A stretch of 64,000 bases of DNA from a virus: positions 43,023-107,022 of IMG/VR virus record IMGVR_UViG_3300025930_000008; one strand, given 5' to 3'. The position numbers and the translations under genes are program-made. The notes beneath the pieces are model-generated. The model saw only the letters and a list, made by a program, of their open reading frames with translations. It did not search any database and was not told the origin of the DNA. Positions 1 through 64,000 of the stretch are shown here, one piece after another. The first letter of the stretch is position 1; each line of letters opens with the position of its first letter.

Positions 1-72
1 ATACTCCCCCCAATACTTCAATGCATCGGCTTCGCTCACCACTCGGCCATACAGACCGTAGTAGTGATTCAA
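1..72 (-). CDS. Partial small protein at left edge
   Basis: After tRNA-Cys one minus-strand frame stays open to the window edge, with a protein-like composition (HYYGLYGRVVSEADALKYW). A TTG at 70-72 is the nearest start codon, but no strong Shine-Dalgarno is visible, so the start is a guess. Other short ORFs in this array also fill the gaps between tRNAs. No family is recognised. Confidence 0.3.
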   Translation of the reverse strand, partial: MNHYYGLYGRVVSEADALKYWGEY

Positions 73-99
73 GATAAGGTATCTGACCTTAGTCTTGCA

Positions 100-170
100 A
101 GGCAAGGACGGGAGTCGAACCCGTGTTACAGGTTTTGCAGACCCGCGCGTAGCCATTCCGCCACCTTGCC
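100..170 (-). tRNA. tRNA-Cys(GCA)
   Basis: Full cloverleaf: GGCAAGG/CCTTGCC acceptor, GTTCGAC T-loop, anticodon loop CTGCAAA (anticodon GCA). The discriminator is T, as is usual for tRNA-Cys. CCA is not encoded. The stop codon of the preceding small ORF lies inside this tRNA. Confidence 0.93.
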
Positions 171-284
171 ATTACGTCGTAGACATTCCTCACGGTCACA
201 ATTACATGCGTTCTGACAAACGAAACCCTTGTGACACTCACAGTCTTTGATGGGCTGTTCACAAATAGTACATTTCCATACCAT
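126..284 (-). CDS. Cys-rich zinc-binding microprotein between tRNAs
   Basis: A 52-aa protein with many cysteines in pairs (CTIC, CEC, CQNAC, CDREEC), which suggests one or two zinc sites. The ATG lies only 3 nt after the discriminator base of tRNA-Asn, and no Shine-Dalgarno is visible. Its last 14 residues are encoded by the 5' half of tRNA-Cys, and the TAA stop falls in the variable region of that tRNA. RNase P cleavage of tRNA-Cys would therefore remove the stop codon. Function unknown. The Cys pattern supports translation of the first part, while the part inside the tRNA may be incidental. Confidence 0.6.
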   Translation of the reverse strand: MVWKCTICEQPIKDCECHKGFVCQNACNCDREECLRRNGKVAEWLRAGLQNL

Positions 285-286
285 AG

Positions 287-358
287 CTCGCCGGGTAGGA
301 CTTGAACCTACAACCATTCGGTTAACAGCCGAACGCTCTGCCATTGAGCTACCGGCGA
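287..358 (-). tRNA. tRNA-Asn(GTT)
   Basis: TCGCCGG/CCGGCGA acceptor, loop CTGTTAA giving anticodon GTT, T-loop TTCAAGT, discriminator G as expected for Asn. Positions 8-10 (TAG) are also the stop codon of the upstream small ORF. Confidence 0.95.
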
Positions 359-609
359 CTGTTGATCCAACTATCTAGACACGCCTTATGAGTGGGCAGT
401 AACTCCCAATCAGCGTGCCAAGTACCCTGCACAATGTCAAAGGTTTCCGTACCTTCGTCTGACCACTCGCCACCCATGCGTTGTATTTTACACGGGATTC
501 CCTGGCGTCCTTCCTGAGCCTGTTCAACTGTAATGATACGCCAGATCGCACATTCGCTTTTATCAAAGCGGTAGTTTGCATATATTCTACCGACTAGCGG
601 CTCTTTCAT
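349..609 (-). CDS. Small hypothetical protein between tRNA-Lys and tRNA-Asn
   Basis: An 86-aa acidic, tryptophan-rich protein with no family recognised. Its ATG begins 2 nt after the discriminator of tRNA-Lys. The only purine-rich stretch upstream is the G-run of that tRNA's own acceptor. Its TAG stop is bases 8-10 of tRNA-Asn. A full-length open frame with soluble-protein composition supports a real gene. Initiation could be leaderless after tRNA 3' processing, which is inference. Confidence 0.75.
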   Translation of the reverse strand: MKEPLVGRIYANYRFDKSECAIWRIITVEQAQEGRQGIPCKIQRMGGEWSDEGTETFDIVQGTWHADWELLPTHKACLDSWINSRR

Positions 610-610
610 A

Positions 611-683
611 TGCCCCCAACAGGGATCGAACCTGTGACCTTGAGATTAAGAGTCTCCTGCTCTACCGGCTGAGCTATAGGGGC
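611..683 (-). tRNA. tRNA-Lys(CTT)
   Basis: GCCCCTA/TGGGGGC acceptor, loop CTCTTAA (anticodon CTT), T-loop TTCGATC, discriminator A. The outermost pair of the anticodon stem is a mismatch. Confidence 0.93.
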
Positions 684-747
684 GATGATTGGTCATTCCC
701 CTTACCCCTAGGGAATCGTTACTGGATGGGCAACCAATCAAGTTGTA

Positions 748-827
748 TGGCGGGTGGAGGAATCGAACCTCATTACGCTCTCGCCAGCTAGGTTATGAGC
801 CTTGCTGCCCAAACCTGGGCACCCGCG
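748..827 (-). tRNA. Atypical tRNA-Met-like gene (CAT)
   Basis: Anticodon loop CTCATAA matches elongator and initiator Met tRNAs, and the T-loop TTCGATT is normal. If a standard 5-bp T-stem is kept, the acceptor becomes CGCGGGT/ACCCGCC with a C1-C72 mismatch, which resembles initiator tRNAs. U8 is missing, the D-arm is GC-rich and short, and the variable region is about 16 nt. Boundaries and charging identity are therefore uncertain. It may be a diverged tRNA-Met or a decaying gene. Confidence 0.6.
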
Positions 828-841
828 TCGTAAATTTGCTA

Positions 842-927
842 CGGAGAGTGGGGGATTTGAACCCCCGGTACCCACTGGATACTCCGTCTTAGCAGGACGG
901 TGCATTAAGCCACTCTGCCAACTCTCC
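842..927 (-). tRNA. tRNA-Ser(GCT)
   Basis: Class II tRNA of 86 nt with a long variable arm, GGAGAGT/ACTCTCC acceptor, loop CTGCTAA (anticodon GCT) and discriminator G. The last codons and TAA stop of the upstream ORF lie inside its 5' half. Confidence 0.95.
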
Positions 928-1113
928 CTGTGTGATACGTGGCACCCACGTACCCCTTTTAACTAAGGCGAAAAACTCTATCAACGTACACTTAGAACTA
1001 TCCGTCAATCCATCTACACGGCCGTCTGTGTAAGTCCAATAAACTCTTTCCGTCTTAGGATCATAGAGATAATCCTTCACCATTGCGTTCGCTTCCCAAC
1101 GAAAAGAAATCAT
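889..1113 (-). CDS. Small hypothetical protein ending inside tRNA-Ser
   Basis: A 74-aa frame with a protein-like centre (YLYDPKTERVYWTYTDGRVDG). The first ATG is 2 nt after the tRNA-Arg(CCT) discriminator, with no Shine-Dalgarno. A second ATG at 1083 follows GGGAAG with an 8-nt spacer and gives 64 aa. The final 12 residues are read from tRNA-Ser, and TAA uses bases 36-38 of that tRNA. No family recognised. Which start is used decides whether the leaderless-after-processing idea applies here. Confidence 0.7.
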   Translation of the reverse strand: MISFRWEANAMVKDYLYDPKTERVYWTYTDGRVDGLTDSSKCTLIEFFALVKRGTWVPRITQGELAEWLNAPSC

Positions 1114-1114
1114 A

Positions 1115-1186
1115 CGGCCCCGGTGAGAATCGAACTCACATCTATCCCTTAGGAGGGGATCGTTCTGTCCATTATACTACAGGGCC
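1115..1186 (-). tRNA. tRNA-Arg(CCT)
   Basis: GGCCCTG/CGGGGCC acceptor, anticodon stem ATCCC/GGGAT, loop CTCCTAA (anticodon CCT), T-loop TTCGATT, discriminator G. Confidence 0.95.
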
Positions 1187-1242
1187 AGAAGCAGGGCATT
1201 TCAGCCCCACCCACGTCACCGCTTTAGGACAACGGCTGCCTG

Positions 1243-1446
1243 TCAGATATCCATAGCGCACTGGTTAACGCAATCCCGACAACAATTGCACACCGTATCG
1301 TAATCGCCACCGATTTCCTCTGCATACGGACAGCCATGAGGAATCTCTCCCTCATTACCGCAGTTACAGAGCGGACTGATTGCCGATAACAACCAGTCTT
1401 TGACAACCTGCTTGTAAATATGCATACGTATTTGCACAGCAGGCAT
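1243..1446 (-). CDS. Cys-rich microprotein after tRNA-Ile
   Basis: A frame of 67 aa from the ATG at 1446, or about 60 aa from the ATG at 1425. The C-terminal half is cysteine-rich (CNCG, HGC, CNCCRDC, QC), consistent with zinc binding. The 1446 ATG begins at the tRNA-Ile discriminator base itself. Neither start has a clear Shine-Dalgarno. No family recognised. It belongs to the series of small Cys-rich ORFs that follow RNA genes in this array. Confidence 0.55.
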   Translation of the reverse strand: MPAVQIRMHIYKQVVKDWLLSAISPLCNCGNEGEIPHGCPYAEEIGGDYDTVCNCCRDCVNQCAMDI

Positions 1447-1518
1447 AGGCCAGGATGGATTTGAACCATCGACCCGCACCTTATAAGAGTGCCGCTCTAA
1501 CCCCTGAGCTACTGGCCC
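1446..1518 (-). tRNA. tRNA-Ile(TAT)
   Basis: Acceptor GGGCCAG/CTGGCCT with a terminal G-U pair, anticodon stem GCACT/GGTGC, loop CTTATAA giving anticodon TAT (AUA codons), T-loop TTCAAAT, discriminator A. Confidence 0.88.
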
Positions 1519-1707
1519 AATTAGTTAGAGGATCGTATATGGGGGACTTACTTCATGGATAGGTACGCACTACGCCGGGGCGACCACACCCCTCTCGGCC
1601 AGCACGCATACTCCTAGATGTAGTCAACATCGTTAGTGACCTATATCAATCCGCTTACCCTTATCCCACCTGCGCACTGTGGGCGGCAATTATCCGTCCG
1701 ATCCTCA

Positions 1708-1779
1708 AGCCCGCGAGGGGAATCGAACCCCTATCCCTGCTTTACGAAAGCAGTATAATAGCCGTTATACTACGCGGGC
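1708..1779 (-). tRNA. tRNA-Thr(CGT)
   Basis: GCCCGCG/CGCGGGC acceptor, anticodon stem CTGCT/AGCAG, loop TTCGTAA (anticodon CGT), T-loop TTCGATT. The discriminator is T, which is unusual for Thr. Confidence 0.93.
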
Positions 1780-1782
1780 GAC

Positions 1783-1875
1783 TTACTTATCAGGCACAAT
1801 CATAGTGCCTTTACAGATGGGACATACCCTACCATTGTTAAGGATGCCCCCTTTCATCTTGCATTTACAATCCAT
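1783..1875 (-). CDS. 30-aa zinc-ribbon microprotein after tmRNA
   Basis: The ATG is 3 nt after the tmRNA discriminator and the TAA stop is 3 nt before the tRNA-Thr 5' end, so the gene fills the gap completely. The protein carries CKC near the N-terminus and CPIC near the C-terminus, the spacing of a minimal zinc ribbon. No Shine-Dalgarno is seen. No family can be assigned at this length, but the two Cys pairs make chance translation less likely. Confidence 0.55.
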   Translation of the reverse strand: MDCKCKMKGGILNNGRVCPICKGTMIVPDK

Positions 1876-1877
1876 AG

Positions 1878-2343
1878 TGGAGGTGGGCGGAATTGAACCG
1901 CCGTCCTGCGTACACTTGTTGACTCAGTTTCTAGCAGCTTTGTAATACAATACTGGCAACCGGTTCTGAGCCGCCTACCCTTACTCTACCACAAGATACG
2001 GCAGACTCATGCTAGTGACTGTTTGAAATAGTCGGGAGCAGCCTGTTGTTCCGTACACCCTGCTGTCGAGATTACTCACCACGCAATGGAAATACCATTA
2101 GAGTGGAGCCGAGTAAGCCAATTAGATTGACCGTCTAATCTTTCCAAACAAGGATTTGGGACTTTATACCCCGGCCACGCTTTCTGTTCCTAGGTCCGTG
2201 GCTCCTGACCCGAGCGGACTAAGCCGCTAGAGCAAACGTATGAGTGTCTGCAATTATTGTTAGTGGTAGGCCACTACCCGCTGCACTAAGGCAACCGCAT
2301 CTTACACAGTCGATGCCTGTCACCCCCATGATTATCAGCCTCC
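1878..2343 (-). ncRNA. ssrA: tmRNA, trans-translation RNA
   Basis: The 3' end has a tRNA-like T-arm (GGCGG-TTCAATT-CCGCC) followed by CACCTCC-A. The 5' end starts GGAGGCTG and contains GGCATCGACTG, matching the conserved 5' domain of tmRNAs. Between them, at 2219-2251, an open reading frame encodes the tag ADTHTFALAA followed by TAG. The ALAA ending is the degradation signal seen in bacterial tags. Length is 466 nt, longer than the E. coli RNA (363 nt). The acceptor appears to hold A3-U70 with a bulged C, not the usual G3-U70 identity pair for alanyl-tRNA synthetase. CCA is not encoded. The RNA would rescue ribosomes stalled on non-stop messages. Confidence 0.93.
2219..2251 (-). other. tmRNA tag reading frame (ADTHTFALAA)
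   Basis: GCA resume codon followed by nine codons and TAG. The sequence upstream, ACTAACAATAATT, resembles the region before the resume codon of other tmRNAs. The hydrophobic ALAA end would target tagged proteins to Clp-type proteases. Confidence 0.9.
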
Positions 2344-2665
2344 ACCTAGCCTTATTAGACTAACGTCTAGCTTACGGCCTCGCTCTAGATTTGCTGACAC
2401 GGAGCGAATTAAAGTTTATGCCGGATTTCTTGGACGGCTCCGGCAACCGCCCATAAGGAGTTTATGAAAGGTGGTACCTCAACAAGACCGCGATATTCGC
2501 CTTGTTCCTCTCATAGACTCCACCAAGTTATACGAGAGTCCACTGTGCCGTAGCCACTCCGAACGGTTCCTGCCGTCCCGCACTAGCCTCACGGTCTAGG
2601 CGATGGTCGGGAGACAATCTCCCCCTTGGGGCAGTCCATCCCAACTTAGAAGTAGAACTCTCTAG
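2344..2665 (-). other. 322-nt gap without a gene; rich in hairpins
   Basis: No convincing ORF or tRNA was found between the tmRNA 5' end and the next tRNA-like gene. There are several inverted repeats: GGTGG/CCACC closing 2470-2524 around AACAAG/CTTGTT (2481-2506), GGGCGG/CCGTCC near 2431-2452, and GGGAGA/TCTCCC near 2609-2623. It may be the tmRNA precursor leader or a separate structured RNA. Confidence 0.4.
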
Positions 2666-2735
2666 TAGACCGGGCAGGATTCGAACCTGCAATGAACAAT
2701 GATAAAGATTGTTTGTGTACCGTACACACCGGTCA
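2666..2735 (-). tRNA. Degenerate tRNA-like gene, apparent anticodon TTA
   Basis: T-arm GCAGG-TTCGAAT-CCTGC is perfect and GACCGG/CCGGTC forms six acceptor pairs, with the seventh position T-T. The anticodon stem ACAAT/ATTGT closes a 7-nt loop CTTTATC, giving formal anticodon TTA, which would read the ochre stop UAA. Position 37 is T instead of a purine, and the D-arm cannot be made standard. It may be a decaying tRNA or an unusual suppressor. Many genes in the window end in TAA, so general recoding is not supported. Confidence 0.5.
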
Positions 2736-2737
2736 AG

Positions 2738-2775
2738 CCCCGGCATAGGGTTCCCGCCCTATGTTACTCCGGGGT
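2738..2775 (-). other. Two-part hairpin between tRNA-like genes
   Basis: CCCCGG/CCGGGG encloses CATAGGG/CCCTATG with loop TTCCCG. There is no U-tract, so it is more likely an RNA fold or processing site than a terminator. Confidence 0.45.
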
Positions 2776-2802
2776 CGTCCACGGACAATTAGTCGATGGA
2801 CA

Positions 2803-2874
2803 TGGGCCGCACTGGAATCGAACCAGTGACTTCCTGCGTGTCGAGCAGGCGTTCTACCGCTGAACTAGCGGCCC
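2803..2874 (-). tRNA. tRNA-Val(GAC)
   Basis: GGGCCGC/GCGGCCC acceptor, anticodon stem CCTGC/GCAGG, loop TCGACAC. The anticodon is GAC with an unusual C at position 33. T-loop TTCGATT, discriminator A. Confidence 0.85.
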
Positions 2875-2881
2875 TAGTTAC

Positions 2882-2912
2882 GTGAGCTAGCTTACTCACT
2901 TCGCTAGCTCAC
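2882..2912 (-). other. Perfect 10-bp inverted repeat in tRNA leader
   Basis: Arms 2882-2891 and 2903-2912 (GTGAGCTAGC and its complement) are separated by 11 nt. It lies between the promoter at 2974-3002 and tRNA-Val(GAC), so it would be in the 5' leader of that transcript. No U-tract follows. Confidence 0.5.
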
Positions 2913-2973
2913 ACCCAAAACAACGCCTGATTCTGACGATGCGTGAGCGGGATGGTTGACCAACCAGAACAAC

Positions 2974-3002
2974 AGTTTAGCCGATGTTCTGGCGACTGTC
3001 AA
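2974..3002 (-). promoter_or_regulatory. Promoter in the tRNA array (TTGACA-N17-TAAACT)
   Basis: Minus-strand -35 TTGACA at 2997-3002 and -10 TAAACT at 2974-2979, with an exact 17-bp spacer. The predicted start near 2967 would drive tRNA-Val(GAC) and RNA genes to the left. Confidence 0.65.
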
Positions 3003-3004
3003 GC

Positions 3005-3166
3005 TTATCGGGACGAGAGGTAAACGCCTTCTATCTTTGCCCCACTGTACTCCTGCTTGTCAATCGCGTCTGCAACAGCAAGACCAACATCTTGGCGCAA
3101 GTCAAACTTCTTGATAGGCGCCAACGTCGTCGGAATGGTGATGACCACCGTGATTGTATTATCCAT
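3005..3166 (-). CDS. 53-aa hypothetical protein
   Basis: Begins MDNTITVVITIPTTLAPIKK and ends YLSSR. It has a globular-looking composition with an amphipathic middle and no cysteines. The ATG has no good Shine-Dalgarno. A TTGACA with a weak TAGCAT (15-bp spacing) overlaps the start region, so expression is unclear. It lies between tRNA-Val(TAC) and the promoter for tRNA-Val(GAC). Unknown function. Confidence 0.5.
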   Translation of the reverse strand: MDNTITVVITIPTTLAPIKKFDLRQDVGLAVADAIDKQEYSGAKIEGVYLSSR

Positions 3167-3192
3167 GCTAAAAACGTAGCACGACTGTCAAG

Positions 3193-3264
3193 TGGACCCG
3201 GCTGGGATCGAACCAGCGACCTTCTGCTTGTAAGGCAGACGTTCTCCCACTAAACTACGGGTCC
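3193..3264 (-). tRNA. tRNA-Val(TAC)
   Basis: GGACCCG/CGGGTCC acceptor, anticodon stem TCTGC/GCAGA, loop CTTACAA (anticodon TAC), T-loop TTCGATC, discriminator A. Confidence 0.96.
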
Positions 3265-3299
3265 GCAGCAGGCTCCCTCATGGGGCGTACCTCCCATAG

Positions 3300-3328
3300 A
3301 CACTACCCGACAGGTTCCCGCCTGTCAA
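3300..3328 (-). promoter_or_regulatory. Promoter upstream of tRNA-Val(TAC)
   Basis: Minus-strand TTGACA at 3323-3328 and TAGTGT at 3300-3305, spacer 17 bp. The start would fall near 3293, about 29 nt before the tRNA 5' end. The -35 lies inside the hairpin at 3311-3342. Confidence 0.5.
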
Positions 3329-3342
3329 GGCGAGGGAACCTG
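3311..3342 (-). other. Inverted repeat CAGGTTCCC/GGGAACCTG
   Basis: Nine-bp perfect arms at 3311-3319 and 3334-3342, with an inner GCC/GGC stem. A second bulged hairpin follows at 3348-3374. Both overlap or adjoin the putative promoter, so they could be operator-like DNA or RNA structure. No ORF is convincing in this 140-nt gap. Confidence 0.45.
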
Positions 3343-3404
3343 CGTGCTTAATCCCCGTGGGTACGCACGGATTAGGTACTGCGATGGCCCCTGACTGATG
3401 GGCA

Positions 3405-3478
3405 GAGCCGTCACCGGGAATCGAACCCGGCTTACTAACTTACCAAGCTAGGGTAATATCCGATATACTATGACGGCT
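3405..3478 (-). tRNA. tRNA-Thr(GGT)
   Basis: AGCCGTC/GACGGCT acceptor, anticodon stem CTAGC/GTTAG, loop TTGGTAA (anticodon GGT), T-loop TTCGATT. Only 2 nt separate it from tRNA-Pro. Confidence 0.93.
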
Positions 3479-3480
3479 TA

Positions 3481-3554
<74 letters not shown>

Positions 3555-3719
3555 TTACAAATGACTGAATACATAAGTCACAGCAGAGATACCATGACTA
3601 ATGAAACTCATGATACCGGTGGCAGCAGCCACCTTGAGGTACCACAATTCCTTACGGCTGAGCGTAACCTTTTCCTCAGCCTTCTTTATGGCTTTAAGTT
3701 TCGCTTCTTCCTTGTCCAT
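3555..3719 (-). CDS. Small single-pass membrane protein
   Basis: A 54-aa protein with a charged N-terminal helix rich in Lys and Glu (residues 1-22) and one hydrophobic segment at about residues 28-52. The ATG at 3719 has AAGG six nt upstream and overlaps the end of the preceding membrane-protein gene, so the two are probably coupled. The TAA stop touches the first base of tRNA-Pro, so RNase P cleavage would leave the message ending at its stop codon. The pair resembles small membrane or holin-like proteins but has no assigned family. Confidence 0.65.
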   Translation of the reverse strand: MDKEEAKLKAIKKAEEKVTLSRKELWYLKVAAATGIMSFISHGISAVTYVFSHL

Positions 3720-4044
3720 TGAGCGCCTTGCTTTGACGCCGCTTATACCCAAAGATCAAGTAGAGCGCGACATTCCCTGCGATGAATCCCACCGCATTCA
3801 GCGGGATATAGTAGGAAAACCCTGTGTCAAGTCTCTCAACGTTGTTAGTCAACGCTGACGTGGCTAAGAGCAGATACGAAACGGCAATGAGTACAACATG
3901 GAGCGGCAGCAGAGCTACATATCCTCCCTGCTTGCGCAGTTTGAGGTAGCTCTGGGTATATACCACCACAATCAGCACCACAAACGACACAATGCCTCCG
4001 TACAGAAAGATATTCAAGTATCGGAGGCCATCCAAAATGCTCAT
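3694..4044 (-). CDS. Three-pass membrane protein
   Basis: 116 aa with three hydrophobic segments (about residues 11-30, 42-62, 78-97) and a basic C-terminal tail, which predicts inner-membrane insertion with the tail in the cytoplasm. It starts 15 nt after tRNA-Trp with a weak AGG upstream. It overlaps the next gene by 26 nt in another frame. No family recognised. A holin or another envelope role is possible, but no lysin gene is adjacent. Confidence 0.7.
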   Translation of the reverse strand: MSILDGLRYLNIFLYGGIVSFVVLIVVVYTQSYLKLRKQGGYVALLPLHVVLIAVSYLLLATSALTNNVERLDTGFSYYIPLNAVGFIAGNVALYLIFGYKRRQSKALNGQGRSET

Positions 4045-4058
4045 GCTCTATTACCTAG

Positions 4059-4129
4059 CGGGGGATCGAGGATTTGAACCCCGAAGTTCGGGTTTGGAGG
4101 CCGACAGTTTACCATTAGCTTAATCCCCC
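4059..4129 (-). tRNA. tRNA-Trp(CCA)
   Basis: GGGGGAT/ATCCCCC acceptor, loop CTCCAAA (anticodon CCA), discriminator G as usual for Trp. The innermost anticodon-stem pair is C-C. Confidence 0.94.
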
Positions 4130-4430
4130 AGGAGCGCACGGAGGGAGCGCGAGATTCTCTCACCCCTCGGTTATGTGAACAGACTTGTCATACGCCGACT
4201 TCACGCGGGCGGATTCTAACCATAGACCCTAAGGCGTATAGTTCATATGTGACTATACCGCGAAGGGACTCCGTTTCCATCGAATACTCCTGAACGCATG
4301 GTGCCATCTGAAACAATCGTCATTGCCACGCCGCTTTTCGCTACTTGTATACTGCCCTCCGGGGATCAATCCATCCAGACGCATACGTTTGCTCGCTACA
4401 GCCGTGCGCATGTATTGAGCAATGACGAAG
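4130..4430 (-). other. 301-nt gap with no confident gene
   Basis: Only short ORFs of weak quality are present, such as a 26-aa frame near 4252-4332. A stretch at 4204-4262 has CGCGG/CCGCG ends and a T-loop-like TTAGAAT but is too short for a tRNA. Confidence 0.4.
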
Positions 4431-4512
4431 TACGCCCGGAGGGACTTGAACCCCCACACCTTTCGGCATCAGGACCTAAACCTGACGTGTCTACCGATTC
4501 CACCACGGGCGC
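4431..4512 (-). tRNA. tRNA-Leu(TAG)
   Basis: Class II, 82 nt. Acceptor GCGCCCG/CGGGCGT, anticodon stem TCAGG/CCTGA, loop TTTAGGT (anticodon TAG), long variable arm, discriminator A. Confidence 0.95.
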
Positions 4513-4516
4513 TAGT

Positions 4517-4549
4517 ACCGATAACGTTCAAGGAAGGGCTGTTATCGGT
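4517..4549 (-). other. 9-bp inverted repeat upstream of tRNA-Leu(TAG)
   Basis: ACCGATAAC (4517-4525) and GTTATCGGT (4541-4549) with a 15-nt loop, 5 nt upstream of the tRNA 5' end. No U-tract. It may be a processing element. Confidence 0.4.
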
Positions 4550-4646
4550 GTTATCGTGCGACTGCCATTGGACCATATTCATAGTCGAGAGCCTTGCGCC
4601 GCTGCATGATACCCCGGATTCCCGTCCGGCATATTCATGCCTGATA

Positions 4647-4729
4647 TGCGATCAGTGAGAGTCGAACTCACACGCCTGTTAGGGCACTGACCCCTCAAGC
4701 CAGCGTGTCTACCATTTCACCATGATCGC
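4647..4729 (-). tRNA. tRNA-Leu(GAG)
   Basis: Class II, 83 nt. GCGATCA/TGATCGC acceptor, anticodon stem CTGGC/GTCAG, loop TTGAGGG (anticodon GAG), T-loop TTCGACT, discriminator A. Confidence 0.95.
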
Positions 4730-4743
4730 TAAAGATTTTGAAA

Positions 4744-4825
4744 TGGCGGGAGTAGGATTCGAACCTACGAAGGCATAGCCGTCTGATTTACAGTCAGATG
4801 CGTTTGACCGCTCCGCAACCCCGCC
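4744..4825 (-). tRNA. tRNA-Tyr(GTA)
   Basis: Class II, 82 nt. GGCGGGG/TCCCGCC acceptor, anticodon stem TCTGA/TCAGA, loop CTGTAAA (anticodon GTA), T-loop TTCGAAT, discriminator A. Confidence 0.97.
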
Positions 4826-4834
4826 GAATAAACA

Positions 4835-4950
4835 CTTGGGCACCTAGATTGGGTGCGACCCTTCTCTTTCAAGTCAACTTCCTCCTGCCTAGCCTTATCC
4901 GGGCAGATGGTTCGCCGTATCTACGGCTGATCTAGGAGTTGGCTCCCAAG
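4835..4950 (-). ncRNA. Candidate structured RNA between tRNA-Arg and tRNA-Tyr
   Basis: Nested long-range helices pair 4835-4840 with 4945-4950 (CTTGGG/CCCAAG) and 4843-4849 with 4930-4936 (CCTAGAT/ATCTAGG). Inside are separate hairpins at 4851-4861 (GGGT/ACCC), 4885-4906 (CTGCC/GGCAG) and 4914-4927 (GCCGT/ACGGC, 4-nt loop). This is a multibranched fold of about 116 nt. A strong AGGAGG (minus strand, near 4880) lies in one loop, followed by a possible TTG ORF that runs into tRNA-Tyr. The strand is assumed from its neighbours. Confidence 0.45.
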
Positions 4951-4985
4951 CTATGTAGTTTTTGTCAGTCTACCAGACTGTCAAG

Positions 4986-5058
4986 CGCCCCCGCCCGGAT
5001 TTGAACCGGGAACCTGCGGTTTAGAAGGCCGCTGCGCTATCCGTTGCGCCACAGGGGC
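4986..5058 (-). tRNA. tRNA-Arg(TCT)
   Basis: GCCCCTG/CGGGGGC acceptor, loop CTTCTAA (anticodon TCT), T-loop TTCAAAT, discriminator G. It is the rightmost tRNA. Its 5' end lies 2 nt from the U-tract of a terminator. Confidence 0.94.
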
Positions 5059-5059
5059 A

Positions 5060-5086
5060 TAAAAAAGGCGACCCTCTTTGGTCGCC
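5060..5086 (-). terminator. Rho-independent terminator abutting tRNA-Arg(TCT)
   Basis: Seven-bp perfect stem GGCGACC/GGTCGCC (5067-5073, 5080-5086), 6-nt loop and, on the minus strand, six T residues. It would end transcripts coming from the ribonucleotide reductase side immediately before the tRNA array. Confidence 0.8.
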
Positions 5087-5120
5087 CCCGTCTTACACCT
5101 ATCGTATGGGTAGACGAGAG

Positions 5121-5186
5121 CTAGACCAGGGGCTTACGACCTCCGATAAAGGCGTCCCAATTCTGATGTTCGGTCGAATATCTCAT
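5121..5186 (-). CDS. Possible 21-aa leader peptide before the tRNA array
   Basis: ATG to TAG, encoding MRYSTEHQNWDAFIGGRKPLV in discontinuous terms: an Arg-Tyr start, a Trp in the centre and a Lys-Pro end. It lies between a predicted promoter (5222-5250) and the terminator (5060-5086), an attenuator-like layout. No clear Shine-Dalgarno, so low confidence. Confidence 0.25.
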   Translation of the reverse strand: MRYSTEHQNWDAFIGGRKPLV

Positions 5187-5221
5187 ACTCGTCTGATTCT
5201 TAGTGCAGGCGGGGCACCCGT

Positions 5222-5250
5222 TTTATAGGTCCCCGCGATGGTCGTTTCAC
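5222..5250 (-). promoter_or_regulatory. Possible promoter upstream of the tRNA-array terminator
   Basis: Minus-strand GTGAAA (5245-5250) and TATAAA (5222-5227), 17-bp spacer. The -35 matches the consensus at 4 of 6 positions. The start would be near 5215, ahead of the 21-aa ORF and the terminator. Confidence 0.35.
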
Positions 5251-5272
5251 GATAGCAGATGGTCCGGTGGAG

Positions 5273-5455
5273 TCAAGAGCGCCAACGCGCCAAGACGGAT
5301 CGGGGCACCTTCACCTTTGGCGAATGACCCTCAGGCCGATCACAAGGATAGCCGTCACCACCATTGCCGGGTGCCCACCAGACCACCCCATCCCACTTCA
5401 CGCGATAGATACAGTATCTACAATCAGCACTGAATCTATATACCGCAGGCTCCAC
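5273..5455 (-). CDS. 60-aa hypothetical protein after ribonucleotide reductase
   Basis: Contains CRYC and a tryptophan-rich middle (WDGVVWW) and looks like a small folded protein. The GTG at 5455 gives a 20-nt overlap with the reductase gene, and an ATG at 5512 would give 79 aa with a longer overlap. Neither has a strong Shine-Dalgarno. Probably co-transcribed with the reductase. No family recognised. Confidence 0.55.
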   Translation of the reverse strand: MEPAVYRFSADCRYCIYRVKWDGVVWWAPGNGGDGYPCDRPEGHSPKVKVPRSVLARWRS

Positions 5456-7064
5456 CGACGCAGCGTTCTTCCGACTCTTCAAAGACCACGCCTTCCTGTT
5501 CACGCGCGACATTATAGCCGACCGCGCTCAAGGGCTGTCCGCCCCGCGCCCCGTCAGGATAGCAGGTCACGCCGCGAAGTCTAGGGAGATAATCATACAA
5601 CATCTTCCCAAAGTCCTCAACTTCATCCGGGTCTGTGATTACATACGGGAGGTTGATCGTGGAGGATATTCCGTGATCGACGTACTGCTGTACGAAGGCT
5701 TGAAACGCAATCCTTTTTTCCACATTGTATGAGAGCGAGTACGCATCTTCAATCTGGTCTGGCGCCACTCCATACTCGTCAACCAATCTCTTTGCGGTGG
5801 GATCAACGACGTACTGGTACTTCCATGTTTTGCCTGACGCCAGGTATCGACGTTTGTACGCCACACAGAAGATCGGTTCAATGCCAGTAGTTGTTTCAGC
5901 GATAATCCCGATTGTGCCTGTTGGAGCAATTGCTCTAGTCTTTGCAGGCCGAGTAAGGTTATGGCGATCTGCCCAATAGTGAGCGTACTCTGTCGCCTTT
6001 GTGTAGTATTCCAACCACTCTGCCAACTCTTCGTTTGGCTCATATGAATAACCTCGCTTGAGCAACCACTCATGAATTCCCATCAGGCCAAGGCCAAGAC
6101 GCCTGTTCTTCTGACGAACAGCGTCAACCTTTTCGTAAGGGACATGACTATAAACCGTGCCTGCTAATAGGAAAAGAGTCGCATGGAATACAGCATCACC
6201 AAAGTCATCTAGGCTATCAAACCGTGCTAGATTTAGACTACCTAAATTACAAATGTCTGAATCATCTGTAGAGGTAACCTCCGTGCAAGCGTTGCGTAGA
6301 GTTTCACCTGCGTTCTCCCCTGTGTCAATAGAGAACCCTGGCTCTGCCGTCTTGAGCATTCGCTTGACCGTAGACGAATAAACATGCACTGCCTGGTCAT
6401 GTAGCTCATGCCAGTCGTTCTCGTATGCTACAAAAAATTCATCGTCTAGAATAATGGATACATTAGTCATATCCAACGTGGCCGGGAAGTTGAAATCCTT
6501 CTCTTTGAGGGCGCGTACCTCTGCGGGCCAGTCCTTAACGCGAATAAACTTAATAGCATCAGGATGGGACCACTTAAGGCCAGCCCAAATAGCAGAACGA
6601 CGACTACCACCCTGCATGATATGACGGCCACACTCATTGACCATTTCCATCAACGAAATAGGACCGGAAGCGAATCCACCAGTGCGCTTGATAGGTTCAC
6701 CCTCTGCACGCACATCAGAATAGTCTATACCGATACCGGCACCTGTCATCAGCGCCATAGACGCCCGGTAGAGTAGGTCAGACCATTCCTCGCGTGAGTC
6801 GCCAGCCTTTAACAACAAACAGTTCTGCGTCTGGTGTAGGTCACGACCTGAGGCGTACAGGTAACGACCACCCGGCATGAACTGCCTGTTCGTAATAAGA
6901 TTCAATACTCGCTGATACTCAGGAGTTGTATGGTCATAATCCAGGGCACCCAAAACATGCTTAGTAACACGCTCTGCTGTGTCCTCCCACGACTCCACTG
7001 GATTGCCGTTTTCGTCCTTCCAAGCGTACTTCTGTTCGTAAATAGATGATGCGAATGGACTCAT
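5436..7064 (-). CDS. nrdJ: Class II (B12-dependent) ribonucleotide reductase
   Basis: Converts ribonucleotides to deoxyribonucleotides for phage DNA synthesis. Numbering from the ATG at 7136, it shows the first active-site Cys (C106 in QNCLLL), the radical motif N282-A-C284-T-E286, the following DICNLGSLNL strand and a C-terminal redox pair C559/C564. No small subunit gene is nearby, which fits the adenosylcobalamin class. Two starts are possible: ATG 7136, where AAAGGG touches the ATG with no spacer, and ATG 7064, which has GGGAAG with a 5-nt spacer and gives 542 aa. I prefer 7064. That site lies in a 10-bp hairpin (7069-7101), so translation may be controlled. With ThyX at 12052 it supplies dNTPs. 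Confidence 0.93.
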   Translation of the reverse strand: MSPFASSIYEQKYAWKDENGNPVESWEDTAERVTKHVLGALDYDHTTPEYQRVLNLITNRQFMPGGRYLYASGRDLHQTQNCLLLKAGDSREEWSDLLYRASMALMTGAGIGIDYSDVRAEGEPIKRTGGFASGPISLMEMVNECGRHIMQGGSRRSAIWAGLKWSHPDAIKFIRVKDWPAEVRALKEKDFNFPATLDMTNVSIILDDEFFVAYENDWHELHDQAVHVYSSTVKRMLKTAEPGFSIDTGENAGETLRNACTEVTSTDDSDICNLGSLNLARFDSLDDFGDAVFHATLFLLAGTVYSHVPYEKVDAVRQKNRRLGLGLMGIHEWLLKRGYSYEPNEELAEWLEYYTKATEYAHYWADRHNLTRPAKTRAIAPTGTIGIIAETTTGIEPIFCVAYKRRYLASGKTWKYQYVVDPTAKRLVDEYGVAPDQIEDAYSLSYNVEKRIAFQAFVQQYVDHGISSTINLPYVITDPDEVEDFGKMLYDYLPRLRGVTCYPDGARGGQPLSAVGYNVAREQEGVVFEESEERCVGGACGI

Positions 7065-7068
7065 GTCT

Positions 7069-7101
7069 ACTTCCCGTAGTTCCTTGACTGTTACGGGAAG
7101 T
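7069..7101 (-). promoter_or_regulatory. Hairpin hiding the nrdJ ribosome-binding site
   Basis: Perfect 10-bp inverted repeat: arms 7092-7101 and 7069-7078, 13-nt loop. The second arm contains GGGAAG, the Shine-Dalgarno for the ATG at 7064. Folding would block that site. Confidence 0.6.
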
Positions 7102-7284
7102 GAGTCCCTCTCTGCTAGTGCCACTGTCGGTTGCATTCCCTTTGTGTTTTAGTCCGTAGACCTTACACGTCGCCCCGGATACGCATGAAGTGGCAAGCCA
7201 GCCATCCAACCTGGGCGTCTGATATCGCGCGCCCACTGGAGCCTTAAGGGTTAACAGGAGAAAGAAAAAGACCCTCTGCTCATA

Positions 7285-7300
7285 TATAAATTTTGTAATG
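7285..7300 (+). promoter_or_regulatory. Possible -10 of a leaderless transcript
   Basis: TATAAA at 7285-7290 lies 7 nt before the ATG at 7298, so transcription would start about at the start codon. No TTGACA is at the right spacing and no Shine-Dalgarno precedes the ATG. Confidence 0.35.
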
Positions 7301-7615
7301 AACCTACTACTAGACAACCCACAGCTTTGGGTTCTTCTAATTGGAAGTATTGTACCATTAGGAGGGTATCTTCTTAACAAGGTAGGTCCGTGGGTGGACG
7401 AAAGTACAAAAGCTTTTGTTCAGGTACTATTAGCGGCAGTAGCTGCTGCTCTATACACGGCTCTTGATACGGATGTATTTGGTTGGAATGACGACACACT
7501 ACAGTTAGTCCTAACTGGTATAGTTTCTATGTTAGCAGCCCATAAGCTACTATGGAAGCCTGCTAGGGTAAATGAACGTCTTGGAGCTATAGAGGACGTA
7601 CCTGAGGGTAAGTAA
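7298..7615 (+). CDS. Small membrane protein, holin-like
   Basis: 105 aa with three hydrophobic stretches (about residues 10-26, 40-57, 67-84), an acidic loop before the last one and a charged C-terminal tail. Size and layout resemble phage holins, but many small phage membrane proteins look similar and no endolysin is adjacent. It is the first plus-strand gene of the replication block, divergent from the reductase. It lacks a Shine-Dalgarno, and the A/T-rich -10-like sequence just before the ATG suggests a leaderless message. Confidence 0.75.
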   Translation: MNLLLDNPQLWVLLIGSIVPLGGYLLNKVGPWVDESTKAFVQVLLAAVAAALYTALDTDVFGWNDDTLQLVLTGIVSMLAAHKLLWKPARVNERLGAIEDVPEGK

Positions 7616-7642
7616 CCCAGCGCGCAGGCGAGTAAACGTGCG

Positions 7643-7675
7643 AGGCCCGCTCTAATCGGCGGGTCTTGCTCGTTC
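7643..7675 (+). terminator. Weak hairpin, possible terminator
   Basis: GCCCGC (7645-7650) pairs with GCGGGT (7659-7664) over an 8-nt loop and is followed by a T-rich but interrupted stretch. Weak support. Confidence 0.3.
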
Positions 7676-7719
7676 TAGGCAACATTTCCTTGGACCTGGG
7701 CGTTTGAAATCATGAACGG

Positions 7720-8040
7720 ATGACCCAAATCGTTGCTCGCCAACAGTGCCGCTCACTTGACGGCTGGTATCCTTACAAGGCTCAGTCCTCAGCCGATGAG
7801 GACGCACATTACGTTGTCCATGTGAACCCTTGGGCTAATCGTAGTGAACAACATGTATGTGAATGTAAGGGTTACCAGTATCGTGGCCGCTGTCGGCATC
7901 AAAAGGAAGCTCACCTAGATCATTGCGGCTGGAATGAAGTGGATAGTGAGATTCAACAGACTCCTGAGGAAGCAAAGAATCGTATCTGTCCTGAGTGTGG
8001 TGGTCCAACCCACTATGCAATGTGGGAAGTAGATGAATGA
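7720..8040 (+). CDS. SWIM-type zinc-finger protein
   Basis: 106 aa. Residues around 47-60 carry C-E-C...C-R-H, the CxCx(n)CxH pattern of SWIM zinc fingers, which bind nucleic acid or proteins. A second CPEC sits near the C-terminus. It overlaps the next gene by 8 nt, so the two are probably translationally coupled. No catalytic domain is present. Likely a small nucleic-acid-binding accessory protein. Confidence 0.75.
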   Translation: MTQIVARQQCRSLDGWYPYKAQSSADEDAHYVVHVNPWANRSEQHVCECKGYQYRGRCRHQKEAHLDHCGWNEVDSEIQQTPEEAKNRICPECGGPTHYAMWEVDE

Positions 8041-8587
8041 AGAGACTAAACAACTAGGTGAGGCGTACCGTCAGTGGAAAGATGCTGAGAAATCTAAGAA
8101 CGTGGCTAGAGACAAGTTCTTCCGGGCGGTCACTGAGGAATTGGAGCAGGAGATTCCGCCACAGGTGGTTGAGCGCGTCGAAGCCAGCGATGATGAGCAG
8201 GCGTTACGTATTGCTCAGCGTCGGTTTGTTCGTCACCGCGTTGTTGATGTGGCTCGCGTTAGTGATACGGAATACGACGTTATCCTAGAGGAAGATGCAA
8301 GCCTCCGTCCGTATTCTTATATTAACCGGGATGATGGAACAGTATACCGACGCATCATATCTGAGGGAACGCCGATTCTTGATGATGAGGCATTACGCGA
8401 TGAGTCACCCGAGCTTTGGGAGGCTATCACTGAGGAAGTGGTTGAAAGGAAACTCAAACCCTTGGATAAGCTAACCCCTGAGGAAACAGAGGCGTTGCGG
8501 CCCTACATAGCCATGCCCAAGCCACAGGTAAAGTTAGGTGCCCCCCGAAAGGCTACGCAAGAGGAACTAGATGGAGCAGAAGAGTAA
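8033..8587 (+). CDS. Hypothetical acidic protein
   Basis: 184 aa, strongly charged, with a predicted helical N-terminal third (about residues 5-60, many Glu/Lys/Arg at helical spacing) and a more beta-rich centre. No motif or family recognised. It overlaps the upstream SWIM-finger gene by 8 nt and the downstream 49-aa ORF by 17 nt, placing it in an operon ahead of the replication genes. Confidence 0.8.
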   Translation: MNEETKQLGEAYRQWKDAEKSKNVARDKFFRAVTEELEQEIPPQVVERVEASDDEQALRIAQRRFVRHRVVDVARVSDTEYDVILEEDASLRPYSYINRDDGTVYRRIISEGTPILDDEALRDESPELWEAITEEVVERKLKPLDKLTPEETEALRPYIAMPKPQVKLGAPRKATQEELDGAEE

Positions 8588-8720
8588 GTTCGTTGCTGGT
8601 ATCACTTGTGGAAGGCTCAGATTCCGGGAGCCAATCATTTCTATACCAGCAGACGAGATTGAGCAATTGATATGCGAACTACAACAGACCCAAAAAACTT
8701 CCGATTCCACTTCACGGTAA
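8571..8720 (+). CDS. 49-aa hypothetical protein
   Basis: ATG at 8571 with GAGGAA 4 nt upstream, a good ribosome-binding site. The protein begins MEQKSKFVAG and has a PADEIEQLICELQQ helix. It overlaps its neighbours on both sides (17 and 49 nt). Dense overlap is typical of this block, but chance translation cannot be excluded. Confidence 0.5.
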   Translation: MEQKSKFVAGITCGRLRFREPIISIPADEIEQLICELQQTQKTSDSTSR

Positions 8721-9010
8721 CGGACCTTGCACGATTTCTCGGTAAATCTCCCGTCACGCTTCGGCATTGGGAACGGCAAGGTCTTGTGGTATTTCCAAGG
8801 GACACAAACGGGGACCGTAAGCTGTCAACTCAAGATGTTAGATATATGGCACGAATTGCCGCGAACCTGGGTCGTATCACAGAGGAACGTAAGAACTTGG
8901 TTGAAGCAACCATCACAATGTTGCAGTTAGTTGAACAGGAGAATGATGATAAAGGTAGCATTATTGGGAGCGCCGTCGTCGGGCAAAACGGACACGGCAC
9001 AGGACATTAG
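8672..9010 (+). CDS. MerR-like helix-turn-helix DNA-binding protein
   Basis: 112 aa. Residues 14-55 form a winged-helix pattern of the MerR/excisionase type: VTDLARFLGKSPVTLRHWE, then GLV and a wing ending DVRYMARIAA. No effector domain follows, only a short helix, so it resembles phage regulators or excisionase-like proteins. The C-terminal 22 residues overlap the P-loop kinase gene in another frame. Probably regulates phage transcription or acts in DNA architecture. Confidence 0.75.
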   Translation: MRTTTDPKNFRFHFTVTDLARFLGKSPVTLRHWERQGLVVFPRDTNGDRKLSTQDVRYMARIAANLGRITEERKNLVEATITMLQLVEQENDDKGSIIGSAVVGQNGHGTGH

Positions 9011-9542
9011 TAATGGATTGCACGACCGCACCGTCAGCATATGCGACGAGTACGTTGCCGACATTGAAGAACGCTCAGACAATACTCTCGGACACTTTGC
9101 CACTTATCTGGGAAACCTACAGGTGGGCATCGGACGTTGGGAACGCGAGCGTCAATTGGTACGCGACTTCAAGCCTGACATTCTTATCACTTGCGGAACC
9201 GTGGTGGAGACTGTCGTCTACGAAGCGCTGAACGCGCTCACGATGGCAAGCCTCAATGGCGACTCTCTCACGCTCCGCGAGGTACAGAATAACAAGCGCG
9301 CGTCGGTAACCCTGACCGCGTTGAGTATCATAGCCCATGACACCTGGGACTATGACTATGCGTATTATCTACCGTTAGTAGACTGTGATGACCAACGTCA
9401 TCAGGCAGTAGATAAACACATTCTAGAATCAGCAAGCGCTCTGGAAGTACCAGTCAAGCAAGTAGACCAGGCAGCAGTAGCTACCATAGTACAGGATATT
9501 ATCGCGCATGAGCAAGCTGAAACTCCCGCATCTGACCAGTAG
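8946..9542 (+). CDS. P-loop ATPase/kinase (NadR-like AAA family)
   Basis: About 198 aa. Walker A is near the N-terminus (LLGAPSSGKT), followed by a conserved acidic pocket (DEYVADIEE) and ILITCGTVVET. The layout resembles the ATPase domain of NadR-like nicotinamide riboside kinases and thymidylate-kinase-like proteins. The substrate cannot be told. ATG 8946 is chosen because AGGAG lies 4 nt upstream; ATG 8943 and an upstream TTG are alternatives. It overlaps the helicase loader gene by 35 nt. Confidence 0.75.
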   Translation: MIKVALLGAPSSGKTDTAQDISNGLHDRTVSICDEYVADIEERSDNTLGHFATYLGNLQVGIGRWERERQLVRDFKPDILITCGTVVETVVYEALNALTMASLNGDSLTLREVQNNKRASVTLTALSIIAHDTWDYDYAYYLPLVDCDDQRHQAVDKHILESASALEVPVKQVDQAAVATIVQDIIAHEQAETPASDQ

Positions 9543-10305
9543 CCAGTTTGCGGAGATAGAACAGCGAGCGAGGCTGTCGGGTATTCACCCGGATACGTGC
9601 CCAACGTGCGGGTCAGTCGCAGACGAGTGGGGCGAGCGCGAAAACGGAGTTTTCACGTTCAATGATGTCACTCAAAAGTGCGACTGTCAAGACCAGATCA
9701 TGCTTCGTAAGCATTATCTACTGGCGAACATACCCGATCAGTACATGCGCCTGGATTGGGAGCGAGACTATAAGGGCGATGCTAATGCGAAGATCGCCGT
9801 GGATAGTTTCCTATCCAACTGGCCTCAGTACAAGCTGTACGGTATGGGCCTAGAGCTAGGTGGCCCACTCGGCGTAGGTAAGACGTTCGCCGCCACAACT
9901 ATAGCGCGCGAGTTGGTAAAGCGTGGTGAAGATGTTTTCTTCTTACCTTTCAACCAGATGCTTTACGCGATACGACACGACGAACGAGCCGTACTAGCCA
10001 GGATGAATGAATCGAATGTTCTGGTATTGGATGAGATACAGGCTCCACCCAACGATTCACTACGGAACGTGATGGAAAACCATTTTGAATCAGTCGTTCG
10101 AAATCGGACAAACTACAATGGGGTAACCATTTTGACAACAAATCTTTCCGAGAAGGATATGCAGGTCCATTACTCCCGTTCATACAGTCTATTAGCGGCG
10201 AAAGAAGTGCGGGTTGAAATATCTGGTGATGATGTGCGGAAGCGTGCAATAGGACAAGAGAATCTTGCTCGACTACTGAGCGGTCAACAGGCCCCGATTT
10301 CATGA
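9508..10305 (+). CDS. DnaC-like helicase loader
   Basis: 265-aa AAA+ ATPase. It has an N-terminal zinc site (CPTC about residues 31-34, CDC about 58-60), Walker A GPLGVGKT near residue 118, Walker B VLVLDE near 170, and sensor-type TTNLSE. This order matches DnaC/DnaI loaders, which place the replicative helicase on DNA. The DnaB-like helicase follows with an ATGA overlap, which supports the pairing. Confidence 0.88.
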   Translation: MSKLKLPHLTSSQFAEIEQRARLSGIHPDTCPTCGSVADEWGERENGVFTFNDVTQKCDCQDQIMLRKHYLLANIPDQYMRLDWERDYKGDANAKIAVDSFLSNWPQYKLYGMGLELGGPLGVGKTFAATTIARELVKRGEDVFFLPFNQMLYAIRHDERAVLARMNESNVLVLDEIQAPPNDSLRNVMENHFESVVRNRTNYNGVTILTTNLSEKDMQVHYSRSYSLLAAKEVRVEISGDDVRKRAIGQENLARLLSGQQAPIS

Positions 10306-11534
10306 CTGTTCTAGACCTTGATTTGGAGTTGATGTTCCATCTTACGGACCCAGCGTCGTGGCAGGTCATCCGTGATGAGCATTTTAATCCCGTACTGCTT
10401 GAAGATAATCTCGTTGCATCGGTCTATGAATTCTGCCGTACTCATTTCAATGAACAGGGGGCCTTGCCGAATGCGCTCGTCATCGAGGAAGAATTTAAGA
10501 GTCACGGTGTAACTCTTGAGCCATCCAAGGTGGCTATTGGGGATTTGATTCAACGCCTGCGCAATCGCTACGCTACTAATCAGGGTAGACATGCCATCTT
10601 GGATATTACGAACAAGACGATCAATGACCCAACTCAACTCGCTAAGGCTATGTTGGAGGAAGGGAATCGCCTCCACCGATTGCTTACCCCACGGGGTAAG
10701 GCGTTCAACGCCGATGACTACGGCAAAGCCATAGAACGCTATCACAAAAGTGTCGTGGCTGGGCGAGGACCATCGTTGGGGTTCGTTGAACTGGACGATT
10801 ACTTCTACGGACAACGTGGCCTCACTTTCATGGTTGGTGCGCCTAAGTCATTCAAGTCGTGGTTCACTGTCAAGGCTGTGTTAGAGAATGTCAAGAACGG
10901 TGGCAGTCCATACCTCTACAGCCTTGAGCTACCGGCTGAGGAAACGGATATGCGGCTGCGGTGTCTCGCGGCAGATGTACCTTACTGGAAGTACCTACAG
11001 CATCAGCTAGACAAGCAAGACATTCAGGCTATTGAGGAGCACTCAGAGATACTAGCAGGCTTCGGCAACGTCACTATTGATAAGCCACAACAGGGTGACC
11101 GCTCCGTGGACAGTATCATTGGCCGTGCCCGTGATGCTGGTGCTGACTGTATCTTTGTCGATCAGTTGCAGTATGTTGAAAACCGCAAGGGGATCGCTGT
11201 TGGTGCGACTAATGACACCAAAGATTATTTCGAAGTCATCAATGACCTCAGAGATTTCTCCGACGATGGTCCCATCTGGTGTGTCCATCAGTTCAATCGC
11301 TCCGTCCTGAACTCTGACTCGATGCCCGAAATGCAGCAGATCAAAGGGTCTGCCGCCGTGGAGGAATGCTCAACTCTAGCACTTGGCCTCTGGTCTAACA
11401 AGGAAATGCGCAAATCGAATCTCCTGCACCTAGGAGTGCTTACCGCCCGCAACTTTGGATACAAGACCTGGGAGGCTCAGGTTAGAATGCGTACTGGTTG
11501 TAACATCAATGTCATTGGCGAGGTAACAGAATGA
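10302..11534 (+). CDS. DnaB-like replicative helicase
   Basis: 410 aa. An N-terminal helical domain (about 1-110) is followed by a RecA-type motor with Walker A GAPKSFKS near residue 178 and a Walker B-like FVDQLQY. The final segment resembles the arginine-finger region of DnaB. It is shorter than bacterial DnaB (about 470 aa) and has a variant P-loop (S before the final KS), as in many phage helicases. It unwinds the fork. Start ATGA-coupled to the loader and stop ATGA-coupled to the methyltransferase. Confidence 0.88.
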   Translation: MTVLDLDLELMFHLTDPASWQVIRDEHFNPVLLEDNLVASVYEFCRTHFNEQGALPNALVIEEEFKSHGVTLEPSKVAIGDLIQRLRNRYATNQGRHAILDITNKTINDPTQLAKAMLEEGNRLHRLLTPRGKAFNADDYGKAIERYHKSVVAGRGPSLGFVELDDYFYGQRGLTFMVGAPKSFKSWFTVKAVLENVKNGGSPYLYSLELPAEETDMRLRCLAADVPYWKYLQHQLDKQDIQAIEEHSEILAGFGNVTIDKPQQGDRSVDSIIGRARDAGADCIFVDQLQYVENRKGIAVGATNDTKDYFEVINDLRDFSDDGPIWCVHQFNRSVLNSDSMPEMQQIKGSAAVEECSTLALGLWSNKEMRKSNLLHLGVLTARNFGYKTWEAQVRMRTGCNINVIGEVTE

Positions 11535-12055
11535 TCTACGGCGACTCAATAGAACTAATGCGTATGATGGACGTAGGTAGTGTGGACTTTGTGTTAGCTG
11601 ATCCACCATACAGTGACCATGAAACTATTGACCTGGGTATCTACTATGCCCGCGCCATCTGTAAGGGACCATCACTGTTCTTTATGTATCCTGAGGACTT
11701 GTGTCGCCTAGAGGAACCACCCGATCAGGTCATCCACTGGATCAAGCCACCTAGTACCAAGAATACAGTGCGTAGATACTCACGCTTTGTTGAGGCTATC
11801 GCATGTTATGACCTAGATCAGAGTCCGTTCAATCAGGACACGCATTGGACGACCCGGACAGGCGTGTTCAATGACAGTTTCGCTGCCAAGCAAGTCCATC
11901 CTTTTGAGAAGCCAGCCAGCCTACTTGAAAAGCTACTGGTTGTCCACTCTAAGCCAGGGGACTTGGTTCTCGATCCTTTTGCCGGATCCGGTTCGGTTGA
12001 AAAGGTCTGTAATCGCATCGGTCGTAAATGTCTATCCATTGAAATCAAACCATGA
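11531..12055 (+). CDS. DNA methyltransferase (N4/N6, beta-type)
   Basis: 174 aa. Catalytic motif IV DPPY (24-27) precedes the AdoMet-binding motif DPFAGSG (about 148-154), the order of beta-class amino methyltransferases. It is short with no separate target-recognition domain, so specificity is unknown. It probably modifies phage DNA to escape restriction. Starts and ends with ATGA overlaps in the replication operon. Confidence 0.88.
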   Translation: MIYGDSIELMRMMDVGSVDFVLADPPYSDHETIDLGIYYARAICKGPSLFFMYPEDLCRLEEPPDQVIHWIKPPSTKNTVRRYSRFVEAIACYDLDQSPFNQDTHWTTRTGVFNDSFAAKQVHPFEKPASLLEKLLVVHSKPGDLVLDPFAGSGSVEKVCNRIGRKCLSIEIKP

Positions 12056-12729
12056 GTCAGTATGTAGTATTCCATCCGTATGGCACTGTTGATCTAGAGG
12101 CTTCGCATGCCTCAGATTTATCAGTGGTCAACGCTGCCCGCGTATCTTTTGCCAAACACAGCCGTTTCTACTCGGACACCGACGCTAGGGTCCTACGGTT
12201 CTTGATGAAGGAAAAGCACGGTACGCCCTTTGAGCATAATTATTTCAGATGGCGTGTACGTGCGCCTATGATTGTTTTCTGGGAGTGGGTACGGCATCGT
12301 ATGGCCTCCTACAACGTGGAATCAGCACGGTATGTGGAAATGCGTCCGCACTTTTACTATCCAGATGAGGCGCGTATTCAAAAGGGCAGGCCAGGAGACT
12401 ACTGGTTTGAGTCAGGGACAGGAGAGCAGACCAAATGGTTACAGAAGGAACTATCAGAGCATTCGCAACAGGGGTTCGACCTCTACCTAGAAGCAATCGA
12501 CCGGGGAATTGCCAAAGAGCAGGCCCGTCTGTTCGTGCCTCCAAATCTCTACGTAGAGTTTTATTTCTCCTGCAACGCCCGCAGCCTCATGAACTTCCTG
12601 TCCCTGCGTAATGACACTCATGCTATGTATGAGATACGCAAGTATGCTATCGCTCTAGAGTATCTATGGGGCGAGATAATGCCAGACACTAAGAAGGCAT
12701 TCGTAGAACATGGTCGCATTGCACCTTAA
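12052..12729 (+). CDS. thyX: Flavin-dependent thymidylate synthase
   Basis: 225 aa, the usual ThyX length. Signature RHRMASYNVESARY (81-94) fits the RHRxxSxNxxSxR motif that binds FAD and dUMP. Makes dTMP using methylene-tetrahydrofolate and NADPH, and is unrelated to ThyA. It complements the reductase at 5436 to secure thymidine supply. ATGA overlap with the methyltransferase gene; its end overlaps the primase start by 20 nt. Confidence 0.97.
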   Translation: MSQYVVFHPYGTVDLEASHASDLSVVNAARVSFAKHSRFYSDTDARVLRFLMKEKHGTPFEHNYFRWRVRAPMIVFWEWVRHRMASYNVESARYVEMRPHFYYPDEARIQKGRPGDYWFESGTGEQTKWLQKELSEHSQQGFDLYLEAIDRGIAKEQARLFVPPNLYVEFYFSCNARSLMNFLSLRNDTHAMYEIRKYAIALEYLWGEIMPDTKKAFVEHGRIAP

Positions 12730-13714
12730 ATGGGATGACATATACCCTCGTATAGATTGGGAGAAACTATACGATGAACTTGGATGGGAGCCAATCTACA
12801 CCCGAGGGGACGAAGATAAGGGGTACTGTCTCATGCCCCAAAACCATACCCACGGAGACTCCACGGGAAAACTGGCTATCAACCGAGCGAAGGGACTCTA
12901 CAATTGTTGGGTATGTGGTGGAGGCACTGTGGTACAGCTTGTCAGTGCTGTACGTTCTCTATCTGCTCAAGATAGTTTGAAGTACCTTTCACAGTTTGTT
13001 GATTCAAGCACTAAAGAGTCAACAGATGAATTCACGACTCGCGTCGCAAGACTATTGGCGAAGGAAACGGAATCACCACGCCGCGTGTCGCCGCCGGTAT
13101 TCAACCCTAACGTACTCAAAGACTGGCAAACGCCCCATGAGTGGTTTGATTCCCGACATATTCGTGATGGAGTACGTCAAAGTTTCCAAGCGGGGTTTGA
13201 CCCTGTGGCTAGACGGTACTCCCCGGAACACGGAACATACGAAGGTCCGGGAATCATACTTCCCCATTTTTGGGGTGGCTCATTGGTTGGATGGCAAACT
13301 AGATGGCTGGACGGTAAGCCCAAGTGGCTCCCTAAGTACACGAACACTACTGATTTTCCACGCGAGACAACTTTATGGGGATACGATAGTGCAGCAACAT
13401 CTGAACATGCGCCGGTTATTGTGGAGTCCGTCCCAACAGCCCTCTACCTAATCTCCGAGGGTTACCCGGCAATTGCGACGTTCGGAGCGCAGATCACAGA
13501 GGCCCAACTGCGCCATTTGAGACAATTTCAACAGGGCGTAATTCTCGCCCCGGACAACGACTCTGCTGGTAGAAAGTGGCTCGATACGACCACTAAATAC
13601 TTGGAGAGATTTATTCCTGTCAATAGCGTAGGCCCCGTCGAAGGTGAAGGCGCGGACCTAGGTGACTTACAACCAACTCAATTACAATGGCATTTAGAAA
13701 ATACCAAAAAGTAG
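12710..13714 (+). CDS. DnaG-like DNA primase
   Basis: 334 aa. An N-terminal CHC2-type zinc finger (C40, H46 or H48, C66, C69) is followed by a linker and a TOPRIM domain: VIVESVPTAL near residue 236 supplies the Glu, DNDSAG near 281 the Asp residues. Makes RNA primers with the helicase encoded upstream. About half the length of bacterial DnaG, lacking the C-terminal helicase-interaction domain, as is common in phages. Confidence 0.88.
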   Translation: MVALHLKWDDIYPRIDWEKLYDELGWEPIYTRGDEDKGYCLMPQNHTHGDSTGKLAINRAKGLYNCWVCGGGTVVQLVSAVRSLSAQDSLKYLSQFVDSSTKESTDEFTTRVARLLAKETESPRRVSPPVFNPNVLKDWQTPHEWFDSRHIRDGVRQSFQAGFDPVARRYSPEHGTYEGPGIILPHFWGGSLVGWQTRWLDGKPKWLPKYTNTTDFPRETTLWGYDSAATSEHAPVIVESVPTALYLISEGYPAIATFGAQITEAQLRHLRQFQQGVILAPDNDSAGRKWLDTTTKYLERFIPVNSVGPVEGEGADLGDLQPTQLQWHLENTKK

Positions 13715-13854
13715 AAAAGCACGATGTCGTGAGTCCTGAGGGCCACGACGCAATTGCGGACGAACTCCGTAAAACCGGCAAGACAAGCGTGTCGGAAATG
13801 ACCTCTGCTGAGAAAGAGCAGACTATCAAGCGTCTGGACAACGATGAGAGTTAG
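13687..13854 (+). CDS. 55-aa hypothetical protein
   Basis: Highly charged small protein (MAFRKYQKVEKHDVV, then a Glu/Lys-rich helix). It overlaps the primase end by 28 nt and the next small ORF by 11 nt. No family recognised. The composition is like neighbouring genes. Confidence 0.55.
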   Translation: MAFRKYQKVEKHDVVSPEGHDAIADELRKTGKTSVSEMTSAEKEQTIKRLDNDES

Positions 13855-13987
13855 AGCGCAAGCATCCCTTCTTGTCGTTGGAACATTTGCCACTGGACAA
13901 ACGGCGTTGCCACGACTTGAAGTGGCATCGAGTCTCCCGGTCGGCACCTTTGCCACCGGGCAAGCGGTCAACCTGACCGTTCTGTAG
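13844..13987 (+). CDS. 47-aa protein with repeated VGTFATGQ
   Basis: The octapeptide VGTFATGQ occurs twice, about 20 residues apart. The two DNA copies differ at five third-codon positions with no amino-acid change across the eight codons, which argues that this frame is translated and under selection. The repeat looks like part of a beta-rich structure. No family recognised. ATG overlaps the previous ORF. Confidence 0.6.
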   Translation: MRVRAQASLLVVGTFATGQTALPRLEVASSLPVGTFATGQAVNLTVL

Positions 13988-14047
13988 TCTTTAGACATAC
14001 GCAAAACACAAGCTGCCAAGCAGCTTTACAAGCACATGGAGAATTAC

Positions 14048-14968
14048 ATGCCCGAGTTTAGGCGTGGTATTGCAGGTATGCAGTCGAACAACGGTTCCGG
14101 GGGCAAGCAGTTCCCGGCCTTCTGCCCAGAAATCAGGTGGCAGAATGACCGTGAAGAGAAGTTCATCCTATTTCTCAACACGATTGATGACATTCCAACC
14201 GTCGAGCTTCACACATTCATCCCGGTTGGAACTACTAAGAGCGGCAAGACAAAGTACGACCAGTTTATCTCCCGTCGTGATCCGGCAATTGGAGAGTCTG
14301 CTGATGATTTGTCAGACCGTTTGGGTCGTAAAGCTGTGGCTAGGGCTTTAGCAGTCGCAGTTGAACTAGAGCCTAAGTACAAGATGGTCAACGGTAAGCG
14401 CCGTCCGACTGGCTTTGAGGTAAAGACTGAAACCTTTACCCGTAAGACCGAGGAAGGTGGCACTGAGGACGTTGAGGCTCCGCTCGTCGGCCTGGTAGTA
14501 CAGTCGCCGTACAATTTCTACGGCTGGCTTGGCTCATTCAGTGAGTCCACTGGAACCATTGAGGACACTCCGTTCCAGATCATCCGTCGTGGTAAGGATG
14601 CAAAGACCACGTACGATTTCATGCCGTTCCTTGACCAAGAGGTTGACTTTACTAATCTCATTAGTCTTGTAGGAAACGTTAGCTACCTCCGTGGTGAAGT
14701 AGATAAGCTTCCTTCTGACGACAAGGAAGCGGCTCTCCGTATTGGTGAAGTAATGCTAGAGAAGCGTCTATCAGAACTTACCGATAAGGACCGCTACACG
14801 GAATTGGTCACTCCTATTCAGGAGATTGAAGATCGGTTCGGTGGTAGCGGCGGTCAGACTAGGATTGAACCTAAGGCTGACGCACAGGCAATGGTCACCC
14901 CGACCAATGGTACGACTAACGGCTCAGATAAGTTTGAGCAGCTAAGAAAGATGCACGAAGGGGTCTAA
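14048..14968 (+). CDS. Candidate single-stranded DNA-binding protein
   Basis: 306 aa from ATG 14048, which has GGAG 6 nt upstream; an ATG at 14036 lacks a site. No clear signature is visible. The N-terminal third is aromatic and beta-rich (QFPAFCPEIRW, KFILFLN), the centre carries NFYGWLG, and the tail is Gly/Asn-rich with a charged end. Its place between primase and DNA polymerase and its size fit a gp32-type ssDNA-binding protein, but this is inference from context. Confidence 0.7.
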   Translation: MPEFRRGIAGMQSNNGSGGKQFPAFCPEIRWQNDREEKFILFLNTIDDIPTVELHTFIPVGTTKSGKTKYDQFISRRDPAIGESADDLSDRLGRKAVARALAVAVELEPKYKMVNGKRRPTGFEVKTETFTRKTEEGGTEDVEAPLVGLVVQSPYNFYGWLGSFSESTGTIEDTPFQIIRRGKDAKTTYDFMPFLDQEVDFTNLISLVGNVSYLRGEVDKLPSDDKEAALRIGEVMLEKRLSELTDKDRYTELVTPIQEIEDRFGGSGGQTRIEPKADAQAMVTPTNGTTNGSDKFEQLRKMHEGV

Positions 14969-15234
14969 TGTATACAGTTGACACTGAGTCTGTCGAGTAT
15001 GCCTTCGACCATCTGATGAATGTTGCTCAGATTCACGCTGACAACGATTCTATGGCAGAGATTGCCAGCGCCCTTAAGCTAGTACATCAGGGCCTTGGCA
15101 TGACTGAGGAAGCTACTGATGCGGTCTTTACGGGCATTGCGAAAATGTCTCCCGAACTAGACAAAGCATCGTGGATGGTACTTGGTGTCATCATCGGGTT
15201 AGCGGCAGCACAACATGGCGCTGAATCCGAGTAG
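14968..15234 (+). CDS. Hypothetical helical protein
   Basis: 88 aa, mostly helical and acidic with a hydrophobic C-terminal helix (ASWMVLGVIIGLAAA) that is too short and mixed to be a sure membrane segment. TAATG overlap with the preceding gene indicates translational coupling. No family recognised. Confidence 0.7.
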   Translation: MYTVDTESVEYAFDHLMNVAQIHADNDSMAEIASALKLVHQGLGMTEEATDAVFTGIAKMSPELDKASWMVLGVIIGLAAAQHGAESE

Positions 15235-15652
15235 TGGACTCTTAGTCTACACAGACGGCGCTTATAGCGCACGGGGACCAGGCGGTTGGAGTTGGGTAGC
15301 GGTAGATGCTTTTGGCGGGGAGCAATTCTCGTCAGGGCATATACCGCCCCCGACTACCAATAACCGTGCTGAACTTGTGGCTGTGTACGCAGCCCTTGAT
15401 GACTTACATGCCAAGTATGGGCCAATTGAATTAGAGATAGTAAGCGACAGTATCTATGTCGTCAAAGGTGCAACCTATCCAGAGCGTGCGCGCAACGTCA
15501 ATCGTGACCTATGGGATAGAGTTGACCGGGGCATAGAGAAACATGCTTACGTCCAATTCAGGCACATACCAGGCCATGTGGGAGTGAAGTACAACGAACT
15601 GGCAGATACCCTGGCAGTTGAAGCAAAGAGGAAATCAACCTATGTCTATTAG
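15215..15652 (+). CDS. rnhA: Ribonuclease HI
   Basis: 145 aa, a full RNase HI. The catalytic set is complete: D14 (VYTDG), E53 (NNRAEL), D78 (IVSDS) and D131 (NELAD), with H121 before it. Removes RNA primers and R-loops at the phage fork. Overlaps both neighbours. Confidence 0.95.
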   Translation: MALNPSSGLLVYTDGAYSARGPGGWSWVAVDAFGGEQFSSGHIPPPTTNNRAELVAVYAALDDLHAKYGPIELEIVSDSIYVVKGATYPERARNVNRDLWDRVDRGIEKHAYVQFRHIPGHVGVKYNELADTLAVEAKRKSTYVY

Positions 15653-15839
15653 TACGACTACAAAGAAGGAAGCAGTATACAATTACCTGCGTAAGAACCG
15701 CAGGTACATTCCCGGCCCCGAGATTGAGGCGGCTGGTGGTCTACGTAGGCTCCGTGAGCTACGTTCTGAGGGCAAGAATATTGTCTCTCGTAAGAACCCT
15801 AAGACTGGTGCCTGGGAGTACCGTCTACAGGGTAAGTAA
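15642..15839 (+). CDS. Small winged-helix-like protein
   Basis: 65 aa from ATG 15642, preceded by GAGGAAA. Pattern: helix (KKEAVYNYLRKN), GPEIEAAGGLRRLRELRSEG, then a two-strand wing (IVSRKNPKTGAWEYRL), as in small winged-helix DNA-binding proteins. Basic overall. TAATG overlap with the polymerase gene. Confidence 0.7.
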   Translation: MSISTTTKKEAVYNYLRKNRRYIPGPEIEAAGGLRRLRELRSEGKNIVSRKNPKTGAWEYRLQGK

Positions 15840-18800
15840 TGCAATTCGCTCCACTACACAATCACTCAGAATACTCCGCACTAGACGGGTTCTCTACCTG
15901 TGAGGAAATAGCGGAGCGATGCGTTGAATTGGGGTGTCCCTGCTGCGGTATCACAGATCACGGTACTGTGGCAGGGCACCTTGAATTCGCTAAGGCCCTA
16001 GCTAAGAGGGATATCAAGCCTATCTTTGGTACAGAATTGTACCACGGAGTCAAGCCCAAAGGTTACAAGGGCTGGACTCGGAACGAGCGTGACCAGGCGC
16101 ACCTAGTTGTGGGTGCCATGACGAATGAGGGCCTACGTAACCTATGGCGACTGAATGATATCGCCAGTCAGAACTTTCGATACGTAGGGAGGGTGACGTG
16201 GGATGATCTTGAGGGCTATTCAGACGGTCTTTTTTGCACTACAGCTTGCATCGCTAGTCTCGTATCTAGTGAGTTGCTTGCCGGACACTCGGAGTCTCTA
16301 AATAAGTACGTAGAGATATTCAAGGATAATCTCTACGTTGAGTTACACACCTATCCCAGCCCTGACCAAGAGCAGATCAACCTGGCTCTTTGTCAAATTG
16401 CAACGGAACGTGGACTCCCCGTAGTATACGCTAACGATGCCCACTTTGCCTATCCCGGGCAGTATGCGCAGCACGATGCTTATGTTGCCATGCAGACCGG
16501 GGAATCCATTGACACTCCGATCAATGACCGTAAGATGTGGCACCCCTTTGCGTTGTATATGATGGACGAAACGGAGATTCGCAACCATTTACATTACCTG
16601 CCTGACTCTGTAGTTGATGAGGCGTTGTCAAATACCGTCGCGCTCGGCAGCCGCTGTAATGTCAGCCTCCCATCTATCAAGCCACATCTCCCTATCTTCA
16701 TCCCCAAGCATTGCGAATTCGTCCCCGAACATCATCGTGAGGACAATGCGAGCAAGCTCTTTATCGACCTTGTTGAGAATGGCCTCAAGGATCGCTACGG
16801 AGAGGACGCCGGGGATGAGGTATGGCAGCGCGCGAATAAGGAAATGGAGGCTTTCTTTGCAGGAGGGCTTCATCACTATTTCTTACAAGCGTGGGACTTC
16901 TGTCAGTTCTGTGATGCAAATGGCATAGAACGGGGTCCGGGTCGTGGATCGGCGGCGGGAGCGCTTGTTTCTTACGCGCTTGGTATTACGGACGTTGACC
17001 CACTTCGTTACCAACTCTCTTTCGAGAGGTTTTGGAACGCTGGTCGAGCTAAAGGCTTCCCCGATATAGACAATGATTTCCCCGTTTATGAGCGTGAGAG
17101 GATTAAGGAGTACCTCACTCGTAGGTGGGGCGGCGACAACGTACGCAGCATAGGCACGGTGACCCGGCTGAAACCGAAAGCTGCCCTTGATAAGACTTAC
17201 AGGGTATTTGGCGTCGAGTTTCAAGAGAAAGAATCCATCAAAAAGATTGTCAACACTGTACCTGACCTCAACATTCTCGGTGCCGACTCGGTGGGCTGGA
17301 AAGATGACGGTGGCGGTAAGACGATCTACGTGTGGTCACATGTTGGTCGGCAGATAAAGCAGTACGTTGAGCAGCGTCCACCTGATCGTCAAACTGTCCT
17401 GTGGAAGTGGCTTGATTTCGTGGAGGCTGTGTGTTCCCGTGTTTCAGGATACGGCGTACATGCCTCAGGAGTCGTTGTGTCCGATGTGCCATTGAGTGAT
17501 GAGTTGCCTAGTTTCTGGTCAGCTACAGGTAACACTCAGGCGACGATGTTCCCGATGGCCGACGTGGATAAGCGCGGATTCATCAAGCAGGACATTCTTG
17601 GCCTGCGGAATCTAGACACTCTACAGGAGTGGAAGCGCCTCGTCAAGCTGAACCACGGCATTGATATCAAGTGGTCAGGATTAGAGGCTAAGCAGCACCC
17701 ACTTGAGATGTGGGAAATGCTGGACAAGGGACTCACCACGGGTGTGTTCCAAATTGAGACTAGTCCACCTGTGAGAAAGCTGACCATGGAATTCAAGCCA
17801 CGCTCAGTCGAGGACTTGTCAGTTATTGTGGCCTTGAACCGTCCCGGCCCACTACGTAGTGGTACGGGTGAAAGGTTCGTAGCCCGCCGTAATGGCCTAG
17901 AGCCGATCCAATACGACCACCCCTTTCTTGAGGATATCCTAGATGAAACTTATGGACTGTTTCTATATCAGGAGCAGGTCATCGCGCTGTTCAGTAAGCT
18001 AGGTCTATCTGAGTCTGATGCTGATGCGATCCGTAAGGTACTAGGCAAGAAGAATAATGAGGATTGGCAAGCGGTCAAGAATGGTGAAGGGGAGTGGCAA
18101 GATAAGGGCTTTTTCGATCTTGCTCGCCGTGTTATGGATGAGGGTTCTGCGCAGGTTATATGGAACCGCCTTGAGGAATTCGCTAAGTACAGCTTCAACA
18201 AGTCGCACTCCATCGCTTATGCAACGATTGCGTTTCGTACGCTCTATGCGAAGTATTACGCGCCAACAGAATTCATCATGGCATGTATACGAACCAATAA
18301 CGAAGATGCAGCTTTATACGTGGCTGAGGGACGACGCATCGGAGTGCCAGTATTGCCTCCGGATATTAGAAAATCCGGTGCTGAGGTTGGCGTTACCGAT
18401 GGAGCTATCTACTATGGACTCGCAAACGTTAAGGGTGTGGGCCTATCATCTGCACGGTATCTCTCCCAACTTGTCAAAACACATTCATGCTTTACGCCCG
18501 CCGACGTTGAAACGGCGTTAGAGGTAGAAGATGCGGCGTGGCGAAAGAGAAAAGAGGCTCATCAGGCTAATAATGTCACAGCCTTCCGCGAGCGCTCACC
18601 CCGTAGCCAGTGTCGATCCAATATCATTGAGGCCCTTGAGAGAGTTGGGGCCTTTGACAATTACAAAGAAAGAACTGTATCTCTGGCTGAACAGCAAGCC
18701 GCCGAGACTGAACTCTTGGGCATTGTTCTTAGCGACAACACTCAGGAAGCGCTAGATAGAAACTCCGATCTGGTAGAAGAATGTGACGATTACCAGGAGT

Positions 18801-19057
18801 TTATTGATTCTATCTCAGCGGGTGCGCGTGCTAAACTAGCAGGTATAGTTTCAAATATTCGTCCAACTCAAACGAAGGCGACTGGCTCTGACATGGCTAT
18901 CGTCACCATCGAAATGGGGCAGGACAACATTGAGTTCGCTGTATTCCCACGTCAATGGGAGTCCTACAAGTTTTTATGGAAGGAACGAACCGCTGGAATA
19001 TTCAACCTTAAGAAGTCGGACAGAGGAACCTTCTTTGAGGACGGAATCAAACTCTAA
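15839..19057 (+). CDS. dnaE: DNA polymerase III alpha subunit with PHP domain
   Basis: 1072 aa, C-family replicative polymerase. The N-terminal PHP domain has its metal ligands (H7, H9, TDHG near 40, YANDAH), so a PHP exonuclease or phosphoesterase activity may be retained. PGRGSAAGALVSYALG precedes the palm with PDIDNDF (about 404-411), and the third Asp lies later. Fingers, a helix-hairpin-helix region and an OB-fold-like C-terminus (GIVSNIRP) follow. No separate proofreading subunit is seen. TAATG-coupled start; the last 23 nt overlap a small ORF. Confidence 0.97.
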   Translation: MQFAPLHNHSEYSALDGFSTCEEIAERCVELGCPCCGITDHGTVAGHLEFAKALAKRDIKPIFGTELYHGVKPKGYKGWTRNERDQAHLVVGAMTNEGLRNLWRLNDIASQNFRYVGRVTWDDLEGYSDGLFCTTACIASLVSSELLAGHSESLNKYVEIFKDNLYVELHTYPSPDQEQINLALCQIATERGLPVVYANDAHFAYPGQYAQHDAYVAMQTGESIDTPINDRKMWHPFALYMMDETEIRNHLHYLPDSVVDEALSNTVALGSRCNVSLPSIKPHLPIFIPKHCEFVPEHHREDNASKLFIDLVENGLKDRYGEDAGDEVWQRANKEMEAFFAGGLHHYFLQAWDFCQFCDANGIERGPGRGSAAGALVSYALGITDVDPLRYQLSFERFWNAGRAKGFPDIDNDFPVYERERIKEYLTRRWGGDNVRSIGTVTRLKPKAALDKTYRVFGVEFQEKESIKKIVNTVPDLNILGADSVGWKDDGGGKTIYVWSHVGRQIKQYVEQRPPDRQTVLWKWLDFVEAVCSRVSGYGVHASGVVVSDVPLSDELPSFWSATGNTQATMFPMADVDKRGFIKQDILGLRNLDTLQEWKRLVKLNHGIDIKWSGLEAKQHPLEMWEMLDKGLTTGVFQIETSPPVRKLTMEFKPRSVEDLSVIVALNRPGPLRSGTGERFVARRNGLEPIQYDHPFLEDILDETYGLFLYQEQVIALFSKLGLSESDADAIRKVLGKKNNEDWQAVKNGEGEWQDKGFFDLARRVMDEGSAQVIWNRLEEFAKYSFNKSHSIAYATIAFRTLYAKYYAPTEFIMACIRTNNEDAALYVAEGRRIGVPVLPPDIRKSGAEVGVTDGAIYYGLANVKGVGLSSARYLSQLVKTHSCFTPADVETALEVEDAAWRKRKEAHQANNVTAFRERSPRSQCRSNIIEALERVGAFDNYKERTVSLAEQQAAETELLGIVLSDNTQEALDRNSDLVEECDDYQEFIDSISAGARAKLAGIVSNIRPTQTKATGSDMAIVTIEMGQDNIEFAVFPRQWESYKFLWKERTAGIFNLKKSDRGTFFEDGIKL

Positions 19058-19220
19058 GCTGCATCGAGCAGTCCGAGCGCAACAGAAGGCCAAGCTACAA
19101 ACTTACATGGCCTTGATGGAACAACGTCTACCTATCCCCGCTGACTTAAGAAGGGACGTAGAAGAGAAAATACCTGTAACCAGAAAGTATCTAAGAGATT
19201 GGCTAACGTATACGACATAG
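19035..19220 (+). CDS. 61-aa basic protein between dnaE and recA
   Basis: A TTG at 19035 with GAGGAA 6-7 nt upstream gives 61 aa; an ATG at 19107 would give 37 aa. The protein is basic and helical (RAVRAQQKAKLQTYM...RKYLRDWL). It overlaps dnaE and the RecA-like gene. No family recognised. Confidence 0.5.
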   Translation: MRTESNSKLHRAVRAQQKAKLQTYMALMEQRLPIPADLRRDVEEKIPVTRKYLRDWLTYTT

Positions 19221-20245
19221 CAAAGAAATACGAGAAGAAATATGGGCATCAAGCTAGCGCTGGTGGCAGGTTCAATCGAGTTATTGACGTTACTAGCACG
19301 GGGATATTATCGCTGGACTACGCACTTGGTACCGGAGGCTGGGAAGAGGGGACTATCAACGAAGTATTTGGTCCTCCTGATATTGGCAAGTCGTCTATCA
19401 TCGGCTTTAACGCGATTATAGAACAGCAAAAGAAGGGCCGTATCTGTGCAATCGTAGCACTAGAGCCTGGGTTTGATCCTAAGTGGGCTGAAAAGAATGG
19501 AGTAGACCTTGACAAAGTTATCATCGGGTGGCCGGACAATGGTGAAGATGCGTTCAACATGGCGTACGACTTTGTTCTCGATGAGAATATTGGGTTTGTT
19601 CTCTTTGATTCTATTGGTGCGGTGCTTCGACCTTCTGAGGCAGGCGATAAGGGAAAGCCCTCTCAAGGTGGGCAAAGCGCTCTTATTACGTGGGGAGTCA
19701 AAAGGCTTCAAATGCCAGCCTGGAAGCGAAAGAAAACCGTAATCCTACTGAATCAGGTCAGGGACGATATGAACGCTCGCATCCCTGGTCTAGTGGATTC
19801 GCCCGGAGGCCACGCGCTCAAACATACCTGTGAAGTACGCATCCAATTGCGGCCTGGTAGCGATCAGTATAAGGTCCGCGTTGGTAGTGGTGACGACGCT
19901 CACGATGTTACTGTAGGTAGGTCAATTATCGCCATCGTCAAGCGTACTAAGAGGGCAGAGGGCACGAATGCCCGCGCTGTCTTTGACTTCTACTCTATGG
20001 AAACCGAGCATCTACCGTTCGGCGTAGACAAAGAGTGGGACATTATCAATACCGCCAAGCGTGCTGGTGTATTCTCCGGTACCGGTTGGCTTTACCATCA
20101 ATCATTCCCAGATGGCAAGCTACATGGCAAGGACGCTGTAGCTCAGTTCCTAAAGGACAATCCACTAATCGTGGAGGGAATCAAAAACGAAGTTATAGCT
20201 CAAGTGAGAAAAAATGAACGGCAAGCAGCTAGCGAAGATACATGA
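19199..20245 (+). CDS. RecA-like recombinase
   Basis: 348 aa, about the length of bacterial RecA. Walker A GPPDIGKSS (58-66), Walker B-like FVLFDSIGAV, then ILLNQVRDD and a glycine-rich loop (DSPGGHALK) matching the DNA-binding L2 region. Promotes strand exchange in phage recombination and replication restart. Starts with TTG at 19199, as no ATG lies near the conserved N-terminus. Overlaps neighbours on both sides. Confidence 0.93.
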   Translation: MANVYDIAKKYEKKYGHQASAGGRFNRVIDVTSTGILSLDYALGTGGWEEGTINEVFGPPDIGKSSIIGFNAIIEQQKKGRICAIVALEPGFDPKWAEKNGVDLDKVIIGWPDNGEDAFNMAYDFVLDENIGFVLFDSIGAVLRPSEAGDKGKPSQGGQSALITWGVKRLQMPAWKRKKTVILLNQVRDDMNARIPGLVDSPGGHALKHTCEVRIQLRPGSDQYKVRVGSGDDAHDVTVGRSIIAIVKRTKRAEGTNARAVFDFYSMETEHLPFGVDKEWDIINTAKRAGVFSGTGWLYHQSFPDGKLHGKDAVAQFLKDNPLIVEGIKNEVIAQVRKNERQAASEDT

Positions 20246-20549
20246 GGAATGGGTAGCTAAACAATATGATGGAAGGCGCTCTCGTACCTCGGGAGCGTCC
20301 CCTGTAGATAAAGGCGATGTGTCCACCGGCACTCACTTGTATGAGTGCAAACTCCGTGGTGCCCCTGGTGGACCATCTATGCGCACGACACAGATGCGTT
20401 GGATGGAAAAGGTCGCTGATGAGGCATGGGCCGAGGGTAAGCAACCCGCTCTATGCTTACGCTATTATTGTCCTGAGTCAATTTTAGCCAACCATGAAGG
20501 CTGGGTTGACTTCACCCTCCGACTAACGAGGGATGATAGTGGCAATTAG
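20214..20549 (+). CDS. Small PD-(D/E)XK-like nuclease, resolvase candidate
   Basis: 111 aa. SRTSGASPVDKGDV followed by LYECK places Asp and E-x-K at the spacing of a PD-(D/E)XK active site. Size and position beside recA and ruvC fit a small Holliday-junction or Vsr-like endonuclease. The core is recognised by pattern only, so specificity is open. Confidence 0.65.
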   Translation: MNGKQLAKIHEEWVAKQYDGRRSRTSGASPVDKGDVSTGTHLYECKLRGAPGGPSMRTTQMRWMEKVADEAWAEGKQPALCLRYYCPESILANHEGWVDFTLRLTRDDSGN

Positions 20550-21261
20550 GCTCAAGAAAGATACCTTTGTCCGCAACCTTGTCAAGAATCACAAACTAGC
20601 CGGACACATCGACAAATCAATTGGTGAGGGCGAGTTCAATTGGCATGCAGAATTCAAGGTCAAGCAAGGCGATGACGGATTTCATCCTAGTAGTGACTGC
20701 ACTCCAAGCGTATTTAATCTATTTCGTAGTCGGACAACGGATAGTAAGGGCATCTCTACGGGGCTAAGCAAAGCCTTTCAAGTTGGACACTTCTGGCACG
20801 CTTACATTCAATGGATTGTCGTAGAAAGATTAGGCTATGCGTCATGGGATGAAATCGAAGTCCGAGGCCAACGTCGCTGGGCGGATGGCCCTTATGGTTG
20901 GGCTACTGGTAGTGCTGATATCGCCCCTTGTCATATACCTAGTGCTGGGGATTATCTCATTGATATAAAAACCATGAGAGCGCCTGACTTCAAGCAACAG
21001 GGCTTGCCTTCGTGGTGTGCGGAGAAATACGAATGCCAGGTCAATATCTATATGGACTGGTTTGACTTAGATGAAGCGATCATTCTTTGTGTCTGCAAAG
21101 ACTCCCCTCATGAGTTTAAGGAATTCCGCTTTGAACGAAACCCTGAGCTTGTTGAGGCCATATATAGTAAGTGGCGACTTGCCGGTGACTGTATACAAAC
21201 TGGAACCGTACCGGACGAAACTTACACGATCCCGCTGCCAACGGTGGGTCCAAGGTTGTAA
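20533..21261 (+). CDS. RecB/Cas4-like PD-(D/E)XK exonuclease
   Basis: About 242 aa. FWHAYIQ near the start supplies the upstream His of RecB-family nucleases. TGSADI and YLIDIKT give the G-x-x-D and D-x-K of the active site, and YECQVNIYMDW matches motif QxxxY. A C-terminal cysteine pair (CVC) might hold a cluster, but a full Cas4 set is not evident. Probably DNA end processing for recombination. A GTG at 20539 has better Shine-Dalgarno spacing than the ATG at 20533. Confidence 0.8.
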   Translation: MIVAIRLKKDTFVRNLVKNHKLAGHIDKSIGEGEFNWHAEFKVKQGDDGFHPSSDCTPSVFNLFRSRTTDSKGISTGLSKAFQVGHFWHAYIQWIVVERLGYASWDEIEVRGQRRWADGPYGWATGSADIAPCHIPSAGDYLIDIKTMRAPDFKQQGLPSWCAEKYECQVNIYMDWFDLDEAIILCVCKDSPHEFKEFRFERNPELVEAIYSKWRLAGDCIQTGTVPDETYTIPLPTVGPRL

Positions 21262-21267
21262 CTGGTA

Positions 21268-21393
21268 ATGTTTAGACAGAAGTGGACAGAAGCCGAGATA
21301 CGGCAGATAGCCCGCGAGGAAGCGTACAAACTCCTAAAGGATTATGATAAGCGGTTAGGAGCAGCCTTCCGTGGGGATCAGAAAAAGAAATAA
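21268..21393 (+). CDS. 41-aa basic helical protein
   Basis: MFRQKWTEAEIRQIAREEA and a Lys-rich end form a single charged helix. It fits exactly in the gap after the nuclease gene. No family recognised. Confidence 0.55.
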   Translation: MFRQKWTEAEIRQIAREEAYKLLKDYDKRLGAAFRGDQKKK

Positions 21394-21419
21394 CCGTAGT
21401 GCGTGTTACACTGAAATGA

Positions 21420-21578
21420 ATGCGAATTGTACGAATTCCTTCGTCTAAAGGTGGATGGCCTTCGCCTACTGAACGTGTCTACAATGTAGACATAGGACCT
21501 TTGGGGCTGACAATCAGTCGTAAAGGAGTCATGTGGATAACCAAACATGCGGGTCCTGGCTTTCGACCCTGGCGCTAA
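21420..21578 (+). CDS. 52-aa hypothetical protein
   Basis: MRIVRIPSSKGGWPSP, then VYNVDIGPLGLTISRKG, a beta-rich pattern. No Shine-Dalgarno; TTACACT upstream could be a -10 of a near-leaderless message. Overlaps the RuvC-like gene by 32 nt. Unknown function. Confidence 0.5.
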   Translation: MRIVRIPSSKGGWPSPTERVYNVDIGPLGLTISRKGVMWITKHAGPGFRPWR

Positions 21579-22041
21579 GCGCATGGGTTATGCCATTCTT
21601 GAGAATGGCCCCGTCTATATAGATTCAGGTATAGAAACATGCATACGGTTCCCTAACGAGCCGTATCAGGAGTACCGGGCGCGTCTTATTGACCAGTGGG
21701 TCGGACGCGCCTTTACTATGTGTAAGCAGTACCACCCTGATTTGGTTGCTTATGAAACTCTTCCAGTCAGGGGGTTTCGAGATATGTCGCAGGCGTTGTT
21801 AGCTGCTACGGCCATCACGACGGTCCACGCTGTAGCAATTTACCAACATCTACAAGTGTCAACCTATGCTGCTAACTCTGTAAAAGCCCGGATAGCGGGA
21901 AGTAATAAGGCAACCAAAGTTGGGGTACGGAAGGGCGTCCAACTCTTTCTACCGGAACTTGACGTTCCTGGCTGGCCTCAATACCCCGACGAATCAGACG
22001 CGGTTGCAATAGGTCTAACCGCATTGGGGTATAAACTATAA
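21547..22041 (+). CDS. ruvC: RuvC-like Holliday-junction resolvase
   Basis: 164 aa, typical RuvC length. RNase-H fold acidic residues D7 (AFDPGAKRMGYA), E70 (VAYE), D148 and D151 (PDESDAVAIG). Cuts four-way junctions made during phage recombination and prepares branched DNA for packaging. Located after recA and the nucleases. Confidence 0.9.
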   Translation: MRVLAFDPGAKRMGYAILENGPVYIDSGIETCIRFPNEPYQEYRARLIDQWVGRAFTMCKQYHPDLVAYETLPVRGFRDMSQALLAATAITTVHAVAIYQHLQVSTYAANSVKARIAGSNKATKVGVRKGVQLFLPELDVPGWPQYPDESDAVAIGLTALGYKL

Positions 22042-22043
22042 AC

Positions 22044-22559
22044 ATGGCACAAGCCAAAGGCAAGCTAACGGAAGAAATTCCCAAGCACCGAATTCTCCGA
22101 GAGGTCTACAGACACTACTTGGAGTTTAGACAATACGTTTCGGACACCGGAAACCACGTCATCGAACATGGGTATTTCTTATACGATGACGAAGGTAACA
22201 TAAAGGATAAGGTCACGATCAAGATTTCCTTCTGGGACTTGTTCAACGGCCTCAAGGATTTGTCTCCACGTAAGCGTGAGGCGGTCTGGTTCAATGTTAT
22301 CCTAGATCAGAAGCAGCGTGATGTTGCCAAGAAAATGGAAATCACGACTGTCTCAGTAGGACAGTATGTAGAGCAAGCAATGTTACAGTTAAGCGAACAC
22401 TACTTCGCTGACGAGTCAAGTGAGGGTACAAGTGAAGTCGAGGTATTACCAGTCGTCGGGGACAGTGAAAGTCCACCGGAGTTACAACCGACTAAGAAGC
22501 AAGCAAAGGTACATAGAAAAACAAATCGGGGGAGACAGAAGGAAAACTGTGTGGCGTAA
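22044..22559 (+). CDS. Sigma-70 region 4-like DNA-binding protein
   Basis: 171 aa. Residues about 73-118 (LSPRKREAVWFNVILDQKQRDVAKKMEITTVSVGQYVEQAM) give the helix-turn-helix of sigma region 4, with the usual start LxxRxREA. Region 2 is absent, so it is not a complete sigma factor. The C-terminus is acidic then basic and disordered. It may direct host RNA polymerase to phage promoters or act as a co-activator. Confidence 0.75.
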   Translation: MAQAKGKLTEEIPKHRILREVYRHYLEFRQYVSDTGNHVIEHGYFLYDDEGNIKDKVTIKISFWDLFNGLKDLSPRKREAVWFNVILDQKQRDVAKKMEITTVSVGQYVEQAMLQLSEHYFADESSEGTSEVEVLPVVGDSESPPELQPTKKQAKVHRKTNRGRQKENCVA

Positions 22560-23010
22560 AGATGAAGAAGCACCAGAATACGTTGAAGGACGCAGCTACA
22601 CGAATAGAGAAAAGGAGCTTATTGCTGACTCCCTTCTCCGCGACGATGCGCGTAGCGAAGTATGCAGAGTATGCAAAGCATCTGGGAGTCCAACAGGGCG
22701 AACTGAAACTATGGCTCAGCCCGCCGTCGATCAGGGAGGACATGCTCTTTCGCTTGAATTCCCGGAATTTTCTTGCCCCGCCGGTCATATCTGGTTTCAG
22801 GGTGAGGGCGAAGCAAGAGGCATCGGAGGAAAAGACCCAATTCTCTTTGAAGAACATCTAGCTAATCGCCGTCGCAGGGAAATCTTGCCTGCTAATGGCG
22901 TACCTGACCCGTCTATCGTGGCTGGAATATATAACCGAACTCATCCACAAGGACGCAAAGTCAACAGTGAGGAACAACGTAAGAAGAACGGAGCTAGCTT
23001 CTTTAGATAG
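22549..23010 (+). CDS. Putative zinc-binding protein
   Basis: 153 aa from GTG 22549, which has AAGGA 6 nt upstream. An open frame extends upstream, but only inside the previous gene. CRVC (about 40-43) and CPAGH (about 76-80) make a C2-CH zinc site. The C-terminal half is charged. No family recognised. Overlaps the upstream gene by 11 nt. Confidence 0.7.
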   Translation: MWRKDEEAPEYVEGRSYTNREKELIADSLLRDDARSEVCRVCKASGSPTGRTETMAQPAVDQGGHALSLEFPEFSCPAGHIWFQGEGEARGIGGKDPILFEEHLANRRRREILPANGVPDPSIVAGIYNRTHPQGRKVNSEEQRKKNGASFFR

Positions 23011-23020
23011 GGGTGATAAA

Positions 23021-23233
23021 ATGGACATTTTAGTTGATGCGGTCAAAACGTTTGAGCCTATCAGTATCCCCATTGCCAAGGTGCGGGAATACGAAAAGCC
23101 GGATGAGTGCAGTCTGATGGAATGGATGCCTAATCTGCCAGATATGGGCAGGATGGCGGTGTGTCCAGAATGTGATGAGGAAGCTCTCATCATAGATGGT
23201 GATTACATTTGTTTGAATTGTAGGATAGGATAA
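23021..23233 (+). CDS. Zinc-ribbon protein
   Basis: 70 aa from ATG 23021, with AGGGG and an 8-nt spacer. The C-terminal CPEC...CLNC pair spaced by about 16 residues is a classic zinc ribbon, and the N-terminal half is beta-rich. Probably a nucleic-acid or protein-interaction module. Shares 1 nt with the next gene. Confidence 0.75.
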   Translation: MDILVDAVKTFEPISIPIAKVREYEKPDECSLMEWMPNLPDMGRMAVCPECDEEALIIDGDYICLNCRIG

Positions 23234-23541
23234 TGGACTGGCTACGCCTTATCCTCATTGCCTCGGCTGGGGTCGTGGGATTACTCTATCTGTGGACTGC
23301 TATTAAGGCGGCTCACTTTGCTTGGGTCTACACTGAGCGTAGGCGCTGGAATATCGGTAGAGTATGTGCCGGGTTAGGCGTAGTCCTTATCAATACCGGA
23401 ACGATCCAAGTAGCCATCGCTCGTTGGGGGTTGAACCATCATTGGGGCACCTGGATCGTTTGTCTAGGTGAGATTGTCCTGATGTACGGCTGGATACTGT
23501 CAGGCCGTGTCACTATCAAGGCTGGACATACCGTCTATTAA
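23233..23541 (+). CDS. Three-pass membrane protein
   Basis: 102 aa. Hydrophobic segments at about 4-24, 45-63 and 72-92, with a basic loop (TERRRWNIGR) between the first two. TAATG overlap with the zinc-ribbon gene. No family recognised. It could alter the host envelope or be holin-like. Confidence 0.75.
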   Translation: MDWLRLILIASAGVVGLLYLWTAIKAAHFAWVYTERRRWNIGRVCAGLGVVLINTGTIQVAIARWGLNHHWGTWIVCLGEIVLMYGWILSGRVTIKAGHTVY

Positions 23542-23549
23542 ACTGACAG

Positions 23550-24260
23550 ATGCCTAAGTTCAATCAACCCGCAAATAAGCCAAATTCTAGGAATGTCCCT
23601 GCCAAGAAAAGCCAATCCCTCGGTGTGCCCCTTATCATCGAGCCAAAATGCAAAGTATGTCAAAGTCCACACCGGCACGTCATTGACCAAATGCTCGTTG
23701 GGGGTGCCCTCACCTATTCCGAAATTGAGCGCCAATTTGTTTTCGCAGGCATACCTAGACGGTCAATCTCTTCCCATGCTCAGAAGCATCTTGGCTATGA
23801 AGAGACAGCTATTAGAGAGGTCATCGAGCGGGAAGCAGCTACCGCCCGACGTAATCACGAAGAGGGTGTTTCACGACTGGTTACAAAGAACGCCTACCTA
23901 GAGCTAGCTCTACAGAAGGCGTGGGACGCACTGATAAAAGACATTGCAATAGTTGAGCCGAAAGATGCTGTTAAGGTCATCGAAACTCTCCAACGATTCC
24001 AAGACAATAACCAAGAAGCTGCACTAGATGAACTCCGAGTACAATTCAATATGTTCATGCAGGCAGTTAAAGAAGTGGTTGAGCGGGACCGATGGGAAGA
24101 TATCGTGGGGCGCACCGCTGACCTACTCCGAGCGAGTGGACGTACTGTTGACTTCGACAAAGCTGGCGAACCTCAAGCAGACGAAGGATTCACAGAAATC
24201 TCGCCAAAAGAACTTGAAGAAGTCATATCGGACGTGCAGGTGGTAGATGCAGGTAGTTAG
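23550..24260 (+). CDS. DNA-binding HTH protein, possibly small-terminase-like
   Basis: 236 aa. An N-terminal zinc-like motif (CKVCQSPHRH, about 34-43) leads into a helix-turn-helix-like segment (ALTYSEIERQF...RRSISSHAQKHLG). A long helical middle and acidic tail follow. HTH plus coiled helices plus acidic tail is the layout of small terminases, but no large terminase is next to it here, so this remains a suggestion. Good start 8 nt after the previous stop. Confidence 0.65.
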   Translation: MPKFNQPANKPNSRNVPAKKSQSLGVPLIIEPKCKVCQSPHRHVIDQMLVGGALTYSEIERQFVFAGIPRRSISSHAQKHLGYEETAIREVIEREAATARRNHEEGVSRLVTKNAYLELALQKAWDALIKDIAIVEPKDAVKVIETLQRFQDNNQEAALDELRVQFNMFMQAVKEVVERDRWEDIVGRTADLLRASGRTVDFDKAGEPQADEGFTEISPKELEEVISDVQVVDAGS

Positions 24261-24348
24261 CTGTTTCTGTGGAAAGGTGTATACTGGTGTCGTATGTCCG
24301 AAATGTGGTCGGGCGGCTCTCCCGGTTATTCGACCGCCACGTCCCTAA
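24247..24348 (+). CDS. 33-aa zinc microprotein
   Basis: ATG 24247 with AGGTGG 3-4 nt upstream, overlapping the previous gene. CFC and CPKC form a minimal zinc site. It overlaps the next zinc-ribbon ORF in another frame, so only one may be translated. Confidence 0.45.
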   Translation: MQVVSCFCGKVYTGVVCPKCGRAALPVIRPPRP

Positions 24349-24466
24349 ACTCTGTACCAAATGTGGTAAGCCCATGTCTGTCCGGGAAAAGAGGACAGGC
24401 GATCTTTGTACGAAATGTAAAGAGCTTGCCATGTTGGAAGCTCTATGGGAACTTACTCACTCCTAG
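24269..24466 (+). CDS. Zinc-ribbon small protein
   Basis: Up to 65 aa. CTKC...CTKC separated by about 15 residues is a zinc ribbon. The start is uncertain: ATG 24269, GTG 24305 or ATG 24374 are possible. It overlaps the helicase gene by 22 nt. Function unknown. Confidence 0.55.
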   Translation: MERCILVSYVRNVVGRLSRLFDRHVPKLCTKCGKPMSVREKRTGDLCTKCKELAMLEALWELTHS

Positions 24467-26316
24467 ACGATAAGCTACTTAAGGAGATTGCACAGTCCGA
24501 TGAGGCAGGCAATTGGCTCATTCTGGCACATCATCCTGACGCACCCGGCGCGTGGTTGGTACAGTCTCTTGACCCAACTTTTTATCTGGATTTTGCCGAT
24601 CTTATCGGTAGCGTACGTGCAGTTCGACCGTCCGCTCTACAGGATTTCCTTCGCCGTGCTGATAGTCTTGGATATCATGTGGCTTTTGAGCGTGATCCGA
24701 GTGATGTACTTAGAGTTTATTCATCACTCAACGACGAACCAACCGTAGCGTTGTCGTCCACCCTGCCGGGGACTATCAAGGGGTTCCTCCCCTTTCAGAT
24801 ACAGGGCTTCAATTTCCTGAAAGACCTACCAGGGGGTGTCGCCATGTGGTCCACCGGGACCGGGAAAACCGTCCTGGCTTCCGCCCTCATCAAATACCAC
24901 ATTGATCTTGCCGACTTCGATCTTTGTTGGGTCGTCGTGAAGGCGCATAACAAGTTCAATACTGCACGCACCTTGGAGCGGTTGGCCCACATTGATTGTA
25001 CGGTGCTGGACGGCCCAAAGGAACGCAGAGAGGAAGTTTTTGCTGACCTCTCTAAACTTGAAAGTGGTCCGACCGTAGTCGTCACTAACTATGAAAAGTT
25101 CCGCGTCGATGCTGGACATATCATCCCCCTGTTTGAAGGTCGTAGGGTGCTACTTATTTGGGATGAGATGCCGACGAAGTTGAAGTCTCGTAAGAGCCAG
25201 CTATACAAGAGCGTCCGCAAGGCTCTTTACAAGAAAATGGACTTGTCTGTCCCCCGTCCTACCGCCACTAGGCAGTACATGTTGTCGGCTACTCCGATTG
25301 AGAACAACCCGGAGGATTGGTACAACTGTGTCAGACTATTAGACCCAAAAATCTACGGGTCGATAAAATCATTTCGGGACGAGTATGTCCAGTCCTATAA
25401 TCCGTTTAGCCATGAACCGGCTGTCTGGAAAAATCTGGACAGGATGGGCCTCAAGGCGTCCAAGATCACTCATCAGGTCGATAAGACTTCGCCGGGGATT
25501 GCCGAGCAGTTTCCCAAGGTTATTGAGGAACCGTATTACATCGACTGGAACAAGGAACATAAAGTCCTGTACGAGTGGCTGACCGCTGAGGCGAAGGATA
25601 AGGCCAATTCTACGTTCACCCAGGACGGGGTTCTAGGTTTGATCCACGTCTTGCAGATGATGTGCTGCGCGCCTAGTATGGTCCAGAATAGTGCTAGTGC
25701 GCGTCTTGACTATGAGTTGGGATTCCTCAAGTCTAAGGCGGGATCAGTAGCGGCTAAAGAGTTTATACTATTACTAAACAAAAATCTACAGGACCAAAAT
25801 TTTTCTAAGCTGGAAACCCTAAAGCACTTACTACTGGAACAGCATCCCGATGAGAAGGTTGTAATCTTCTCAAGTTTCAATGACACCTTGATGCCGATTC
25901 TCTCCGACAACCTGAATCAGTGGGGCATCCAGCACGTCCGCTACAATGGTACGGCTCAGCAGAAGCAGGTTGCACAGGACTATTTTCAACAAGAAGATTT
26001 CGTAAAAGTTTTCTTATCATCAGATCAAGGCTCTGACTCAATCAGCTTAGAGCAGGCATCTGTTGTAATACACTACGATCTTCCGTGGAAGTGGTCTACC
26101 TATATACAACGTCAGAACAGGATTCATAGGGTCGTTTCCCCACACCAGCACGTACGATTCTATACCCTCATGATGGTCGATTCCGTCGAGGAACGCAAGA
26201 TGAAGGTTATCTCCAAGAAGCACCAATACCATGACGGCGTATTCAAGGGCGACGTTTCACATCAGTCCGAGTCGGCTCGTATGACCCGTGAGGACTTGTT
26301 GTATATCCTCGGCTAG
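24445..26316 (+). CDS. SNF2-type superfamily 2 helicase/ATPase
   Basis: 623 aa. Motif I STGTGKT (about 136-142), motif II DEMP near 240, motif III LSATPIEN near 278, and a C-terminal RecA domain with SSDQGSDSISLEQAS and QRQNRIHR (about 554), typical of SNF2/Rad54-like translocases. It moves on duplex DNA and may remodel replication or recombination complexes. Last gene of the rightward block; its TAG stop shares CTAG with the stop of the converging tail gene. Confidence 0.9.
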   Translation: MGTYSLLDDKLLKEIAQSDEAGNWLILAHHPDAPGAWLVQSLDPTFYLDFADLIGSVRAVRPSALQDFLRRADSLGYHVAFERDPSDVLRVYSSLNDEPTVALSSTLPGTIKGFLPFQIQGFNFLKDLPGGVAMWSTGTGKTVLASALIKYHIDLADFDLCWVVVKAHNKFNTARTLERLAHIDCTVLDGPKERREEVFADLSKLESGPTVVVTNYEKFRVDAGHIIPLFEGRRVLLIWDEMPTKLKSRKSQLYKSVRKALYKKMDLSVPRPTATRQYMLSATPIENNPEDWYNCVRLLDPKIYGSIKSFRDEYVQSYNPFSHEPAVWKNLDRMGLKASKITHQVDKTSPGIAEQFPKVIEEPYYIDWNKEHKVLYEWLTAEAKDKANSTFTQDGVLGLIHVLQMMCCAPSMVQNSASARLDYELGFLKSKAGSVAAKEFILLLNKNLQDQNFSKLETLKHLLLEQHPDEKVVIFSSFNDTLMPILSDNLNQWGIQHVRYNGTAQQKQVAQDYFQQEDFVKVFLSSDQGSDSISLEQASVVIHYDLPWKWSTYIQRQNRIHRVVSPHQHVRFYTLMMVDSVEERKMKVISKKHQYHDGVFKGDVSHQSESARMTREDLLYILG

Positions 26317-27494
26317 CTTAGCCTATAGCTGATGCCGTCGAGGCAGAACCATTTGCCGGAAGGTCCGCTGAAAACGTTATTACTAAGAGGGGTAATTCCT
26401 CCCGCCGTGTCTATCTGCACATATGGCATGATATTGCTTCCGTATATATTACTGGCGGCGTAAGCCGTCACCTGTTGAGTTGGTCTGACAGCAGCAGGTA
26501 GCGTCGCCTGACTACCGAAGGCGGTAATATTGATACAACCGCTCAGATATACTGTGCCCATGTAAACGGTATACTGTGGTGGGCCATAGCCTGTTGCTCC
26601 GGCTCCTGTAGCACCATTGATTAGCGTTATAGCAACGGGATTATCAGGCACAACAAGATTATCTGGCAGGGAGGCAGTAACTGGATTGAGAGAACCTATT
26701 GTGACATTGCTTTGGACCGAACCCATTGGAACAATCCAGCGAAGAGATGAGATATAAGCGTCAGCAGCATTGGTCACCGCAGTTTTTAGAATAATTTTAT
26801 TGGGCGAACCGGGTGTCACATCGGCGATACCATGTGCCTCTGCGCTCGTCAAAACAACTGGAAATCCAGAGGTGGCTCCAGGCATCCAACCTCCGGGCAT
26901 GGTGACCATAGTTGTTCCGGTGGCCTTTGAGGTGGTTGTACTTAGGAATCCATCACATTGAGCTAAACCATTAGGTTCAATCCACACCTCCCCTGTGCCG
27001 ACCCAGGCGCTATTAACCATAAAGTTGTCGGATACACTGCTGGGGCCTACCGTCAGAATAGGAGCATTAGCTGCGATAGCTCCTATCTTGCGACTGGTCC
27101 AAGGTATCCAACTTATATAACGGATTCCGTCTAATCCAATGTGATTCCATGAACCGTTACCAACGGGTATGATCGGAAAGACGGTTATATTTCCGTTATT
27201 CTCATCTACAGTGATACTTGTCGCATCGTTCCGGGCAGCGATAGTCGTAACTGGAAATTTACACGTTTGCAGAGGTTGATAATTGCTTTCAATGGTGGCA
27301 ACAATCGTATTGGTAGCGTTGGTACCGTCAATCGTACCTCTAAGGTGAACGGTCCCCATACGATCTTTATAGTAACCAACACTGGTCCCGCCTTGAGCCA
27401 CCCATCCATTCAAAAGCGTGAGTGGACGCCACGGGTCTAACTCGTTACTCGCGGTGATACTTGTAGAAACCGGGAGAAGTGTCCCAAACGACAT
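26313..27494 (-). CDS. Distal tail/fibre protein with duplicated beta module
   Basis: 393 aa. Residues about 20-135 and 280-393 share a pattern (YMGTVYLSG or RMGTVHLRG, a TLPxxxRP-type strand and an end LDGIxY) that also appears in the second half of each repeat of the 1502-aa fibre at 41167. This suggests a shared receptor-binding or carbohydrate-binding fold. Last gene of the leftward virion operon, overlapping the convergent helicase stop by 3 nt. Confidence 0.75.
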   Translation of the reverse strand: MSFGTLLPVSTSITASNELDPWRPLTLLNGWVAQGGTSVGYYKDRMGTVHLRGTIDGTNATNTIVATIESNYQPLQTCKFPVTTIAARNDATSITVDENNGNITVFPIIPVGNGSWNHIGLDGIRYISWIPWTSRKIGAIAANAPILTVGPSSVSDNFMVNSAWVGTGEVWIEPNGLAQCDGFLSTTTSKATGTTMVTMPGGWMPGATSGFPVVLTSAEAHGIADVTPGSPNKIILKTAVTNAADAYISSLRWIVPMGSVQSNVTIGSLNPVTASLPDNLVVPDNPVAITLINGATGAGATGYGPPQYTVYMGTVYLSGCINITAFGSQATLPAAVRPTQQVTAYAASNIYGSNIMPYVQIDTAGGITPLSNNVFSGPSGKWFCLDGISYRLS

Positions 27495-28018
27495 TATGTA
27501 CCTATAATGCCAAGGTCCCTAAGGACTTTAGCCATTTCAGAGACATAGCGAATAGTATCATTGAGCGTTGAAGTTGAACTCAACTGCGTCTTGCCCGTGC
27601 CTATGGCTGGGGGAGAAATGGAAGCGCCCCAGCCCGTGCTTTGGTTCACGGGCGCAGCGTTATAGAATCCTGCCTGTGTTCCCTGATGGACCAAAGGACC
27701 CTGGAAGGTTGATGTGCCTGTAAAGGTCGGGCCAGCTTTAGGAGCCAGGGCGAGGATGGTCGTACCACTGGTCGCCTCAAATTGCTGGTTATATGTGGCA
27801 AAGCCAGCGCCAGAAATCCTGAGGTCGTAAGAGCCTTCGTTGACCCACGCCTCAACGCGCCCGTTCACAGTAGGTACGGCGGCGCTGATAGGACTACCCG
27901 ATGAGTTATACACCGCAGCGTCCGTTTCAGATCCGCGTAGCTTGACGGTGAGCGTGCCACTGGCGGCTGTACCGTCCGAAATCTTTTGGATCATTACGTC
28001 GATCTTTACAAGAGCCAT
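27494..28018 (-). CDS. Minor tail protein
   Basis: 174 aa. The N-terminal half resembles a beta-sandwich carrier (KLRGSETDAAVYNSSGSPIS, YDLRISGAGF), as in fibre-adaptor proteins. The C-terminal third carries low-complexity Ser/Thr sequence and a helix (YVSEMAKVLRDLGI) typical of short fibre-associated proteins. Starts at the base where the next gene stops. Exact role unknown. Confidence 0.7.
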   Translation of the reverse strand: MALVKIDVMIQKISDGTAASGTLTVKLRGSETDAAVYNSSGSPISAAVPTVNGRVEAWVNEGSYDLRISGAGFATYNQQFEATSGTTILALAPKAGPTFTGTSTFQGPLVHQGTQAGFYNAAPVNQSTGWGASISPPAIGTGKTQLSSTSTLNDTIRYVSEMAKVLRDLGIIGT

Positions 28019-28036
28019 ACGTTTATTAAGTTCCGA

Positions 28037-28501
28037 TTAGACCCAAATTAGACCTTCGCCAACACGGAAAGAGTCTCCCGTAGAACGTAGCATTGGGTTG
28101 AGGCTGCCCCAGGCAACTCGACCTTGATCGTCAGTTACCCTAAGATGGACGATAATATCTTGACCGCCATATGTATATGTGTAATTGACTGGATTACCTA
28201 CGCCTTGAGAGCCATCTCCGAAATCCCATAACCATTCGACCGGAGTGAATGGATCATAAACCGTAAGAGAACCGGTCATAACCAGGGGTTGGCCCGCATC
28301 ATGGTAGTACATTGTGGGGGCGTTATCATATGTATAACTACCATAATTTGTGCTAACGGAGACTACCTCTGCATTAGGGCTAATAACAATATTAACAGAT
28401 GGCAAGAGGTATTTGAGAGGGATCGAATTGATCGACTCTACTGCCTCTGATGTAGTATATTTACGAATAGGTGGCACGACGACTGATATTATGGGTTCCA
28501 A
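28037..28501 (-). CDS. PKD-domain tail protein
   Basis: 154 aa. The C-terminal part contains WDFGDGSQGVGNPVNYTY, the hallmark of a PKD Ig-like domain, usually a spacer or ligand-binding module in surface proteins. The N-terminal part is hydrophobic-beta and probably anchors it to the baseplate. Overlaps the 949-aa gene by 13 nt. Confidence 0.8.
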   Translation of the reverse strand: MEPIISVVVPPIRKYTTSEAVESINSIPLKYLLPSVNIVISPNAEVVSVSTNYGSYTYDNAPTMYYHDAGQPLVMTGSLTVYDPFTPVEWLWDFGDGSQGVGNPVNYTYTYGGQDIIVHLRVTDDQGRVAWGSLNPMLRSTGDSFRVGEGLIWV

Positions 28502-31338
28502 ACAAAACGACCAAGCTGCGCATACTGCGGCTTGACGTAGATTTTGTCGATGTTTATTCCTTGCTTGAGCGCTTGCGCCCTGATCTGAATGAAGTTTCCA
28601 CGGGTTCCAAAGAGAACTCCGTTGTCGTTATTTACGAGGCTGCGGAAATCAATCCAGTTATTACCGCCACGACCCCAAGGATCTAGCGCTTCTGATCTAC
28701 CCGAGTAGGCTACGCTTCGTTCCATGAAGTAAAGATTATCTACCCACCATGTAAAGTCGCCATTCATCTGCATCAGGACAAATCTATACTTGCCTGACAT
28801 TTGATTAGATGCGCCAGAAGCATACACTCGGAAGGTCTGCCAACGGTTATCTACCCCGCGAGTCATGACTAGAGGGATAAGCATTCCCCGTTCATTCAAC
28901 AACCCTGGTAGGAAGTTATTAGCCCCACCCGTAGCTGTATAGAGGTCGAAGAAAATTTCTGTATTGTTGAAATCTTCAAATGTATGGAAGTCTGTCCATA
29001 AGCCTTGGCCGGGAGTAGCTGCCACGCGGACTGAACCGTCTGCTGAACGGGTCACTCGGGTATCCGCGAAAATTTCTGAGCCGAATGCCGCAGAGGTGTT
29101 TGGAATGATTGTTTGATCTGGTGTACTGCCGCTGTAAATGCGCGCACCCACAACAGGAGTGAAGGATTCAAAACTGTTTGTCATCACTTCGCCGTACATC
29201 ATTCCACGACTGCGCACAGAATCAACGTAAGCGTCAGTGTCATGAAGGTCAATCTGCCAGCCGACACGCCCTCGTCTACGCTTGAATAGGAAGTCATTGC
29301 GGACGCCGGTACTGTCAAACACAGGAGAACTAACGTCAATTGCCCCGTTAGGCTCAATCTCAAAAATCTTCAAAGTGACTGTCGAGTCAATAACGTCGAT
29401 ACGGAAAGTGTAAGATGTATTGGCTGTCAAAGTGGCAGGCCAGTAATAACGTTCATCATCGTTCAGTGTCTCTGTAGTTGACAACTCAACCTGATTGAAC
29501 AAACCAAAGTTCAAAGTGATCTTGACCCAAGATGCTGAAATTGTGTCAACCAGTCGTTCCATTTCAGCCTGTGTCTTGGGGTCAAGGTTGCTCTGAGTAA
29601 GATTCTCCAAATCTGACTGTGGGCGTGGGTTATAACGAGCCTGACCATAATCCGGTTGCCTCATACGAGCGTTGAGCGACGCTTGGTTCTCGCCATAACT
29701 TGGGACAACACCGGGGTCAGTGCCATCTAGGTCTAGCTGGGTCAAAAAGTCCTCGCGTCGGCCTCTGATATAAAGGTCAATCTTATTGTTAGCGGCCATA
29801 GACCCTGTAAAGAATGTCACTCCCATTCTGACATTGACAGGGCGAGGATCATCAGGGCCACCCGGATCGTCTAGGGTAGCGCGCCACACATGCGGAAGGG
29901 CGGCAGTAGGAACGGTGCCATCACGATTGATGGTTATACGCAAAACATTGTGTAGCGTATCTATGTCCAGTTTGGACAGAGAAATTTGGTCATCGCTTCC
30001 AAGGGCAGGCGGCGGTGGTGACCACGTAGGTGACAAGAATCTAAGCGCGGCTACAGTAATCGCCGCAGGCGAGGTTGGAGGATCAACGCCCGTGCCAACA
30101 ATTTGGTTGATGAGAATATCAGACTTGGGCGTACCTGTATTATTCTCTACGTAGATAGAGAATCGAGCCGTGGTAAACCCTGGTCCCTGTGGCCCTGTGG
30201 CGGTGCCTGTGACCTTAGAAGATAGGTCGCTGTGAAGCACCGTCCACGCTGATCCATCAGGACTGACTTCAAAATATACAGTGCCACTGGCTTCGCGGAT
30301 ACGGAACCATTTATGGGCGACCGGATTATATACGTTCGTAGTGCCAGATGAGGTGGGCGGGGTGGCGCTACCAAATCCTAGCGTACAAATCAAATTGCCT
30401 GCGGCGTTGACATGCATGCTAGCTGTACCGTATTGAGGCTCTAGCTTGTACCAAAATTCAATGCCTGTAGGCATTGAGGTAATTTCAGCCGCTACGCTAG
30501 AGTTCAACATATTCCGGCGCTCTTTTCCAGAGAATTCCTCAGAAGAGTTTGCAGCCGTGGTCATATGTAGGCTGCCGCCAGATGTGAAAATTCTTGTCGG
30601 AGTGCCACCATCATCCCACTTTGAACGGTCAAGGCTTAAACTGAAGTCATCGTCAAAATTGTCAAAGGTCGGGCCTGAGGTAACAGAGGGTACAAAATGA
30701 AAGTGAACTGTGTCAAACGTATCTGGCACAGCAGAGGCCGGGAAAGTCAATTCTTGATTGCCATTGACAGATTGAATGTTAGTCAAGAAAATCTTCGTTG
30801 ATCCTACCGGGGGGCCGGTGCCGCGATCAAAGTCATTAGGAACAAATTCTATATAGCTAAGGTTCTTATCTACATAGAGGCCAGGAAAATTGGGGAGTGT
30901 AATTGACAACTGCCAATCATCAGGCACTTGTGTGAAATCTAAAGGCGTTTCAATCTTTGACCAGGCGTCTATACCATTGGGTCCCGCTGGGGCATACATT
31001 GGCATGCTAAGGCGCAACGAAGGTAAACCTCCTAATGCCGAGTCAGCGCCATCTGGGAGCGGAGTGACACTGAATTCATTACTGCTCCACGCTTCAGTTA
31101 GTGATACGTTGTGACTGTCAAAATCGCTCATGATGAAGTCGCCAAGTTCTGTAGGACCCACCAGCTTTTGAGACAATTCATACATCTGCCATTCGACTTC
31201 TGTATCAACCTTGAAGAACGAGCGAATGTCGGCATGCGCCTTTGACTTGTAGTAGTCGTACAGGGTAACGTCGTTCGTATCGTAATACTGTAGGCGACCG
31301 AGAGGGTCGTCAAATGTCTCTGTGATCGGAACGGTCAT
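28489..31338 (-). CDS. Large distal tail protein with lectin-like domain
   Basis: 949 aa. Residues about 230-400 look like a concanavalin/LamG-type jelly roll (FDDDFSLSLDRSKWDDGG, then IEFWYKLEP and WFRIREASGTVYFEVSPDG). Other parts are beta-rich, with acidic loops resembling carbohydrate-binding modules (ISLSKLDIDTLHNVLRI, FEDFNNTEIFFDLYT). Likely a receptor-binding or baseplate-decorating protein. 1-nt overlap with the upstream gene. Confidence 0.75.
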   Translation of the reverse strand: MTVPITETFDDPLGRLQYYDTNDVTLYDYYKSKAHADIRSFFKVDTEVEWQMYELSQKLVGPTELGDFIMSDFDSHNVSLTEAWSSNEFSVTPLPDGADSALGGLPSLRLSMPMYAPAGPNGIDAWSKIETPLDFTQVPDDWQLSITLPNFPGLYVDKNLSYIEFVPNDFDRGTGPPVGSTKIFLTNIQSVNGNQELTFPASAVPDTFDTVHFHFVPSVTSGPTFDNFDDDFSLSLDRSKWDDGGTPTRIFTSGGSLHMTTAANSSEEFSGKERRNMLNSSVAAEITSMPTGIEFWYKLEPQYGTASMHVNAAGNLICTLGFGSATPPTSSGTTNVYNPVAHKWFRIREASGTVYFEVSPDGSAWTVLHSDLSSKVTGTATGPQGPGFTTARFSIYVENNTGTPKSDILINQIVGTGVDPPTSPAAITVAALRFLSPTWSPPPPALGSDDQISLSKLDIDTLHNVLRITINRDGTVPTAALPHVWRATLDDPGGPDDPRPVNVRMGVTFFTGSMAANNKIDLYIRGRREDFLTQLDLDGTDPGVVPSYGENQASLNARMRQPDYGQARYNPRPQSDLENLTQSNLDPKTQAEMERLVDTISASWVKITLNFGLFNQVELSTTETLNDDERYYWPATLTANTSYTFRIDVIDSTVTLKIFEIEPNGAIDVSSPVFDSTGVRNDFLFKRRRGRVGWQIDLHDTDAYVDSVRSRGMMYGEVMTNSFESFTPVVGARIYSGSTPDQTIIPNTSAAFGSEIFADTRVTRSADGSVRVAATPGQGLWTDFHTFEDFNNTEIFFDLYTATGGANNFLPGLLNERGMLIPLVMTRGVDNRWQTFRVYASGASNQMSGKYRFVLMQMNGDFTWWVDNLYFMERSVAYSGRSEALDPWGRGGNNWIDFRSLVNNDNGVLFGTRGNFIQIRAQALKQGINIDKIYVKPQYAQLGRFVWNP

Positions 31339-32984
31339 TACGGAGCCGGATTCGGGTTGAACGGGATATATTCTTCGTCTAAGAAATCGTTACGAAGAAC
31401 GTTAGTGAAGTCTCCCAAATTTTCTACATACATGTCTTGATCGGATGCCGCTGTGTAGTGTTCTCGCGTGAAGGCAATCTCTCGGACGCCTGCAAAATAC
31501 GCCTTACCAGTTTCAAATTCTGCTTGCAATACCTTATAGGCGTGGCGACACGTTAGATAGAAGAACATGACGGGCATATTCTGCTCAATCAAGACCGGCA
31601 TACGATCCACACTAGACACCGCTGTGGTGTCTGCTCGCGTAACTGTGATCTGTTCTGTAGGATAGGGGCCAGTGGCAGATGCTGTTACATACTGAGCCAA
31701 CATACTGTCTAACTGGCTAGCCCTCTGCCCTGGCTGCTTGTAATACGGCTTCATTTCTACAGCGACCTGGGCTAGAGTATTCGCGTCTAACAATCCCGTG
31801 TCAGGCGTATTCAAGAATGATGAGATATCTCCACCGCTAGGCGGTACCTCAATCCCCGTGTGTAGGTCATCAAGGTAATAGTCATACGCTAGCTGTAGGG
31901 CGTCGTACACTACGCGCACACGACGGGCAATCACCGGGTCCTCAGTATTGTTCTGAGCATTGATCCTGGCGAGGAAATAGGCCAGCACCCACTTGGGATG
32001 CTTTTTATATGTTACTGGCTGGTGGAAAGTTCCAGGCGAGTAGGACTGTGCCTGTAAATGCGTGAATTCTACCTTGATGAACTTAGACGTGACAGGCTCG
32101 GGGAGCGGAATGTCAAGCCTGCGATCTAATTTGAAGTTATCGAAGATGGGGGTCCATAGCTTCTGCTCCCAATCAGCATCATCAGTACCAGGGTCGCCGT
32201 CACTGCTGTAGTAAACAGTGCAGTAGACGCCCGGAGTAATTGGGTCGATAAGCATACGGTCGGTCACCCTTGCGTGGCCTAGACCGTCGCTTACATCGTA
32301 ATACACTGACTCTACAGCGAACTTACTTGGGTTGGGTTTACTCATCCAAGCAGAATTTGTGTTGGTAGAGCCAACGGTATCAGCATTGGAAATAGAATTA
32401 CGCCTGACATAACCACGGTAACGATTACCAAGGAAGTCTGTACCAGAATCCCCCGAGGCGGTTAGCAAGCGGAAGGCCAAGTCTCCACCACCGTTTGTCC
32501 AAACCGGATCATGAGAATCGACCCCGAGCCGCATCTGAATCTCTGTCTGTTCCGTAGTCAGAGAAACAGGCTTGTTAAAGTAAGCTGTAATCCATACCTT
32601 GTCACCGATGTAGGGCGGCGGCTTCTGAACACTGCCCTGTGCTAGCTGCGTCCATTCTCCAAACTGATTGAATTCCAGCGTAAAGTTCACATAGAATGGC
32701 GGATACGGGAATGTCTCGTCTGTTTGAATACAAGCCTGTGCGCCGGTGATATCGGGCACATAGCCACCTGCTCGCGCTATATCAACGGGCAGAAAGAATT
32801 CTGTCCATTTGGTAAAGCTACTGGCGTCTACCGTTGTAGTGGCGACGGGCTGATTGACTTCAATGCCGCTGAGGTATTCGTGCCGATATGTAGCATCAGG
32901 GGCAAAGATGGGGAATGGCGCAGTAGACGAACCAGGGACCGTCGTTGTAGACGGTAGCGTTGAAGTGGATGGATAAACCGGCAT
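31338..32984 (-). CDS. Distal tail protein
   Basis: 548 aa. Starts with a proline/serine/threonine-rich stretch, then beta-rich domains; SKFIKVEFTHLQA resembles discoidin-like folds. The C-terminal half is more helical. No signature gives a function. Its place after the baseplate genes and before the lectin-like protein suggests an adhesin or structural arm. Confidence 0.7.
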   Translation of the reverse strand: MPVYPSTSTLPSTTTVPGSSTAPFPIFAPDATYRHEYLSGIEVNQPVATTTVDASSFTKWTEFFLPVDIARAGGYVPDITGAQACIQTDETFPYPPFYVNFTLEFNQFGEWTQLAQGSVQKPPPYIGDKVWITAYFNKPVSLTTEQTEIQMRLGVDSHDPVWTNGGGDLAFRLLTASGDSGTDFLGNRYRGYVRRNSISNADTVGSTNTNSAWMSKPNPSKFAVESVYYDVSDGLGHARVTDRMLIDPITPGVYCTVYYSSDGDPGTDDADWEQKLWTPIFDNFKLDRRLDIPLPEPVTSKFIKVEFTHLQAQSYSPGTFHQPVTYKKHPKWVLAYFLARINAQNNTEDPVIARRVRVVYDALQLAYDYYLDDLHTGIEVPPSGGDISSFLNTPDTGLLDANTLAQVAVEMKPYYKQPGQRASQLDSMLAQYVTASATGPYPTEQITVTRADTTAVSSVDRMPVLIEQNMPVMFFYLTCRHAYKVLQAEFETGKAYFAGVREIAFTREHYTAASDQDMYVENLGDFTNVLRNDFLDEEYIPFNPNPAP

Positions 32985-32991
32985 AACATTA

Positions 32992-33117
32992 TTACTCTTG
33001 AGGCTGAGACTTAAGTTCTTCTAACTCTGCTTCTAGAGTTTTGATTTTTCCTTCTAGTATTCGTCGTTCTACTTCTAGATCGCCAATGATAGCCAACAAT
33101 GTATTTTGATCTACCAT
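32992..33117 (-). CDS. 41-aa coiled-coil protein
   Basis: ATG 33117 overlaps the stop of the upstream gene (TAATG). Nearly all residues form a heptad coiled coil (LEVERRILEGKIKTLEAELEE). A longer open frame upstream lies inside the neighbour. Probably a small trimerisation or chaperone-like peptide for the adjacent tail protein. Confidence 0.65.
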   Translation of the reverse strand: MVDQNTLLAIIGDLEVERRILEGKIKTLEAELEELKSQPQE

Positions 33118-34181
33118 TATCCTAGCTCTGCCCAGGGCTGAATTCCCGTACCACCGGAGGTTAGGGTGCCGGGTGTGCCAGTTGTGAATCCTGAGGCAGC
33201 GCGAGCCAATCCAAAGGTTCTCAGGCCGCGTGTACCGGACATACCGGAGACTCCTGAGGCTCCACGTAACTGTAGAGTAGTCCCCGACCAAGCTATTCCA
33301 AGATAAACTTGCTGCTGTTCAGTCAAAACTACAGGCGAGGCAAGCGCTACGTCATACACTGTGCTAGCCGCCGTAACTGTTCCGGAGAGATTCGCTGTGG
33401 CCTGTAGCAATGTGCCGGTAGAATCCCAGACTGCGCCACGTACATCGGTGAGAGCCGAAGGCGCGGTACCTCCTGTGCAGAACCGAATGTTGGTATAAGT
33501 TCCGGCTTTCATAGCGAAGGCTGCGACTCCATACATAGTGCCGCTGACCAGGGTCAGGGCTGTCTGCGCATGTAAATCACTCATTGTCATCACATTGCTG
33601 GAACGACGCTTCAAGTGCAATTCGTTGAAATTGTTGCCTCCCGTGATGATATCGCCATCGGGGCCAACAACAAATCTTTCAACGCCATTCTGGCGGAAGT
33701 TCATCAGCTTGCCGGTAGTACCACCGACTTGTTCAGCGTCAAAGAAAATACCCTGGGCGGCTGTACCCGCTCCATTGCAGCGCAATGAGAGTACAGAGGC
33801 TCCACTGTCGTCAATAGAGCCGCCCGCCGTAGGACGATTGTGGGTAGCCTTGATCGTTCCCTTGCCTGTCTCATAGCCAGAGATACCAAAGGTGGTATCC
33901 ATTGGGCCTACGTTAGAATAATCGTTACCCGTGACAAGCAGAACGTTTCCGTTAGACGGTGCAGCCCCCGTACGATTGACGATAAGCAGATGGGTACTAG
34001 GAGCGCCTTGCACTCGCATAATCGCCTGACTGGTATCGGCAGTACCCGTGAAGGTATTGTTTCGCGTGAGACTACCGTCTGTGTATGTAGCTAGACGAGT
34101 CTCTAAATCCTCCATCGCTGCCGCTGAGAGGGGTGTGGTAGTCTCGGGAGCGTCTTTCCAATCTTTAACTGTAAATGCCAT
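33117..34181 (-). CDS. Tail fibre/receptor-binding candidate
   Basis: 354 aa. An N-terminal attachment-like segment (VKDWKDAPETTTPLSAAAMEDLETRL) recurs in phage fibre proteins. The middle is a repetitive beta region (LLIVNRTGAAPSNGNVLLVTGND), then a beta-sandwich end (VYLGIAWSGTTLQLRGASG). Follows the gpI-like gene by 2 nt. Confidence 0.75.
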   Translation of the reverse strand: MAFTVKDWKDAPETTTPLSAAAMEDLETRLATYTDGSLTRNNTFTGTADTSQAIMRVQGAPSTHLLIVNRTGAAPSNGNVLLVTGNDYSNVGPMDTTFGISGYETGKGTIKATHNRPTAGGSIDDSGASVLSLRCNGAGTAAQGIFFDAEQVGGTTGKLMNFRQNGVERFVVGPDGDIITGGNNFNELHLKRRSSNVMTMSDLHAQTALTLVSGTMYGVAAFAMKAGTYTNIRFCTGGTAPSALTDVRGAVWDSTGTLLQATANLSGTVTAASTVYDVALASPVVLTEQQQVYLGIAWSGTTLQLRGASGVSGMSGTRGLRTFGLARAASGFTTGTPGTLTSGGTGIQPWAELG

Positions 34182-34183
34182 AG

Positions 34184-36025
34184 TTATCCAATATTCCGGG
34201 CTGCTCGTAAGTTTCGTACCTCAATAGGACCCGTATAACTTTCTCGACGGATAATCTCCAATCGTAAGCCACGGGTAAAGGGGATAGCTCCTAAGCTGTC
34301 TGTGAATGTTAGCGTAGTGGTTTGCCAGCCATTATTATCTAGGTCGTTACCAGCGATATAGTTGCTATATGGCTCCACCGGAGTGACTGGTATCCAAATT
34401 GATTCATCGCCTCCATCACTGGCATCAAAGTACACGTTTACCGTGACTGGCTTACGACCAATCTCAAAACTCAAATAGTTGGTTGCACTGACTTGCTCAA
34501 AGTCTATAACGATCCATTCGTCATCCTGCTGAGCCACAGATATCCACTCTTGATCGCCAATGTATCGAATCGGTGGCACGCCCGGTAGCTTGGTGTAGTC
34601 CTGTGGATAAACGCCGTTGACGAAACTGTTGACGGCTCCATTTTGTGTCTGTGTGGCTGACGTGATAAACAGAGGCTCATCATAATCTGCCAGAACACGG
34701 TTGGCATTGAGTGGATTAGACGAAGTAACGGCTTGGCTGATGTTATGCCAGCCTGTGTAATGGTATTGGTAGTCTTTAGCGATACGAGGCGCTTCCTTTT
34801 CCACCTCCTGCTCAACCCAATAGATGGCATTTGGTGCAGGCCAGATGACTCGCGGGTTGCCAGATACGAAGCGGACAACCTCTGTATACTCAGAGGATGA
34901 GTAAGCGTCAGACCAGTTATTACGCTCCCTCAAACCGGGAGAGCTACCCACTGTCATAATGGTCGTCTGTGACCTGATACGGTCAACAGCGCCTTGTAGA
35001 TTCCACAGGCTCTTAGGTGAAATGTTGACAATCTCGTCAATAGCCTCTCGGCCTCCTACGCTTGTCGTCACCTTAAGAAAGGACGGGGTACCATTGGGCG
35101 TAATCAAAGACTCAGACCCCGACTTAAGCTCTGGCACGTCCCTATCCGCTAGGCTCCTGACGAATCTTACTTTCCAAGGGAGGACAGGGCCAGGACCACC
35201 GGTGACTTCCACATTTCCAGCACCGATGGTTGGGATGGCTTCTAATGCTAAACGAATTTGATCGCTAGTGGCGGTGACTGGAATTGAGGACGTGGTGACT
35301 GGACCCGTACCATCGTCATATGTGTATGGATAGTTAGCAGAGTCTAGACTATTGTAGACTAATGTGAAGCTACCACTGATGGGGAAATCAGGATCTATGG
35401 TGAAGGAAATGGTCTGTTCCTCTGACTGTCCAATCTCACGGCGCGGGAGGACTATCATTTCCTCTGTAGATTTGGTCTTGCCTAGATACTTTACACCTAG
35501 CGGATCATCAGAGTGAGTGTCAAAGAGATACTTGTAGTTCTCTACAATCTCTACGTCGTGCCCAAGGCCAGCCTTGGCGACCAACTTCATACCCATCGGG
35601 GTATTGCCAGCCCTCGCCCCATTGATATAGTCAAGCGCCCGGTTACGATAACGAGCGTTCTGTGACTTGATCTGCTCGTCTTGGTCCCTTGTTATTAGAC
35701 CAGTATAATCTACATCGTAAATTTCATCAGCGATGCGCCCGAATGCAAACGGGTTACCAAAGAATGAGTCCAGATCGAAGGCGTCCAGACCCATTTCCTC
35801 TAGCGCAATGCGGGCGTCTAGCTGATTCTTACGTAGCCAATTGACCCCGGCGTCACCCAGCAGCACTCGCATGAACTTGTACAGATGCGAGTCTGCGCTT
35901 TTGGTATAAATCTCGTACGGGAAGTTCTCGATGTAATGGAAAACATCTTTGGCCCCCGTAAGAGGCTCGATGAGGTAATTTTGCTTTACTACCTCGCTGT
36001 ATGTAGGAACACCACTTACAGCCAT
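34184..36025 (-). CDS. Baseplate gpI-like protein with C-terminal binding domain
   Basis: 613 aa. Directly after baseplate J, as gpI is in P2-like tails. The N-terminal part (LYKFMRVLLGDAGVNWLRKNQ, FFGNPFAF) looks like a baseplate wedge protein. The C-terminal 120 residues (DEWIVIDFEQVSATNYLSFEI, VNVYFDAS) resemble a discoidin F5/8 C module for surface attachment. The family call rests on synteny and pattern. Confidence 0.65.
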   Translation of the reverse strand: MAVSGVPTYSEVVKQNYLIEPLTGAKDVFHYIENFPYEIYTKSADSHLYKFMRVLLGDAGVNWLRKNQLDARIALEEMGLDAFDLDSFFGNPFAFGRIADEIYDVDYTGLITRDQDEQIKSQNARYRNRALDYINGARAGNTPMGMKLVAKAGLGHDVEIVENYKYLFDTHSDDPLGVKYLGKTKSTEEMIVLPRREIGQSEEQTISFTIDPDFPISGSFTLVYNSLDSANYPYTYDDGTGPVTTSSIPVTATSDQIRLALEAIPTIGAGNVEVTGGPGPVLPWKVRFVRSLADRDVPELKSGSESLITPNGTPSFLKVTTSVGGREAIDEIVNISPKSLWNLQGAVDRIRSQTTIMTVGSSPGLRERNNWSDAYSSSEYTEVVRFVSGNPRVIWPAPNAIYWVEQEVEKEAPRIAKDYQYHYTGWHNISQAVTSSNPLNANRVLADYDEPLFITSATQTQNGAVNSFVNGVYPQDYTKLPGVPPIRYIGDQEWISVAQQDDEWIVIDFEQVSATNYLSFEIGRKPVTVNVYFDASDGGDESIWIPVTPVEPYSNYIAGNDLDNNGWQTTTLTFTDSLGAIPFTRGLRLEIIRRESYTGPIEVRNLRAARNIG

Positions 36026-38163
36026 TACGAGCTAGTCCATGTGTTCTGAGCGCGAGTCCTGATGAGGATGCCCGGTACGGCGCTCCACACACGCGCTACC
36101 TGACCGTCAATGTCTGCCTCAGTATTGAGCGTAGCCAAACGAGGCATTTCGTCATCCTTGAGGAAGAAGTCGTTATTGATAACATACTGTGAACCAGTAC
36201 GTGGAGCGCCTTCGCGCTCTGTTTCTACGATACGCGGGGCGGTAGTCTCAGTGTTACCGGGAGTGTCTGAGGACCAACGAACATTGTCTACGCCTGACAC
36301 AGCATGGATAGCCTGTAGGATATCTGACAACTGAATTACGTTGCCGAAATACTGACTGTCAAAGAAGTTATCTACAGCGGTCTTGACAGCAGCGTTCACC
36401 GCTGATGGGTTAGAGCCAGAGCTATACATGACCGTGATATCTAGTTTGAAGTAGCGCTCCCTAGCACGGTGGACTAGAATGTCTGTGGTGACCTGCTTAG
36501 CGGCTTCCAAGGCAGCCTGTAGGTCCACGATGTTCTTGTCGTAAATATAATTAGAGACTTCAATCGGGGTATACTGCGGGAACCCAGAAATGAGCGGACC
36601 AGTCCTCCCCAAATCTCCTACGTTGATCGCGCCCTTGCCGGTCGTGGCATTCATATTCCACTCGATGCCGTTACGAGCGCGGATCGTTCCGTGTAGCTCC
36701 GTAACATCTTCTACGAGCCAGTAATGCTCACCCTCGTAATAAATGGCCGTCTGGCCTCCACCGGTGACCACAATCTCAGAAGGTAAGTCAACGGCAGGCT
36801 GCCAGAACATCGGGAAGAATAGATTACCTATGGTCGGGAGAACATCGGGTTGTCCCACGCGACGGTAACTGCCTGCATAGTATTTGGTGGTGCTGGTATT
36901 GTTGAACGCTGCAACGGTCGAACTACCGGGCGATGGTAAGATGGTAGAAGCTACGGTGTCATTCGATCCGTCAATGAATACGTCTACACAGTTGGAGATG
37001 TTGCGTGTCTTGTCATTCCTAGATGACACAGACATATAGCTATGCTCAAAGAGAACAATGTCTCCCCAACGGACAGCCGTTACTGTAGCATCGGTGCTTG
37101 GATCAATGACGTTTAGGAATGTAATGTTTGGCTTATACGCTGAGGTTGGGTCGGCTGGGTCAGGGCCGATATCAGGGCCAACGTCTACATTGTAATAACG
37201 GTGAGCGTCACCGCGATCCTTAGCAACAGTGGTGGTGTTCAGTCTGTAGTCAATACCCTCACGCCAGAATACCGTGGCCGTTCCTGTGTTACCGTTACTG
37301 ACGAAGTTAGGCACCTCGGTGTAGGTATACTTAGAGTAAGGAATAGTTGATAGGGCGGTTGTCCATTCGTTGGAATTACCACCACCAGCTTCTAGAGCAG
37401 GGCCTACTCCTGTATTGACATTGATAGACTGAGAGTCATCCCCAAGAGGTACCTGTAGATATTCACGGTACCGACTGATAGGGCCAACTACGTTGACCTT
37501 CTTTGTGAAGGCGGCTGATAACGCGAGCGCGATGTACTGATCCTGCGTTCCGGCGAGGTTACGGAATACGGTGTTTTTGAACCGTACCTTGAGTTGGTCG
37601 TCGTCCTCCCCGTCGATCCCGCCCGTGATCGGCGCGGCGTTGTTGATGGTTTCGATGCCAAAGATTGCAGTAGCTGCATTTGTCGTGACCGCTCCTGCTG
37701 CAACATTTCCCGTACTTCCCGCGTAAATAGCTTGTACAGGAGCCTGGACCGTCGTTTGGCCTGCCAGGAGAGTAACGTCGAAAGTGGTTTCGTAGATAAC
37801 GTCCACGACGCCATCGAAGGAAGTCGTGACTCCCGGAGCCATAACCTGAGTGCCCGCCGGTATACGGATATCGTTACCCGACGTTGTTGCCCGTCCAAAG
37901 TCAACGAAACCTGTACTCTTGACGGCTTGTTGGCGTCCGAACCCAAATAGCGCAAGGAAGTTATCGAGGTTTGATCCTGTTTTTGTGTCAATGTCCAGCG
38001 CTCCCTGTAACTGTGTAAGGTCGATCTGAGCGTCTGACAACGCAGAAGCTACAGAGTCAAGAATCTTACGTTCTGGTGTACCTACCTCCGCAGAGATAGA
38101 TGGGTCCAGCATCCGTAGCTGGGCCAGCATTTGTACGACTAAATCTGCTTGTGTAACTGCCAT
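36025..38163 (-). CDS. Baseplate J-like protein
   Basis: 712 aa. The N-terminus (PERKILDSVASALSDAQIDL, GSNLDNFLALFGF, DIRIPAGTQV) and the C-terminal DIQVTVMYSSG-like region match gpJ/gp6-type baseplate wedges. It connects the hub to tail fibres in contractile tails. Stop-start sharing with the gp25-like gene upstream. Longer than P2 J (about 300 aa), with a large insert in the middle. Confidence 0.9.
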   Translation of the reverse strand: MAVTQADLVVQMLAQLRMLDPSISAEVGTPERKILDSVASALSDAQIDLTQLQGALDIDTKTGSNLDNFLALFGFGRQQAVKSTGFVDFGRATTSGNDIRIPAGTQVMAPGVTTSFDGVVDVIYETTFDVTLLAGQTTVQAPVQAIYAGSTGNVAAGAVTTNAATAIFGIETINNAAPITGGIDGEDDDQLKVRFKNTVFRNLAGTQDQYIALALSAAFTKKVNVVGPISRYREYLQVPLGDDSQSINVNTGVGPALEAGGGNSNEWTTALSTIPYSKYTYTEVPNFVSNGNTGTATVFWREGIDYRLNTTTVAKDRGDAHRYYNVDVGPDIGPDPADPTSAYKPNITFLNVIDPSTDATVTAVRWGDIVLFEHSYMSVSSRNDKTRNISNCVDVFIDGSNDTVASTILPSPGSSTVAAFNNTSTTKYYAGSYRRVGQPDVLPTIGNLFFPMFWQPAVDLPSEIVVTGGGQTAIYYEGEHYWLVEDVTELHGTIRARNGIEWNMNATTGKGAINVGDLGRTGPLISGFPQYTPIEVSNYIYDKNIVDLQAALEAAKQVTTDILVHRARERYFKLDITVMYSSGSNPSAVNAAVKTAVDNFFDSQYFGNVIQLSDILQAIHAVSGVDNVRWSSDTPGNTETTAPRIVETEREGAPRTGSQYVINNDFFLKDDEMPRLATLNTEADIDGQVARVWSAVPGILIRTRAQNTWTSS

Positions 38164-38675
38164 TAGCTAGTAGTTATTACGGCGGGTAGTTGGAGATTGA
38201 GAGTAGCCTCGGTGTTACGAGCGCTCTTAATGACTACGTTAACCCACAAAGAATCAGCGTTCTGAGTGAAATTGATCGCCGTTACGGCAGCAAGGATTTC
38301 ACCGCCTGTCAGCGTGGATTTGTTGTACCGGTTCCTGTCTCGCGTAGCCCTATCGACCTGCATGCGCTGGTAAGCTGCGGCCACACGGCGTATCTCAGCT
38401 TCAATCTCCATGCGCACAAGCCTAATGTTGGTTTTACCGATCACCGAGTCAATCGGTTTGCCGGAAGCATCTACCCCTCCGTCGATAATTGAACCGTAGC
38501 TGGGGTGTAACGGGTCCTGCCCCATATGCTCTAGGAGCCAGTGGCTAAGGTCCTGAACCAACTTCTGCTCGTTAGAAACGGTAGACAAAGAGGACCCGGT
38601 AAGAACCAAGTCCCCTCCTGGCCGTAAATACCCGTTCTCATCGCGGGTGCGTCTGACTTCCAGGGACCAACTCAT
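38163..38675 (-). CDS. gp25-like baseplate wedge protein
   Basis: 170 aa. Contains the GPW/gp25 pattern: QDLSHWLLEHMGQDPLHPSYGS, then IEAEIRRVAAAYQRMQVDR. In T4 and R-type tails this protein nucleates sheath assembly at the baseplate. Immediately precedes baseplate J, as in other contractile systems. Confidence 0.88.
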   Translation of the reverse strand: MSWSLEVRRTRDENGYLRPGGDLVLTGSSLSTVSNEQKLVQDLSHWLLEHMGQDPLHPSYGSIIDGGVDASGKPIDSVIGKTNIRLVRMEIEAEIRRVAAAYQRMQVDRATRDRNRYNKSTLTGGEILAAVTAINFTQNADSLWVNVVIKSARNTEATLNLQLPAVITTS

Positions 38676-38998
38676 TATTCTGCGGGTGTATCAGGCGCAG
38701 GATCAGGCGCGGGTTCGGGGTCGGGCTTTTGCTTCGGCTTTGGCGGTGGTGGATCGTCGGGATTTGTTGGTTGTGGCTTAGGCGGTGGCGGGGTCGGATC
38801 AATAGGTTCTACTTGCTGTTCACTACGTACTGTAACACTCATGACCATCATTGCGTTGTAGCAACTTGGATGGAATTCATAGGTGTCTGATACGTTCTGA
38901 GCCGTGGAACCATCGACCGTGACTGTTTGCACAGACATAGCCGTATAGTTGGAAGCGATTTCCTGCAAGCAGTAATCACAGATTAGTTTATTGCTCAT
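38675..38998 (-). CDS. Zinc-site protein with proline-rich tail
   Basis: 107 aa. CDYC...HPSC makes a four-ligand zinc site in the N-terminal half. Residues about 70-107 are a Pro/Lys/Asp repeat (PPPPKPQP, DPEPAPDPAPD), likely extended and flexible. It pairs with the next 61-aa protein, which has the same CDYC...HIEC pattern. Unknown role at the baseplate. Confidence 0.7.
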   Translation of the reverse strand: MSNKLICDYCLQEIASNYTAMSVQTVTVDGSTAQNVSDTYEFHPSCYNAMMVMSVTVRSEQQVEPIDPTPPPPKPQPTNPDDPPPPKPKQKPDPEPAPDPAPDTPAE

Positions 38999-39003
38999 AT
39001 CAA

Positions 39004-39189
39004 TTATGTCTCTAGGCTAGGCCGATTACCTGTAATGGTATCCTTGGCCTTGGCGAGAAAAGCCCGCTGACATTCAATATGGAAGTCAAGACCATCTTCG
39101 GCGATCATCGTTGCAGGGTCAGGCGTGGGCACAAGAGTGACACGTCCGTCTGTAATTGGATCACCGCAATAATCGCATGTAGTTGCCAT
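39004..39189 (-). CDS. Small zinc-site protein
   Basis: 61 aa. CDYCGDPI...FHIEC has the same ligand order as the neighbour at 38675, so the two are probably paralogues. A short distance from both flanking genes implies co-transcription. No known function. Confidence 0.7.
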   Translation of the reverse strand: MATTCDYCGDPITDGRVTLVPTPDPATMIAEDGLDFHIECQRAFLAKAKDTITGNRPSLET

Positions 39190-39190
39190 T

Positions 39191-39619
39191 TTATACTCCT
39201 TTCGTGTAAAACATCAAACCGCTAAATGTGTTGTTGGCGTCGCTAAAGAAGGCATTAGCCGCCACCGAATAATTCACCATGCGGACCACATATGTTACGC
39301 CTTGAGTTAGGCTGGTCGCGCTTGTACCATAGCCCGCTGTAATCGTTCGATATTGGCTAAGGTCTGCCGAGGTAAATCCGTGTTCCATGTAACCACAAAC
39401 GGCTTCATTGATTCGGAGTTCCATGTAATGCATACCTGCTACGTTAGTTGATCCTTGTCCAGTGATAGCGGCTGACCACGAACCCGTTTTGGTTGGCACA
39501 AAATTCCATCGAACAATCTCTGCTGACGCAACCGATGCCTGCACATTAGCGGAAATGCGAGGGAGATAGACGACGGTCTGAGTAGCATCGTTTGTATCTG
39601 CGATGGTGATTCTTGCCAT
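39191..39619 (-). CDS. Small jelly-roll-like tail protein 4
   Basis: 142 aa from ATG 39619 (TAATG overlap; AGGA upstream). Beta-rich, with W-x-F-V/P-T strands and a C-terminal FSGLMFY strand. Looks like a C1q/TNF-type or related trimeric head domain, similar in layout to the three genes upstream. Likely a fibre tip or decoration. Confidence 0.7.
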   Translation of the reverse strand: MARITIADTNDATQTVVYLPRISANVQASVASAEIVRWNFVPTKTGSWSAAITGQGSTNVAGMHYMELRINEAVCGYMEHGFTSADLSQYRTITAGYGTSATSLTQGVTYVVRMVNYSVAANAFFSDANNTFSGLMFYTKGV

Positions 39620-40095
39620 TAGGTTATCCTCCCTAAATAGTTGCCCCAAAAGTAACTATAATGCGAACCACTAGAGACATTCTGGATAGTTGCATTACCG
39701 CCCGGCGTACCCTGGAAAATCAAGTTGAAATAATCGGTTGTGCCATTAGCGGTCACAATGGCCGAACCGCTTGCCGATGGGTTCACGGCACCATTGGTTG
39801 CAAGACGACCCAATTCTGCAATTTGCCCGCCATTCCTTTGTAAGCCCAAAATAATATACTGTCCGGTAGCGATAGAGGTTGGAACGTTAATCTGCCCGCC
39901 AAGGTGCCAAGCTCCTGCGAGCAATGGGGTGAATCGTCCAATGTTGGTGGTTATATCAAACCAACCAGTAGTGTCGATTACCTTAGTGTCAAATGGAATA
40001 GGCGTTGCCTGCACGTATGTCGTTAGCGCTGCCGTTCGACCGGCGAAAAAGGTTAGCCCTGTGGGCTGGATATCTGACAAGTTTTTACGAGCCAT
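39619..40095 (-). CDS. Small jelly-roll-like tail protein 3
   Basis: 158 aa. The N-terminal fragment is MARKNLSDIQPTG, followed by FFAGRTAALTT...WFDITTNIGRFTPLLAGAWHLGGQI and a C-terminal YSYFWGNYLGR strand, a C1q-like pattern. TAATG overlaps on both sides. Confidence 0.7.
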   Translation of the reverse strand: MARKNLSDIQPTGLTFFAGRTAALTTYVQATPIPFDTKVIDTTGWFDITTNIGRFTPLLAGAWHLGGQINVPTSIATGQYIILGLQRNGGQIAELGRLATNGAVNPSASGSAIVTANGTTDYFNLIFQGTPGGNATIQNVSSGSHYSYFWGNYLGRIT

Positions 40096-40550
40096 TATGC
40101 TGCTCCGATGTAATAGGCGGAGAACATCGACGCAGTAACAAAGTTGCCTGTTGCGCCAGAGTTCTGTGACGACGTAACGGTTAATACATCGTTGGCAGCT
40201 AATACAATAGGCCCACTACAGTTGGCGAAGTAGTTGAATCCTACTGCGCTCATCAACGTCGATGCAGTGATTAATGTGCTTGATCCATTTTTGACCAGAG
40301 ACGCAGACCAAGTAGATGCGCCTGCCGGGAGGACATTCAATACAGCCTGAATGGTTACATACCATAAGCCGGGGCGATCTACAACTATACTTTGCCCGCT
40401 TGGGGTGTGGAAATTCCAGGGATCGGCAATTTCACTTGTCCATGTATGAGCGGGAATGCTGCCCGGGGCATAACTTTGGTTAGCCGAAATGCTCAAGATA
40501 CAATACGGGAGAGCGGGGGCGCTAATCTCTGAGATAGGTCGAATAGCCAT
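40095..40550 (-). CDS. Small jelly-roll-like tail protein 2
   Basis: 151 aa. Starts MAIRPISEI, then WNFHTPSGQSIVVDRPGLWYVTIQA and a C-terminal FVTASMFSAYYIG strand, the profile of a C1q/TNF-like head. TAATG overlaps on both sides. Fourth-to-last of the fibre-tip group. Confidence 0.7.
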   Translation of the reverse strand: MAIRPISEISAPALPYCILSISANQSYAPGSIPAHTWTSEIADPWNFHTPSGQSIVVDRPGLWYVTIQAVLNVLPAGASTWSASLVKNGSSTLITASTLMSAVGFNYFANCSGPIVLAANDVLTVTSSQNSGATGNFVTASMFSAYYIGAA

Positions 40551-41167
40551 TAGTTACCCGTGATCTTTCGGGGGGAAAGCATGATGAAAGTATTGCCACG
40601 ATAATAGGTTCCAGCACTTGTGCCCATGAAAATTTGTACACAGAAAACACCAGAAGCCATAGTTGCCTTACGCCGACCAATGCCCGACCCCATCCATGTA
40701 GCGTTAGTATTTGCCGCACCGATCTGCCATAATGGATCGACACCGTTACTTGGATATGCATTGTTGACCATAGCGGGGATGCCCGCACTAAAGTTAAGAC
40801 CAATTACATAATTGACACCGGCCCCGGCAGCAAGAGACACACCCGCTCCCCACTCAACGATATAATCGCCTGATAGTGGAGCCGTAGCCACAGGATCGAA
40901 AGTTGTGCTAATGCTGGCCCATGCACTTAAGCTTAAACTTGCCGAACGGTTAACCGCGTCAAAGGCGTATACAGGCTCCTGTCGTCCTACTGGATACCAA
41001 GCCGAAGTGCCCGCATCATAGATCAATTGCCAATAAATTACTGTGGGATCAGCGGGCGTTACAGTCTGCGTAAATTTGTAATTCACGATCATGCCGTCTA
41101 CCGGACTCGCCGGGAGCGAAGTCACCGTTGGGATGGGTCGATAATCAGATACGCTTCTACGTGCCAT
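40550..41167 (-). CDS. Small jelly-roll-like tail protein 1
   Basis: 205 aa from ATG 41167 (a longer frame to 41200 lies in the neighbour). The N-terminal half (PIPTVTSLPASPVDGMIVNY) resembles the segment just before the end of the 1502-aa fibre, and the C-terminal half (LSAWASISTTFDPVATAPLSGDYIVEWG) resembles that protein's last domain. This implies duplication of the fibre end. Confidence 0.72.
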   Translation of the reverse strand: MARRSVSDYRPIPTVTSLPASPVDGMIVNYKFTQTVTPADPTVIYWQLIYDAGTSAWYPVGRQEPVYAFDAVNRSASLSLSAWASISTTFDPVATAPLSGDYIVEWGAGVSLAAGAGVNYVIGLNFSAGIPAMVNNAYPSNGVDPLWQIGAANTNATWMGSGIGRRKATMASGVFCVQIFMGTSAGTYYRGNTFIMLSPRKITGN

Positions 41168-44100
41168 TAGCCGACCCTCACAGGCATGACCTTCATCCAA
41201 CGATTAGAATATGTGGGTGTAGATGAGTTGACGCCACCCGAATTGTTATATTGCATCTTTATAAGAGAGCTTGTAGCTACAGAAGTTACTCGGGTATCAC
41301 CATTTAGACCTTGGATACCGCCGAATACCGCGCCACTTGTTTCTGTGTATTGGTCTAAGACGAGGGGTGTACCTGCAACAGTCGCAGCAATTGCATGATA
41401 AGCGTTTGCGCTAGCTCCCCATGAGCTAGTCGCGCCAGCGCTGATATCCCAATCACCGGCTAGAGGGGTTGTGTAAGACGGACCAACAGAGGCGGTCAGG
41501 TCTGACCAACCACCTGTGGTGACAGCGATAGCGGCAGCGGTTGCAATAGCCACATAGATAGGAGAGCCACCAACGACTTCCCACTTATATGTTGATGCGC
41601 TTGATTGGTTATAACGTAGATGCCAAACAACGCCTTGCGCAGCCATAGTGGCATCTTGGAAATGAACCTCTAGACCATCGCTGAGTCCTGTTGTTGGGAG
41701 AACGCTGACCTTGGCCGGGAGATTACCTGCGGGGCCGGGAGGTCCCTGAGGCCCAGCTAAAAGAGTTGATACTGAATCGGTGTCAAATTCAATAACGTCT
41801 AGTGATAGTGCCCCAGCGGCTGAGGCCGGGAAATCATTAAAGACTTGCCCGGAAGGATTGACGATTAGGCGTGCATATGTACCACCGTTGTCGGTAGTAA
41901 ACCAGGCGTTGAATGCCGGTCGATAGCCAACAGGCAGAGTAAAGATCACCGCATTGGTCGTTCCGCCCTTGACCAATCCGCGTACCTGAACTTTGCCTAG
42001 CGGGTCCTTACGGAAGGCCGCGCTTTGGTAAGTGCCAACCGTATGGTTTGTATATCCATTTTGGAATGCAGGTTCACCCGATCCACCGACAAGGTGCCAA
42101 GGGTCCATCGCTTGTTGGGTAAGCGTAACATTGCCTGGGCCTGAGCAAACAACAGTGTACTGATTTTGTGAAGGCGCAGGTGTAGCAGGATTGAATTTGA
42201 CAGTAACTTGGTTGAGACTGTTACGTTCGATTTCTGCGGTAACCTCAGACCAGGGCGAATTAGTTTCGTAAACGCTGACCGCGATATTACGAGTTGCCAA
42301 ATTATGGTCAATAGCAAAAGTACGAGTAGCACCATCGCCAATGATCGTTGAAAATGAGGTACCACCGGGGACTCCCTGTGGACCAGCGGGGAGAGTGGTT
42401 ACCGAATCTGTATCAAACTCGATCCCGTCAAGTGAAAGCAGCGTCGCCGTGGCATCGCCCCAGGCAAACACCGATCCATCAGCGGCGATATTGACCTGGG
42501 TCCAGGCGGTTGATGTGTTTGAGGATCCATGTGGGTCGAACCGGAGTTGCTTTGGCGGGCGATAACCGGCAGGCAGAGTGAACATCACTGTGCCAGATGC
42601 TCCACCCTTTGCCGACCCCTCTATTTTGACTATACCATCGGGGTATTTACGGAATCGTGGCACCTGAAACGAGGCACCGGCATCGTAGGAAGTCCACGAG
42701 TTTTGGAATGCCGGTTCACCCGAATTACCAACAATATGCCAGGTGTCCATCGTCTGCTGAGTCAGGACAGCGCCCGGACCATTGACAACAACTGTGTATT
42801 GACCTGTAGTTGGAGCGGCAGTAGCCGTGGCAGTACGGATCGTTAGAGTGTTCTGATCCGTGTATTCAATTTCAGCGGGGACATAGGCCCTAGGTGAATT
42901 GGTTTCGCGGACAAAAGCGTTGACATTCCAGCTAGCGAGATTGTGCGAGATAGTGAATACCTTGCTTGTACCATCGCCAAAAACCTGTGTATAGGATTGA
43001 CCACCAGGAGGGCCAGCCGGTAGAGTTGTGACCGGTATATCTTCAGCTATGAATGAAAGACCATCAAGAGATTCCCAACCACCTGACGCTGTGTTACCAA
43101 CTGTGACACTGATAACACCCGTCGTTGCAATGTCAAGACGACCAGGGGTATTAGGTTCTCCATAACGGTTTCCTATAATCAATGGGCCTGATGGACGATA
43201 GCCCGCTGGCAATGTAAAGAGCGTTGAGCTAGCTGCGGCGCTTGCTAAACACACACCCTTCAACTGCACAGTGCCATCAGGCAATTTACGGAAAGCCACG
43301 CCACCTGAGAATGCAGCCCAGCTAGTCCAGTTGGTACCAAAGGCAGGCTCTCCCGCCGTGCCAACGTAATGCCAAGAGTCAATAGTCTGTGAACTTACCG
43401 CCGCACCTGGCCCGGTAATGACGACCGTATATTGACCAGTCGTTGGCGCTGCTGAGGTGGCAGAAGTTTTGACTGTAACAACGCTTGGAGTAGTACGCTC
43501 GACTTCAACTTCTACCTCTGAAAATGGTGAAGCCGTCTGGTAGCACGCAACATTGACATTACGTGTACCCATCCCATGGGTAAGCGTGAAAGTCTTAGAG
43601 GTACCATCACCGATAACTGCTGACCATGAATTTCCTGAGGTACCGGGAGGGCCAGCCGGAAGAGTAGTGACTGAATCGGTATCAAATTCGACGTTCATCA
43701 AATGCAGATTGGTTCCTGCACGAACGCCTGCCACTACACCTGTGTTATCAATGCTGATGAAATTGCCTGCCGCTCCACCGTCGCCTAGGACGGGGAGGTA
43801 TTGAAATGTCGGAGGCCGATATCCAGCGGGAAGTGTAAATACAGTTGTTCCAGTCGTACCACCTGAAATGGTCCCTCGCATCTGGACCTTGCCCAATGGG
43901 TCCTTACGGAATGACACCGGGCCATAAATACCACCAAAGCTAGTCCACGAATTCACAAATCCGGGTTCGCCTGCTGTACCAACTACATGCCAAGGATCAA
44001 GATTCTGCTGAGTTATAGCCGCGCCAGGACCAGAGACTACGACTGTGTATTCATTCAGCGCGATAGGAGCTAAACCAGCCGATGTACGAATAGTGATCTG

Positions 44101-45675
44101 ATCGACCGTAGTCTTTTCAAACTCTAGACCACCGGTTACGTCCTGATATGGTGAGGCAGTCTGGTATACGTCGATCTGAACGTTACGAGTACCTAGAGCA
44201 TGGGTGACTGTAAAGGTACGAGCGACGCCATCGCCGATAGGTACCGAGAATTGAGCACCACCGGCAGTACCCCCACCTCCACCGCCGCCAGGAATGGTGA
44301 CAACGGTTTTATTGTTAGACGAGTCGTCTGTGACAGTGACACCGGCACCAGAGAAATCAAGATTTGGACGATTGGTGCGGGCAATACCCTCGTCCATAAT
44401 GGTATGACCAGCGCTACCCCACGTTGTATCGTAATCAGTAGCTGATGCTTTGACTAATGCCTGGCCCGTAGTACCTCCTGTGGGTACGCCTGGTCCCGCA
44501 GCGCCAGTGGGTCCGCTTGCTCCTTGAGGGCCGGTTGGCCCCGTAGCTCCGGTAGCTCCTGCTGGACCCGTCGCGCCTGTTGGACCTTGTGGACCCTGCG
44601 CTCCCGCTGCCCCCTGGGGGCCGGGGATACCCTGTGGGCCAATAAGTACGCCGCCGCTGATGGTGACACCGCTGACTTTGACGATGTATGCCAACACTAC
44701 ATATGGCGGCATGTTGTTGTGAGTGAGGCCACCACCTGTGTTAGTAGTTCCTGAAATGCCAGTGAAAGCTGATGCCGTGTTAATAACCCACGCGCCGAGC
44801 GGGGCTGCGTTGTGCGGAGGAATACCACTACCAGAGTTGGTAGGTCCGGCTGCTGTCGTATATGGTGCGGTGGCACCGTGAATGTGGCCCGGGTCATTGA
44901 TCGTGTGACTGTGGGCCGGAACCTCTGAGGTTATAAGACTGTGGGTTTCCTCGCCAGGATTTGCAAGCGCAGGATTTGTCTGAGATTTAGTACCGACTGT
45001 ACGAGAGCCGCTAGCAAAAATGAAACGATTGCTAAGGTCAGGGACTACGAAAGTTCCTGCCCCGGCGTTATAGTCCCAAAGAGTGCTTCCCCCGTCCTTT
45101 TGTGACTTGGCGAAATCATAGCCATCTGGGTATGCTGCACGGGTAAGAGACTGACCGTTGGCTAGAACATAGTCAGTAGGGATAGTATTCCCCGTCCAAG
45201 CCATGACCATACCGATACGACCGGTATCCATGCCTCCACCGCCACCAGCACCGGCTTTGAACACCTGATCTGAGTCATTCCAAACGAGGCTCTCACCATT
45301 GTTGATATCTGTCAGATCAACAGGAGCTAGACGCATCCCACGGTCGTCATAAATCTTGCTAGAATCCAGGCGCATTTCGCCTGGGTCCATAACCGTGATA
45401 TCAAAATCCTCAACCTCTGTGAAGGCAATACCACCATTCTGTGGTAAAGCCTTGTAGCCATGCACACGGCTACAGAGATTCCATGTAACGTTGTCGATTG
45501 GATCGCGTGTTATCGACCAAACCTCGCCGGTCTGAGGCCAGCGGAAGCTAGGCGGCACGTCTAGAATAGAAACGTAGACTAATCCGCCGTCGCGGAGTTT
45601 GCCCTGAATCTGTTTAGTCTGTGGATAAGCGGATAGGACTTCTATCCACTGTTTATCAGGACCGTATACTCTCAT
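41167..45675 (-). CDS. Large modular tail fibre: collar, collagen-like, four repeats
   Basis: 1502 aa. N-terminal baseplate-attachment region (1-150), phage tail-collar domain (about 152-340, GMVMAWTGN, PDLSNRFIFASG), a G-x-y collagen-like rod (about 345-400), then four modules of about 212 residues starting near 475, 685, 897 and 1110. Each begins GDG-T-TF-x-HNL/ALGTRN and ends LPAGPxG, a short collagen-like linker. The last 180 residues repeat the jelly-roll found in the next gene. Probably the main host-recognition fibre. Abuts the hub gene. Confidence 0.88.
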   Translation of the reverse strand: MRVYGPDKQWIEVLSAYPQTKQIQGKLRDGGLVYVSILDVPPSFRWPQTGEVWSITRDPIDNVTWNLCSRVHGYKALPQNGGIAFTEVEDFDITVMDPGEMRLDSSKIYDDRGMRLAPVDLTDINNGESLVWNDSDQVFKAGAGGGGGMDTGRIGMVMAWTGNTIPTDYVLANGQSLTRAAYPDGYDFAKSQKDGGSTLWDYNAGAGTFVVPDLSNRFIFASGSRTVGTKSQTNPALANPGEETHSLITSEVPAHSHTINDPGHIHGATAPYTTAAGPTNSGSGIPPHNAAPLGAWVINTASAFTGISGTTNTGGGLTHNNMPPYVVLAYIVKVSGVTISGGVLIGPQGIPGPQGAAGAQGPQGPTGATGPAGATGATGPTGPQGASGPTGAAGPGVPTGGTTGQALVKASATDYDTTWGSAGHTIMDEGIARTNRPNLDFSGAGVTVTDDSSNNKTVVTIPGGGGGGGTAGGAQFSVPIGDGVARTFTVTHALGTRNVQIDVYQTASPYQDVTGGLEFEKTTVDQITIRTSAGLAPIALNEYTVVVSGPGAAITQQNLDPWHVVGTAGEPGFVNSWTSFGGIYGPVSFRKDPLGKVQMRGTISGGTTGTTVFTLPAGYRPPTFQYLPVLGDGGAAGNFISIDNTGVVAGVRAGTNLHLMNVEFDTDSVTTLPAGPPGTSGNSWSAVIGDGTSKTFTLTHGMGTRNVNVACYQTASPFSEVEVEVERTTPSVVTVKTSATSAAPTTGQYTVVITGPGAAVSSQTIDSWHYVGTAGEPAFGTNWTSWAAFSGGVAFRKLPDGTVQLKGVCLASAAASSTLFTLPAGYRPSGPLIIGNRYGEPNTPGRLDIATTGVISVTVGNTASGGWESLDGLSFIAEDIPVTTLPAGPPGGQSYTQVFGDGTSKVFTISHNLASWNVNAFVRETNSPRAYVPAEIEYTDQNTLTIRTATATAAPTTGQYTVVVNGPGAVLTQQTMDTWHIVGNSGEPAFQNSWTSYDAGASFQVPRFRKYPDGIVKIEGSAKGGASGTVMFTLPAGYRPPKQLRFDPHGSSNTSTAWTQVNIAADGSVFAWGDATATLLSLDGIEFDTDSVTTLPAGPQGVPGGTSFSTIIGDGATRTFAIDHNLATRNIAVSVYETNSPWSEVTAEIERNSLNQVTVKFNPATPAPSQNQYTVVCSGPGNVTLTQQAMDPWHLVGGSGEPAFQNGYTNHTVGTYQSAAFRKDPLGKVQVRGLVKGGTTNAVIFTLPVGYRPAFNAWFTTDNGGTYARLIVNPSGQVFNDFPASAAGALSLDVIEFDTDSVSTLLAGPQGPPGPAGNLPAKVSVLPTTGLSDGLEVHFQDATMAAQGVVWHLRYNQSSASTYKWEVVGGSPIYVAIATAAAIAVTTGGWSDLTASVGPSYTTPLAGDWDISAGATSSWGASANAYHAIAATVAGTPLVLDQYTETSGAVFGGIQGLNGDTRVTSVATSSLIKMQYNNSGGVNSSTPTYSNRWMKVMPVRVG

Positions 45676-48600
45676 CTACCACCCGCGCACCATGCCTCTA
45701 GAGATTTCAGGGTGGGCATTCTTCTTCATTGAAGATGGTGCGCTTAGATTAGCCTGAGTAGTAAAGCCAGCGGTGTAATCAAATGAGTGGTGTACTTCGT
45801 CAATAAACATCTGGATACCGTGACTTGGGAAGGCTACAAGACCACCCGGATACAACTCCGGCATGAAGGTAAATGAGAACGTAGTCTGGAACTGACGTGC
45901 CCACATCAGCATGAATTGCTGGTATGCATAGAATGTCTCAAAGACGTGAGAGCGGATCATGGGAGCCTCTTGGACATATGGCCGCGCTCCATACCTCTGT
46001 AAGAATTCCACGGACTTCTGATAGGTACCGAGGAATGGCTGAGTATCTTCGCCATACTCTGTCTGTAGCTCAGTTTCCTTCTGTTCCTCTTGCCCTGCAC
46101 TCGTTAGAGCGTGGGTGACTCCTGATCTAACAAAGGGGTTCTGAGTAATCTTAGGTGGATTTGACTGTGTGAGGTTTAGGAAGTCAGAAGTGCCAGCGTT
46201 GAGAATGTTAACCACGCCAGTAGTCTCCAACTTACGGGTAATCTCAATGCTCTGATTAGGAAGAGTTGCGCCGACCACATAAACATGTGTAGCCAAAGCC
46301 TCATCTGTAAGCTGAATGTTTCCTTCAAGGATTTCAATGTCGTCTATCTCCCAATATGGGGCTGTGCCCATAGTGCCAAAATAGTCTGGGTAAAATGCGA
46401 GGAAGTCTCCATCGGGGAGGCTCTGGAATGATCGCATCGTGCCCTTGATAATCTGCTCAATGAACGGCAAAAGAGGCTGGTCGTTCATGAGAGACTTGCC
46501 ACCTGTCAACAGGATTGACTCTGCTGCGTCCACAGCCTCGGGGAAGTTCAACTGAGAGAACACAGAGGCGGTCTTAGCTGCGACCAATGGGTCTACGCTG
46601 CCACCGGAAGCCTCTCCACCACCACTAGCTGTATCCTGTCCAGCTTCCCCGGCAGGGGCAGTTTCACCCTTCTGTAGCGCCTTGAATACAGCAGTAGGGT
46701 CTACGGAGCCATCCATGCCATTTGAGTCGTTACGCATGATGAAATGGACGTGGGGAGCCGGGTGGTTAGACTTCGCCAAGACCTTGCCAGCTTTTACCTT
46801 GTCGCCTGGGCTGACCATAACTTCACCAACATGGCCCCAACCGATAACGGTGCCCTTCTTAATCTCACCTACGTCCTCATCGAAGATGAAATGGACCATG
46901 CCGCCGTACCCACCGAATGCATAGCCGGATGAGGCATACTTACCGATGGTGCCGTCACACGGAGCGATACATTCTGTGCCCGTGGGAACCGGTACGTCAA
47001 TACCCATGTGCGTGTGGGGAGGGTTACCGTGATTGGCCTCACCGAACGGCGAGCTAATGTCGGTCTTACCACCCTTGATGACAGAGTAGAGTTTACGATC
47101 AGATGAACTGGCCGGAGTGTCAGTGGTTTTAGAATCCTCCCATGCCTTTAGACGAGCCTGATAATCTTCTGTACTCTCTCCCGCTCGCCTGTTAGGCTTG
47201 GCTGTGACGGTCGTGGTGCTTGGATCGGTCTGGTTGGTATCACTGCTATCCTCTGCGGTTGAGGAAGCCTTGTCCTTATCTGATTCAGATGACCCACCCT
47301 TTCCTACCGCAGCCTTAGCGGTTTCTAGATAGCGCAGATAGGTTTTCTCATGACCGGGTGTATCGGCCCCTGTATAAGTCGTCCAAGGATTCCAGTTGGT
47401 TCCGTTGCTGGAAATCTTCATCATGGCCTGGGCGTTCTTTGAAGGGACCTTCAAATCCTCTACCGTCATGCCTAGTTCGGGGTGAACGCTCTGATAAATC
47501 TGCCAGAGTCCTACACAACCGATGGAGTTGACCACCTTAGGGTTACCCTGTGATTCCGCAGAGGCGATAGCCCCGGCGATAGCAGCCTTTTCTCCCTCCA
47601 AGCCAGCTTCCTCGGCCAGAGCTACAAGCTCTGCTGTAGAGAATTCTCCCTTGGCGTCCTGTGATCCCGCTGCACCGGAGCTACTGCTTCCTGAACCTGT
47701 GCCCTTAGAACCCTCTCCGATGAAGTCTTTAAGCCACTGATTGAATTCCGCAGTAGCTTCTGTATTGGCAGCCTGTAATGAATTGAAAATTTGCTGGATA
47801 CGATCTACTAGACCAATGGGTAATTCCTCAATGAACAGATGCTTAGGGTCCCATCGCGCTATATGCTTCAAACAGGCGTAAGCCAAATCACTCATGCTGG
47901 CGGCTTGAATCTCATCAGCGGTGATAGGCTGTGCCACAGACTGAGTGGTGGAATTACTACCGTTTGCGCTGACACCTCCCACCACGGCGTCATTAATCAT
48001 GTCAGCGCGTTTCTTATAGCCCGCAGCGTTAGGATGCATACCATCTGTTAGGGTCACATCACCGTTGTCTACGACGGCCTTCCAGTCAATGATGTGTAGA
48101 TTGGAATGCTTGGCTGCCACCTGACCTAAAGCGGTATTAATAGCCGTATCGGCAGGCTTACCCGCGAGGGCTGGACGCTTGATATTGAGCCAGTAGACTG
48201 GTCGGCCATTAGCCAGGCTCATGATTGACTCAGCGCTCTTTTTGAAATTCACAGTGTCGAAGTCATTCGTGCCAAGAGAGATAACCAACTGGTCGCCTAG
48301 CTTAGACCTATTAGCCTGTAGGTTTTTGAGTCCCTGGGCGGTAGTGATACCTACCTTGGCATTGGTGGTGGCCTTGATGGTAGCCTTTTTGAGTCCATCG
48401 TCAGTGCCCACGGCCAAAGAATCTCCGTACACTTGTACATTGCCCACCGTGCCAGTGCCAGCGGTGTTAGAGCCGGGAGACTGGATATTGCCATCTGGCC
48501 CCAGCAGCCAACCATATGAAGCCATGAAGTGCATCATAAATGGCAAGCCTGGATCGAAGTAGGTGTACTGCAATCGCTTTAAGCTACAGCTAGCCGTTAC

Positions 48601-48900
48601 CGTGCATGTGCCCGGGTACATCTGGTAATACGGTACAGAGTCCAGATAGCCGGTGAATACCTGAATGGGCATTCCGGGGAGCCTCTGTAGGAAAATGGTG
48701 ATCTTATCCATCGGGCTGAACGTGTTATTCCCCGGCTGTGTGAACTGGCGATACGGGTTCTGAAAAGTAACCTCAGCCGTAGAGACTTGATTCAGTTTGC
48801 GAGAGACATTCCCTGATACAACAAGATCAGAGATATTGATTGTCTCTTTGGGGGTCTGGATATATACGTAGACTTTTGGTGAGTAAACTAAGCGGCGCAT
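45676..48900 (-). CDS. Hub protein with SGNH hydrolase, lysozyme-like and M23 domains
   Basis: 1074 aa. In order: hub-like N-terminus (TINISDLVVSGNVSRKLNQ), SGNH/GDSL hydrolase (YGDSLAVG near 157, GTND near 211, DGMHPNAAGY near 287), lytic transglycosylase-like domain (AIASAESQGNP near 445, VGLWQIYQS), M23 metallopeptidase (HMGID near 630, HVHF near 718) and a hub C-terminus. Predicted to cut glycan, ester and peptide bonds while the tail crosses the cell wall. Starts at the stop of the NlpC/P60 gene (TAATG). Confidence 0.9.
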   Translation of the reverse strand: MRRLVYSPKVYVYIQTPKETINISDLVVSGNVSRKLNQVSTAEVTFQNPYRQFTQPGNNTFSPMDKITIFLQRLPGMPIQVFTGYLDSVPYYQMYPGTCTVTASCSLKRLQYTYFDPGLPFMMHFMASYGWLLGPDGNIQSPGSNTAGTGTVGNVQVYGDSLAVGTDDGLKKATIKATTNAKVGITTAQGLKNLQANRSKLGDQLVISLGTNDFDTVNFKKSAESIMSLANGRPVYWLNIKRPALAGKPADTAINTALGQVAAKHSNLHIIDWKAVVDNGDVTLTDGMHPNAAGYKKRADMINDAVVGGVSANGSNSTTQSVAQPITADEIQAASMSDLAYACLKHIARWDPKHLFIEELPIGLVDRIQQIFNSLQAANTEATAEFNQWLKDFIGEGSKGTGSGSSSSGAAGSQDAKGEFSTAELVALAEEAGLEGEKAAIAGAIASAESQGNPKVVNSIGCVGLWQIYQSVHPELGMTVEDLKVPSKNAQAMMKISSNGTNWNPWTTYTGADTPGHEKTYLRYLETAKAAVGKGGSSESDKDKASSTAEDSSDTNQTDPSTTTVTAKPNRRAGESTEDYQARLKAWEDSKTTDTPASSSDRKLYSVIKGGKTDISSPFGEANHGNPPHTHMGIDVPVPTGTECIAPCDGTIGKYASSGYAFGGYGGMVHFIFDEDVGEIKKGTVIGWGHVGEVMVSPGDKVKAGKVLAKSNHPAPHVHFIMRNDSNGMDGSVDPTAVFKALQKGETAPAGEAGQDTASGGGEASGGSVDPLVAAKTASVFSQLNFPEAVDAAESILLTGGKSLMNDQPLLPFIEQIIKGTMRSFQSLPDGDFLAFYPDYFGTMGTAPYWEIDDIEILEGNIQLTDEALATHVYVVGATLPNQSIEITRKLETTGVVNILNAGTSDFLNLTQSNPPKITQNPFVRSGVTHALTSAGQEEQKETELQTEYGEDTQPFLGTYQKSVEFLQRYGARPYVQEAPMIRSHVFETFYAYQQFMLMWARQFQTTFSFTFMPELYPGGLVAFPSHGIQMFIDEVHHSFDYTAGFTTQANLSAPSSMKKNAHPEISRGMVRGW

Positions 48901-50129
48901 TAGAAGTGTCTTGCTGTGAATCCTGCTGTCGGACGTGTTTGAGAGCGAGTGTGTGGTCCATCTGGCTTTCCACCTTGGCTATAGTCAGATGTGTCAGCGC
49001 GTTTGATATCACCCTGTTCAAACATAATAAAGGTGTGTTCACTGTTGGCATAGACAGTGAAGTCTGTACCCCTACCCGCTTTGCCCACGCCCATGAGAGC
49101 GTTGGAATCCATAGGGGCTTTGATATAACCACCAGCGCCTAGACATGCGGATACATAGCCAGAACAATCAAATCCTACTTGTGATTCGCCAGGTCGAATG
49201 GACTTAGATGGAACGCCTAGCTTTGCATGACCTCCACCCCAGGCATAAGGCAGATTTTGTGCGTCGATACGTCGTGCCTCTTGAAGTACGGAACCTACGC
49301 CTTCACCGCTGACAGGCACATCACCTAGACCGGGAATAAGCGCCTGTCCACCACCACCCTTGAAAGCCGCATCCTCTTGCTCTACTTTCTTGGCGGCTGC
49401 TTCCGCTTCCTTAGCGCGGATATCCTTCTGCTCTAGCAAGAGAATGTCAGGGTCAGCAACGAAGCTGACTGTGCCGGTCGTACCACGTTCCTTTTCCCAT
49501 GAGAGCGGTCGTTTCTCGTTGGGAAACTGCATTGCCATAGCGATCTTGTCTAGCTGATATGTAGGGTCCTCTAGACCTGTAGTCAAAACGCCGTGCGTAG
49601 CAGATACGATGTTGAATTCAAAGGTGAATTCAGGAGCGTTGACCCATCGCTCTGTATTCCTCTCCACCTTGAGAATGTGCCCACGCACAGAGACACCATC
49701 GTGTGCGTAGCGCTTATGTACGCTACTAAGCGTGGAGGCAACGTTACCAGAGTGAATCGTCAGATGCATAGTATTCTGCAACTTGTCTGGCACCCTAGCC
49801 CGCTGACATTGCATCTGCGCTGTGCGTACCCATTCAGCAAACTGCCCATAAAGCGCCTGATTGGGGAATTGCCCACGCACAGTCAAACGTGGCTGCACGA
49901 AGTTACGCGGGTACCACGCCCGATGCCTATGAGACTGAGCGTAGTTGCCGCCAATCTCGAAGTTTTGTTCTACCTCATGGACCCAAAGGTAAATGCTAGT
50001 GCCGTCAGGCCGGGAAAGCTGTGCCGTATGACGAGACTCTGTGGGAAGCGCCTTCTGTGGGAAGTTGACAAAATACCCTTGGTCGGTGGGCACATTGGGC
50101 GGGATATCACTTGGACCATAATTAGCCAC
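48900..50129 (-). CDS. Tail protein with NlpC/P60 endopeptidase domain
   Basis: 409 aa from GTG 50129, which overlaps the previous gene by 8 nt; an ATG at 50216 would overlap more. The N-terminal 300 residues are a tail-tip or hub domain. The C-terminal NlpC/P60 fold has YAWGGGH, the catalytic Cys in FDCSGYVS (about 321) and the His in EHTFIMF (about 365). Hydrolyses peptidoglycan stem peptides during infection, beside the three-enzyme hub. Confidence 0.88.
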   Translation of the reverse strand: MANYGPSDIPPNVPTDQGYFVNFPQKALPTESRHTAQLSRPDGTSIYLWVHEVEQNFEIGGNYAQSHRHRAWYPRNFVQPRLTVRGQFPNQALYGQFAEWVRTAQMQCQRARVPDKLQNTMHLTIHSGNVASTLSSVHKRYAHDGVSVRGHILKVERNTERWVNAPEFTFEFNIVSATHGVLTTGLEDPTYQLDKIAMAMQFPNEKRPLSWEKERGTTGTVSFVADPDILLLEQKDIRAKEAEAAAKKVEQEDAAFKGGGGQALIPGLGDVPVSGEGVGSVLQEARRIDAQNLPYAWGGGHAKLGVPSKSIRPGESQVGFDCSGYVSACLGAGGYIKAPMDSNALMGVGKAGRGTDFTVYANSEHTFIMFEQGDIKRADTSDYSQGGKPDGPHTRSQTRPTAGFTARHF

Positions 50130-50943
50130 CCTTATTATCCCCCGTCTTAGCTGTGTCAGCCGTATCCTTATTGTCCGGCTGCTGTCCGGTGCTGGTGGAT
50201 GGCTTAGAGCCATCAAAATTCATCAAGTCTGCTAGCTCGCTGAACTGGCCTCCCATTAGCGCTGTGAACTGCTCATTCATTACTCTGGCGATTCCCTTAG
50301 GGTCTGGTTTCTCTGGTTCCTTGCCCGACCCTTCCACTTGGATACCCTTCAAGTGAGTTGCGCGTGGATATAGGTCGGCCTCTTCCTTTGTAATGACGGC
50401 GTTCGGGTCAGAAAATGGGTTCCTACGTCTGTATCCTATGTCAGCGGTCAGTCTACCGAATGCTTGTAGCCCCGTCTGGCCTGCCTGTGCATAATCTACA
50501 GTCAGTTCATCCATGATAGGGTCAGGGTCTACGATAGAAGCTTTCAACCTCCACTGTGGGATAATCACATCGCGCCCATACCGCATCCCTGGCATTTGAA
50601 TAGGCTTGATAGCTAGCGACCACCCTCTCTCGGGGTACGTCATGATGACCGGAGTCTCTACATAGCTTTCCCCCGCATAGCCCTGCGTAGCCTTGAGCAT
50701 GTATTGAAGGAACCAGGCATAGATAGTCTCCATCTCTGAGTAACTCTTGACCTCTCCGACAATCTCAAGATCGTCAATGTTAGTCGAAAGAACTTGGACC
50801 ACCTCACCAGCATATGTAGCATATGACTGTGTGTTTAGATTATAGCCCCAACTGATCTGATTGGCACCCGTGGTCACAATCAGGGTCTTAGGCAGGCCAC
50901 CGCTAGTGTCAATGCGCTCGTAATCGAAATAGATATTCGGCAT
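50122..50943 (-). CDS. Tail tip/baseplate protein
   Basis: 273 aa. N-terminal beta-rich region (IYFDYERIDTSGGLPKTLI), a tail-like strand pattern (WSLAIKPIQMPGMRYGRDVIIPQW), then a disordered Ser/Thr/Asp-rich C-terminus. Between tape measure and hub proteins, as distal or adaptor proteins are. No named family. Confidence 0.7.
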   Translation of the reverse strand: MPNIYFDYERIDTSGGLPKTLIVTTGANQISWGYNLNTQSYATYAGEVVQVLSTNIDDLEIVGEVKSYSEMETIYAWFLQYMLKATQGYAGESYVETPVIMTYPERGWSLAIKPIQMPGMRYGRDVIIPQWRLKASIVDPDPIMDELTVDYAQAGQTGLQAFGRLTADIGYRRRNPFSDPNAVITKEEADLYPRATHLKGIQVEGSGKEPEKPDPKGIARVMNEQFTALMGGQFSELADLMNFDGSKPSTSTGQQPDNKDTADTAKTGDNKGG

Positions 50944-53240
50944 TATCCGGTTGTATTGAAGTTGTTCAAGCCTGAGTTGGACACATCGCTAAGGTTGGCT
51001 GGACCTGCTGTGCTGCCATAGGCTGTATTAGCCGGAGCGTTAGGCTCATCCCAATTGACCTTGCCGAAATCAGCCTTGTTATTGTTGACCAAAGCCTTGA
51101 AGAATTTCGCGGCTGGACCAGTGAAGGCGATTTGATACTTAGCCTGTTCCTCGGCTGCCTTTTCAGCAATCAGAGCGCGAGTACGTTTGACACGTTCCTC
51201 CGGGGTCTTTGCATCGTCTACGGCATGGCCCAATTCCTTACCCTTGATTCCGGCTCGGTGGGCTGCGGATACAAGATCGTCCCTAGTAACCGCGTTAGGA
51301 TCTTTATTTAGCTTATCCATGGTGGTTTTGCCCACCTCCGTAGAGAACTGCTTGGCAATCTCGCCTGTATCCTCTCGCCAAGTAACCTTACCGGTCGTTT
51401 CATCTACTTGCTTGTACTCAAACTTATTTTTCTGAGCATTCCAACGCTGTGACAGTTTGCGCTGAGGGTCCCTATTGATCCAATCTTGAATACGCTTTGT
51501 TGCGGACGCTGGGTCTGCTCTACCACCCGATCTATTTGCCTGCTGTTCGTAAGCCGTTAGTTCATCTTCCAGCCTACCTATGTTAGCCTGGAATCCTTGG
51601 CCCGAGCGGATTTTATCTACTGCGTCAGCGCTAATACCAAACATAGAGCCTACAGCCGTAGAAGCTGGATTATCCCCTCGTACGGTGGCTGTGCGCCCAC
51701 CACCTAGATTGACCGTCCGGGTAGCGCCCGCTTCGCCTAAGTTACTAGCGTATGCCTGGTAGTACATATTGATAGCATCTGTAGTAGCCTGCATTTTGGC
51801 ACCAGCGGGGGCTGACGCTGAGGCGAACGTAGGCAGGCCCGTAGCACCCGCCAGGAGCGCCTGTACGGTATTATTCTGTAGTAATTGATTACCCACATCA
51901 GGGGTAAGGCCAGTTGTCTCAGAAAATCGTGAACCGAATTGCACACCGCCTTGGAAGTAACCTCCTGCCTGCTGTGCTGCTTCGCCGGAGGCCGCTAACG
52001 CCTGAGCCATGGTATTTACATCGACTCTAGCTGTACGGGCTAACTCTCCAAGATTGCCAAGTTCCTTGCTCAAGTCGGCAATAGTGCCAGTCCCGGTCCT
52101 AAGTACCTGGGTGAAGGGAATAAGAGTCTGAGGGTCTAGGCCAAACTGTCTCTGCAACGGCTGCATGAACTTCAACATCACGTCAGTGCCTTGCTGCCCG
52201 GAGAATCCAGCCTGTGCGGTCGCGTTTGCTAGAGCCTCAGCCTGTTCCTTATTGGTGCCTGGTAGGAATCGTGCTGTAAGTGTGTCTCGCCACATACGCT
52301 CCCCCTGGGCACCGGCAGGAGAGAATGGTGTCTGGAAGGGTAGAGGGATACCAAACAAATCTTGGCCTGGTCCACGCCTATACCCTAGGGATGCGCCCAT
52401 TGTGTCAAAAGCCGAGAGACTAAAGCCAGTACGCTCACCAATTCGCGCCATGCCTGCTCGCGCTCTATTGAAAAGCTGCTGTATTGCGTATCCCTGTCCT
52501 GCGCGATCAGATAGGTACTGATACATTCCAGCGCTCTTATTGCGCGCCTGCGCTTCCTCAGGGTCTGTAGCTTCCAGCGCTTGCTTCATGCGCCTATCAC
52601 GTAGCTCGTTGAAAAGGTCCTGAATGTTTAGTTCACCATAACGAGGAATACGCATTCCTGTTTCTTCACCGCGCAGAGGCTCAATTTTCTTCAATAAGGG
52701 GTTATCCGGCCCGTCTACCCCCGTGACACTAGGGAAAATCTGCTCTCTAATCCCCGGCGGTAGCTTAGAAGTACGACGCAGACGCTCAGCTTCGCGCATT
52801 TCGTCACTCATAGTCTCCAAGCGTTCACGACGATCATGCTCTTGTGGACTGATGGTGCGGTTGGCTCTGTCAGCCATTTCATCCTGGCGACGATGTTCCT
52901 CATTCAAGCGGTCGCTTGTCTCTTGCTGAGTGGGCGCACGCCATCCCTCCACAGCGCCACGAATAGCACCACGGATACCGCCACCACGCTGCTGCATTTC
53001 CTGATCCCTAGCGATGGCTTGCTGCCTACGCTCGTTCTCAGTATTCATCTGCTGAGTCAGTTCGGTGAATTTTTGAGCCTGTGACAAGAAATCTGTGGCC
53101 TTCATAGCTTCAAACATCTTGCCTGCCTGCGTAAAAGCTTCCTTCATTTCACGGAAAGCTGCACTCTCCTGTGCGCTAAGAAATGAAAGGCCAACTTCTA
53201 TGCGGCCTGGTTGATCCGGGTTTCGTCCTTGTTCTGCCAT
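50943..53240 (-). CDS. Tape measure protein
   Basis: 765 aa, mostly helical. N-terminal coiled coils rich in Gln/Glu/Arg (about 30-160), hydrophobic alanine/glycine stretches in the centre and a charged C-terminus. It follows the tail assembly chaperones in transcription order, the usual place. It sets tail length and is ejected with DNA. Short for a tape measure, predicting a fairly short tail by the usual length relation. Start has GAGG 4 nt upstream. Confidence 0.82.
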   Translation of the reverse strand: MAEQGRNPDQPGRIEVGLSFLSAQESAAFREMKEAFTQAGKMFEAMKATDFLSQAQKFTELTQQMNTENERRQQAIARDQEMQQRGGGIRGAIRGAVEGWRAPTQQETSDRLNEEHRRQDEMADRANRTISPQEHDRRERLETMSDEMREAERLRRTSKLPPGIREQIFPSVTGVDGPDNPLLKKIEPLRGEETGMRIPRYGELNIQDLFNELRDRRMKQALEATDPEEAQARNKSAGMYQYLSDRAGQGYAIQQLFNRARAGMARIGERTGFSLSAFDTMGASLGYRRGPGQDLFGIPLPFQTPFSPAGAQGERMWRDTLTARFLPGTNKEQAEALANATAQAGFSGQQGTDVMLKFMQPLQRQFGLDPQTLIPFTQVLRTGTGTIADLSKELGNLGELARTARVDVNTMAQALAASGEAAQQAGGYFQGGVQFGSRFSETTGLTPDVGNQLLQNNTVQALLAGATGLPTFASASAPAGAKMQATTDAINMYYQAYASNLGEAGATRTVNLGGGRTATVRGDNPASTAVGSMFGISADAVDKIRSGQGFQANIGRLEDELTAYEQQANRSGGRADPASATKRIQDWINRDPQRKLSQRWNAQKNKFEYKQVDETTGKVTWREDTGEIAKQFSTEVGKTTMDKLNKDPNAVTRDDLVSAAHRAGIKGKELGHAVDDAKTPEERVKRTRALIAEKAAEEQAKYQIAFTGPAAKFFKALVNNNKADFGKVNWDEPNAPANTAYGSTAGPANLSDVSNSGLNNFNTTG

Positions 53241-53262
53241 ACGCCTCTTAGGAGTGCGACCC

Positions 53263-53291
53263 TTGACAAAGAACAGCTATCCTGCTATAGT
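53263..53291 (+). promoter_or_regulatory. Near-consensus sigma-70-type promoter
   Basis: TTGACA at 53263-53268, a 17-bp spacer and TATAGT at 53286-53291. The -35 is perfect and the -10 matches 5 of 6. The predicted start, 7 nt downstream, is the A of ATG 53298. Confidence 0.8.
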
Positions 53292-53297
53292 CGGACT

Positions 53298-53633
53298 ATG
53301 AACAAGACTGGAATGGACATAACGGCTGAAAAGCACGCTAAGTACAGAGCGAAGCATCCCCATCAGGAACCTAAGAATGAGAATCCCAGGAACAAGTCCC
53401 TGTGGCTCAACTATTCTGATGAGGATGAGACACCTGAGCCTCAGGCGGCTCCCAAGGAAGTCACGGATTTCTCGTTCTTCCCTGGTGAAAAGGACTATTA
53501 TCCTAACCTGTGGACAGCATACCAGAAGGGTGAGGTCAAGATTCGCAACCCCTTCAAGGTCATGTACGTGTTCATCATGTCGATCTTGGACAACCCGTAC
53601 TACGGGTCCAATCACAACGGCTCACCCTGGTAG
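53298..53633 (+). CDS. Moron-like plus-strand gene in the tail operon
   Basis: 111 aa. Very polar N-terminus with Lys/His/Asn (AEKHAKYRAKHPHQEPK), an acidic stretch, then an aromatic C-terminal half (FSFFPGEKDYYPNLW, NPFKVMYVFIMSILDNPYYG). Opposite in direction to all neighbours, with its own promoter and no Shine-Dalgarno; the ATG coincides with the predicted +1, so the message should be leaderless. Stop directly abuts the stop of the frameshifted chaperone. Probably an accessory gene acting outside virion assembly. Function unknown. Confidence 0.8.
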   Translation: MNKTGMDITAEKHAKYRAKHPHQEPKNENPRNKSLWLNYSDEDETPEPQAAPKEVTDFSFFPGEKDYYPNLWTAYQKGEVKIRNPFKVMYVFIMSILDNPYYGSNHNGSPW

Positions 53634-54376
53634 TTATCGCCTGATACGGCGACCCGAACCAGACTCAAGCGCGGCTAGTTGAGCCATCATATCCTGCACG
53701 TCCGTTTCTGTGGATGGAACCTGCCAGTCCACATCTTCGTCCTGCACGATTGGCTCGCCTTCCTCGTCGTATAGTTCCCTATACGTTTCAGGACGGTGAA
53801 CGAGTAGGCTGTCTTTGAAGGCGTCTACTCGTTCTCGTCCGCGAGCAATTTCATTTGCTCCGGTGAGATAGTACCATAGGATTCGGTGGAGTCTGTTTGG
53901 CTCTCGGAATCCTCTGGCTTCTTGTAGGAATCTGCAAGTTTCCAAGAGTTCTTGCGATTCCCTGGCGATAAATTTTCTACCGCCTCTATCGCGTCAGCTT
54001 GTCGTCTGACCAAATCCACGTATTTGCCGAACAGATGTTCGGTCAAAGGCCAGTACCAGTTTTCTGTAACGTAATTGAACTTGGCTCGTAGATGCTGTTT
54101 GGCATCTGGGCCGATAGGTGGACAAAAGCTGTCATCGCCGTCTACAGATGTGAGGGCAGCCGCTACATGAGCGGCGGCTGTTGCCTTAGTCTGCCCGAAT
54201 GTCTCAAGATATTCCTTGGCAATGACGGCAGCCTCAAGTTCCTCAGCGATCTTGAGGGTGCGTAGCAGGAAGGTATGACCTCCGAATTTGACTTCATCCT
54301 CAAGGTGGCCTAGCCACATGAGGCCGTCAACTGCTACTGCCGTTTCTGGCGAGAATTCGTCGTATAACTCTGTCAA
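53634..54376 (-). CDS. Tail assembly chaperone, long form by -1 frameshift (gpGT-type)
   Basis: Ribosomes that slip -1 at AAATTTA (53969-53975) leave the first frame after residue 136 (ending VENL) and continue for 111 residues to the stop at 53634, giving about 247 aa. The downstream frame is open from 53945 to 53634 and has no good start of its own. Length, position between tail tube and tape measure, and the slip site all match the gpG/gpGT chaperone system, where the long form guides tape-measure folding. Confidence 0.85.
53825..54376 (-). CDS. Tail assembly chaperone, short form (gpG-type)
   Basis: 183 aa without frameshift. Acidic, helical protein with WLGHLEDEVKFGGHTFLLRT near the N-terminus, as in phage tail chaperones. 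Its C-terminal 47 residues overlap the second frame. Made in excess of the long form. Between tail tube and tape measure genes. Confidence 0.85.
   Translation of the reverse strand: MTELYDEFSPETAVAVDGLMWLGHLEDEVKFGGHTFLLRTLKIAEELEAAVIAKEYLETFGQTKATAAAHVAAALTSVDGDDSFCPPIGPDAKQHLRAKFNYVTENWYWPLTEHLFGKYVDLVRRQADAIEAVENLSPGNRKNSWKLADSYKKPEDSESQTDSTESYGTISPEQMKLLADENE
53969..53975 (-). promoter_or_regulatory. Programmed -1 frameshift slippery site AAATTTA
   Basis: In the zero frame the bases read A-AAT-TTA, a perfect X-XXY-YYZ heptamer. After slipping, tRNAs re-pair on AAA-TTT. It lies inside the shared open stretch of both frames, which begins after a TGA about 25 nt upstream in the -1 frame. 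Confidence 0.85.
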
Positions 54377-54384
54377 AACTTACT

Positions 54385-54993
54385 TTACGGATTACTTAAC
54401 GGACTTACATCATCTGCCTGCGTAGTAGCGCGGTTATTACGCATGTTGACCGCGCGGTTCGCGTTCGCACCGTCACGGGTCATGTGGGTATAGGCCACCG
54501 TAATACGCTTGGTAACTTCCATTGTACCAATCTCGATGGTTTCCCCGTCCTCTACGTTGGTAATAACGCAGCGGTGGAAACGCTCGGCATATGAACTCAT
54601 TGCCTGACCACGTAGAGTAGTCGGCGGGGTGATTAGCTTGACGACTTGAATGTCCTCGCCAATCTCAGCGATCTTGATGAAAATGTTCACAAGGTCAATC
54701 TCACCGGCGATATCTGCTAGAGCGTCCCAAACCTTGTGGTTATAAAGTTCGTAGAGTTCTAGAGTTAGTGTGCCGATGTTCTGAGCGCCAGGAGTGATAA
54801 CTTCAATTGGGTACGGCTCATCCAACGGATGAATTGGGGTTGGGCCAGGCCCGACTGGTGTCGGGGAAACATGACCAATTTGGCGGCAGAATCCAATCGG
54901 CTGTGAACGCCAGAAGAAGGCGGTAAAGCCAGAGCCACCTACCCTAGTACGGGCGTTTGTAATACTGTGTGAATATCCTGATATGGCTGCCAT
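54385..54993 (-). CDS. Tail tube protein
   Basis: 202 aa. Beta-rich with LTLELYELYNHKVWDALADI and a C-terminal VTKRITVAYTHMTR strand, the pattern of contractile-tail tube proteins. Directly after the sheath gene and before the chaperones, the standard order. Polymerises into the inner tube on which the sheath assembles. Confidence 0.85.
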   Translation of the reverse strand: MAAISGYSHSITNARTRVGGSGFTAFFWRSQPIGFCRQIGHVSPTPVGPGPTPIHPLDEPYPIEVITPGAQNIGTLTLELYELYNHKVWDALADIAGEIDLVNIFIKIAEIGEDIQVVKLITPPTTLRGQAMSSYAERFHRCVITNVEDGETIEIGTMEVTKRITVAYTHMTRDGANANRAVNMRNNRATTQADDVSPLSNP

Positions 54994-55005
54994 AGCTGAT
55001 TCTTA

Positions 55006-56568
55006 CTAGACGGTGTTCAAGTCAATTGTTGTAGCGCCAGTAAGGTCAACGCTGAATACAATGTGAACGAAGTTCAACGGGAAGGCCGGGAGGTAGGAGA
55101 ACCTGACTTCCACCGTCGTAGGGTCGCCAACGAGGGTACGTGCTTGTACGCCTTGATAATCAACCAGTTCTGCTGTGCCGCGTAATGCCTCAAGAACGCC
55201 GATGACTGCATTCTTGACCAAGAACGGTGCATTGCCATCAGCCGGGACCGATCCGATAATTTGCGTGTCAATTGTCTGCCTTAGAGACTCGATCATACGG
55301 TGCTTAGAGCGTACAACCGATAGCTCTCGCTGCGCCGTGGTGTTATTGCTGAGAGTAATAGCGTGACGGACTTGAATCGCAGTACCCTTTTGCTCAATCA
55401 CCATAAGACCGGCGTTACCATCAGCATCCTTACCACCCTTGTCCCTGGCGTCGGCAACTGTTGCGAAACCAGCGACTTGCTTACGGGTAAGCGTTGCTGA
55501 GGTAGGCCGTGATGCAAGCATTCCAGCGATAGCTGCGGCCATGAACTGACCACCGACTGTAATAATTGTATTTGTGACAGTTGGGAGTGCGCGGGTGAAC
55601 CTTGACGGAGATACGATAACCGTAGACTCGGCTTGCGCTCCACCGTAACGATCCCTCATGACCTGACTCTGAGTCCTTAGCTCGTTGGCTGTACCAACGG
55701 CTGGGTCCTCGGCAGAGTCGTGACCACCGATCATCACCATGTACTGACCTTGGGTCTGCATGTAGTGAACATGGTCCTGCGCTGCGTTGAGAATGTTGTT
55801 TACAATCGTGGTGCTTGAGCCGCTGTCCGACTGCCCAAAGACCGGAACTAAAACATTTACGTCCTCAACATCCCGCAAACCTGCGAAGGTCGCCTGCCAC
55901 TGAGCGGCGTTGGCTGCCTCAGCCGTCGTAGGCTGTACACGCGGAGACAGAGGGTTAGCCGGATCAGTTAGCTTGAAGAGTGGTTGGATAACCACGCTCG
56001 CAGCACCATTCTGGAAGGCAATTGACGCCGCTGCCGACAGAGGCGTAACCACTCCTGTAGCGTCGTAGGCTGGACCAAACCGTCTTTCCACCAAAGCCTG
56101 AGAGTCAAGCCTGGTCGCACTGTAGTACATGTCTGGGAGGAAGCGGTAAGTAATTTGCACCGCTCCACCGTTTGTAGCCAGTGGGCCACCCGTGATAGGT
56201 GTAATTGTCGCTGTAGCCCCGTTTGCTGCGATAGTGGCTGAAAAGTCTGGGCCTGCGCCTGCGACATACGATCCTGTGCCTTGCTTGTAACCGCCCTGGC
56301 TCGTCTGAGAACCGGCGGTTGGGTCTGTTAGGTTTTTGACTGATTCGAAGGATTGCGTACCTGAGACAGCAACAAAAGCGCCGCCCGGTGGAGCAGTAAT
56401 AGTCTGTGGTGCGACACCAGTGGGAAAAACAACCTGGGTTGTTCCCACTTGGTAGCCCTGGGCAACGCCTACTAGGCAAACTAATGCAGAAGTAGCGAGT
56501 AGCGGGCTAACTGAGGGAGAGGTAAGTTCCTCTACATTTACGCCTGGTGGGATATAAGCTAGGGCCAT
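55006..56568 (-). CDS. Tail sheath protein
   Basis: 520 aa. N-terminus AYIPPGVNVEELTSPSVSPL is the typical sheath start. A middle segment (LNAAQDHVHYMQTQGQYMVMIGG) and a C-terminal LVDYQGVQARTLVGDPTTVEV match sheath domains. Contracts to drive the tube through the envelope, so it identifies the tail as contractile. Confidence 0.93.
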   Translation of the reverse strand: MALAYIPPGVNVEELTSPSVSPLLATSALVCLVGVAQGYQVGTTQVVFPTGVAPQTITAPPGGAFVAVSGTQSFESVKNLTDPTAGSQTSQGGYKQGTGSYVAGAGPDFSATIAANGATATITPITGGPLATNGGAVQITYRFLPDMYYSATRLDSQALVERRFGPAYDATGVVTPLSAAASIAFQNGAASVVIQPLFKLTDPANPLSPRVQPTTAEAANAAQWQATFAGLRDVEDVNVLVPVFGQSDSGSSTTIVNNILNAAQDHVHYMQTQGQYMVMIGGHDSAEDPAVGTANELRTQSQVMRDRYGGAQAESTVIVSPSRFTRALPTVTNTIITVGGQFMAAAIAGMLASRPTSATLTRKQVAGFATVADARDKGGKDADGNAGLMVIEQKGTAIQVRHAITLSNNTTAQRELSVVRSKHRMIESLRQTIDTQIIGSVPADGNAPFLVKNAVIGVLEALRGTAELVDYQGVQARTLVGDPTTVEVRFSYLPAFPLNFVHIVFSVDLTGATTIDLNTV

Positions 56569-56611
56569 GATTACTCGTTCATTACCTACTTGCGATCAAG
56601 ACTTTTGTAGC

Positions 56612-57397
56612 CTAGACCCATTGGCCTAGGTCATCGTCGGAAGCAGTCCATGATCCAGTAGGTATAGTTATACCCTCGACCGATCCATCTGGCTTTGGAG
56701 TATTTGGTATCCACTGCTCGTACGGGTAGATGTTGACCTGTTGGATAAGACCCGCAGATGGAACATCGACAGGTGGGAGACTATAAAACTCTCCAAAGAT
56801 GCCTAAACGGTACGAAGTCTGGTAAACTAGCTGATCTTCTGACAACCAGGGTTGCGGGGTCTGTGTTTCGCCGAACCCCTGAATCTTATCTGTATTGAGG
56901 TTGACGTAGTTCCAATTACCCTTATTGTTTACCTCATTAACGCCTTCCGGCCAATAGATACGGTCCCAAAATTCCTTTGTGTACGCTGCCATATCCGGCA
57001 TAGCTAGGGTCTGAATGAGTGAGTCGGAGATAAGGTCGCGGTCCAGAGAGGATAGTGCAAAGATAGCGAACTCAATGTCTCCATCGTAGAGATAATGACG
57101 GAATTTAGTTGCTATCGAATCCAACTCATCTACGAGGATATATTCTACGTGTCCTACGCCCGCATTCTTGACCTCACGCTCAAAAAATCGCACTACGATA
57201 GACGGGTAATGAAGCTCTGACGTAGGATATTCAATACTGACCTTCGTCCCGGCCTTGATCGGCTTCCCATCGCGGACAGCATCATGGGTCCGAATGCGGG
57301 AATCCGGGTGGCTATCAAATACATTTCTCAAGGACTCCACAAGAGAAGTCTTGATCCAAGTTTTATACGGTACGGTCTGTTCAGGTAGTAGTGGCAC
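56612..57397 (-). CDS. Head-tail connector/tail completion candidate
   Basis: 261 aa from GTG 57397 (GAGG 6 nt upstream); TTG 57409 is an alternative. Helical-beta mix with a tail-terminator-like N-terminus (TWIKTSLVESLRNVF) and an aromatic C-terminal part. Its place just upstream of the sheath in transcription order suits a tail terminator. Family not recognised. Confidence 0.65.
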   Translation of the reverse strand: MPLLPEQTVPYKTWIKTSLVESLRNVFDSHPDSRIRTHDAVRDGKPIKAGTKVSIEYPTSELHYPSIVVRFFEREVKNAGVGHVEYILVDELDSIATKFRHYLYDGDIEFAIFALSSLDRDLISDSLIQTLAMPDMAAYTKEFWDRIYWPEGVNEVNNKGNWNYVNLNTDKIQGFGETQTPQPWLSEDQLVYQTSYRLGIFGEFYSLPPVDVPSAGLIQQVNIYPYEQWIPNTPKPDGSVEGITIPTGSWTASDDDLGQWV

Positions 57398-57701
57398 GTA
57401 AATCCTCAAGCATTAGGAACCCGACTGCCTGCCATTCCTTGTGTAAGGCTTTCTGTACAGCATCTTGGACGACCGTTTCCATGATCCGGTGAATCTCATC
57501 AGAACTCTTTATCTCACCCGCTCTAAGCTGGGCGTTCCTGATCGCATTCTCTACGGTATGAGGGTCGTACCAGACTTCAATACGGTCATACCGGGGTGGA
57601 GGGCCAAACTTGTCCCTGAGGTACCAGGGGAGTCGGTCATCCTTATTGGCTATGGGCAGGGCCGCATGGATGATGCGGCTGTAGGCTTCGGCTTGGTTCA
57701 T
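57381..57701 (-). CDS. Small head-tail connector candidate
   Basis: 106 aa, helical. Contains PPRYDRIEVWYDPHTVENAIRN and a long C-ter amphipathic helix. 1-nt overlap with the upstream gene and 17-29 nt with the next. Size and place suggest a neck or completion protein. Confidence 0.65.
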   Translation of the reverse strand: MNQAEAYSRIIHAALPIANKDDRLPWYLRDKFGPPPRYDRIEVWYDPHTVENAIRNAQLRAGEIKSSDEIHRIMETVVQDAVQKALHKEWQAVGFLMLEDLRATTT

Positions 57702-58465
57702 TACCGGTCAACTTCCACGTCGTAAATCACGTCGGTTCCAGGCACTAGAGCCATTTCAAACGTTTGATTTACAACGTGAACGTTCCCGAATGACTCGCCG
57801 TATTCTTTACGCCCTCGCCTATCGTTTCCTCGGACAGTGACAGGAGACACATTTTTGGCTTCAAACCGCTCATGTGTGTCTGCAACAGTGCCACCGCTGT
57901 TAAGCGTGACCTGTATCACTAGATCGTTGTCGTTTATATCAGGGTACCAGGGAGCGATGACTGTCGCTGTCTGTACCTTGAAGATTGGACCACCAGTCGT
58001 GGCCTTAAAAAAGTCCTCTGCCCGGTCTGGTTCGATTATGTACGTCAGATTGCCTGGCCCGTAACCACGAAAGCGCGGTGCCCTGGTCCAACCAGTGCCA
58101 GGTGATACCCCCGATTTTACTATCGTACCAGACGAGTCGTACCACTCGTCCTGGGCTAATTCTTTTGACACAAACCCTACGCCGTGGGATAGCGGGTCCT
58201 CGTTTCGTGTTTGATCGTAGATGGAGTCAAAGACAGGAGAAACTTCAGCGAGTCCATCTTTTACATCGCGGTCGTTATAACGATGCTTCACGATCACAGG
58301 CGTTCCCATGCGTTGCATCATTTCAGCTACAGAACGACGCCGACGCGCTACATCGGGAGGGACATTCCCTACACCAACGGTCTTTGAAGTCCTACGCGGT
58401 CCTAAGTAGATCGGCATACAATAAGCGAAGTGATGAGTTGAGATACTAGTAGTATCCACGTCCAA
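57701..58465 (-). CDS. Head-tail connector candidate
   Basis: 254 aa. Basic N-terminal part (RRRRSVAEMMQRMG), then beta-rich C-terminal half with VIAPWYPDINDNDLVIQV, resembling neck/stopper proteins. ATG 58417 would remove most of the overlap with the upstream gene. Unknown family. Confidence 0.62.
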   Translation of the reverse strand: MDVDTTSISTHHFAYCMPIYLGPRRTSKTVGVGNVPPDVARRRRSVAEMMQRMGTPVIVKHRYNDRDVKDGLAEVSPVFDSIYDQTRNEDPLSHGVGFVSKELAQDEWYDSSGTIVKSGVSPGTGWTRAPRFRGYGPGNLTYIIEPDRAEDFFKATTGGPIFKVQTATVIAPWYPDINDNDLVIQVTLNSGGTVADTHERFEAKNVSPVTVRGNDRRGRKEYGESFGNVHVVNQTFEMALVPGTDVIYDVEVDR

Positions 58466-59342
58466 TGTTGCGCGAGCGCAATGGCGCTGGCATCAACCTT
58501 CCCGCCTTACTTGACACAAGATTCTTAGATTCGTGCAGACCCATAAACTGACGCTTCCAATTCTTTACTAGGTGCTGGAAGAATTCGTTTTCGATCTGAT
58601 AGATGGTTCCCCATCGCTGTAGGTAATCCCTGCGGTCCTCATATGTGACCTGTCCACCCGCAGGAGTCGGCTGCTCTGTGTATGTACGCATCAGGTGTCG
58701 TACAACCGCAAGAAATGTTCCCTGAACAATAACCGTGAGATTAGGATTTGGCTTCTGCTTCCCCGTCGTAAGATCAGCGACGACAGGGCGAGCAAATGTA
58801 TCCAAACTAAACTCAGTTGGAGGCATGTAGACATTGATATCAAAGAGAGCCTCCGGAATAAAGTCTGCAATGCGTGAGTCGGAAAAGACATTCATGGTCA
58901 TATCCATCATCCAGGGACCGCCGTCCGCAGAGTCGAATAGATCGTTCAGCTTTTTCCATACGCGCTCAGAGATAATACTTTCGTAGTGAGCCTCGGCGTC
59001 GTAGTCAGGAGCGCTTGGATCATACTCAGCAGTAAATGGATCATGGACTTCGAAGTCTGTCCTCGTTGACCTGATCTGGCCGTCTATAAATGTGAACTTA
59101 GCGACGACCGTATACTCGCCGCGCTGGTCTGTCTCCAAGAATAAGAGGTAGCCTGAACCATCCTCTTGAATTTGGCCTGGCTCAGTAACCTTTGTACCAT
59201 CTGGCTTCTGAATGGTGAAATCCACCATCACCAGATCGTCAGGATCAACCGGCGCATCGTCACGATCATAGAGATAAGCGTAGAGGTCCGCCGTGTCTCC
59301 TACGCTGACTACGTTCTGTTCTCTGTCATATCCTAGAGCCAT
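58446..59342 (-). CDS. Structural protein with Ig-like N-terminus
   Basis: 298 aa. The first 105 residues (VSVGDTADLYAYLYD, DPDDLVMVDFTIQKPDG, YTVVAKFTFID) resemble a bacterial Ig-like or transthyretin-like domain. The C-terminal part is helical with a basic end (RLMPAPLRSRNIG). Located where neck and head-completion genes occur. Specific role unknown. Confidence 0.65.
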   Translation of the reverse strand: MALGYDREQNVVSVGDTADLYAYLYDRDDAPVDPDDLVMVDFTIQKPDGTKVTEPGQIQEDGSGYLLFLETDQRGEYTVVAKFTFIDGQIRSTRTDFEVHDPFTAEYDPSAPDYDAEAHYESIISERVWKKLNDLFDSADGGPWMMDMTMNVFSDSRIADFIPEALFDINVYMPPTEFSLDTFARPVVADLTTGKQKPNPNLTVIVQGTFLAVVRHLMRTYTEQPTPAGGQVTYEDRRDYLQRWGTIYQIENEFFQHLVKNWKRQFMGLHESKNLVSSKAGRLMPAPLRSRNIGRGYY

Positions 59343-59345
59343 CTA

Positions 59346-62300
59346 TTACTTATCCTCTTGGTCCACGACGAGATATAGCTGGTCATTTTCAAGCTCTAGC
59401 TCTTCTTGGAAATCTTCATCCTCGTAGCCCCTGCGAACCTCATGCGGAACACTGATTACCTGCTCATCATCAAAGGCTGCGATAAGTTCGTCGTTATTCG
59501 TAATAACTTGTTTATATAAATCTACAGGGGAAAAATAAATTTCGGTGCTACTATAAACCAGATTCGCCTGTGTTTGAGTCAAGTTCAGGACCGTAGACTC
59601 GCCATACAAATTTGGTCCAAGGAATTCTGTAATCTGCGTAGTGTGAATAAGTCCCTCGTAATTCACTGAAAGTACCTGCGAAGTGTCGATTCGCTGGAAT
59701 AGCGACCCACTCTTGTCTATTACTTCTACAATAATCGGAGTTCTCCGCAGGAACAGCGTGCCTTTCGATGCCAAAGGCGGCATAAGGGCGACTGCGACTA
59801 TGTAATCGGACTCTCCGGTAAGGGACAGGATTCCATAGTATTCAGATGCACCAATGGCAATGGCTTCTGAATCTCCAACCAACGCGGCAGAGCCGTGGGT
59901 TATGCGAGTTGACGCCGTGGAGAAAACTGTGGCAGCGTCAAACCCGGCTTGGGCTGTCACTAGGCGTACTGGCGTACCCGATGCATTGCCCATGCCGCTC
60001 ATAGTCAATTGACCAAACTTCAAACCAGTGCCCTGCGCCGTGATACTTGTCTGTCCAGACATTGACACACTGGTAGATTGAATACGTGTGCCATTGACTG
60101 TCAAAGTGGTAGCACCACTGAGGGTCGCGCTGCCCGTGGCTGTCCTTAGTCCAGCGGCTACAAGAGTGGACGCACCAGAAACAGACGTAGATGCGAGCCT
60201 TTGAACAAATGGAACGGCTGTCAAACTACTCTGTGCTGTCAGGTCGGCAGAACCAAATGCTTGACCCGTGAAGGTGATAAGCATGGTACTGGCACCGGTC
60301 AACGCTACTGTGCTTGCAAATGTGGCCTGACCGGTGGCGCTGAAAGTAGAAGCTGCGGTCAATGCGCTTCCACTTTGTTGCACCCGAGTACCGGCGACTG
60401 TCAAAGTAGACTGATTGACCCCCTCGAACAATTGGAAATTGTCCATGTGCAGACCGGTGTTTGTAGCTACGCCACCGCCACCACGCACACCTGGGAAACC
60501 ATTGGCTGTGACAGTTGTTGTGAATGGGCCAATGGCAAGCGCTCCGTCTAGAAGCGCTGATACCTGATTACCGACTGCACGCAATGTTACTCGTACAGTT
60601 TGTCCAACGCTAAGACTTGCTGTGGTGCTGCCAAGCAATGTATTCGTACCATTGACAAACTGGTATAGCTCCCAGAGGTTGTTCGCCCCGTTGTAACGAA
60701 CGTGCAGCATTGTGTTCAACGTAGAACTGGCACGCGATATCGGGCCGCTAGAGCCAAGCAATGTCTTGACGTTCATGTCCAATGACACGTCATGGTCAGC
60801 GCTATTAGGTAGTTTGTTGAGATAATGGACGGCAATACCTGCCGCCGTACGCACTTCGCCCAGGGCGGTGATAGAATGCGATCCACTTGTGAACAGCGTA
60901 TGTTCTATCCATCCGAACCCGCTGTCACTGACGTGATTCTCTAGCAGTACACCACTAGTGTCAGTGAACGAATCCGAGGCGATGATTTGTCCATTGCCTC
61001 CAAGCGTCAATACGCCGCTCAATACTCCCTGGCCCGCCGCTCCAAGCGTAGTAGCACCGGAGAGTGAGAGGGCACCATTGAGGAATTTAGTTCCTGCGAC
61101 AGTGAGAGTTGTTGCCCCTGAAAATGTGGCGCTAGTTTGCTGTACGCGAGTACCAACTGCGGTTAGAGAACTGTCGCCAGCTAATGTCGCGCTACTATTC
61201 TGTTGCCTAGTGCCTTGTACGATGACAGTGCTATCACCAGCAAGCGTGGCGGCTCCACGCAGTTCTTTGGTAGCGGCAACAGTGACAGAAGTTTGACCCG
61301 ATGGTGCAGCCGTAGCATTGGCTGTATAGAAGCCAGTAGCAGCGAGAGTTGTAGCACCAGAGAGAGATGCAGTGCCAACGATGTATTTATTGCCAACGGC
61401 GGTAAGGGTGGAGTCGCCAGCTAGAGTAGCTGAGGCATTTTGTACACGGGTACCGGCGACAGTAAGAGTGGTCGCTCCAGACAGAGAGGCTGAGCCTACA
61501 TAATTACCTTGGGCCGCTGCTGTGAGGGTGGTTTGACCACTAGGCGCAGTAGACCCCTGCTGAATTCTTGTACCGGCTACTGTGAGAGTAGTTTGTCCAC
61601 TGAGCGAGGCGCTACCCGATTGAGTGAGTTGTCCAGTGGCGGTGAGTGTCGTAGCACCGCTTGGAGCAGAGACACCGTGCCATTCAACGGCAACAGGTAC
61701 GTTAACTTGGTCAACAAGTAGCGCAATACCAAGGCCACCAACTATTTCAATCGAAGTTGAAGTGATGCCCGCTATATTGGCTGTACTAGTCTGATTAGTC
61801 CAGTTTGTAGCATCAGGACTAGTGTCATAGAAGGTCGTACCCCCTGATTCTCGGAGGCGCATGTAAAGCATGTTGGTAGCATTATATGTTGCGCTTCCAA
61901 TTGATGCACCATTCTTATAGAAGATAATACCAGTGCCAGTATCTCCACCAAATGACATGGTATTGGCACCGGCACGAATACCTACAGTTGGGGCTTCACC
62001 AAGGGTAAACGCCCCATTCCAGCCACTAGTAATCTTGAAAATTACATAGCTATTCGTGAAGTCATATGTATTCCGTGAACTAGTTCCGCCGCTACCAAAG
62101 GCTTGCAGAGCGTTGCCCTGAATAGAATCAAGGCTAGTCCAAATAGCAGTATTGGGCGCGCTGCCATTTGTTCCGGTGAATGGGTCATATACGGTTTCAA
62201 TCTTGCTTTCAGAAACCGGAGCCGCACCACTGACAGTCTCAGCCTTATAAGCTACAATGGCATTAGACCACAGCGCTGAGCTAGATAGTGTGCCGGTGTC

Positions 62301-62927
62301 CTGATAGCTACCGGCAGCAACGTTTAGCTGTTCATCAACGGCAAGGCCCTTAGAACCATTGTTTACGTCGTCAATCTCTGTCCAGGCTCCACCAGGCGTG
62401 TGAGCTACTGTTGTGAGGTTATAACCGGTGCCACCGAGAACAAGGTCCGAATAGCTTGTAGTGATGGTGCCTGACGCCGGGGTGGTGCTTGTACCCTTAC
62501 CCGTGTTACTTGAGGCATCAGCCCAACCGCTTGCTGCCAAACCATTGTAGTGATATGCGGTCATCAAGCGGTGCGTAACAGCACTGCTTGTGGTCATCGT
62601 TATGGTCTGACCGGCTGTTAACTGCGTCGTGACCTTGGCTGAGGCGAACGCAGAATAAGCACCCGTGGCGTTACCATCGTCAGCGATAACGTCGGTCGTA
62701 TAAGTATTGCCCGCCTGGTCCGCGCAGGTGACCGTAACTCCCAGGGCACCTGAGTAACCCATACCAACGATGATATGGTCGCCCACCGGTACGTTAGAAG
62801 GCAGCGTGATGGTCAGTGTGGTACCACTGACCGCAGAGGTGGTTGGCGTAGCCTTTTGTACGCGGGTGATGGTAGCAGGATGAGTGCCACCAGTAGCCGC
62901 AGAGCGTAGTAGGAGTAGCAAAGACAT
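59346..62927 (-). CDS. Large repeat protein, virion surface candidate
   Basis: 1193 aa. Begins MSLLLLLRSAATGG, then beta domains including a lectin-like part (about 260-420). Ten or more tandem 20-residue repeats of the form GSATLSGATTLTVAGTRVQQ occupy about 425-640; a second jelly-roll (about 640-840) is followed by a further repeat block (about 840-1040). The C-terminus is acidic. Such rods usually decorate capsids or form fibres. Position among head-proximal genes favours a head or neck fibre. Confidence 0.75.
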   Translation of the reverse strand: MSLLLLLRSAATGGTHPATITRVQKATPTTSAVSGTTLTITLPSNVPVGDHIIVGMGYSGALGVTVTCADQAGNTYTTDVIADDGNATGAYSAFASAKVTTQLTAGQTITMTTSSAVTHRLMTAYHYNGLAASGWADASSNTGKGTSTTPASGTITTSYSDLVLGGTGYNLTTVAHTPGGAWTEIDDVNNGSKGLAVDEQLNVAAGSYQDTGTLSSSALWSNAIVAYKAETVSGAAPVSESKIETVYDPFTGTNGSAPNTAIWTSLDSIQGNALQAFGSGGTSSRNTYDFTNSYVIFKITSGWNGAFTLGEAPTVGIRAGANTMSFGGDTGTGIIFYKNGASIGSATYNATNMLYMRLRESGGTTFYDTSPDATNWTNQTSTANIAGITSTSIEIVGGLGIALLVDQVNVPVAVEWHGVSAPSGATTLTATGQLTQSGSASLSGQTTLTVAGTRIQQGSTAPSGQTTLTAAAQGNYVGSASLSGATTLTVAGTRVQNASATLAGDSTLTAVGNKYIVGTASLSGATTLAATGFYTANATAAPSGQTSVTVAATKELRGAATLAGDSTVIVQGTRQQNSSATLAGDSSLTAVGTRVQQTSATFSGATTLTVAGTKFLNGALSLSGATTLGAAGQGVLSGVLTLGGNGQIIASDSFTDTSGVLLENHVSDSGFGWIEHTLFTSGSHSITALGEVRTAAGIAVHYLNKLPNSADHDVSLDMNVKTLLGSSGPISRASSTLNTMLHVRYNGANNLWELYQFVNGTNTLLGSTTASLSVGQTVRVTLRAVGNQVSALLDGALAIGPFTTTVTANGFPGVRGGGGVATNTGLHMDNFQLFEGVNQSTLTVAGTRVQQSGSALTAASTFSATGQATFASTVALTGASTMLITFTGQAFGSADLTAQSSLTAVPFVQRLASTSVSGASTLVAAGLRTATGSATLSGATTLTVNGTRIQSTSVSMSGQTSITAQGTGLKFGQLTMSGMGNASGTPVRLVTAQAGFDAATVFSTASTRITHGSAALVGDSEAIAIGASEYYGILSLTGESDYIVAVALMPPLASKGTLFLRRTPIIVEVIDKSGSLFQRIDTSQVLSVNYEGLIHTTQITEFLGPNLYGESTVLNLTQTQANLVYSSTEIYFSPVDLYKQVITNNDELIAAFDDEQVISVPHEVRRGYEDEDFQEELELENDQLYLVVDQEDK
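61020..61660 (-). repeat. Tandem 60-bp coding repeats
   Basis: DNA period of 60 bp encoding 20-aa units (consensus SGATTLTVAGT in the core). Units have diverged, with third-position and conservative changes, so the repeats are old. A second block lies at about 59800-60400. Confidence 0.8.
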
Positions 62928-62950
62928 ATGCTACTCTTTATATACCTGAG

Positions 62951-63502
62951 TTAGCGTGGAACGCCGTATACGCTAATGTAGGAACCGGTCAGGAGGCTCA
63001 CTGAACCCCCACCGTCCATCGCTACGCACTGAGCCTCAGCGTTATTCCACCAGTTGCCACAAACTACGTCTAGTGATCCGTGCGCAGAGGCAGCGGTAGT
63101 CGGGTTCTGAGCCGTGTAGGTCGCCGTACGAGAATCAATGAATTTAGGATCGGTAGTGGGGTTCCAAATCATATGCTGACCACGACGACCAAAGGTCGTA
63201 GCCACGTTGGCTACAGCAAAACCATTAGTCGAAGCCGTGCTTGTGGTTGTACCAACCGTCGCACCACCGGCAATAAACCGGGCAGTAATCGAACCGTAGT
63301 TAGCACCGGTGTCCACAGTAGAAGCTGTGCCTAGCTGAATGCGCGCGATACCACCGCCGGACGTATATCCGGCGATATAGTGGTAAACAAAAAGCCATTC
63401 ATATCCCGGACCAAAGACAATGGTAGGCGTAGTCGTATTGCTTGAGGCAAGCGGAGTAGTCTTTCCCAGGAACTTGGCCCCTGAGGGGAAAAACATAGGC
63501 AT
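62951..63502 (-). CDS. Structural protein, decoration candidate
   Basis: 183 aa, beta-rich and Gly/Thr/Ser-rich (ASSNTTTPTIVFGPGYEWLFVYHYIAGY). No cysteine pattern beyond two single residues. Starts TAATG-coupled to the partial gene. Composition suits a small virion surface protein; no family recognised. Confidence 0.65.
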   Translation of the reverse strand: MPMFFPSGAKFLGKTTPLASSNTTTPTIVFGPGYEWLFVYHYIAGYTSGGGIARIQLGTASTVDTGANYGSITARFIAGGATVGTTTSTASTNGFAVANVATTFGRRGQHMIWNPTTDPKFIDSRTATYTAQNPTTAASAHGSLDVVCGNWWNNAEAQCVAMDGGGSVSLLTGSYISVYGVPR

Positions 63503-64000
63503 TATGCAGTTAGCTCCGTGACGTTAGCTCCGCTACCACCGGTGGCTGACCAAATACCATCTACGATGCCCGTATAGATTGGGTCGTCTGGTAACTCCCA
63601 AAATCCATTGGGCGGAATCATGGCGGTAAAACTTGTTGTTGTGGTGGCTGTAGCCCCTAGCTTCACAAAGAGGTTATTGGTCCCAGCGTTGAAAACGTAA
63701 AGAGCCTTACGATTGGCATTAGCTGCCTTGAGCGTGACGTTAGAAGCGCTGGCCGCAACGTTGGTTACCGCAGAGGTAGTGGCTGCCTGACCGGTTACCG
63801 TGGCTGCTACATTTGGCTCAAAAGGATAGGTACCAGCTACAATAACAACGTTAGCCGTACCAGAGGTCCAAGCCGTAGCCCTTACTCGGAAATAACTTAG
63901 CCCCGGAGCGCCAGTAGTCCAGGCGCGTAGGGTATTAGCAGTTAGAACACCAGAGGTAGTCTCAGCTATTACAGAATCTTCGCGGACGACACTAACCGGG
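63502..64000 (-). CDS. Partial structural protein at right edge
   Basis: C-terminal 165 residues, continuing beyond the window. Beta-rich, Ala/Thr/Val-rich (ATVTGQAATTSAVTNVAASA) with a final PPNGFWELPDDPIYTG segment typical of small phage surface proteins. Stop TAA overlaps the next ATG (TAATG). Confidence 0.7.
   Translation of the reverse strand, partial: PVSVVREDSVIAETTSGVLTANTLRAWTTGAPGLSYFRVRATAWTSGTANVVIVAGTYPFEPNVAATVTGQAATTSAVTNVAASASNVTLKAANANRKALYVFNAGTNNLFVKLGATATTTTSFTAMIPPNGFWELPDDPIYTGIVDGIWSATGGSGANVTELTA

Follow-up and report, generated by a model that had tools for sequence, protein, structure and literature searches.

RESULTS

Small ORFs begin at the 3' ends of RNA genes

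The window, that is, the whole stretch of 64,000 nucleotides of viral DNA analyzed, carries an array of tRNA genes in which five small open reading frames (ORFs) start almost exactly where a tRNA or tmRNA gene ends. All five RNA gene-ORF pairs lie on the minus strand (Table 1). Discriminator bases were set from the pairing of the T arm and the acceptor stem, and the Rfam ends agree for all four tRNAs. Offsets were counted from the discriminator base, with +0 meaning that the discriminator itself is the A of the ATG. The five offsets given in the preliminary description were reproduced, as was its observation that three of the ORFs (those behind tRNA-Asn, tRNA-Ile, and the tmRNA) are Cys rich. 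The tmRNA encodes the canonical tag ADTHTFALAA; the tag called by ARAGORN was wrong. CCA is encoded in none of the 36 tRNAs of the record, so an endonucleolytic cut is needed to form their 3' ends. U is present at +1/+2 in 35 of these tRNAs.

Table 1. RNA genes of the array and the ORFs that abut them
Feature	Coordinates	Strand	Remarks
tRNA-Asn(gtt), CCA-less	287..358	-	discriminator 287
52-aa Cys-rich ORF	126..284	-	ATG at 284, +3 from tRNA-Asn discriminator; candidate coding
tRNA-Lys(ctt), CCA-less	611..683	-	discriminator 611
86-aa ORF	349..609	-	ATG at 609, +2 from tRNA-Lys discriminator
tRNA-Arg(cct), CCA-less	1115..1186	-	discriminator 1115
74-aa ORF	889..1113	-	ATG at 1113, +2 from tRNA-Arg discriminator
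tRNA-Ile(tat), CCA-less	1446..1518	-	discriminator 1446 = A of following ATG
67-aa Cys-rich ORF	1243..1446	-	ATG at +0, takes tRNA-Ile discriminator A
tmRNA	1878..2327	-	discriminator 1878
30-aa Cys-rich ORF (MDCKCKMKGGILNNGRVCPICKGTMIVPDK)	1783..1875	-	ATG at 1875, +3 from tmRNA; CxC and CxxC motifs

By codon score, the Lys and Arg ORFs rank at the top of the six reading frames, and from their sequences both look coding. The Asn, tmRNA, and Ile ORFs are less sure: codon scores for the first two favor neither coding nor noncoding, and the Ile ORF has other in-frame starts further down (a GTG at +9 and another ATG). A Pfam search returned subthreshold matches only, comparison of the array and its ORFs with known-phage DNA and proteins yielded nothing useful, and the Lys ORF has no relatives in IMG/VR; the window ORFs are thus without known relatives in the collections compared.

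Several of the ORFs run into the next tRNA gene. The stop codons of the Asn, Lys, and Arg ORFs lie 45 nt inside tRNA-Cys, 10 nt inside tRNA-Asn, and 39 nt inside tRNA-Ser, respectively, and that of the tmRNA ORF is 3 nt ahead of tRNA-Thr. In the record as a whole, five of the seven abutting ORFs terminate within the following tRNA.

The spacing is enriched in the record and its relatives

The same arrangement recurs outside the window. In the same record, an ATG lies at +2 of tRNA-Ala (94 aa) and at +3 of tRNA-Leu (90 aa; no relatives in IMG/VR), and the pattern is also present in the related sequences L003 (Pro, Val, and Cys), L005 (Lys), and L007 (Gln and Ile). No ORF was found to be shared by the record and L003, in which the ORFs follow different tRNAs despite a similar tRNA order, and the L003 Val ORF matched only itself in IMG/VR. 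In another sequence, L006, the ORF is retained although the adjoining tRNA is displaced or broken, and a GGGGGC remnant of the tRNA is kept.

To quantify the pattern, we derived expected counts of ATGs at +2/+3 from position-specific nulls. An ATG at +2/+3 that opens at least 40 codons follows 5 of the 36 tRNA ends of the record, compared to an expectation of 0.43 to 0.46 (p about 1e-4), and 11 of the 90 CCA-less tRNA ends of the record and relatives combined, compared to 0.97 to 1.08 (p 8e-9 and 2e-8). Moreover, when openness alone was tested, 11 of 12 ATGs at +2/+3 open at least 40 codons versus 92/344 (27%) of those at +12 to +200 (p 7e-6). The adjacency seen in the window is not due to chance. 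In IMG/VR, an ATG that follows the discriminator plus C opens at least 40 codons in 40 of 73 cases, and one that follows the discriminator plus CT does so in 33 of 68, against 8 of 73 for a CTAAG control (p 9e-9 and 7e-7, respectively). Random viral tRNAs from IMG/VR had no surplus of ATGs at +2/+3 (2 observed, 2.0 expected), and we rejected the idea of a universal arrangement.

Most abutting ORFs have neither a Shine-Dalgarno sequence nor a -10 element

The preliminary description had found no convincing Shine-Dalgarno sequence at these starts. For most abutting ORFs, this holds: their median Shine-Dalgarno energy is -2.0 kcal/mol, equal to background, while the medians for ordinary coding sequences of two Streptomyces phages are -6.1 and -6.8 kcal/mol. 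It does not hold for the Lys ORF, since the G-run (GGGGG) in the acceptor stem of the window tRNA-Lys scores like a Shine-Dalgarno sequence (-7.8 kcal/mol) only 3 nt from the ATG. The L005 tRNA-Lys, with the same GGGGGC acceptor stem, reaches -8.6 kcal/mol; only 2 of 13 abutting ORFs attain -6 kcal/mol. A -10 element (TANNNT) about 7 to 12 nt before the ATG was present in 1 of the 13, as TACTCT within the L003 tRNA-Val. We also considered whether the pattern is a sign of hosts that initiate without Shine-Dalgarno sequences; a crude measure did not support this, as genome-wide Shine-Dalgarno use was not lower in the phages with abutting genes.

A conserved protein starts at tRNA-Leu in Streptomyces phages

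The strongest support for the arrangement comes from cultured Streptomyces phages, outside the window. A protein family that we call LEU starts at exactly +2 of tRNA-Leu in 10 of 10 phages, which fall into two subfamilies. Its start codon is ATG or GTG interchangeably, no Shine-Dalgarno sequence precedes it, and the upstream tRNA sequences have diverged. With dN/dS values of 0.02 to 0.08 in the pairs with a calculable dS, the LEU reading frame is under strong purifying selection. In phage Bmoc, the gene sits exactly between tRNA-Leu and tRNA-Val and abuts tRNA-Val. Yaboi has lost tRNA-Phe, and its gene now has its start at +3 of tRNA-His. Moab has kept the ORF even though the tRNA ahead of it is displaced or no longer intact, and Karimac and StarPlatinum carry homologous genes without any tRNA. 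In a second family, PHE, several annotators place the start 9 to 18 nt downstream, and an ATG at +2/+3 is absent from Tomas. Start annotations of tRNA-abutting genes are inconsistent among the cultured Streptomyces phages.

The preliminary description had proposed comparing the spacing among related phages, and the outcome was divided. The offset is base exact throughout LEU, but the ORFs of L006 and Moab outlive the displacement or breakage of their tRNAs and hence do not depend on an intact cut site.

DISCUSSION

What we observe is the adjacency, its enrichment, the conservation of spacing and protein in Streptomyces phages, and the absence of a -10 box and, mostly, of a Shine-Dalgarno sequence. 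In this soil phage and its relatives, small ORFs start 1 to 2 bases past a tRNA and lack a ribosome-binding site, so a single cleavage probably both releases the tRNA and creates the 5' end of the message. According to our model, CCA-less tRNA and tmRNA genes have small protein genes attached at their 3' ends, all within one array that would be cotranscribed. A tRNA 3'-end endonuclease, either RNase Z or an actinobacterial activity cutting after the discriminator plus C, would leave a downstream RNA beginning with AUG, U-AUG, or CU-AUG, and ribosomes would read this RNA as an mRNA with no leader or almost none. The tRNA would then stand in for the promoter, the 5' leader, and the Shine-Dalgarno sequence. 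Cotranscription, the position of the cut, and leaderless translation are the parts of this model that we infer from the sequence. Published maps show that, in actinobacteria, some tRNAs with an encoded CCA are cleaved between its two C residues, directly behind the discriminator plus C, and leaderless mRNAs are numerous in these bacteria (PMC4681348; PMC3848588). With such a cut, which may not be that of the phage host's enzyme, the message would begin at the AUG or one base earlier.

On balance, we lean toward the view that tRNA 3' maturation makes leaderless or near-leaderless mRNAs here, which would be the phage counterpart of the tRNA punctuation seen in mitochondria. The preliminary description had proposed leaderless messages made by tRNA processing; the enriched spacing, base exact next to the conserved LEU protein, is consistent with this and supports it in part. 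Within the window, the mechanism fits the Lys and Arg ORFs best, probably fits the tmRNA and Asn ORFs, and does not fit the Ile ORF cleanly, because a cut after the discriminator would remove the A of its ATG. A further difficulty is that three ORFs enter the next tRNA.

Tight packing of real genes could produce the same map, with Shine-Dalgarno-independent initiation on an uncut precursor or longer RNA, no need for a leader, and no role for processing. We consider this rather unlikely. The ORFs that persist in L006 and Moab agree with it, as do the start codons of actinobacterial tRNA-Gln/glmU pairs, which lie at various short distances and not only at +2/+3. However, it leaves the invariant +2 of LEU beside diverged tRNAs unexplained, ordinary genes of the same phages carry strong Shine-Dalgarno sequences, and a structured tRNA on uncut RNA should impede initiation 1 to 2 nt downstream. 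It is improbable that the five window ORFs are mostly random open frames noticed at tRNA ends, some of them entering the next tRNA. The ORFs without database relatives, the undecided codon scores and intra-tRNA stops, and L003, which lacks ORFs at the same tRNAs, would suit this reading; the excess of open frames, the codon scores of the Lys and Arg ORFs, and the demonstrably genic character of the same arrangement in other phages argue against it.

The remaining alternatives concern the initiation signal itself. We find it very improbable that the following gene uses the 3' strand of the tRNA acceptor stem as its Shine-Dalgarno sequence: the GGGGGC stems of the two tRNAs-Lys and the remnant in L006 would allow it, but the background-level median of the abutting ORFs speaks against it, and the G-run is only 3 to 4 nt from the ATG. 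A promoter within the tRNA gene that starts transcription at the ATG would give leaderless messages without processing. The L003 tRNA-Val has a suitable element at the right place; with that single instance among 13, and with tRNA sequence constrained by tRNA function, we rejected internal promoters as the source of the leaderless ends and regard their chance as practically nil.

An RNase P cut at the next tRNA would, judging from the map, strip the stop codon from three of the five window ORFs. Because most of the abutting ORFs of the record stop inside the following tRNA, one could imagine punctuation on both sides, with RNase Z making leaderless starts and RNase P making stop-less 3' ends that are rescued by the array's own tmRNA. 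We give this extension only a slight chance; if true, it would provide a reason for tmRNA in tRNA-rich phages.

In mitochondria, messages are flanked directly by tRNAs, their ends arise when RNase P and RNase Z cut these tRNAs out, and starts are leaderless or nearly so. The arrangement described here is otherwise best known from that system, as the tRNA punctuation of its transcripts (Ojala, Montoya, and Attardi 1981, as cited in PMC8601606). The likeness lies in a gene start directly at the tRNA 3' end, with virtually no spacer and CCA-less tRNAs. Unlike mitochondrial genes, the phage genes are small accessory genes on phage DNA in a bacterial cell and fill only some of the tRNA gaps; 1 to 2 nt would be left before the AUG, no polyadenylation completes stops, and cleavage is deduced from sequence.

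Other systems share single elements of the model. Streptomyces coelicolor has 264 mRNAs with leaders under 10 nt (PMC4681348), and leaderless mRNAs also occur in Propionibacterium acnes (PMC3848588). The phage AUG or GUG is likewise predicted at or near a 5' end without a Shine-Dalgarno sequence, but the actinobacterial ends arise from transcription starting at the codon, whereas the phage ends would come from tRNA cleavage. In Escherichia coli, the endonuclease MazF makes leaderless mRNAs (reviewed in PMC3997798); there, as proposed for the phages, an endonuclease and not a promoter makes the end, but MazF is a stress toxin with ACA as its cleavage site, whereas the enzyme of the model would be one that matures tRNAs constitutively. 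The archaeal snoRNA Tko-sR44, located behind tRNA-Arg, is thought to be freed by an RNase Z cut (PMC4247193), which resembles our model except that the downstream RNA is not an mRNA. As a cellular parallel, we considered the actinobacterial metagenome-assembled genome L604, in which tRNA-Gln is followed by glmU, a clear protein gene, at +3 (discriminator, CT, ATG). In its relatives within the class, the neighbors are kept but the short distance to the start codon varies, and this parallel was rejected.

If the model is correct, tRNA arrays are also expression platforms, in which any tRNA can be followed by a gene whose output is coupled to its own, and bacteria have an additional route to leaderless messages. 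The model would also go some way toward explaining the small genes between phage tRNAs that gene callers overlook or assign a wrong start.

ORFs abut RNA-gene ends more often than expected by chance

The window (43023-107022 of the 107,022-base IMG/VR virus record) contains in its first 5 kb the end of a minus-strand tRNA array (18 tRNA calls plus a tmRNA), which extends beyond the window. None of the record's 36 scored tRNA ends encodes CCA, and 35 of them carry a U at +1 or +2, counted from the discriminator. Setting the discriminator from the T-arm and acceptor pairing, we recovered all five ATGs that the preliminary description had placed at RNA-gene ends.

Features of the record and of the compared loci (slash, right after the discriminator; L083, array of the record beyond the window)
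Feature	Location	Start	Junction	Strand	Remark
Asn ORF	window 126-284	+3	G/CT ATG	minus	stop inside next tRNA
Lys ORF	window 349-609	+2	A/T ATG	minus	stop inside next tRNA
Arg ORF	window 889-1113	+2	G/T ATG	minus	stop inside next tRNA
Ile ORF		+0	/ATG	minus	discriminator is its A
tmRNA ORF		+3	A/CT ATG	minus
tmRNA	window 1878-2327
TTA tRNA call	window 2665-2735
HNH-like protein	L083 9962-10310	+9
Abutting ORF	L083 10380-10664				stop inside next tRNA
Abutting ORF	L083 15852-16124				stop inside next tRNA
tmRNA of a relative	L003 about 16213-16765
tRNA-Lys and tRNA remnant, relative	L006 19389-19500
LEU-family locus, Moab	L336 150-251
tRNA-Gln/glmU, actinobacterial MAG	L604 4147-4220	+3

We counted an ATG at +2/+3 when its frame stayed open for at least 40 codons. 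The record has such an ATG at 5 of 36 tRNA ends, versus 0.43 expected from positions +12 to +200 and 0.46 from position-specific base frequencies, which the abutting cases themselves inflate. Together with the relatives L003-L007 and L045, the count was 11 of 90 versus about 1 (p = 8e-9 and 2e-8 under the two nulls). On openness alone, a measure that base bias behind the discriminator does not affect, 11 of 12 ATGs at +2/+3 were open, versus 92 of 344 at +12 to +200 (p = 7e-6). The abutting ATGs of the record and its relatives are not the result of chance.

By codon score, the Lys and Arg ORFs look coding and rank top of six frames. The Ile ORF also ranked top, yet with a low score, and the Asn and tmRNA ORFs were neither clearly coding nor non-coding. 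No known relatives of the window ORFs were found as far as tested.

The arrangement in other genomes

IMG/VR tRNAs drawn by a T-arm pattern displayed no excess at +2/+3 (2 observed, 2.0 expected), indicating that the abutting arrangement is a trait of some phage lineages, not all. Their starts formed a hump at about +17 to +28, as expected for Shine-Dalgarno-led genes. In a further IMG/VR scan, the pattern was a T-arm, a correctly spaced discriminator and then C-ATG or CT-ATG, with CTAAG as the control. ORFs of at least 40 codons followed in 40 of 73 distinct cases for C and 33 of 68 for CT (p = 9e-9 and 7e-7), compared to 8 of 73 controls; many of these ORFs are evident proteins. In cellular genomes, 31 of 76 CTATG matches were open, yet another frame was open equally often, apparently because many matches lie inside genes. 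Genuine cellular cases remain, such as GlmU starting behind tRNA-Gln in an actinobacterial MAG; tRNA-Gln precedes glmU in many of 30 loci examined from the class of that genome, at a distance that is not constant.

TunaTartare and NootNoot, both Streptomyces phages, have several annotated genes that start at +2 behind tRNA-Leu, -Phe and -Glu (A/C ATG or A/C GTG), and an unannotated 50-aa ORF does likewise behind tRNA-Lys. We traced the LEU family (62-67 aa, encoded behind tRNA-Leu) in 10 phages of the Loccivirinae and Boydwoodruffvirinae, and in all 10 the start codon (8 ATG, 2 GTG) lies exactly 2 bases past the discriminator position; the tRNA sequences ahead of it differ. The family's dN/dS is 0.02-0.08 in pairs with unsaturated synonymous change. 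In Moab, no tRNA was recognised ahead of the conserved ORF, the tRNA-Leu being degenerate; the T-arm, acceptor 3' strand and spacing are still kept. In Bmoc, the gene exactly fills the tRNA-Leu to tRNA-Val gap.

The PHE family has an equal start behind tRNA-Phe in NootNoot, Mildred21, Daubenski, Jay2Jay and Wofford. Yaboi has lost tRNA-Phe, and there the gene starts 3 nt past the tRNA-His discriminator (+3). No tRNA precedes it in Karimac and StarPlatinum, which carry a purine-rich stretch in an upstream gene. For this family, several annotators placed the start at a second ATG, at +11, which may be the true one.

L006 has a complete tRNA-Lys and, after it, the remnant 3' half of a tRNA, still directly ahead of an ORF whose homologue in L005 lies behind tRNA-Lys; this looks like tRNA replacement by recombination.

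tRNA processing as a possible source of leaderless messages

The preliminary description had seen no convincing Shine-Dalgarno sequence at any of the five starts in the window. Median anti-Shine-Dalgarno energies were -6.1 and -6.8 kcal/mol for ordinary annotated genes in the stretches from NootNoot and TunaTartare, -2.4 and -2.2 at random positions, and -2.0 for tRNA-abutting ORFs (record, relatives and TunaTartare). Two Lys-type ORFs with GGGGG in the acceptor stem were exceptions. Annotated abutting genes vary, reaching -6.1 (NootNoot GTG gene behind tRNA-Glu) and -6.6 and -6.3 (TunaTartare, behind tRNA-Phe and tRNA-Arg), so tRNA sequence alone can supply some Shine-Dalgarno-like pairing. 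A -10-like TANNNT placed for a leaderless promoter was present at only 1 of 13 abutting ORFs.

A CCA-less tRNA requires an endonucleolytic 3' cut, which could leave a leaderless or near-leaderless mRNA. A U immediately downstream stimulates the RNase Z of Bacillus subtilis. RNase Z cuts directly behind the discriminator (PMC8549757); in Streptomyces coelicolor the cut falls between the two Cs in most CCA-encoding tRNAs (PMC4681348), those of the record being CCA-less, and Propionibacterium acnes also has this cut at some CCA-encoding tRNAs (PMC3848588). Depending on the cut, A/C ATG would yield C-AUG or AUG, and A/CT ATG would yield CU-AUG or U-AUG; both products count as leaderless, since the usual criterion is <10 nt. 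Many leaderless messages are translated by Actinobacteria (PMC4681348, PMC3848588). We infer the cut position, the 5' ends and the translation of the abutting ORFs. The Ile ORF would start further downstream or fall outside the pattern, because cutting would remove its A.

Among the record's seven abutting ORFs, five terminate inside the next tRNA (those behind tRNA-Asn, -Lys, -Arg, -Ala and -Leu), at depths of 10, 10, 31, 39 and 45 nt in ascending order. RNase P at that tRNA would strip the stop. An unlikely reading is two-sided punctuation, in which the phage tmRNA would handle the stop-less ends. The three abutting ORFs of L003 stop before the next tRNA.

In the open-access papers searched, we found no report of tRNA processing as a source of leaderless mRNAs in phages or bacteria. 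The principle is already known from mitochondrial tRNA punctuation (cited in PMC8601606).

Host, tmRNA and additional RNA genes

By frame reading, the window tmRNA encodes the canonical tag ADTHTFALAA, which resembles actinobacterial tags; the tag given by ARAGORN was wrong. At 55-58% identity, the ribonucleotide reductase matches its counterparts in Streptomyces phages pSt2308, GiJojo and BRock, but it is also 59% identical to that of a Tunturiibacter phage. On the tag and these matches, the host is probably, though not certainly, an actinobacterium. The L003 tmRNA (canonical tag ADTHQFALAA by frame reading) was found by neither ARAGORN nor Rfam.

An ARAGORN tRNA call with anticodon TTA, which would read UAA, had no Rfam match at gathering score, perhaps because the tRNA has decayed or was miscalled. 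Beyond the window, a 115-aa HNH-like protein is encoded behind tRNA-Gly.
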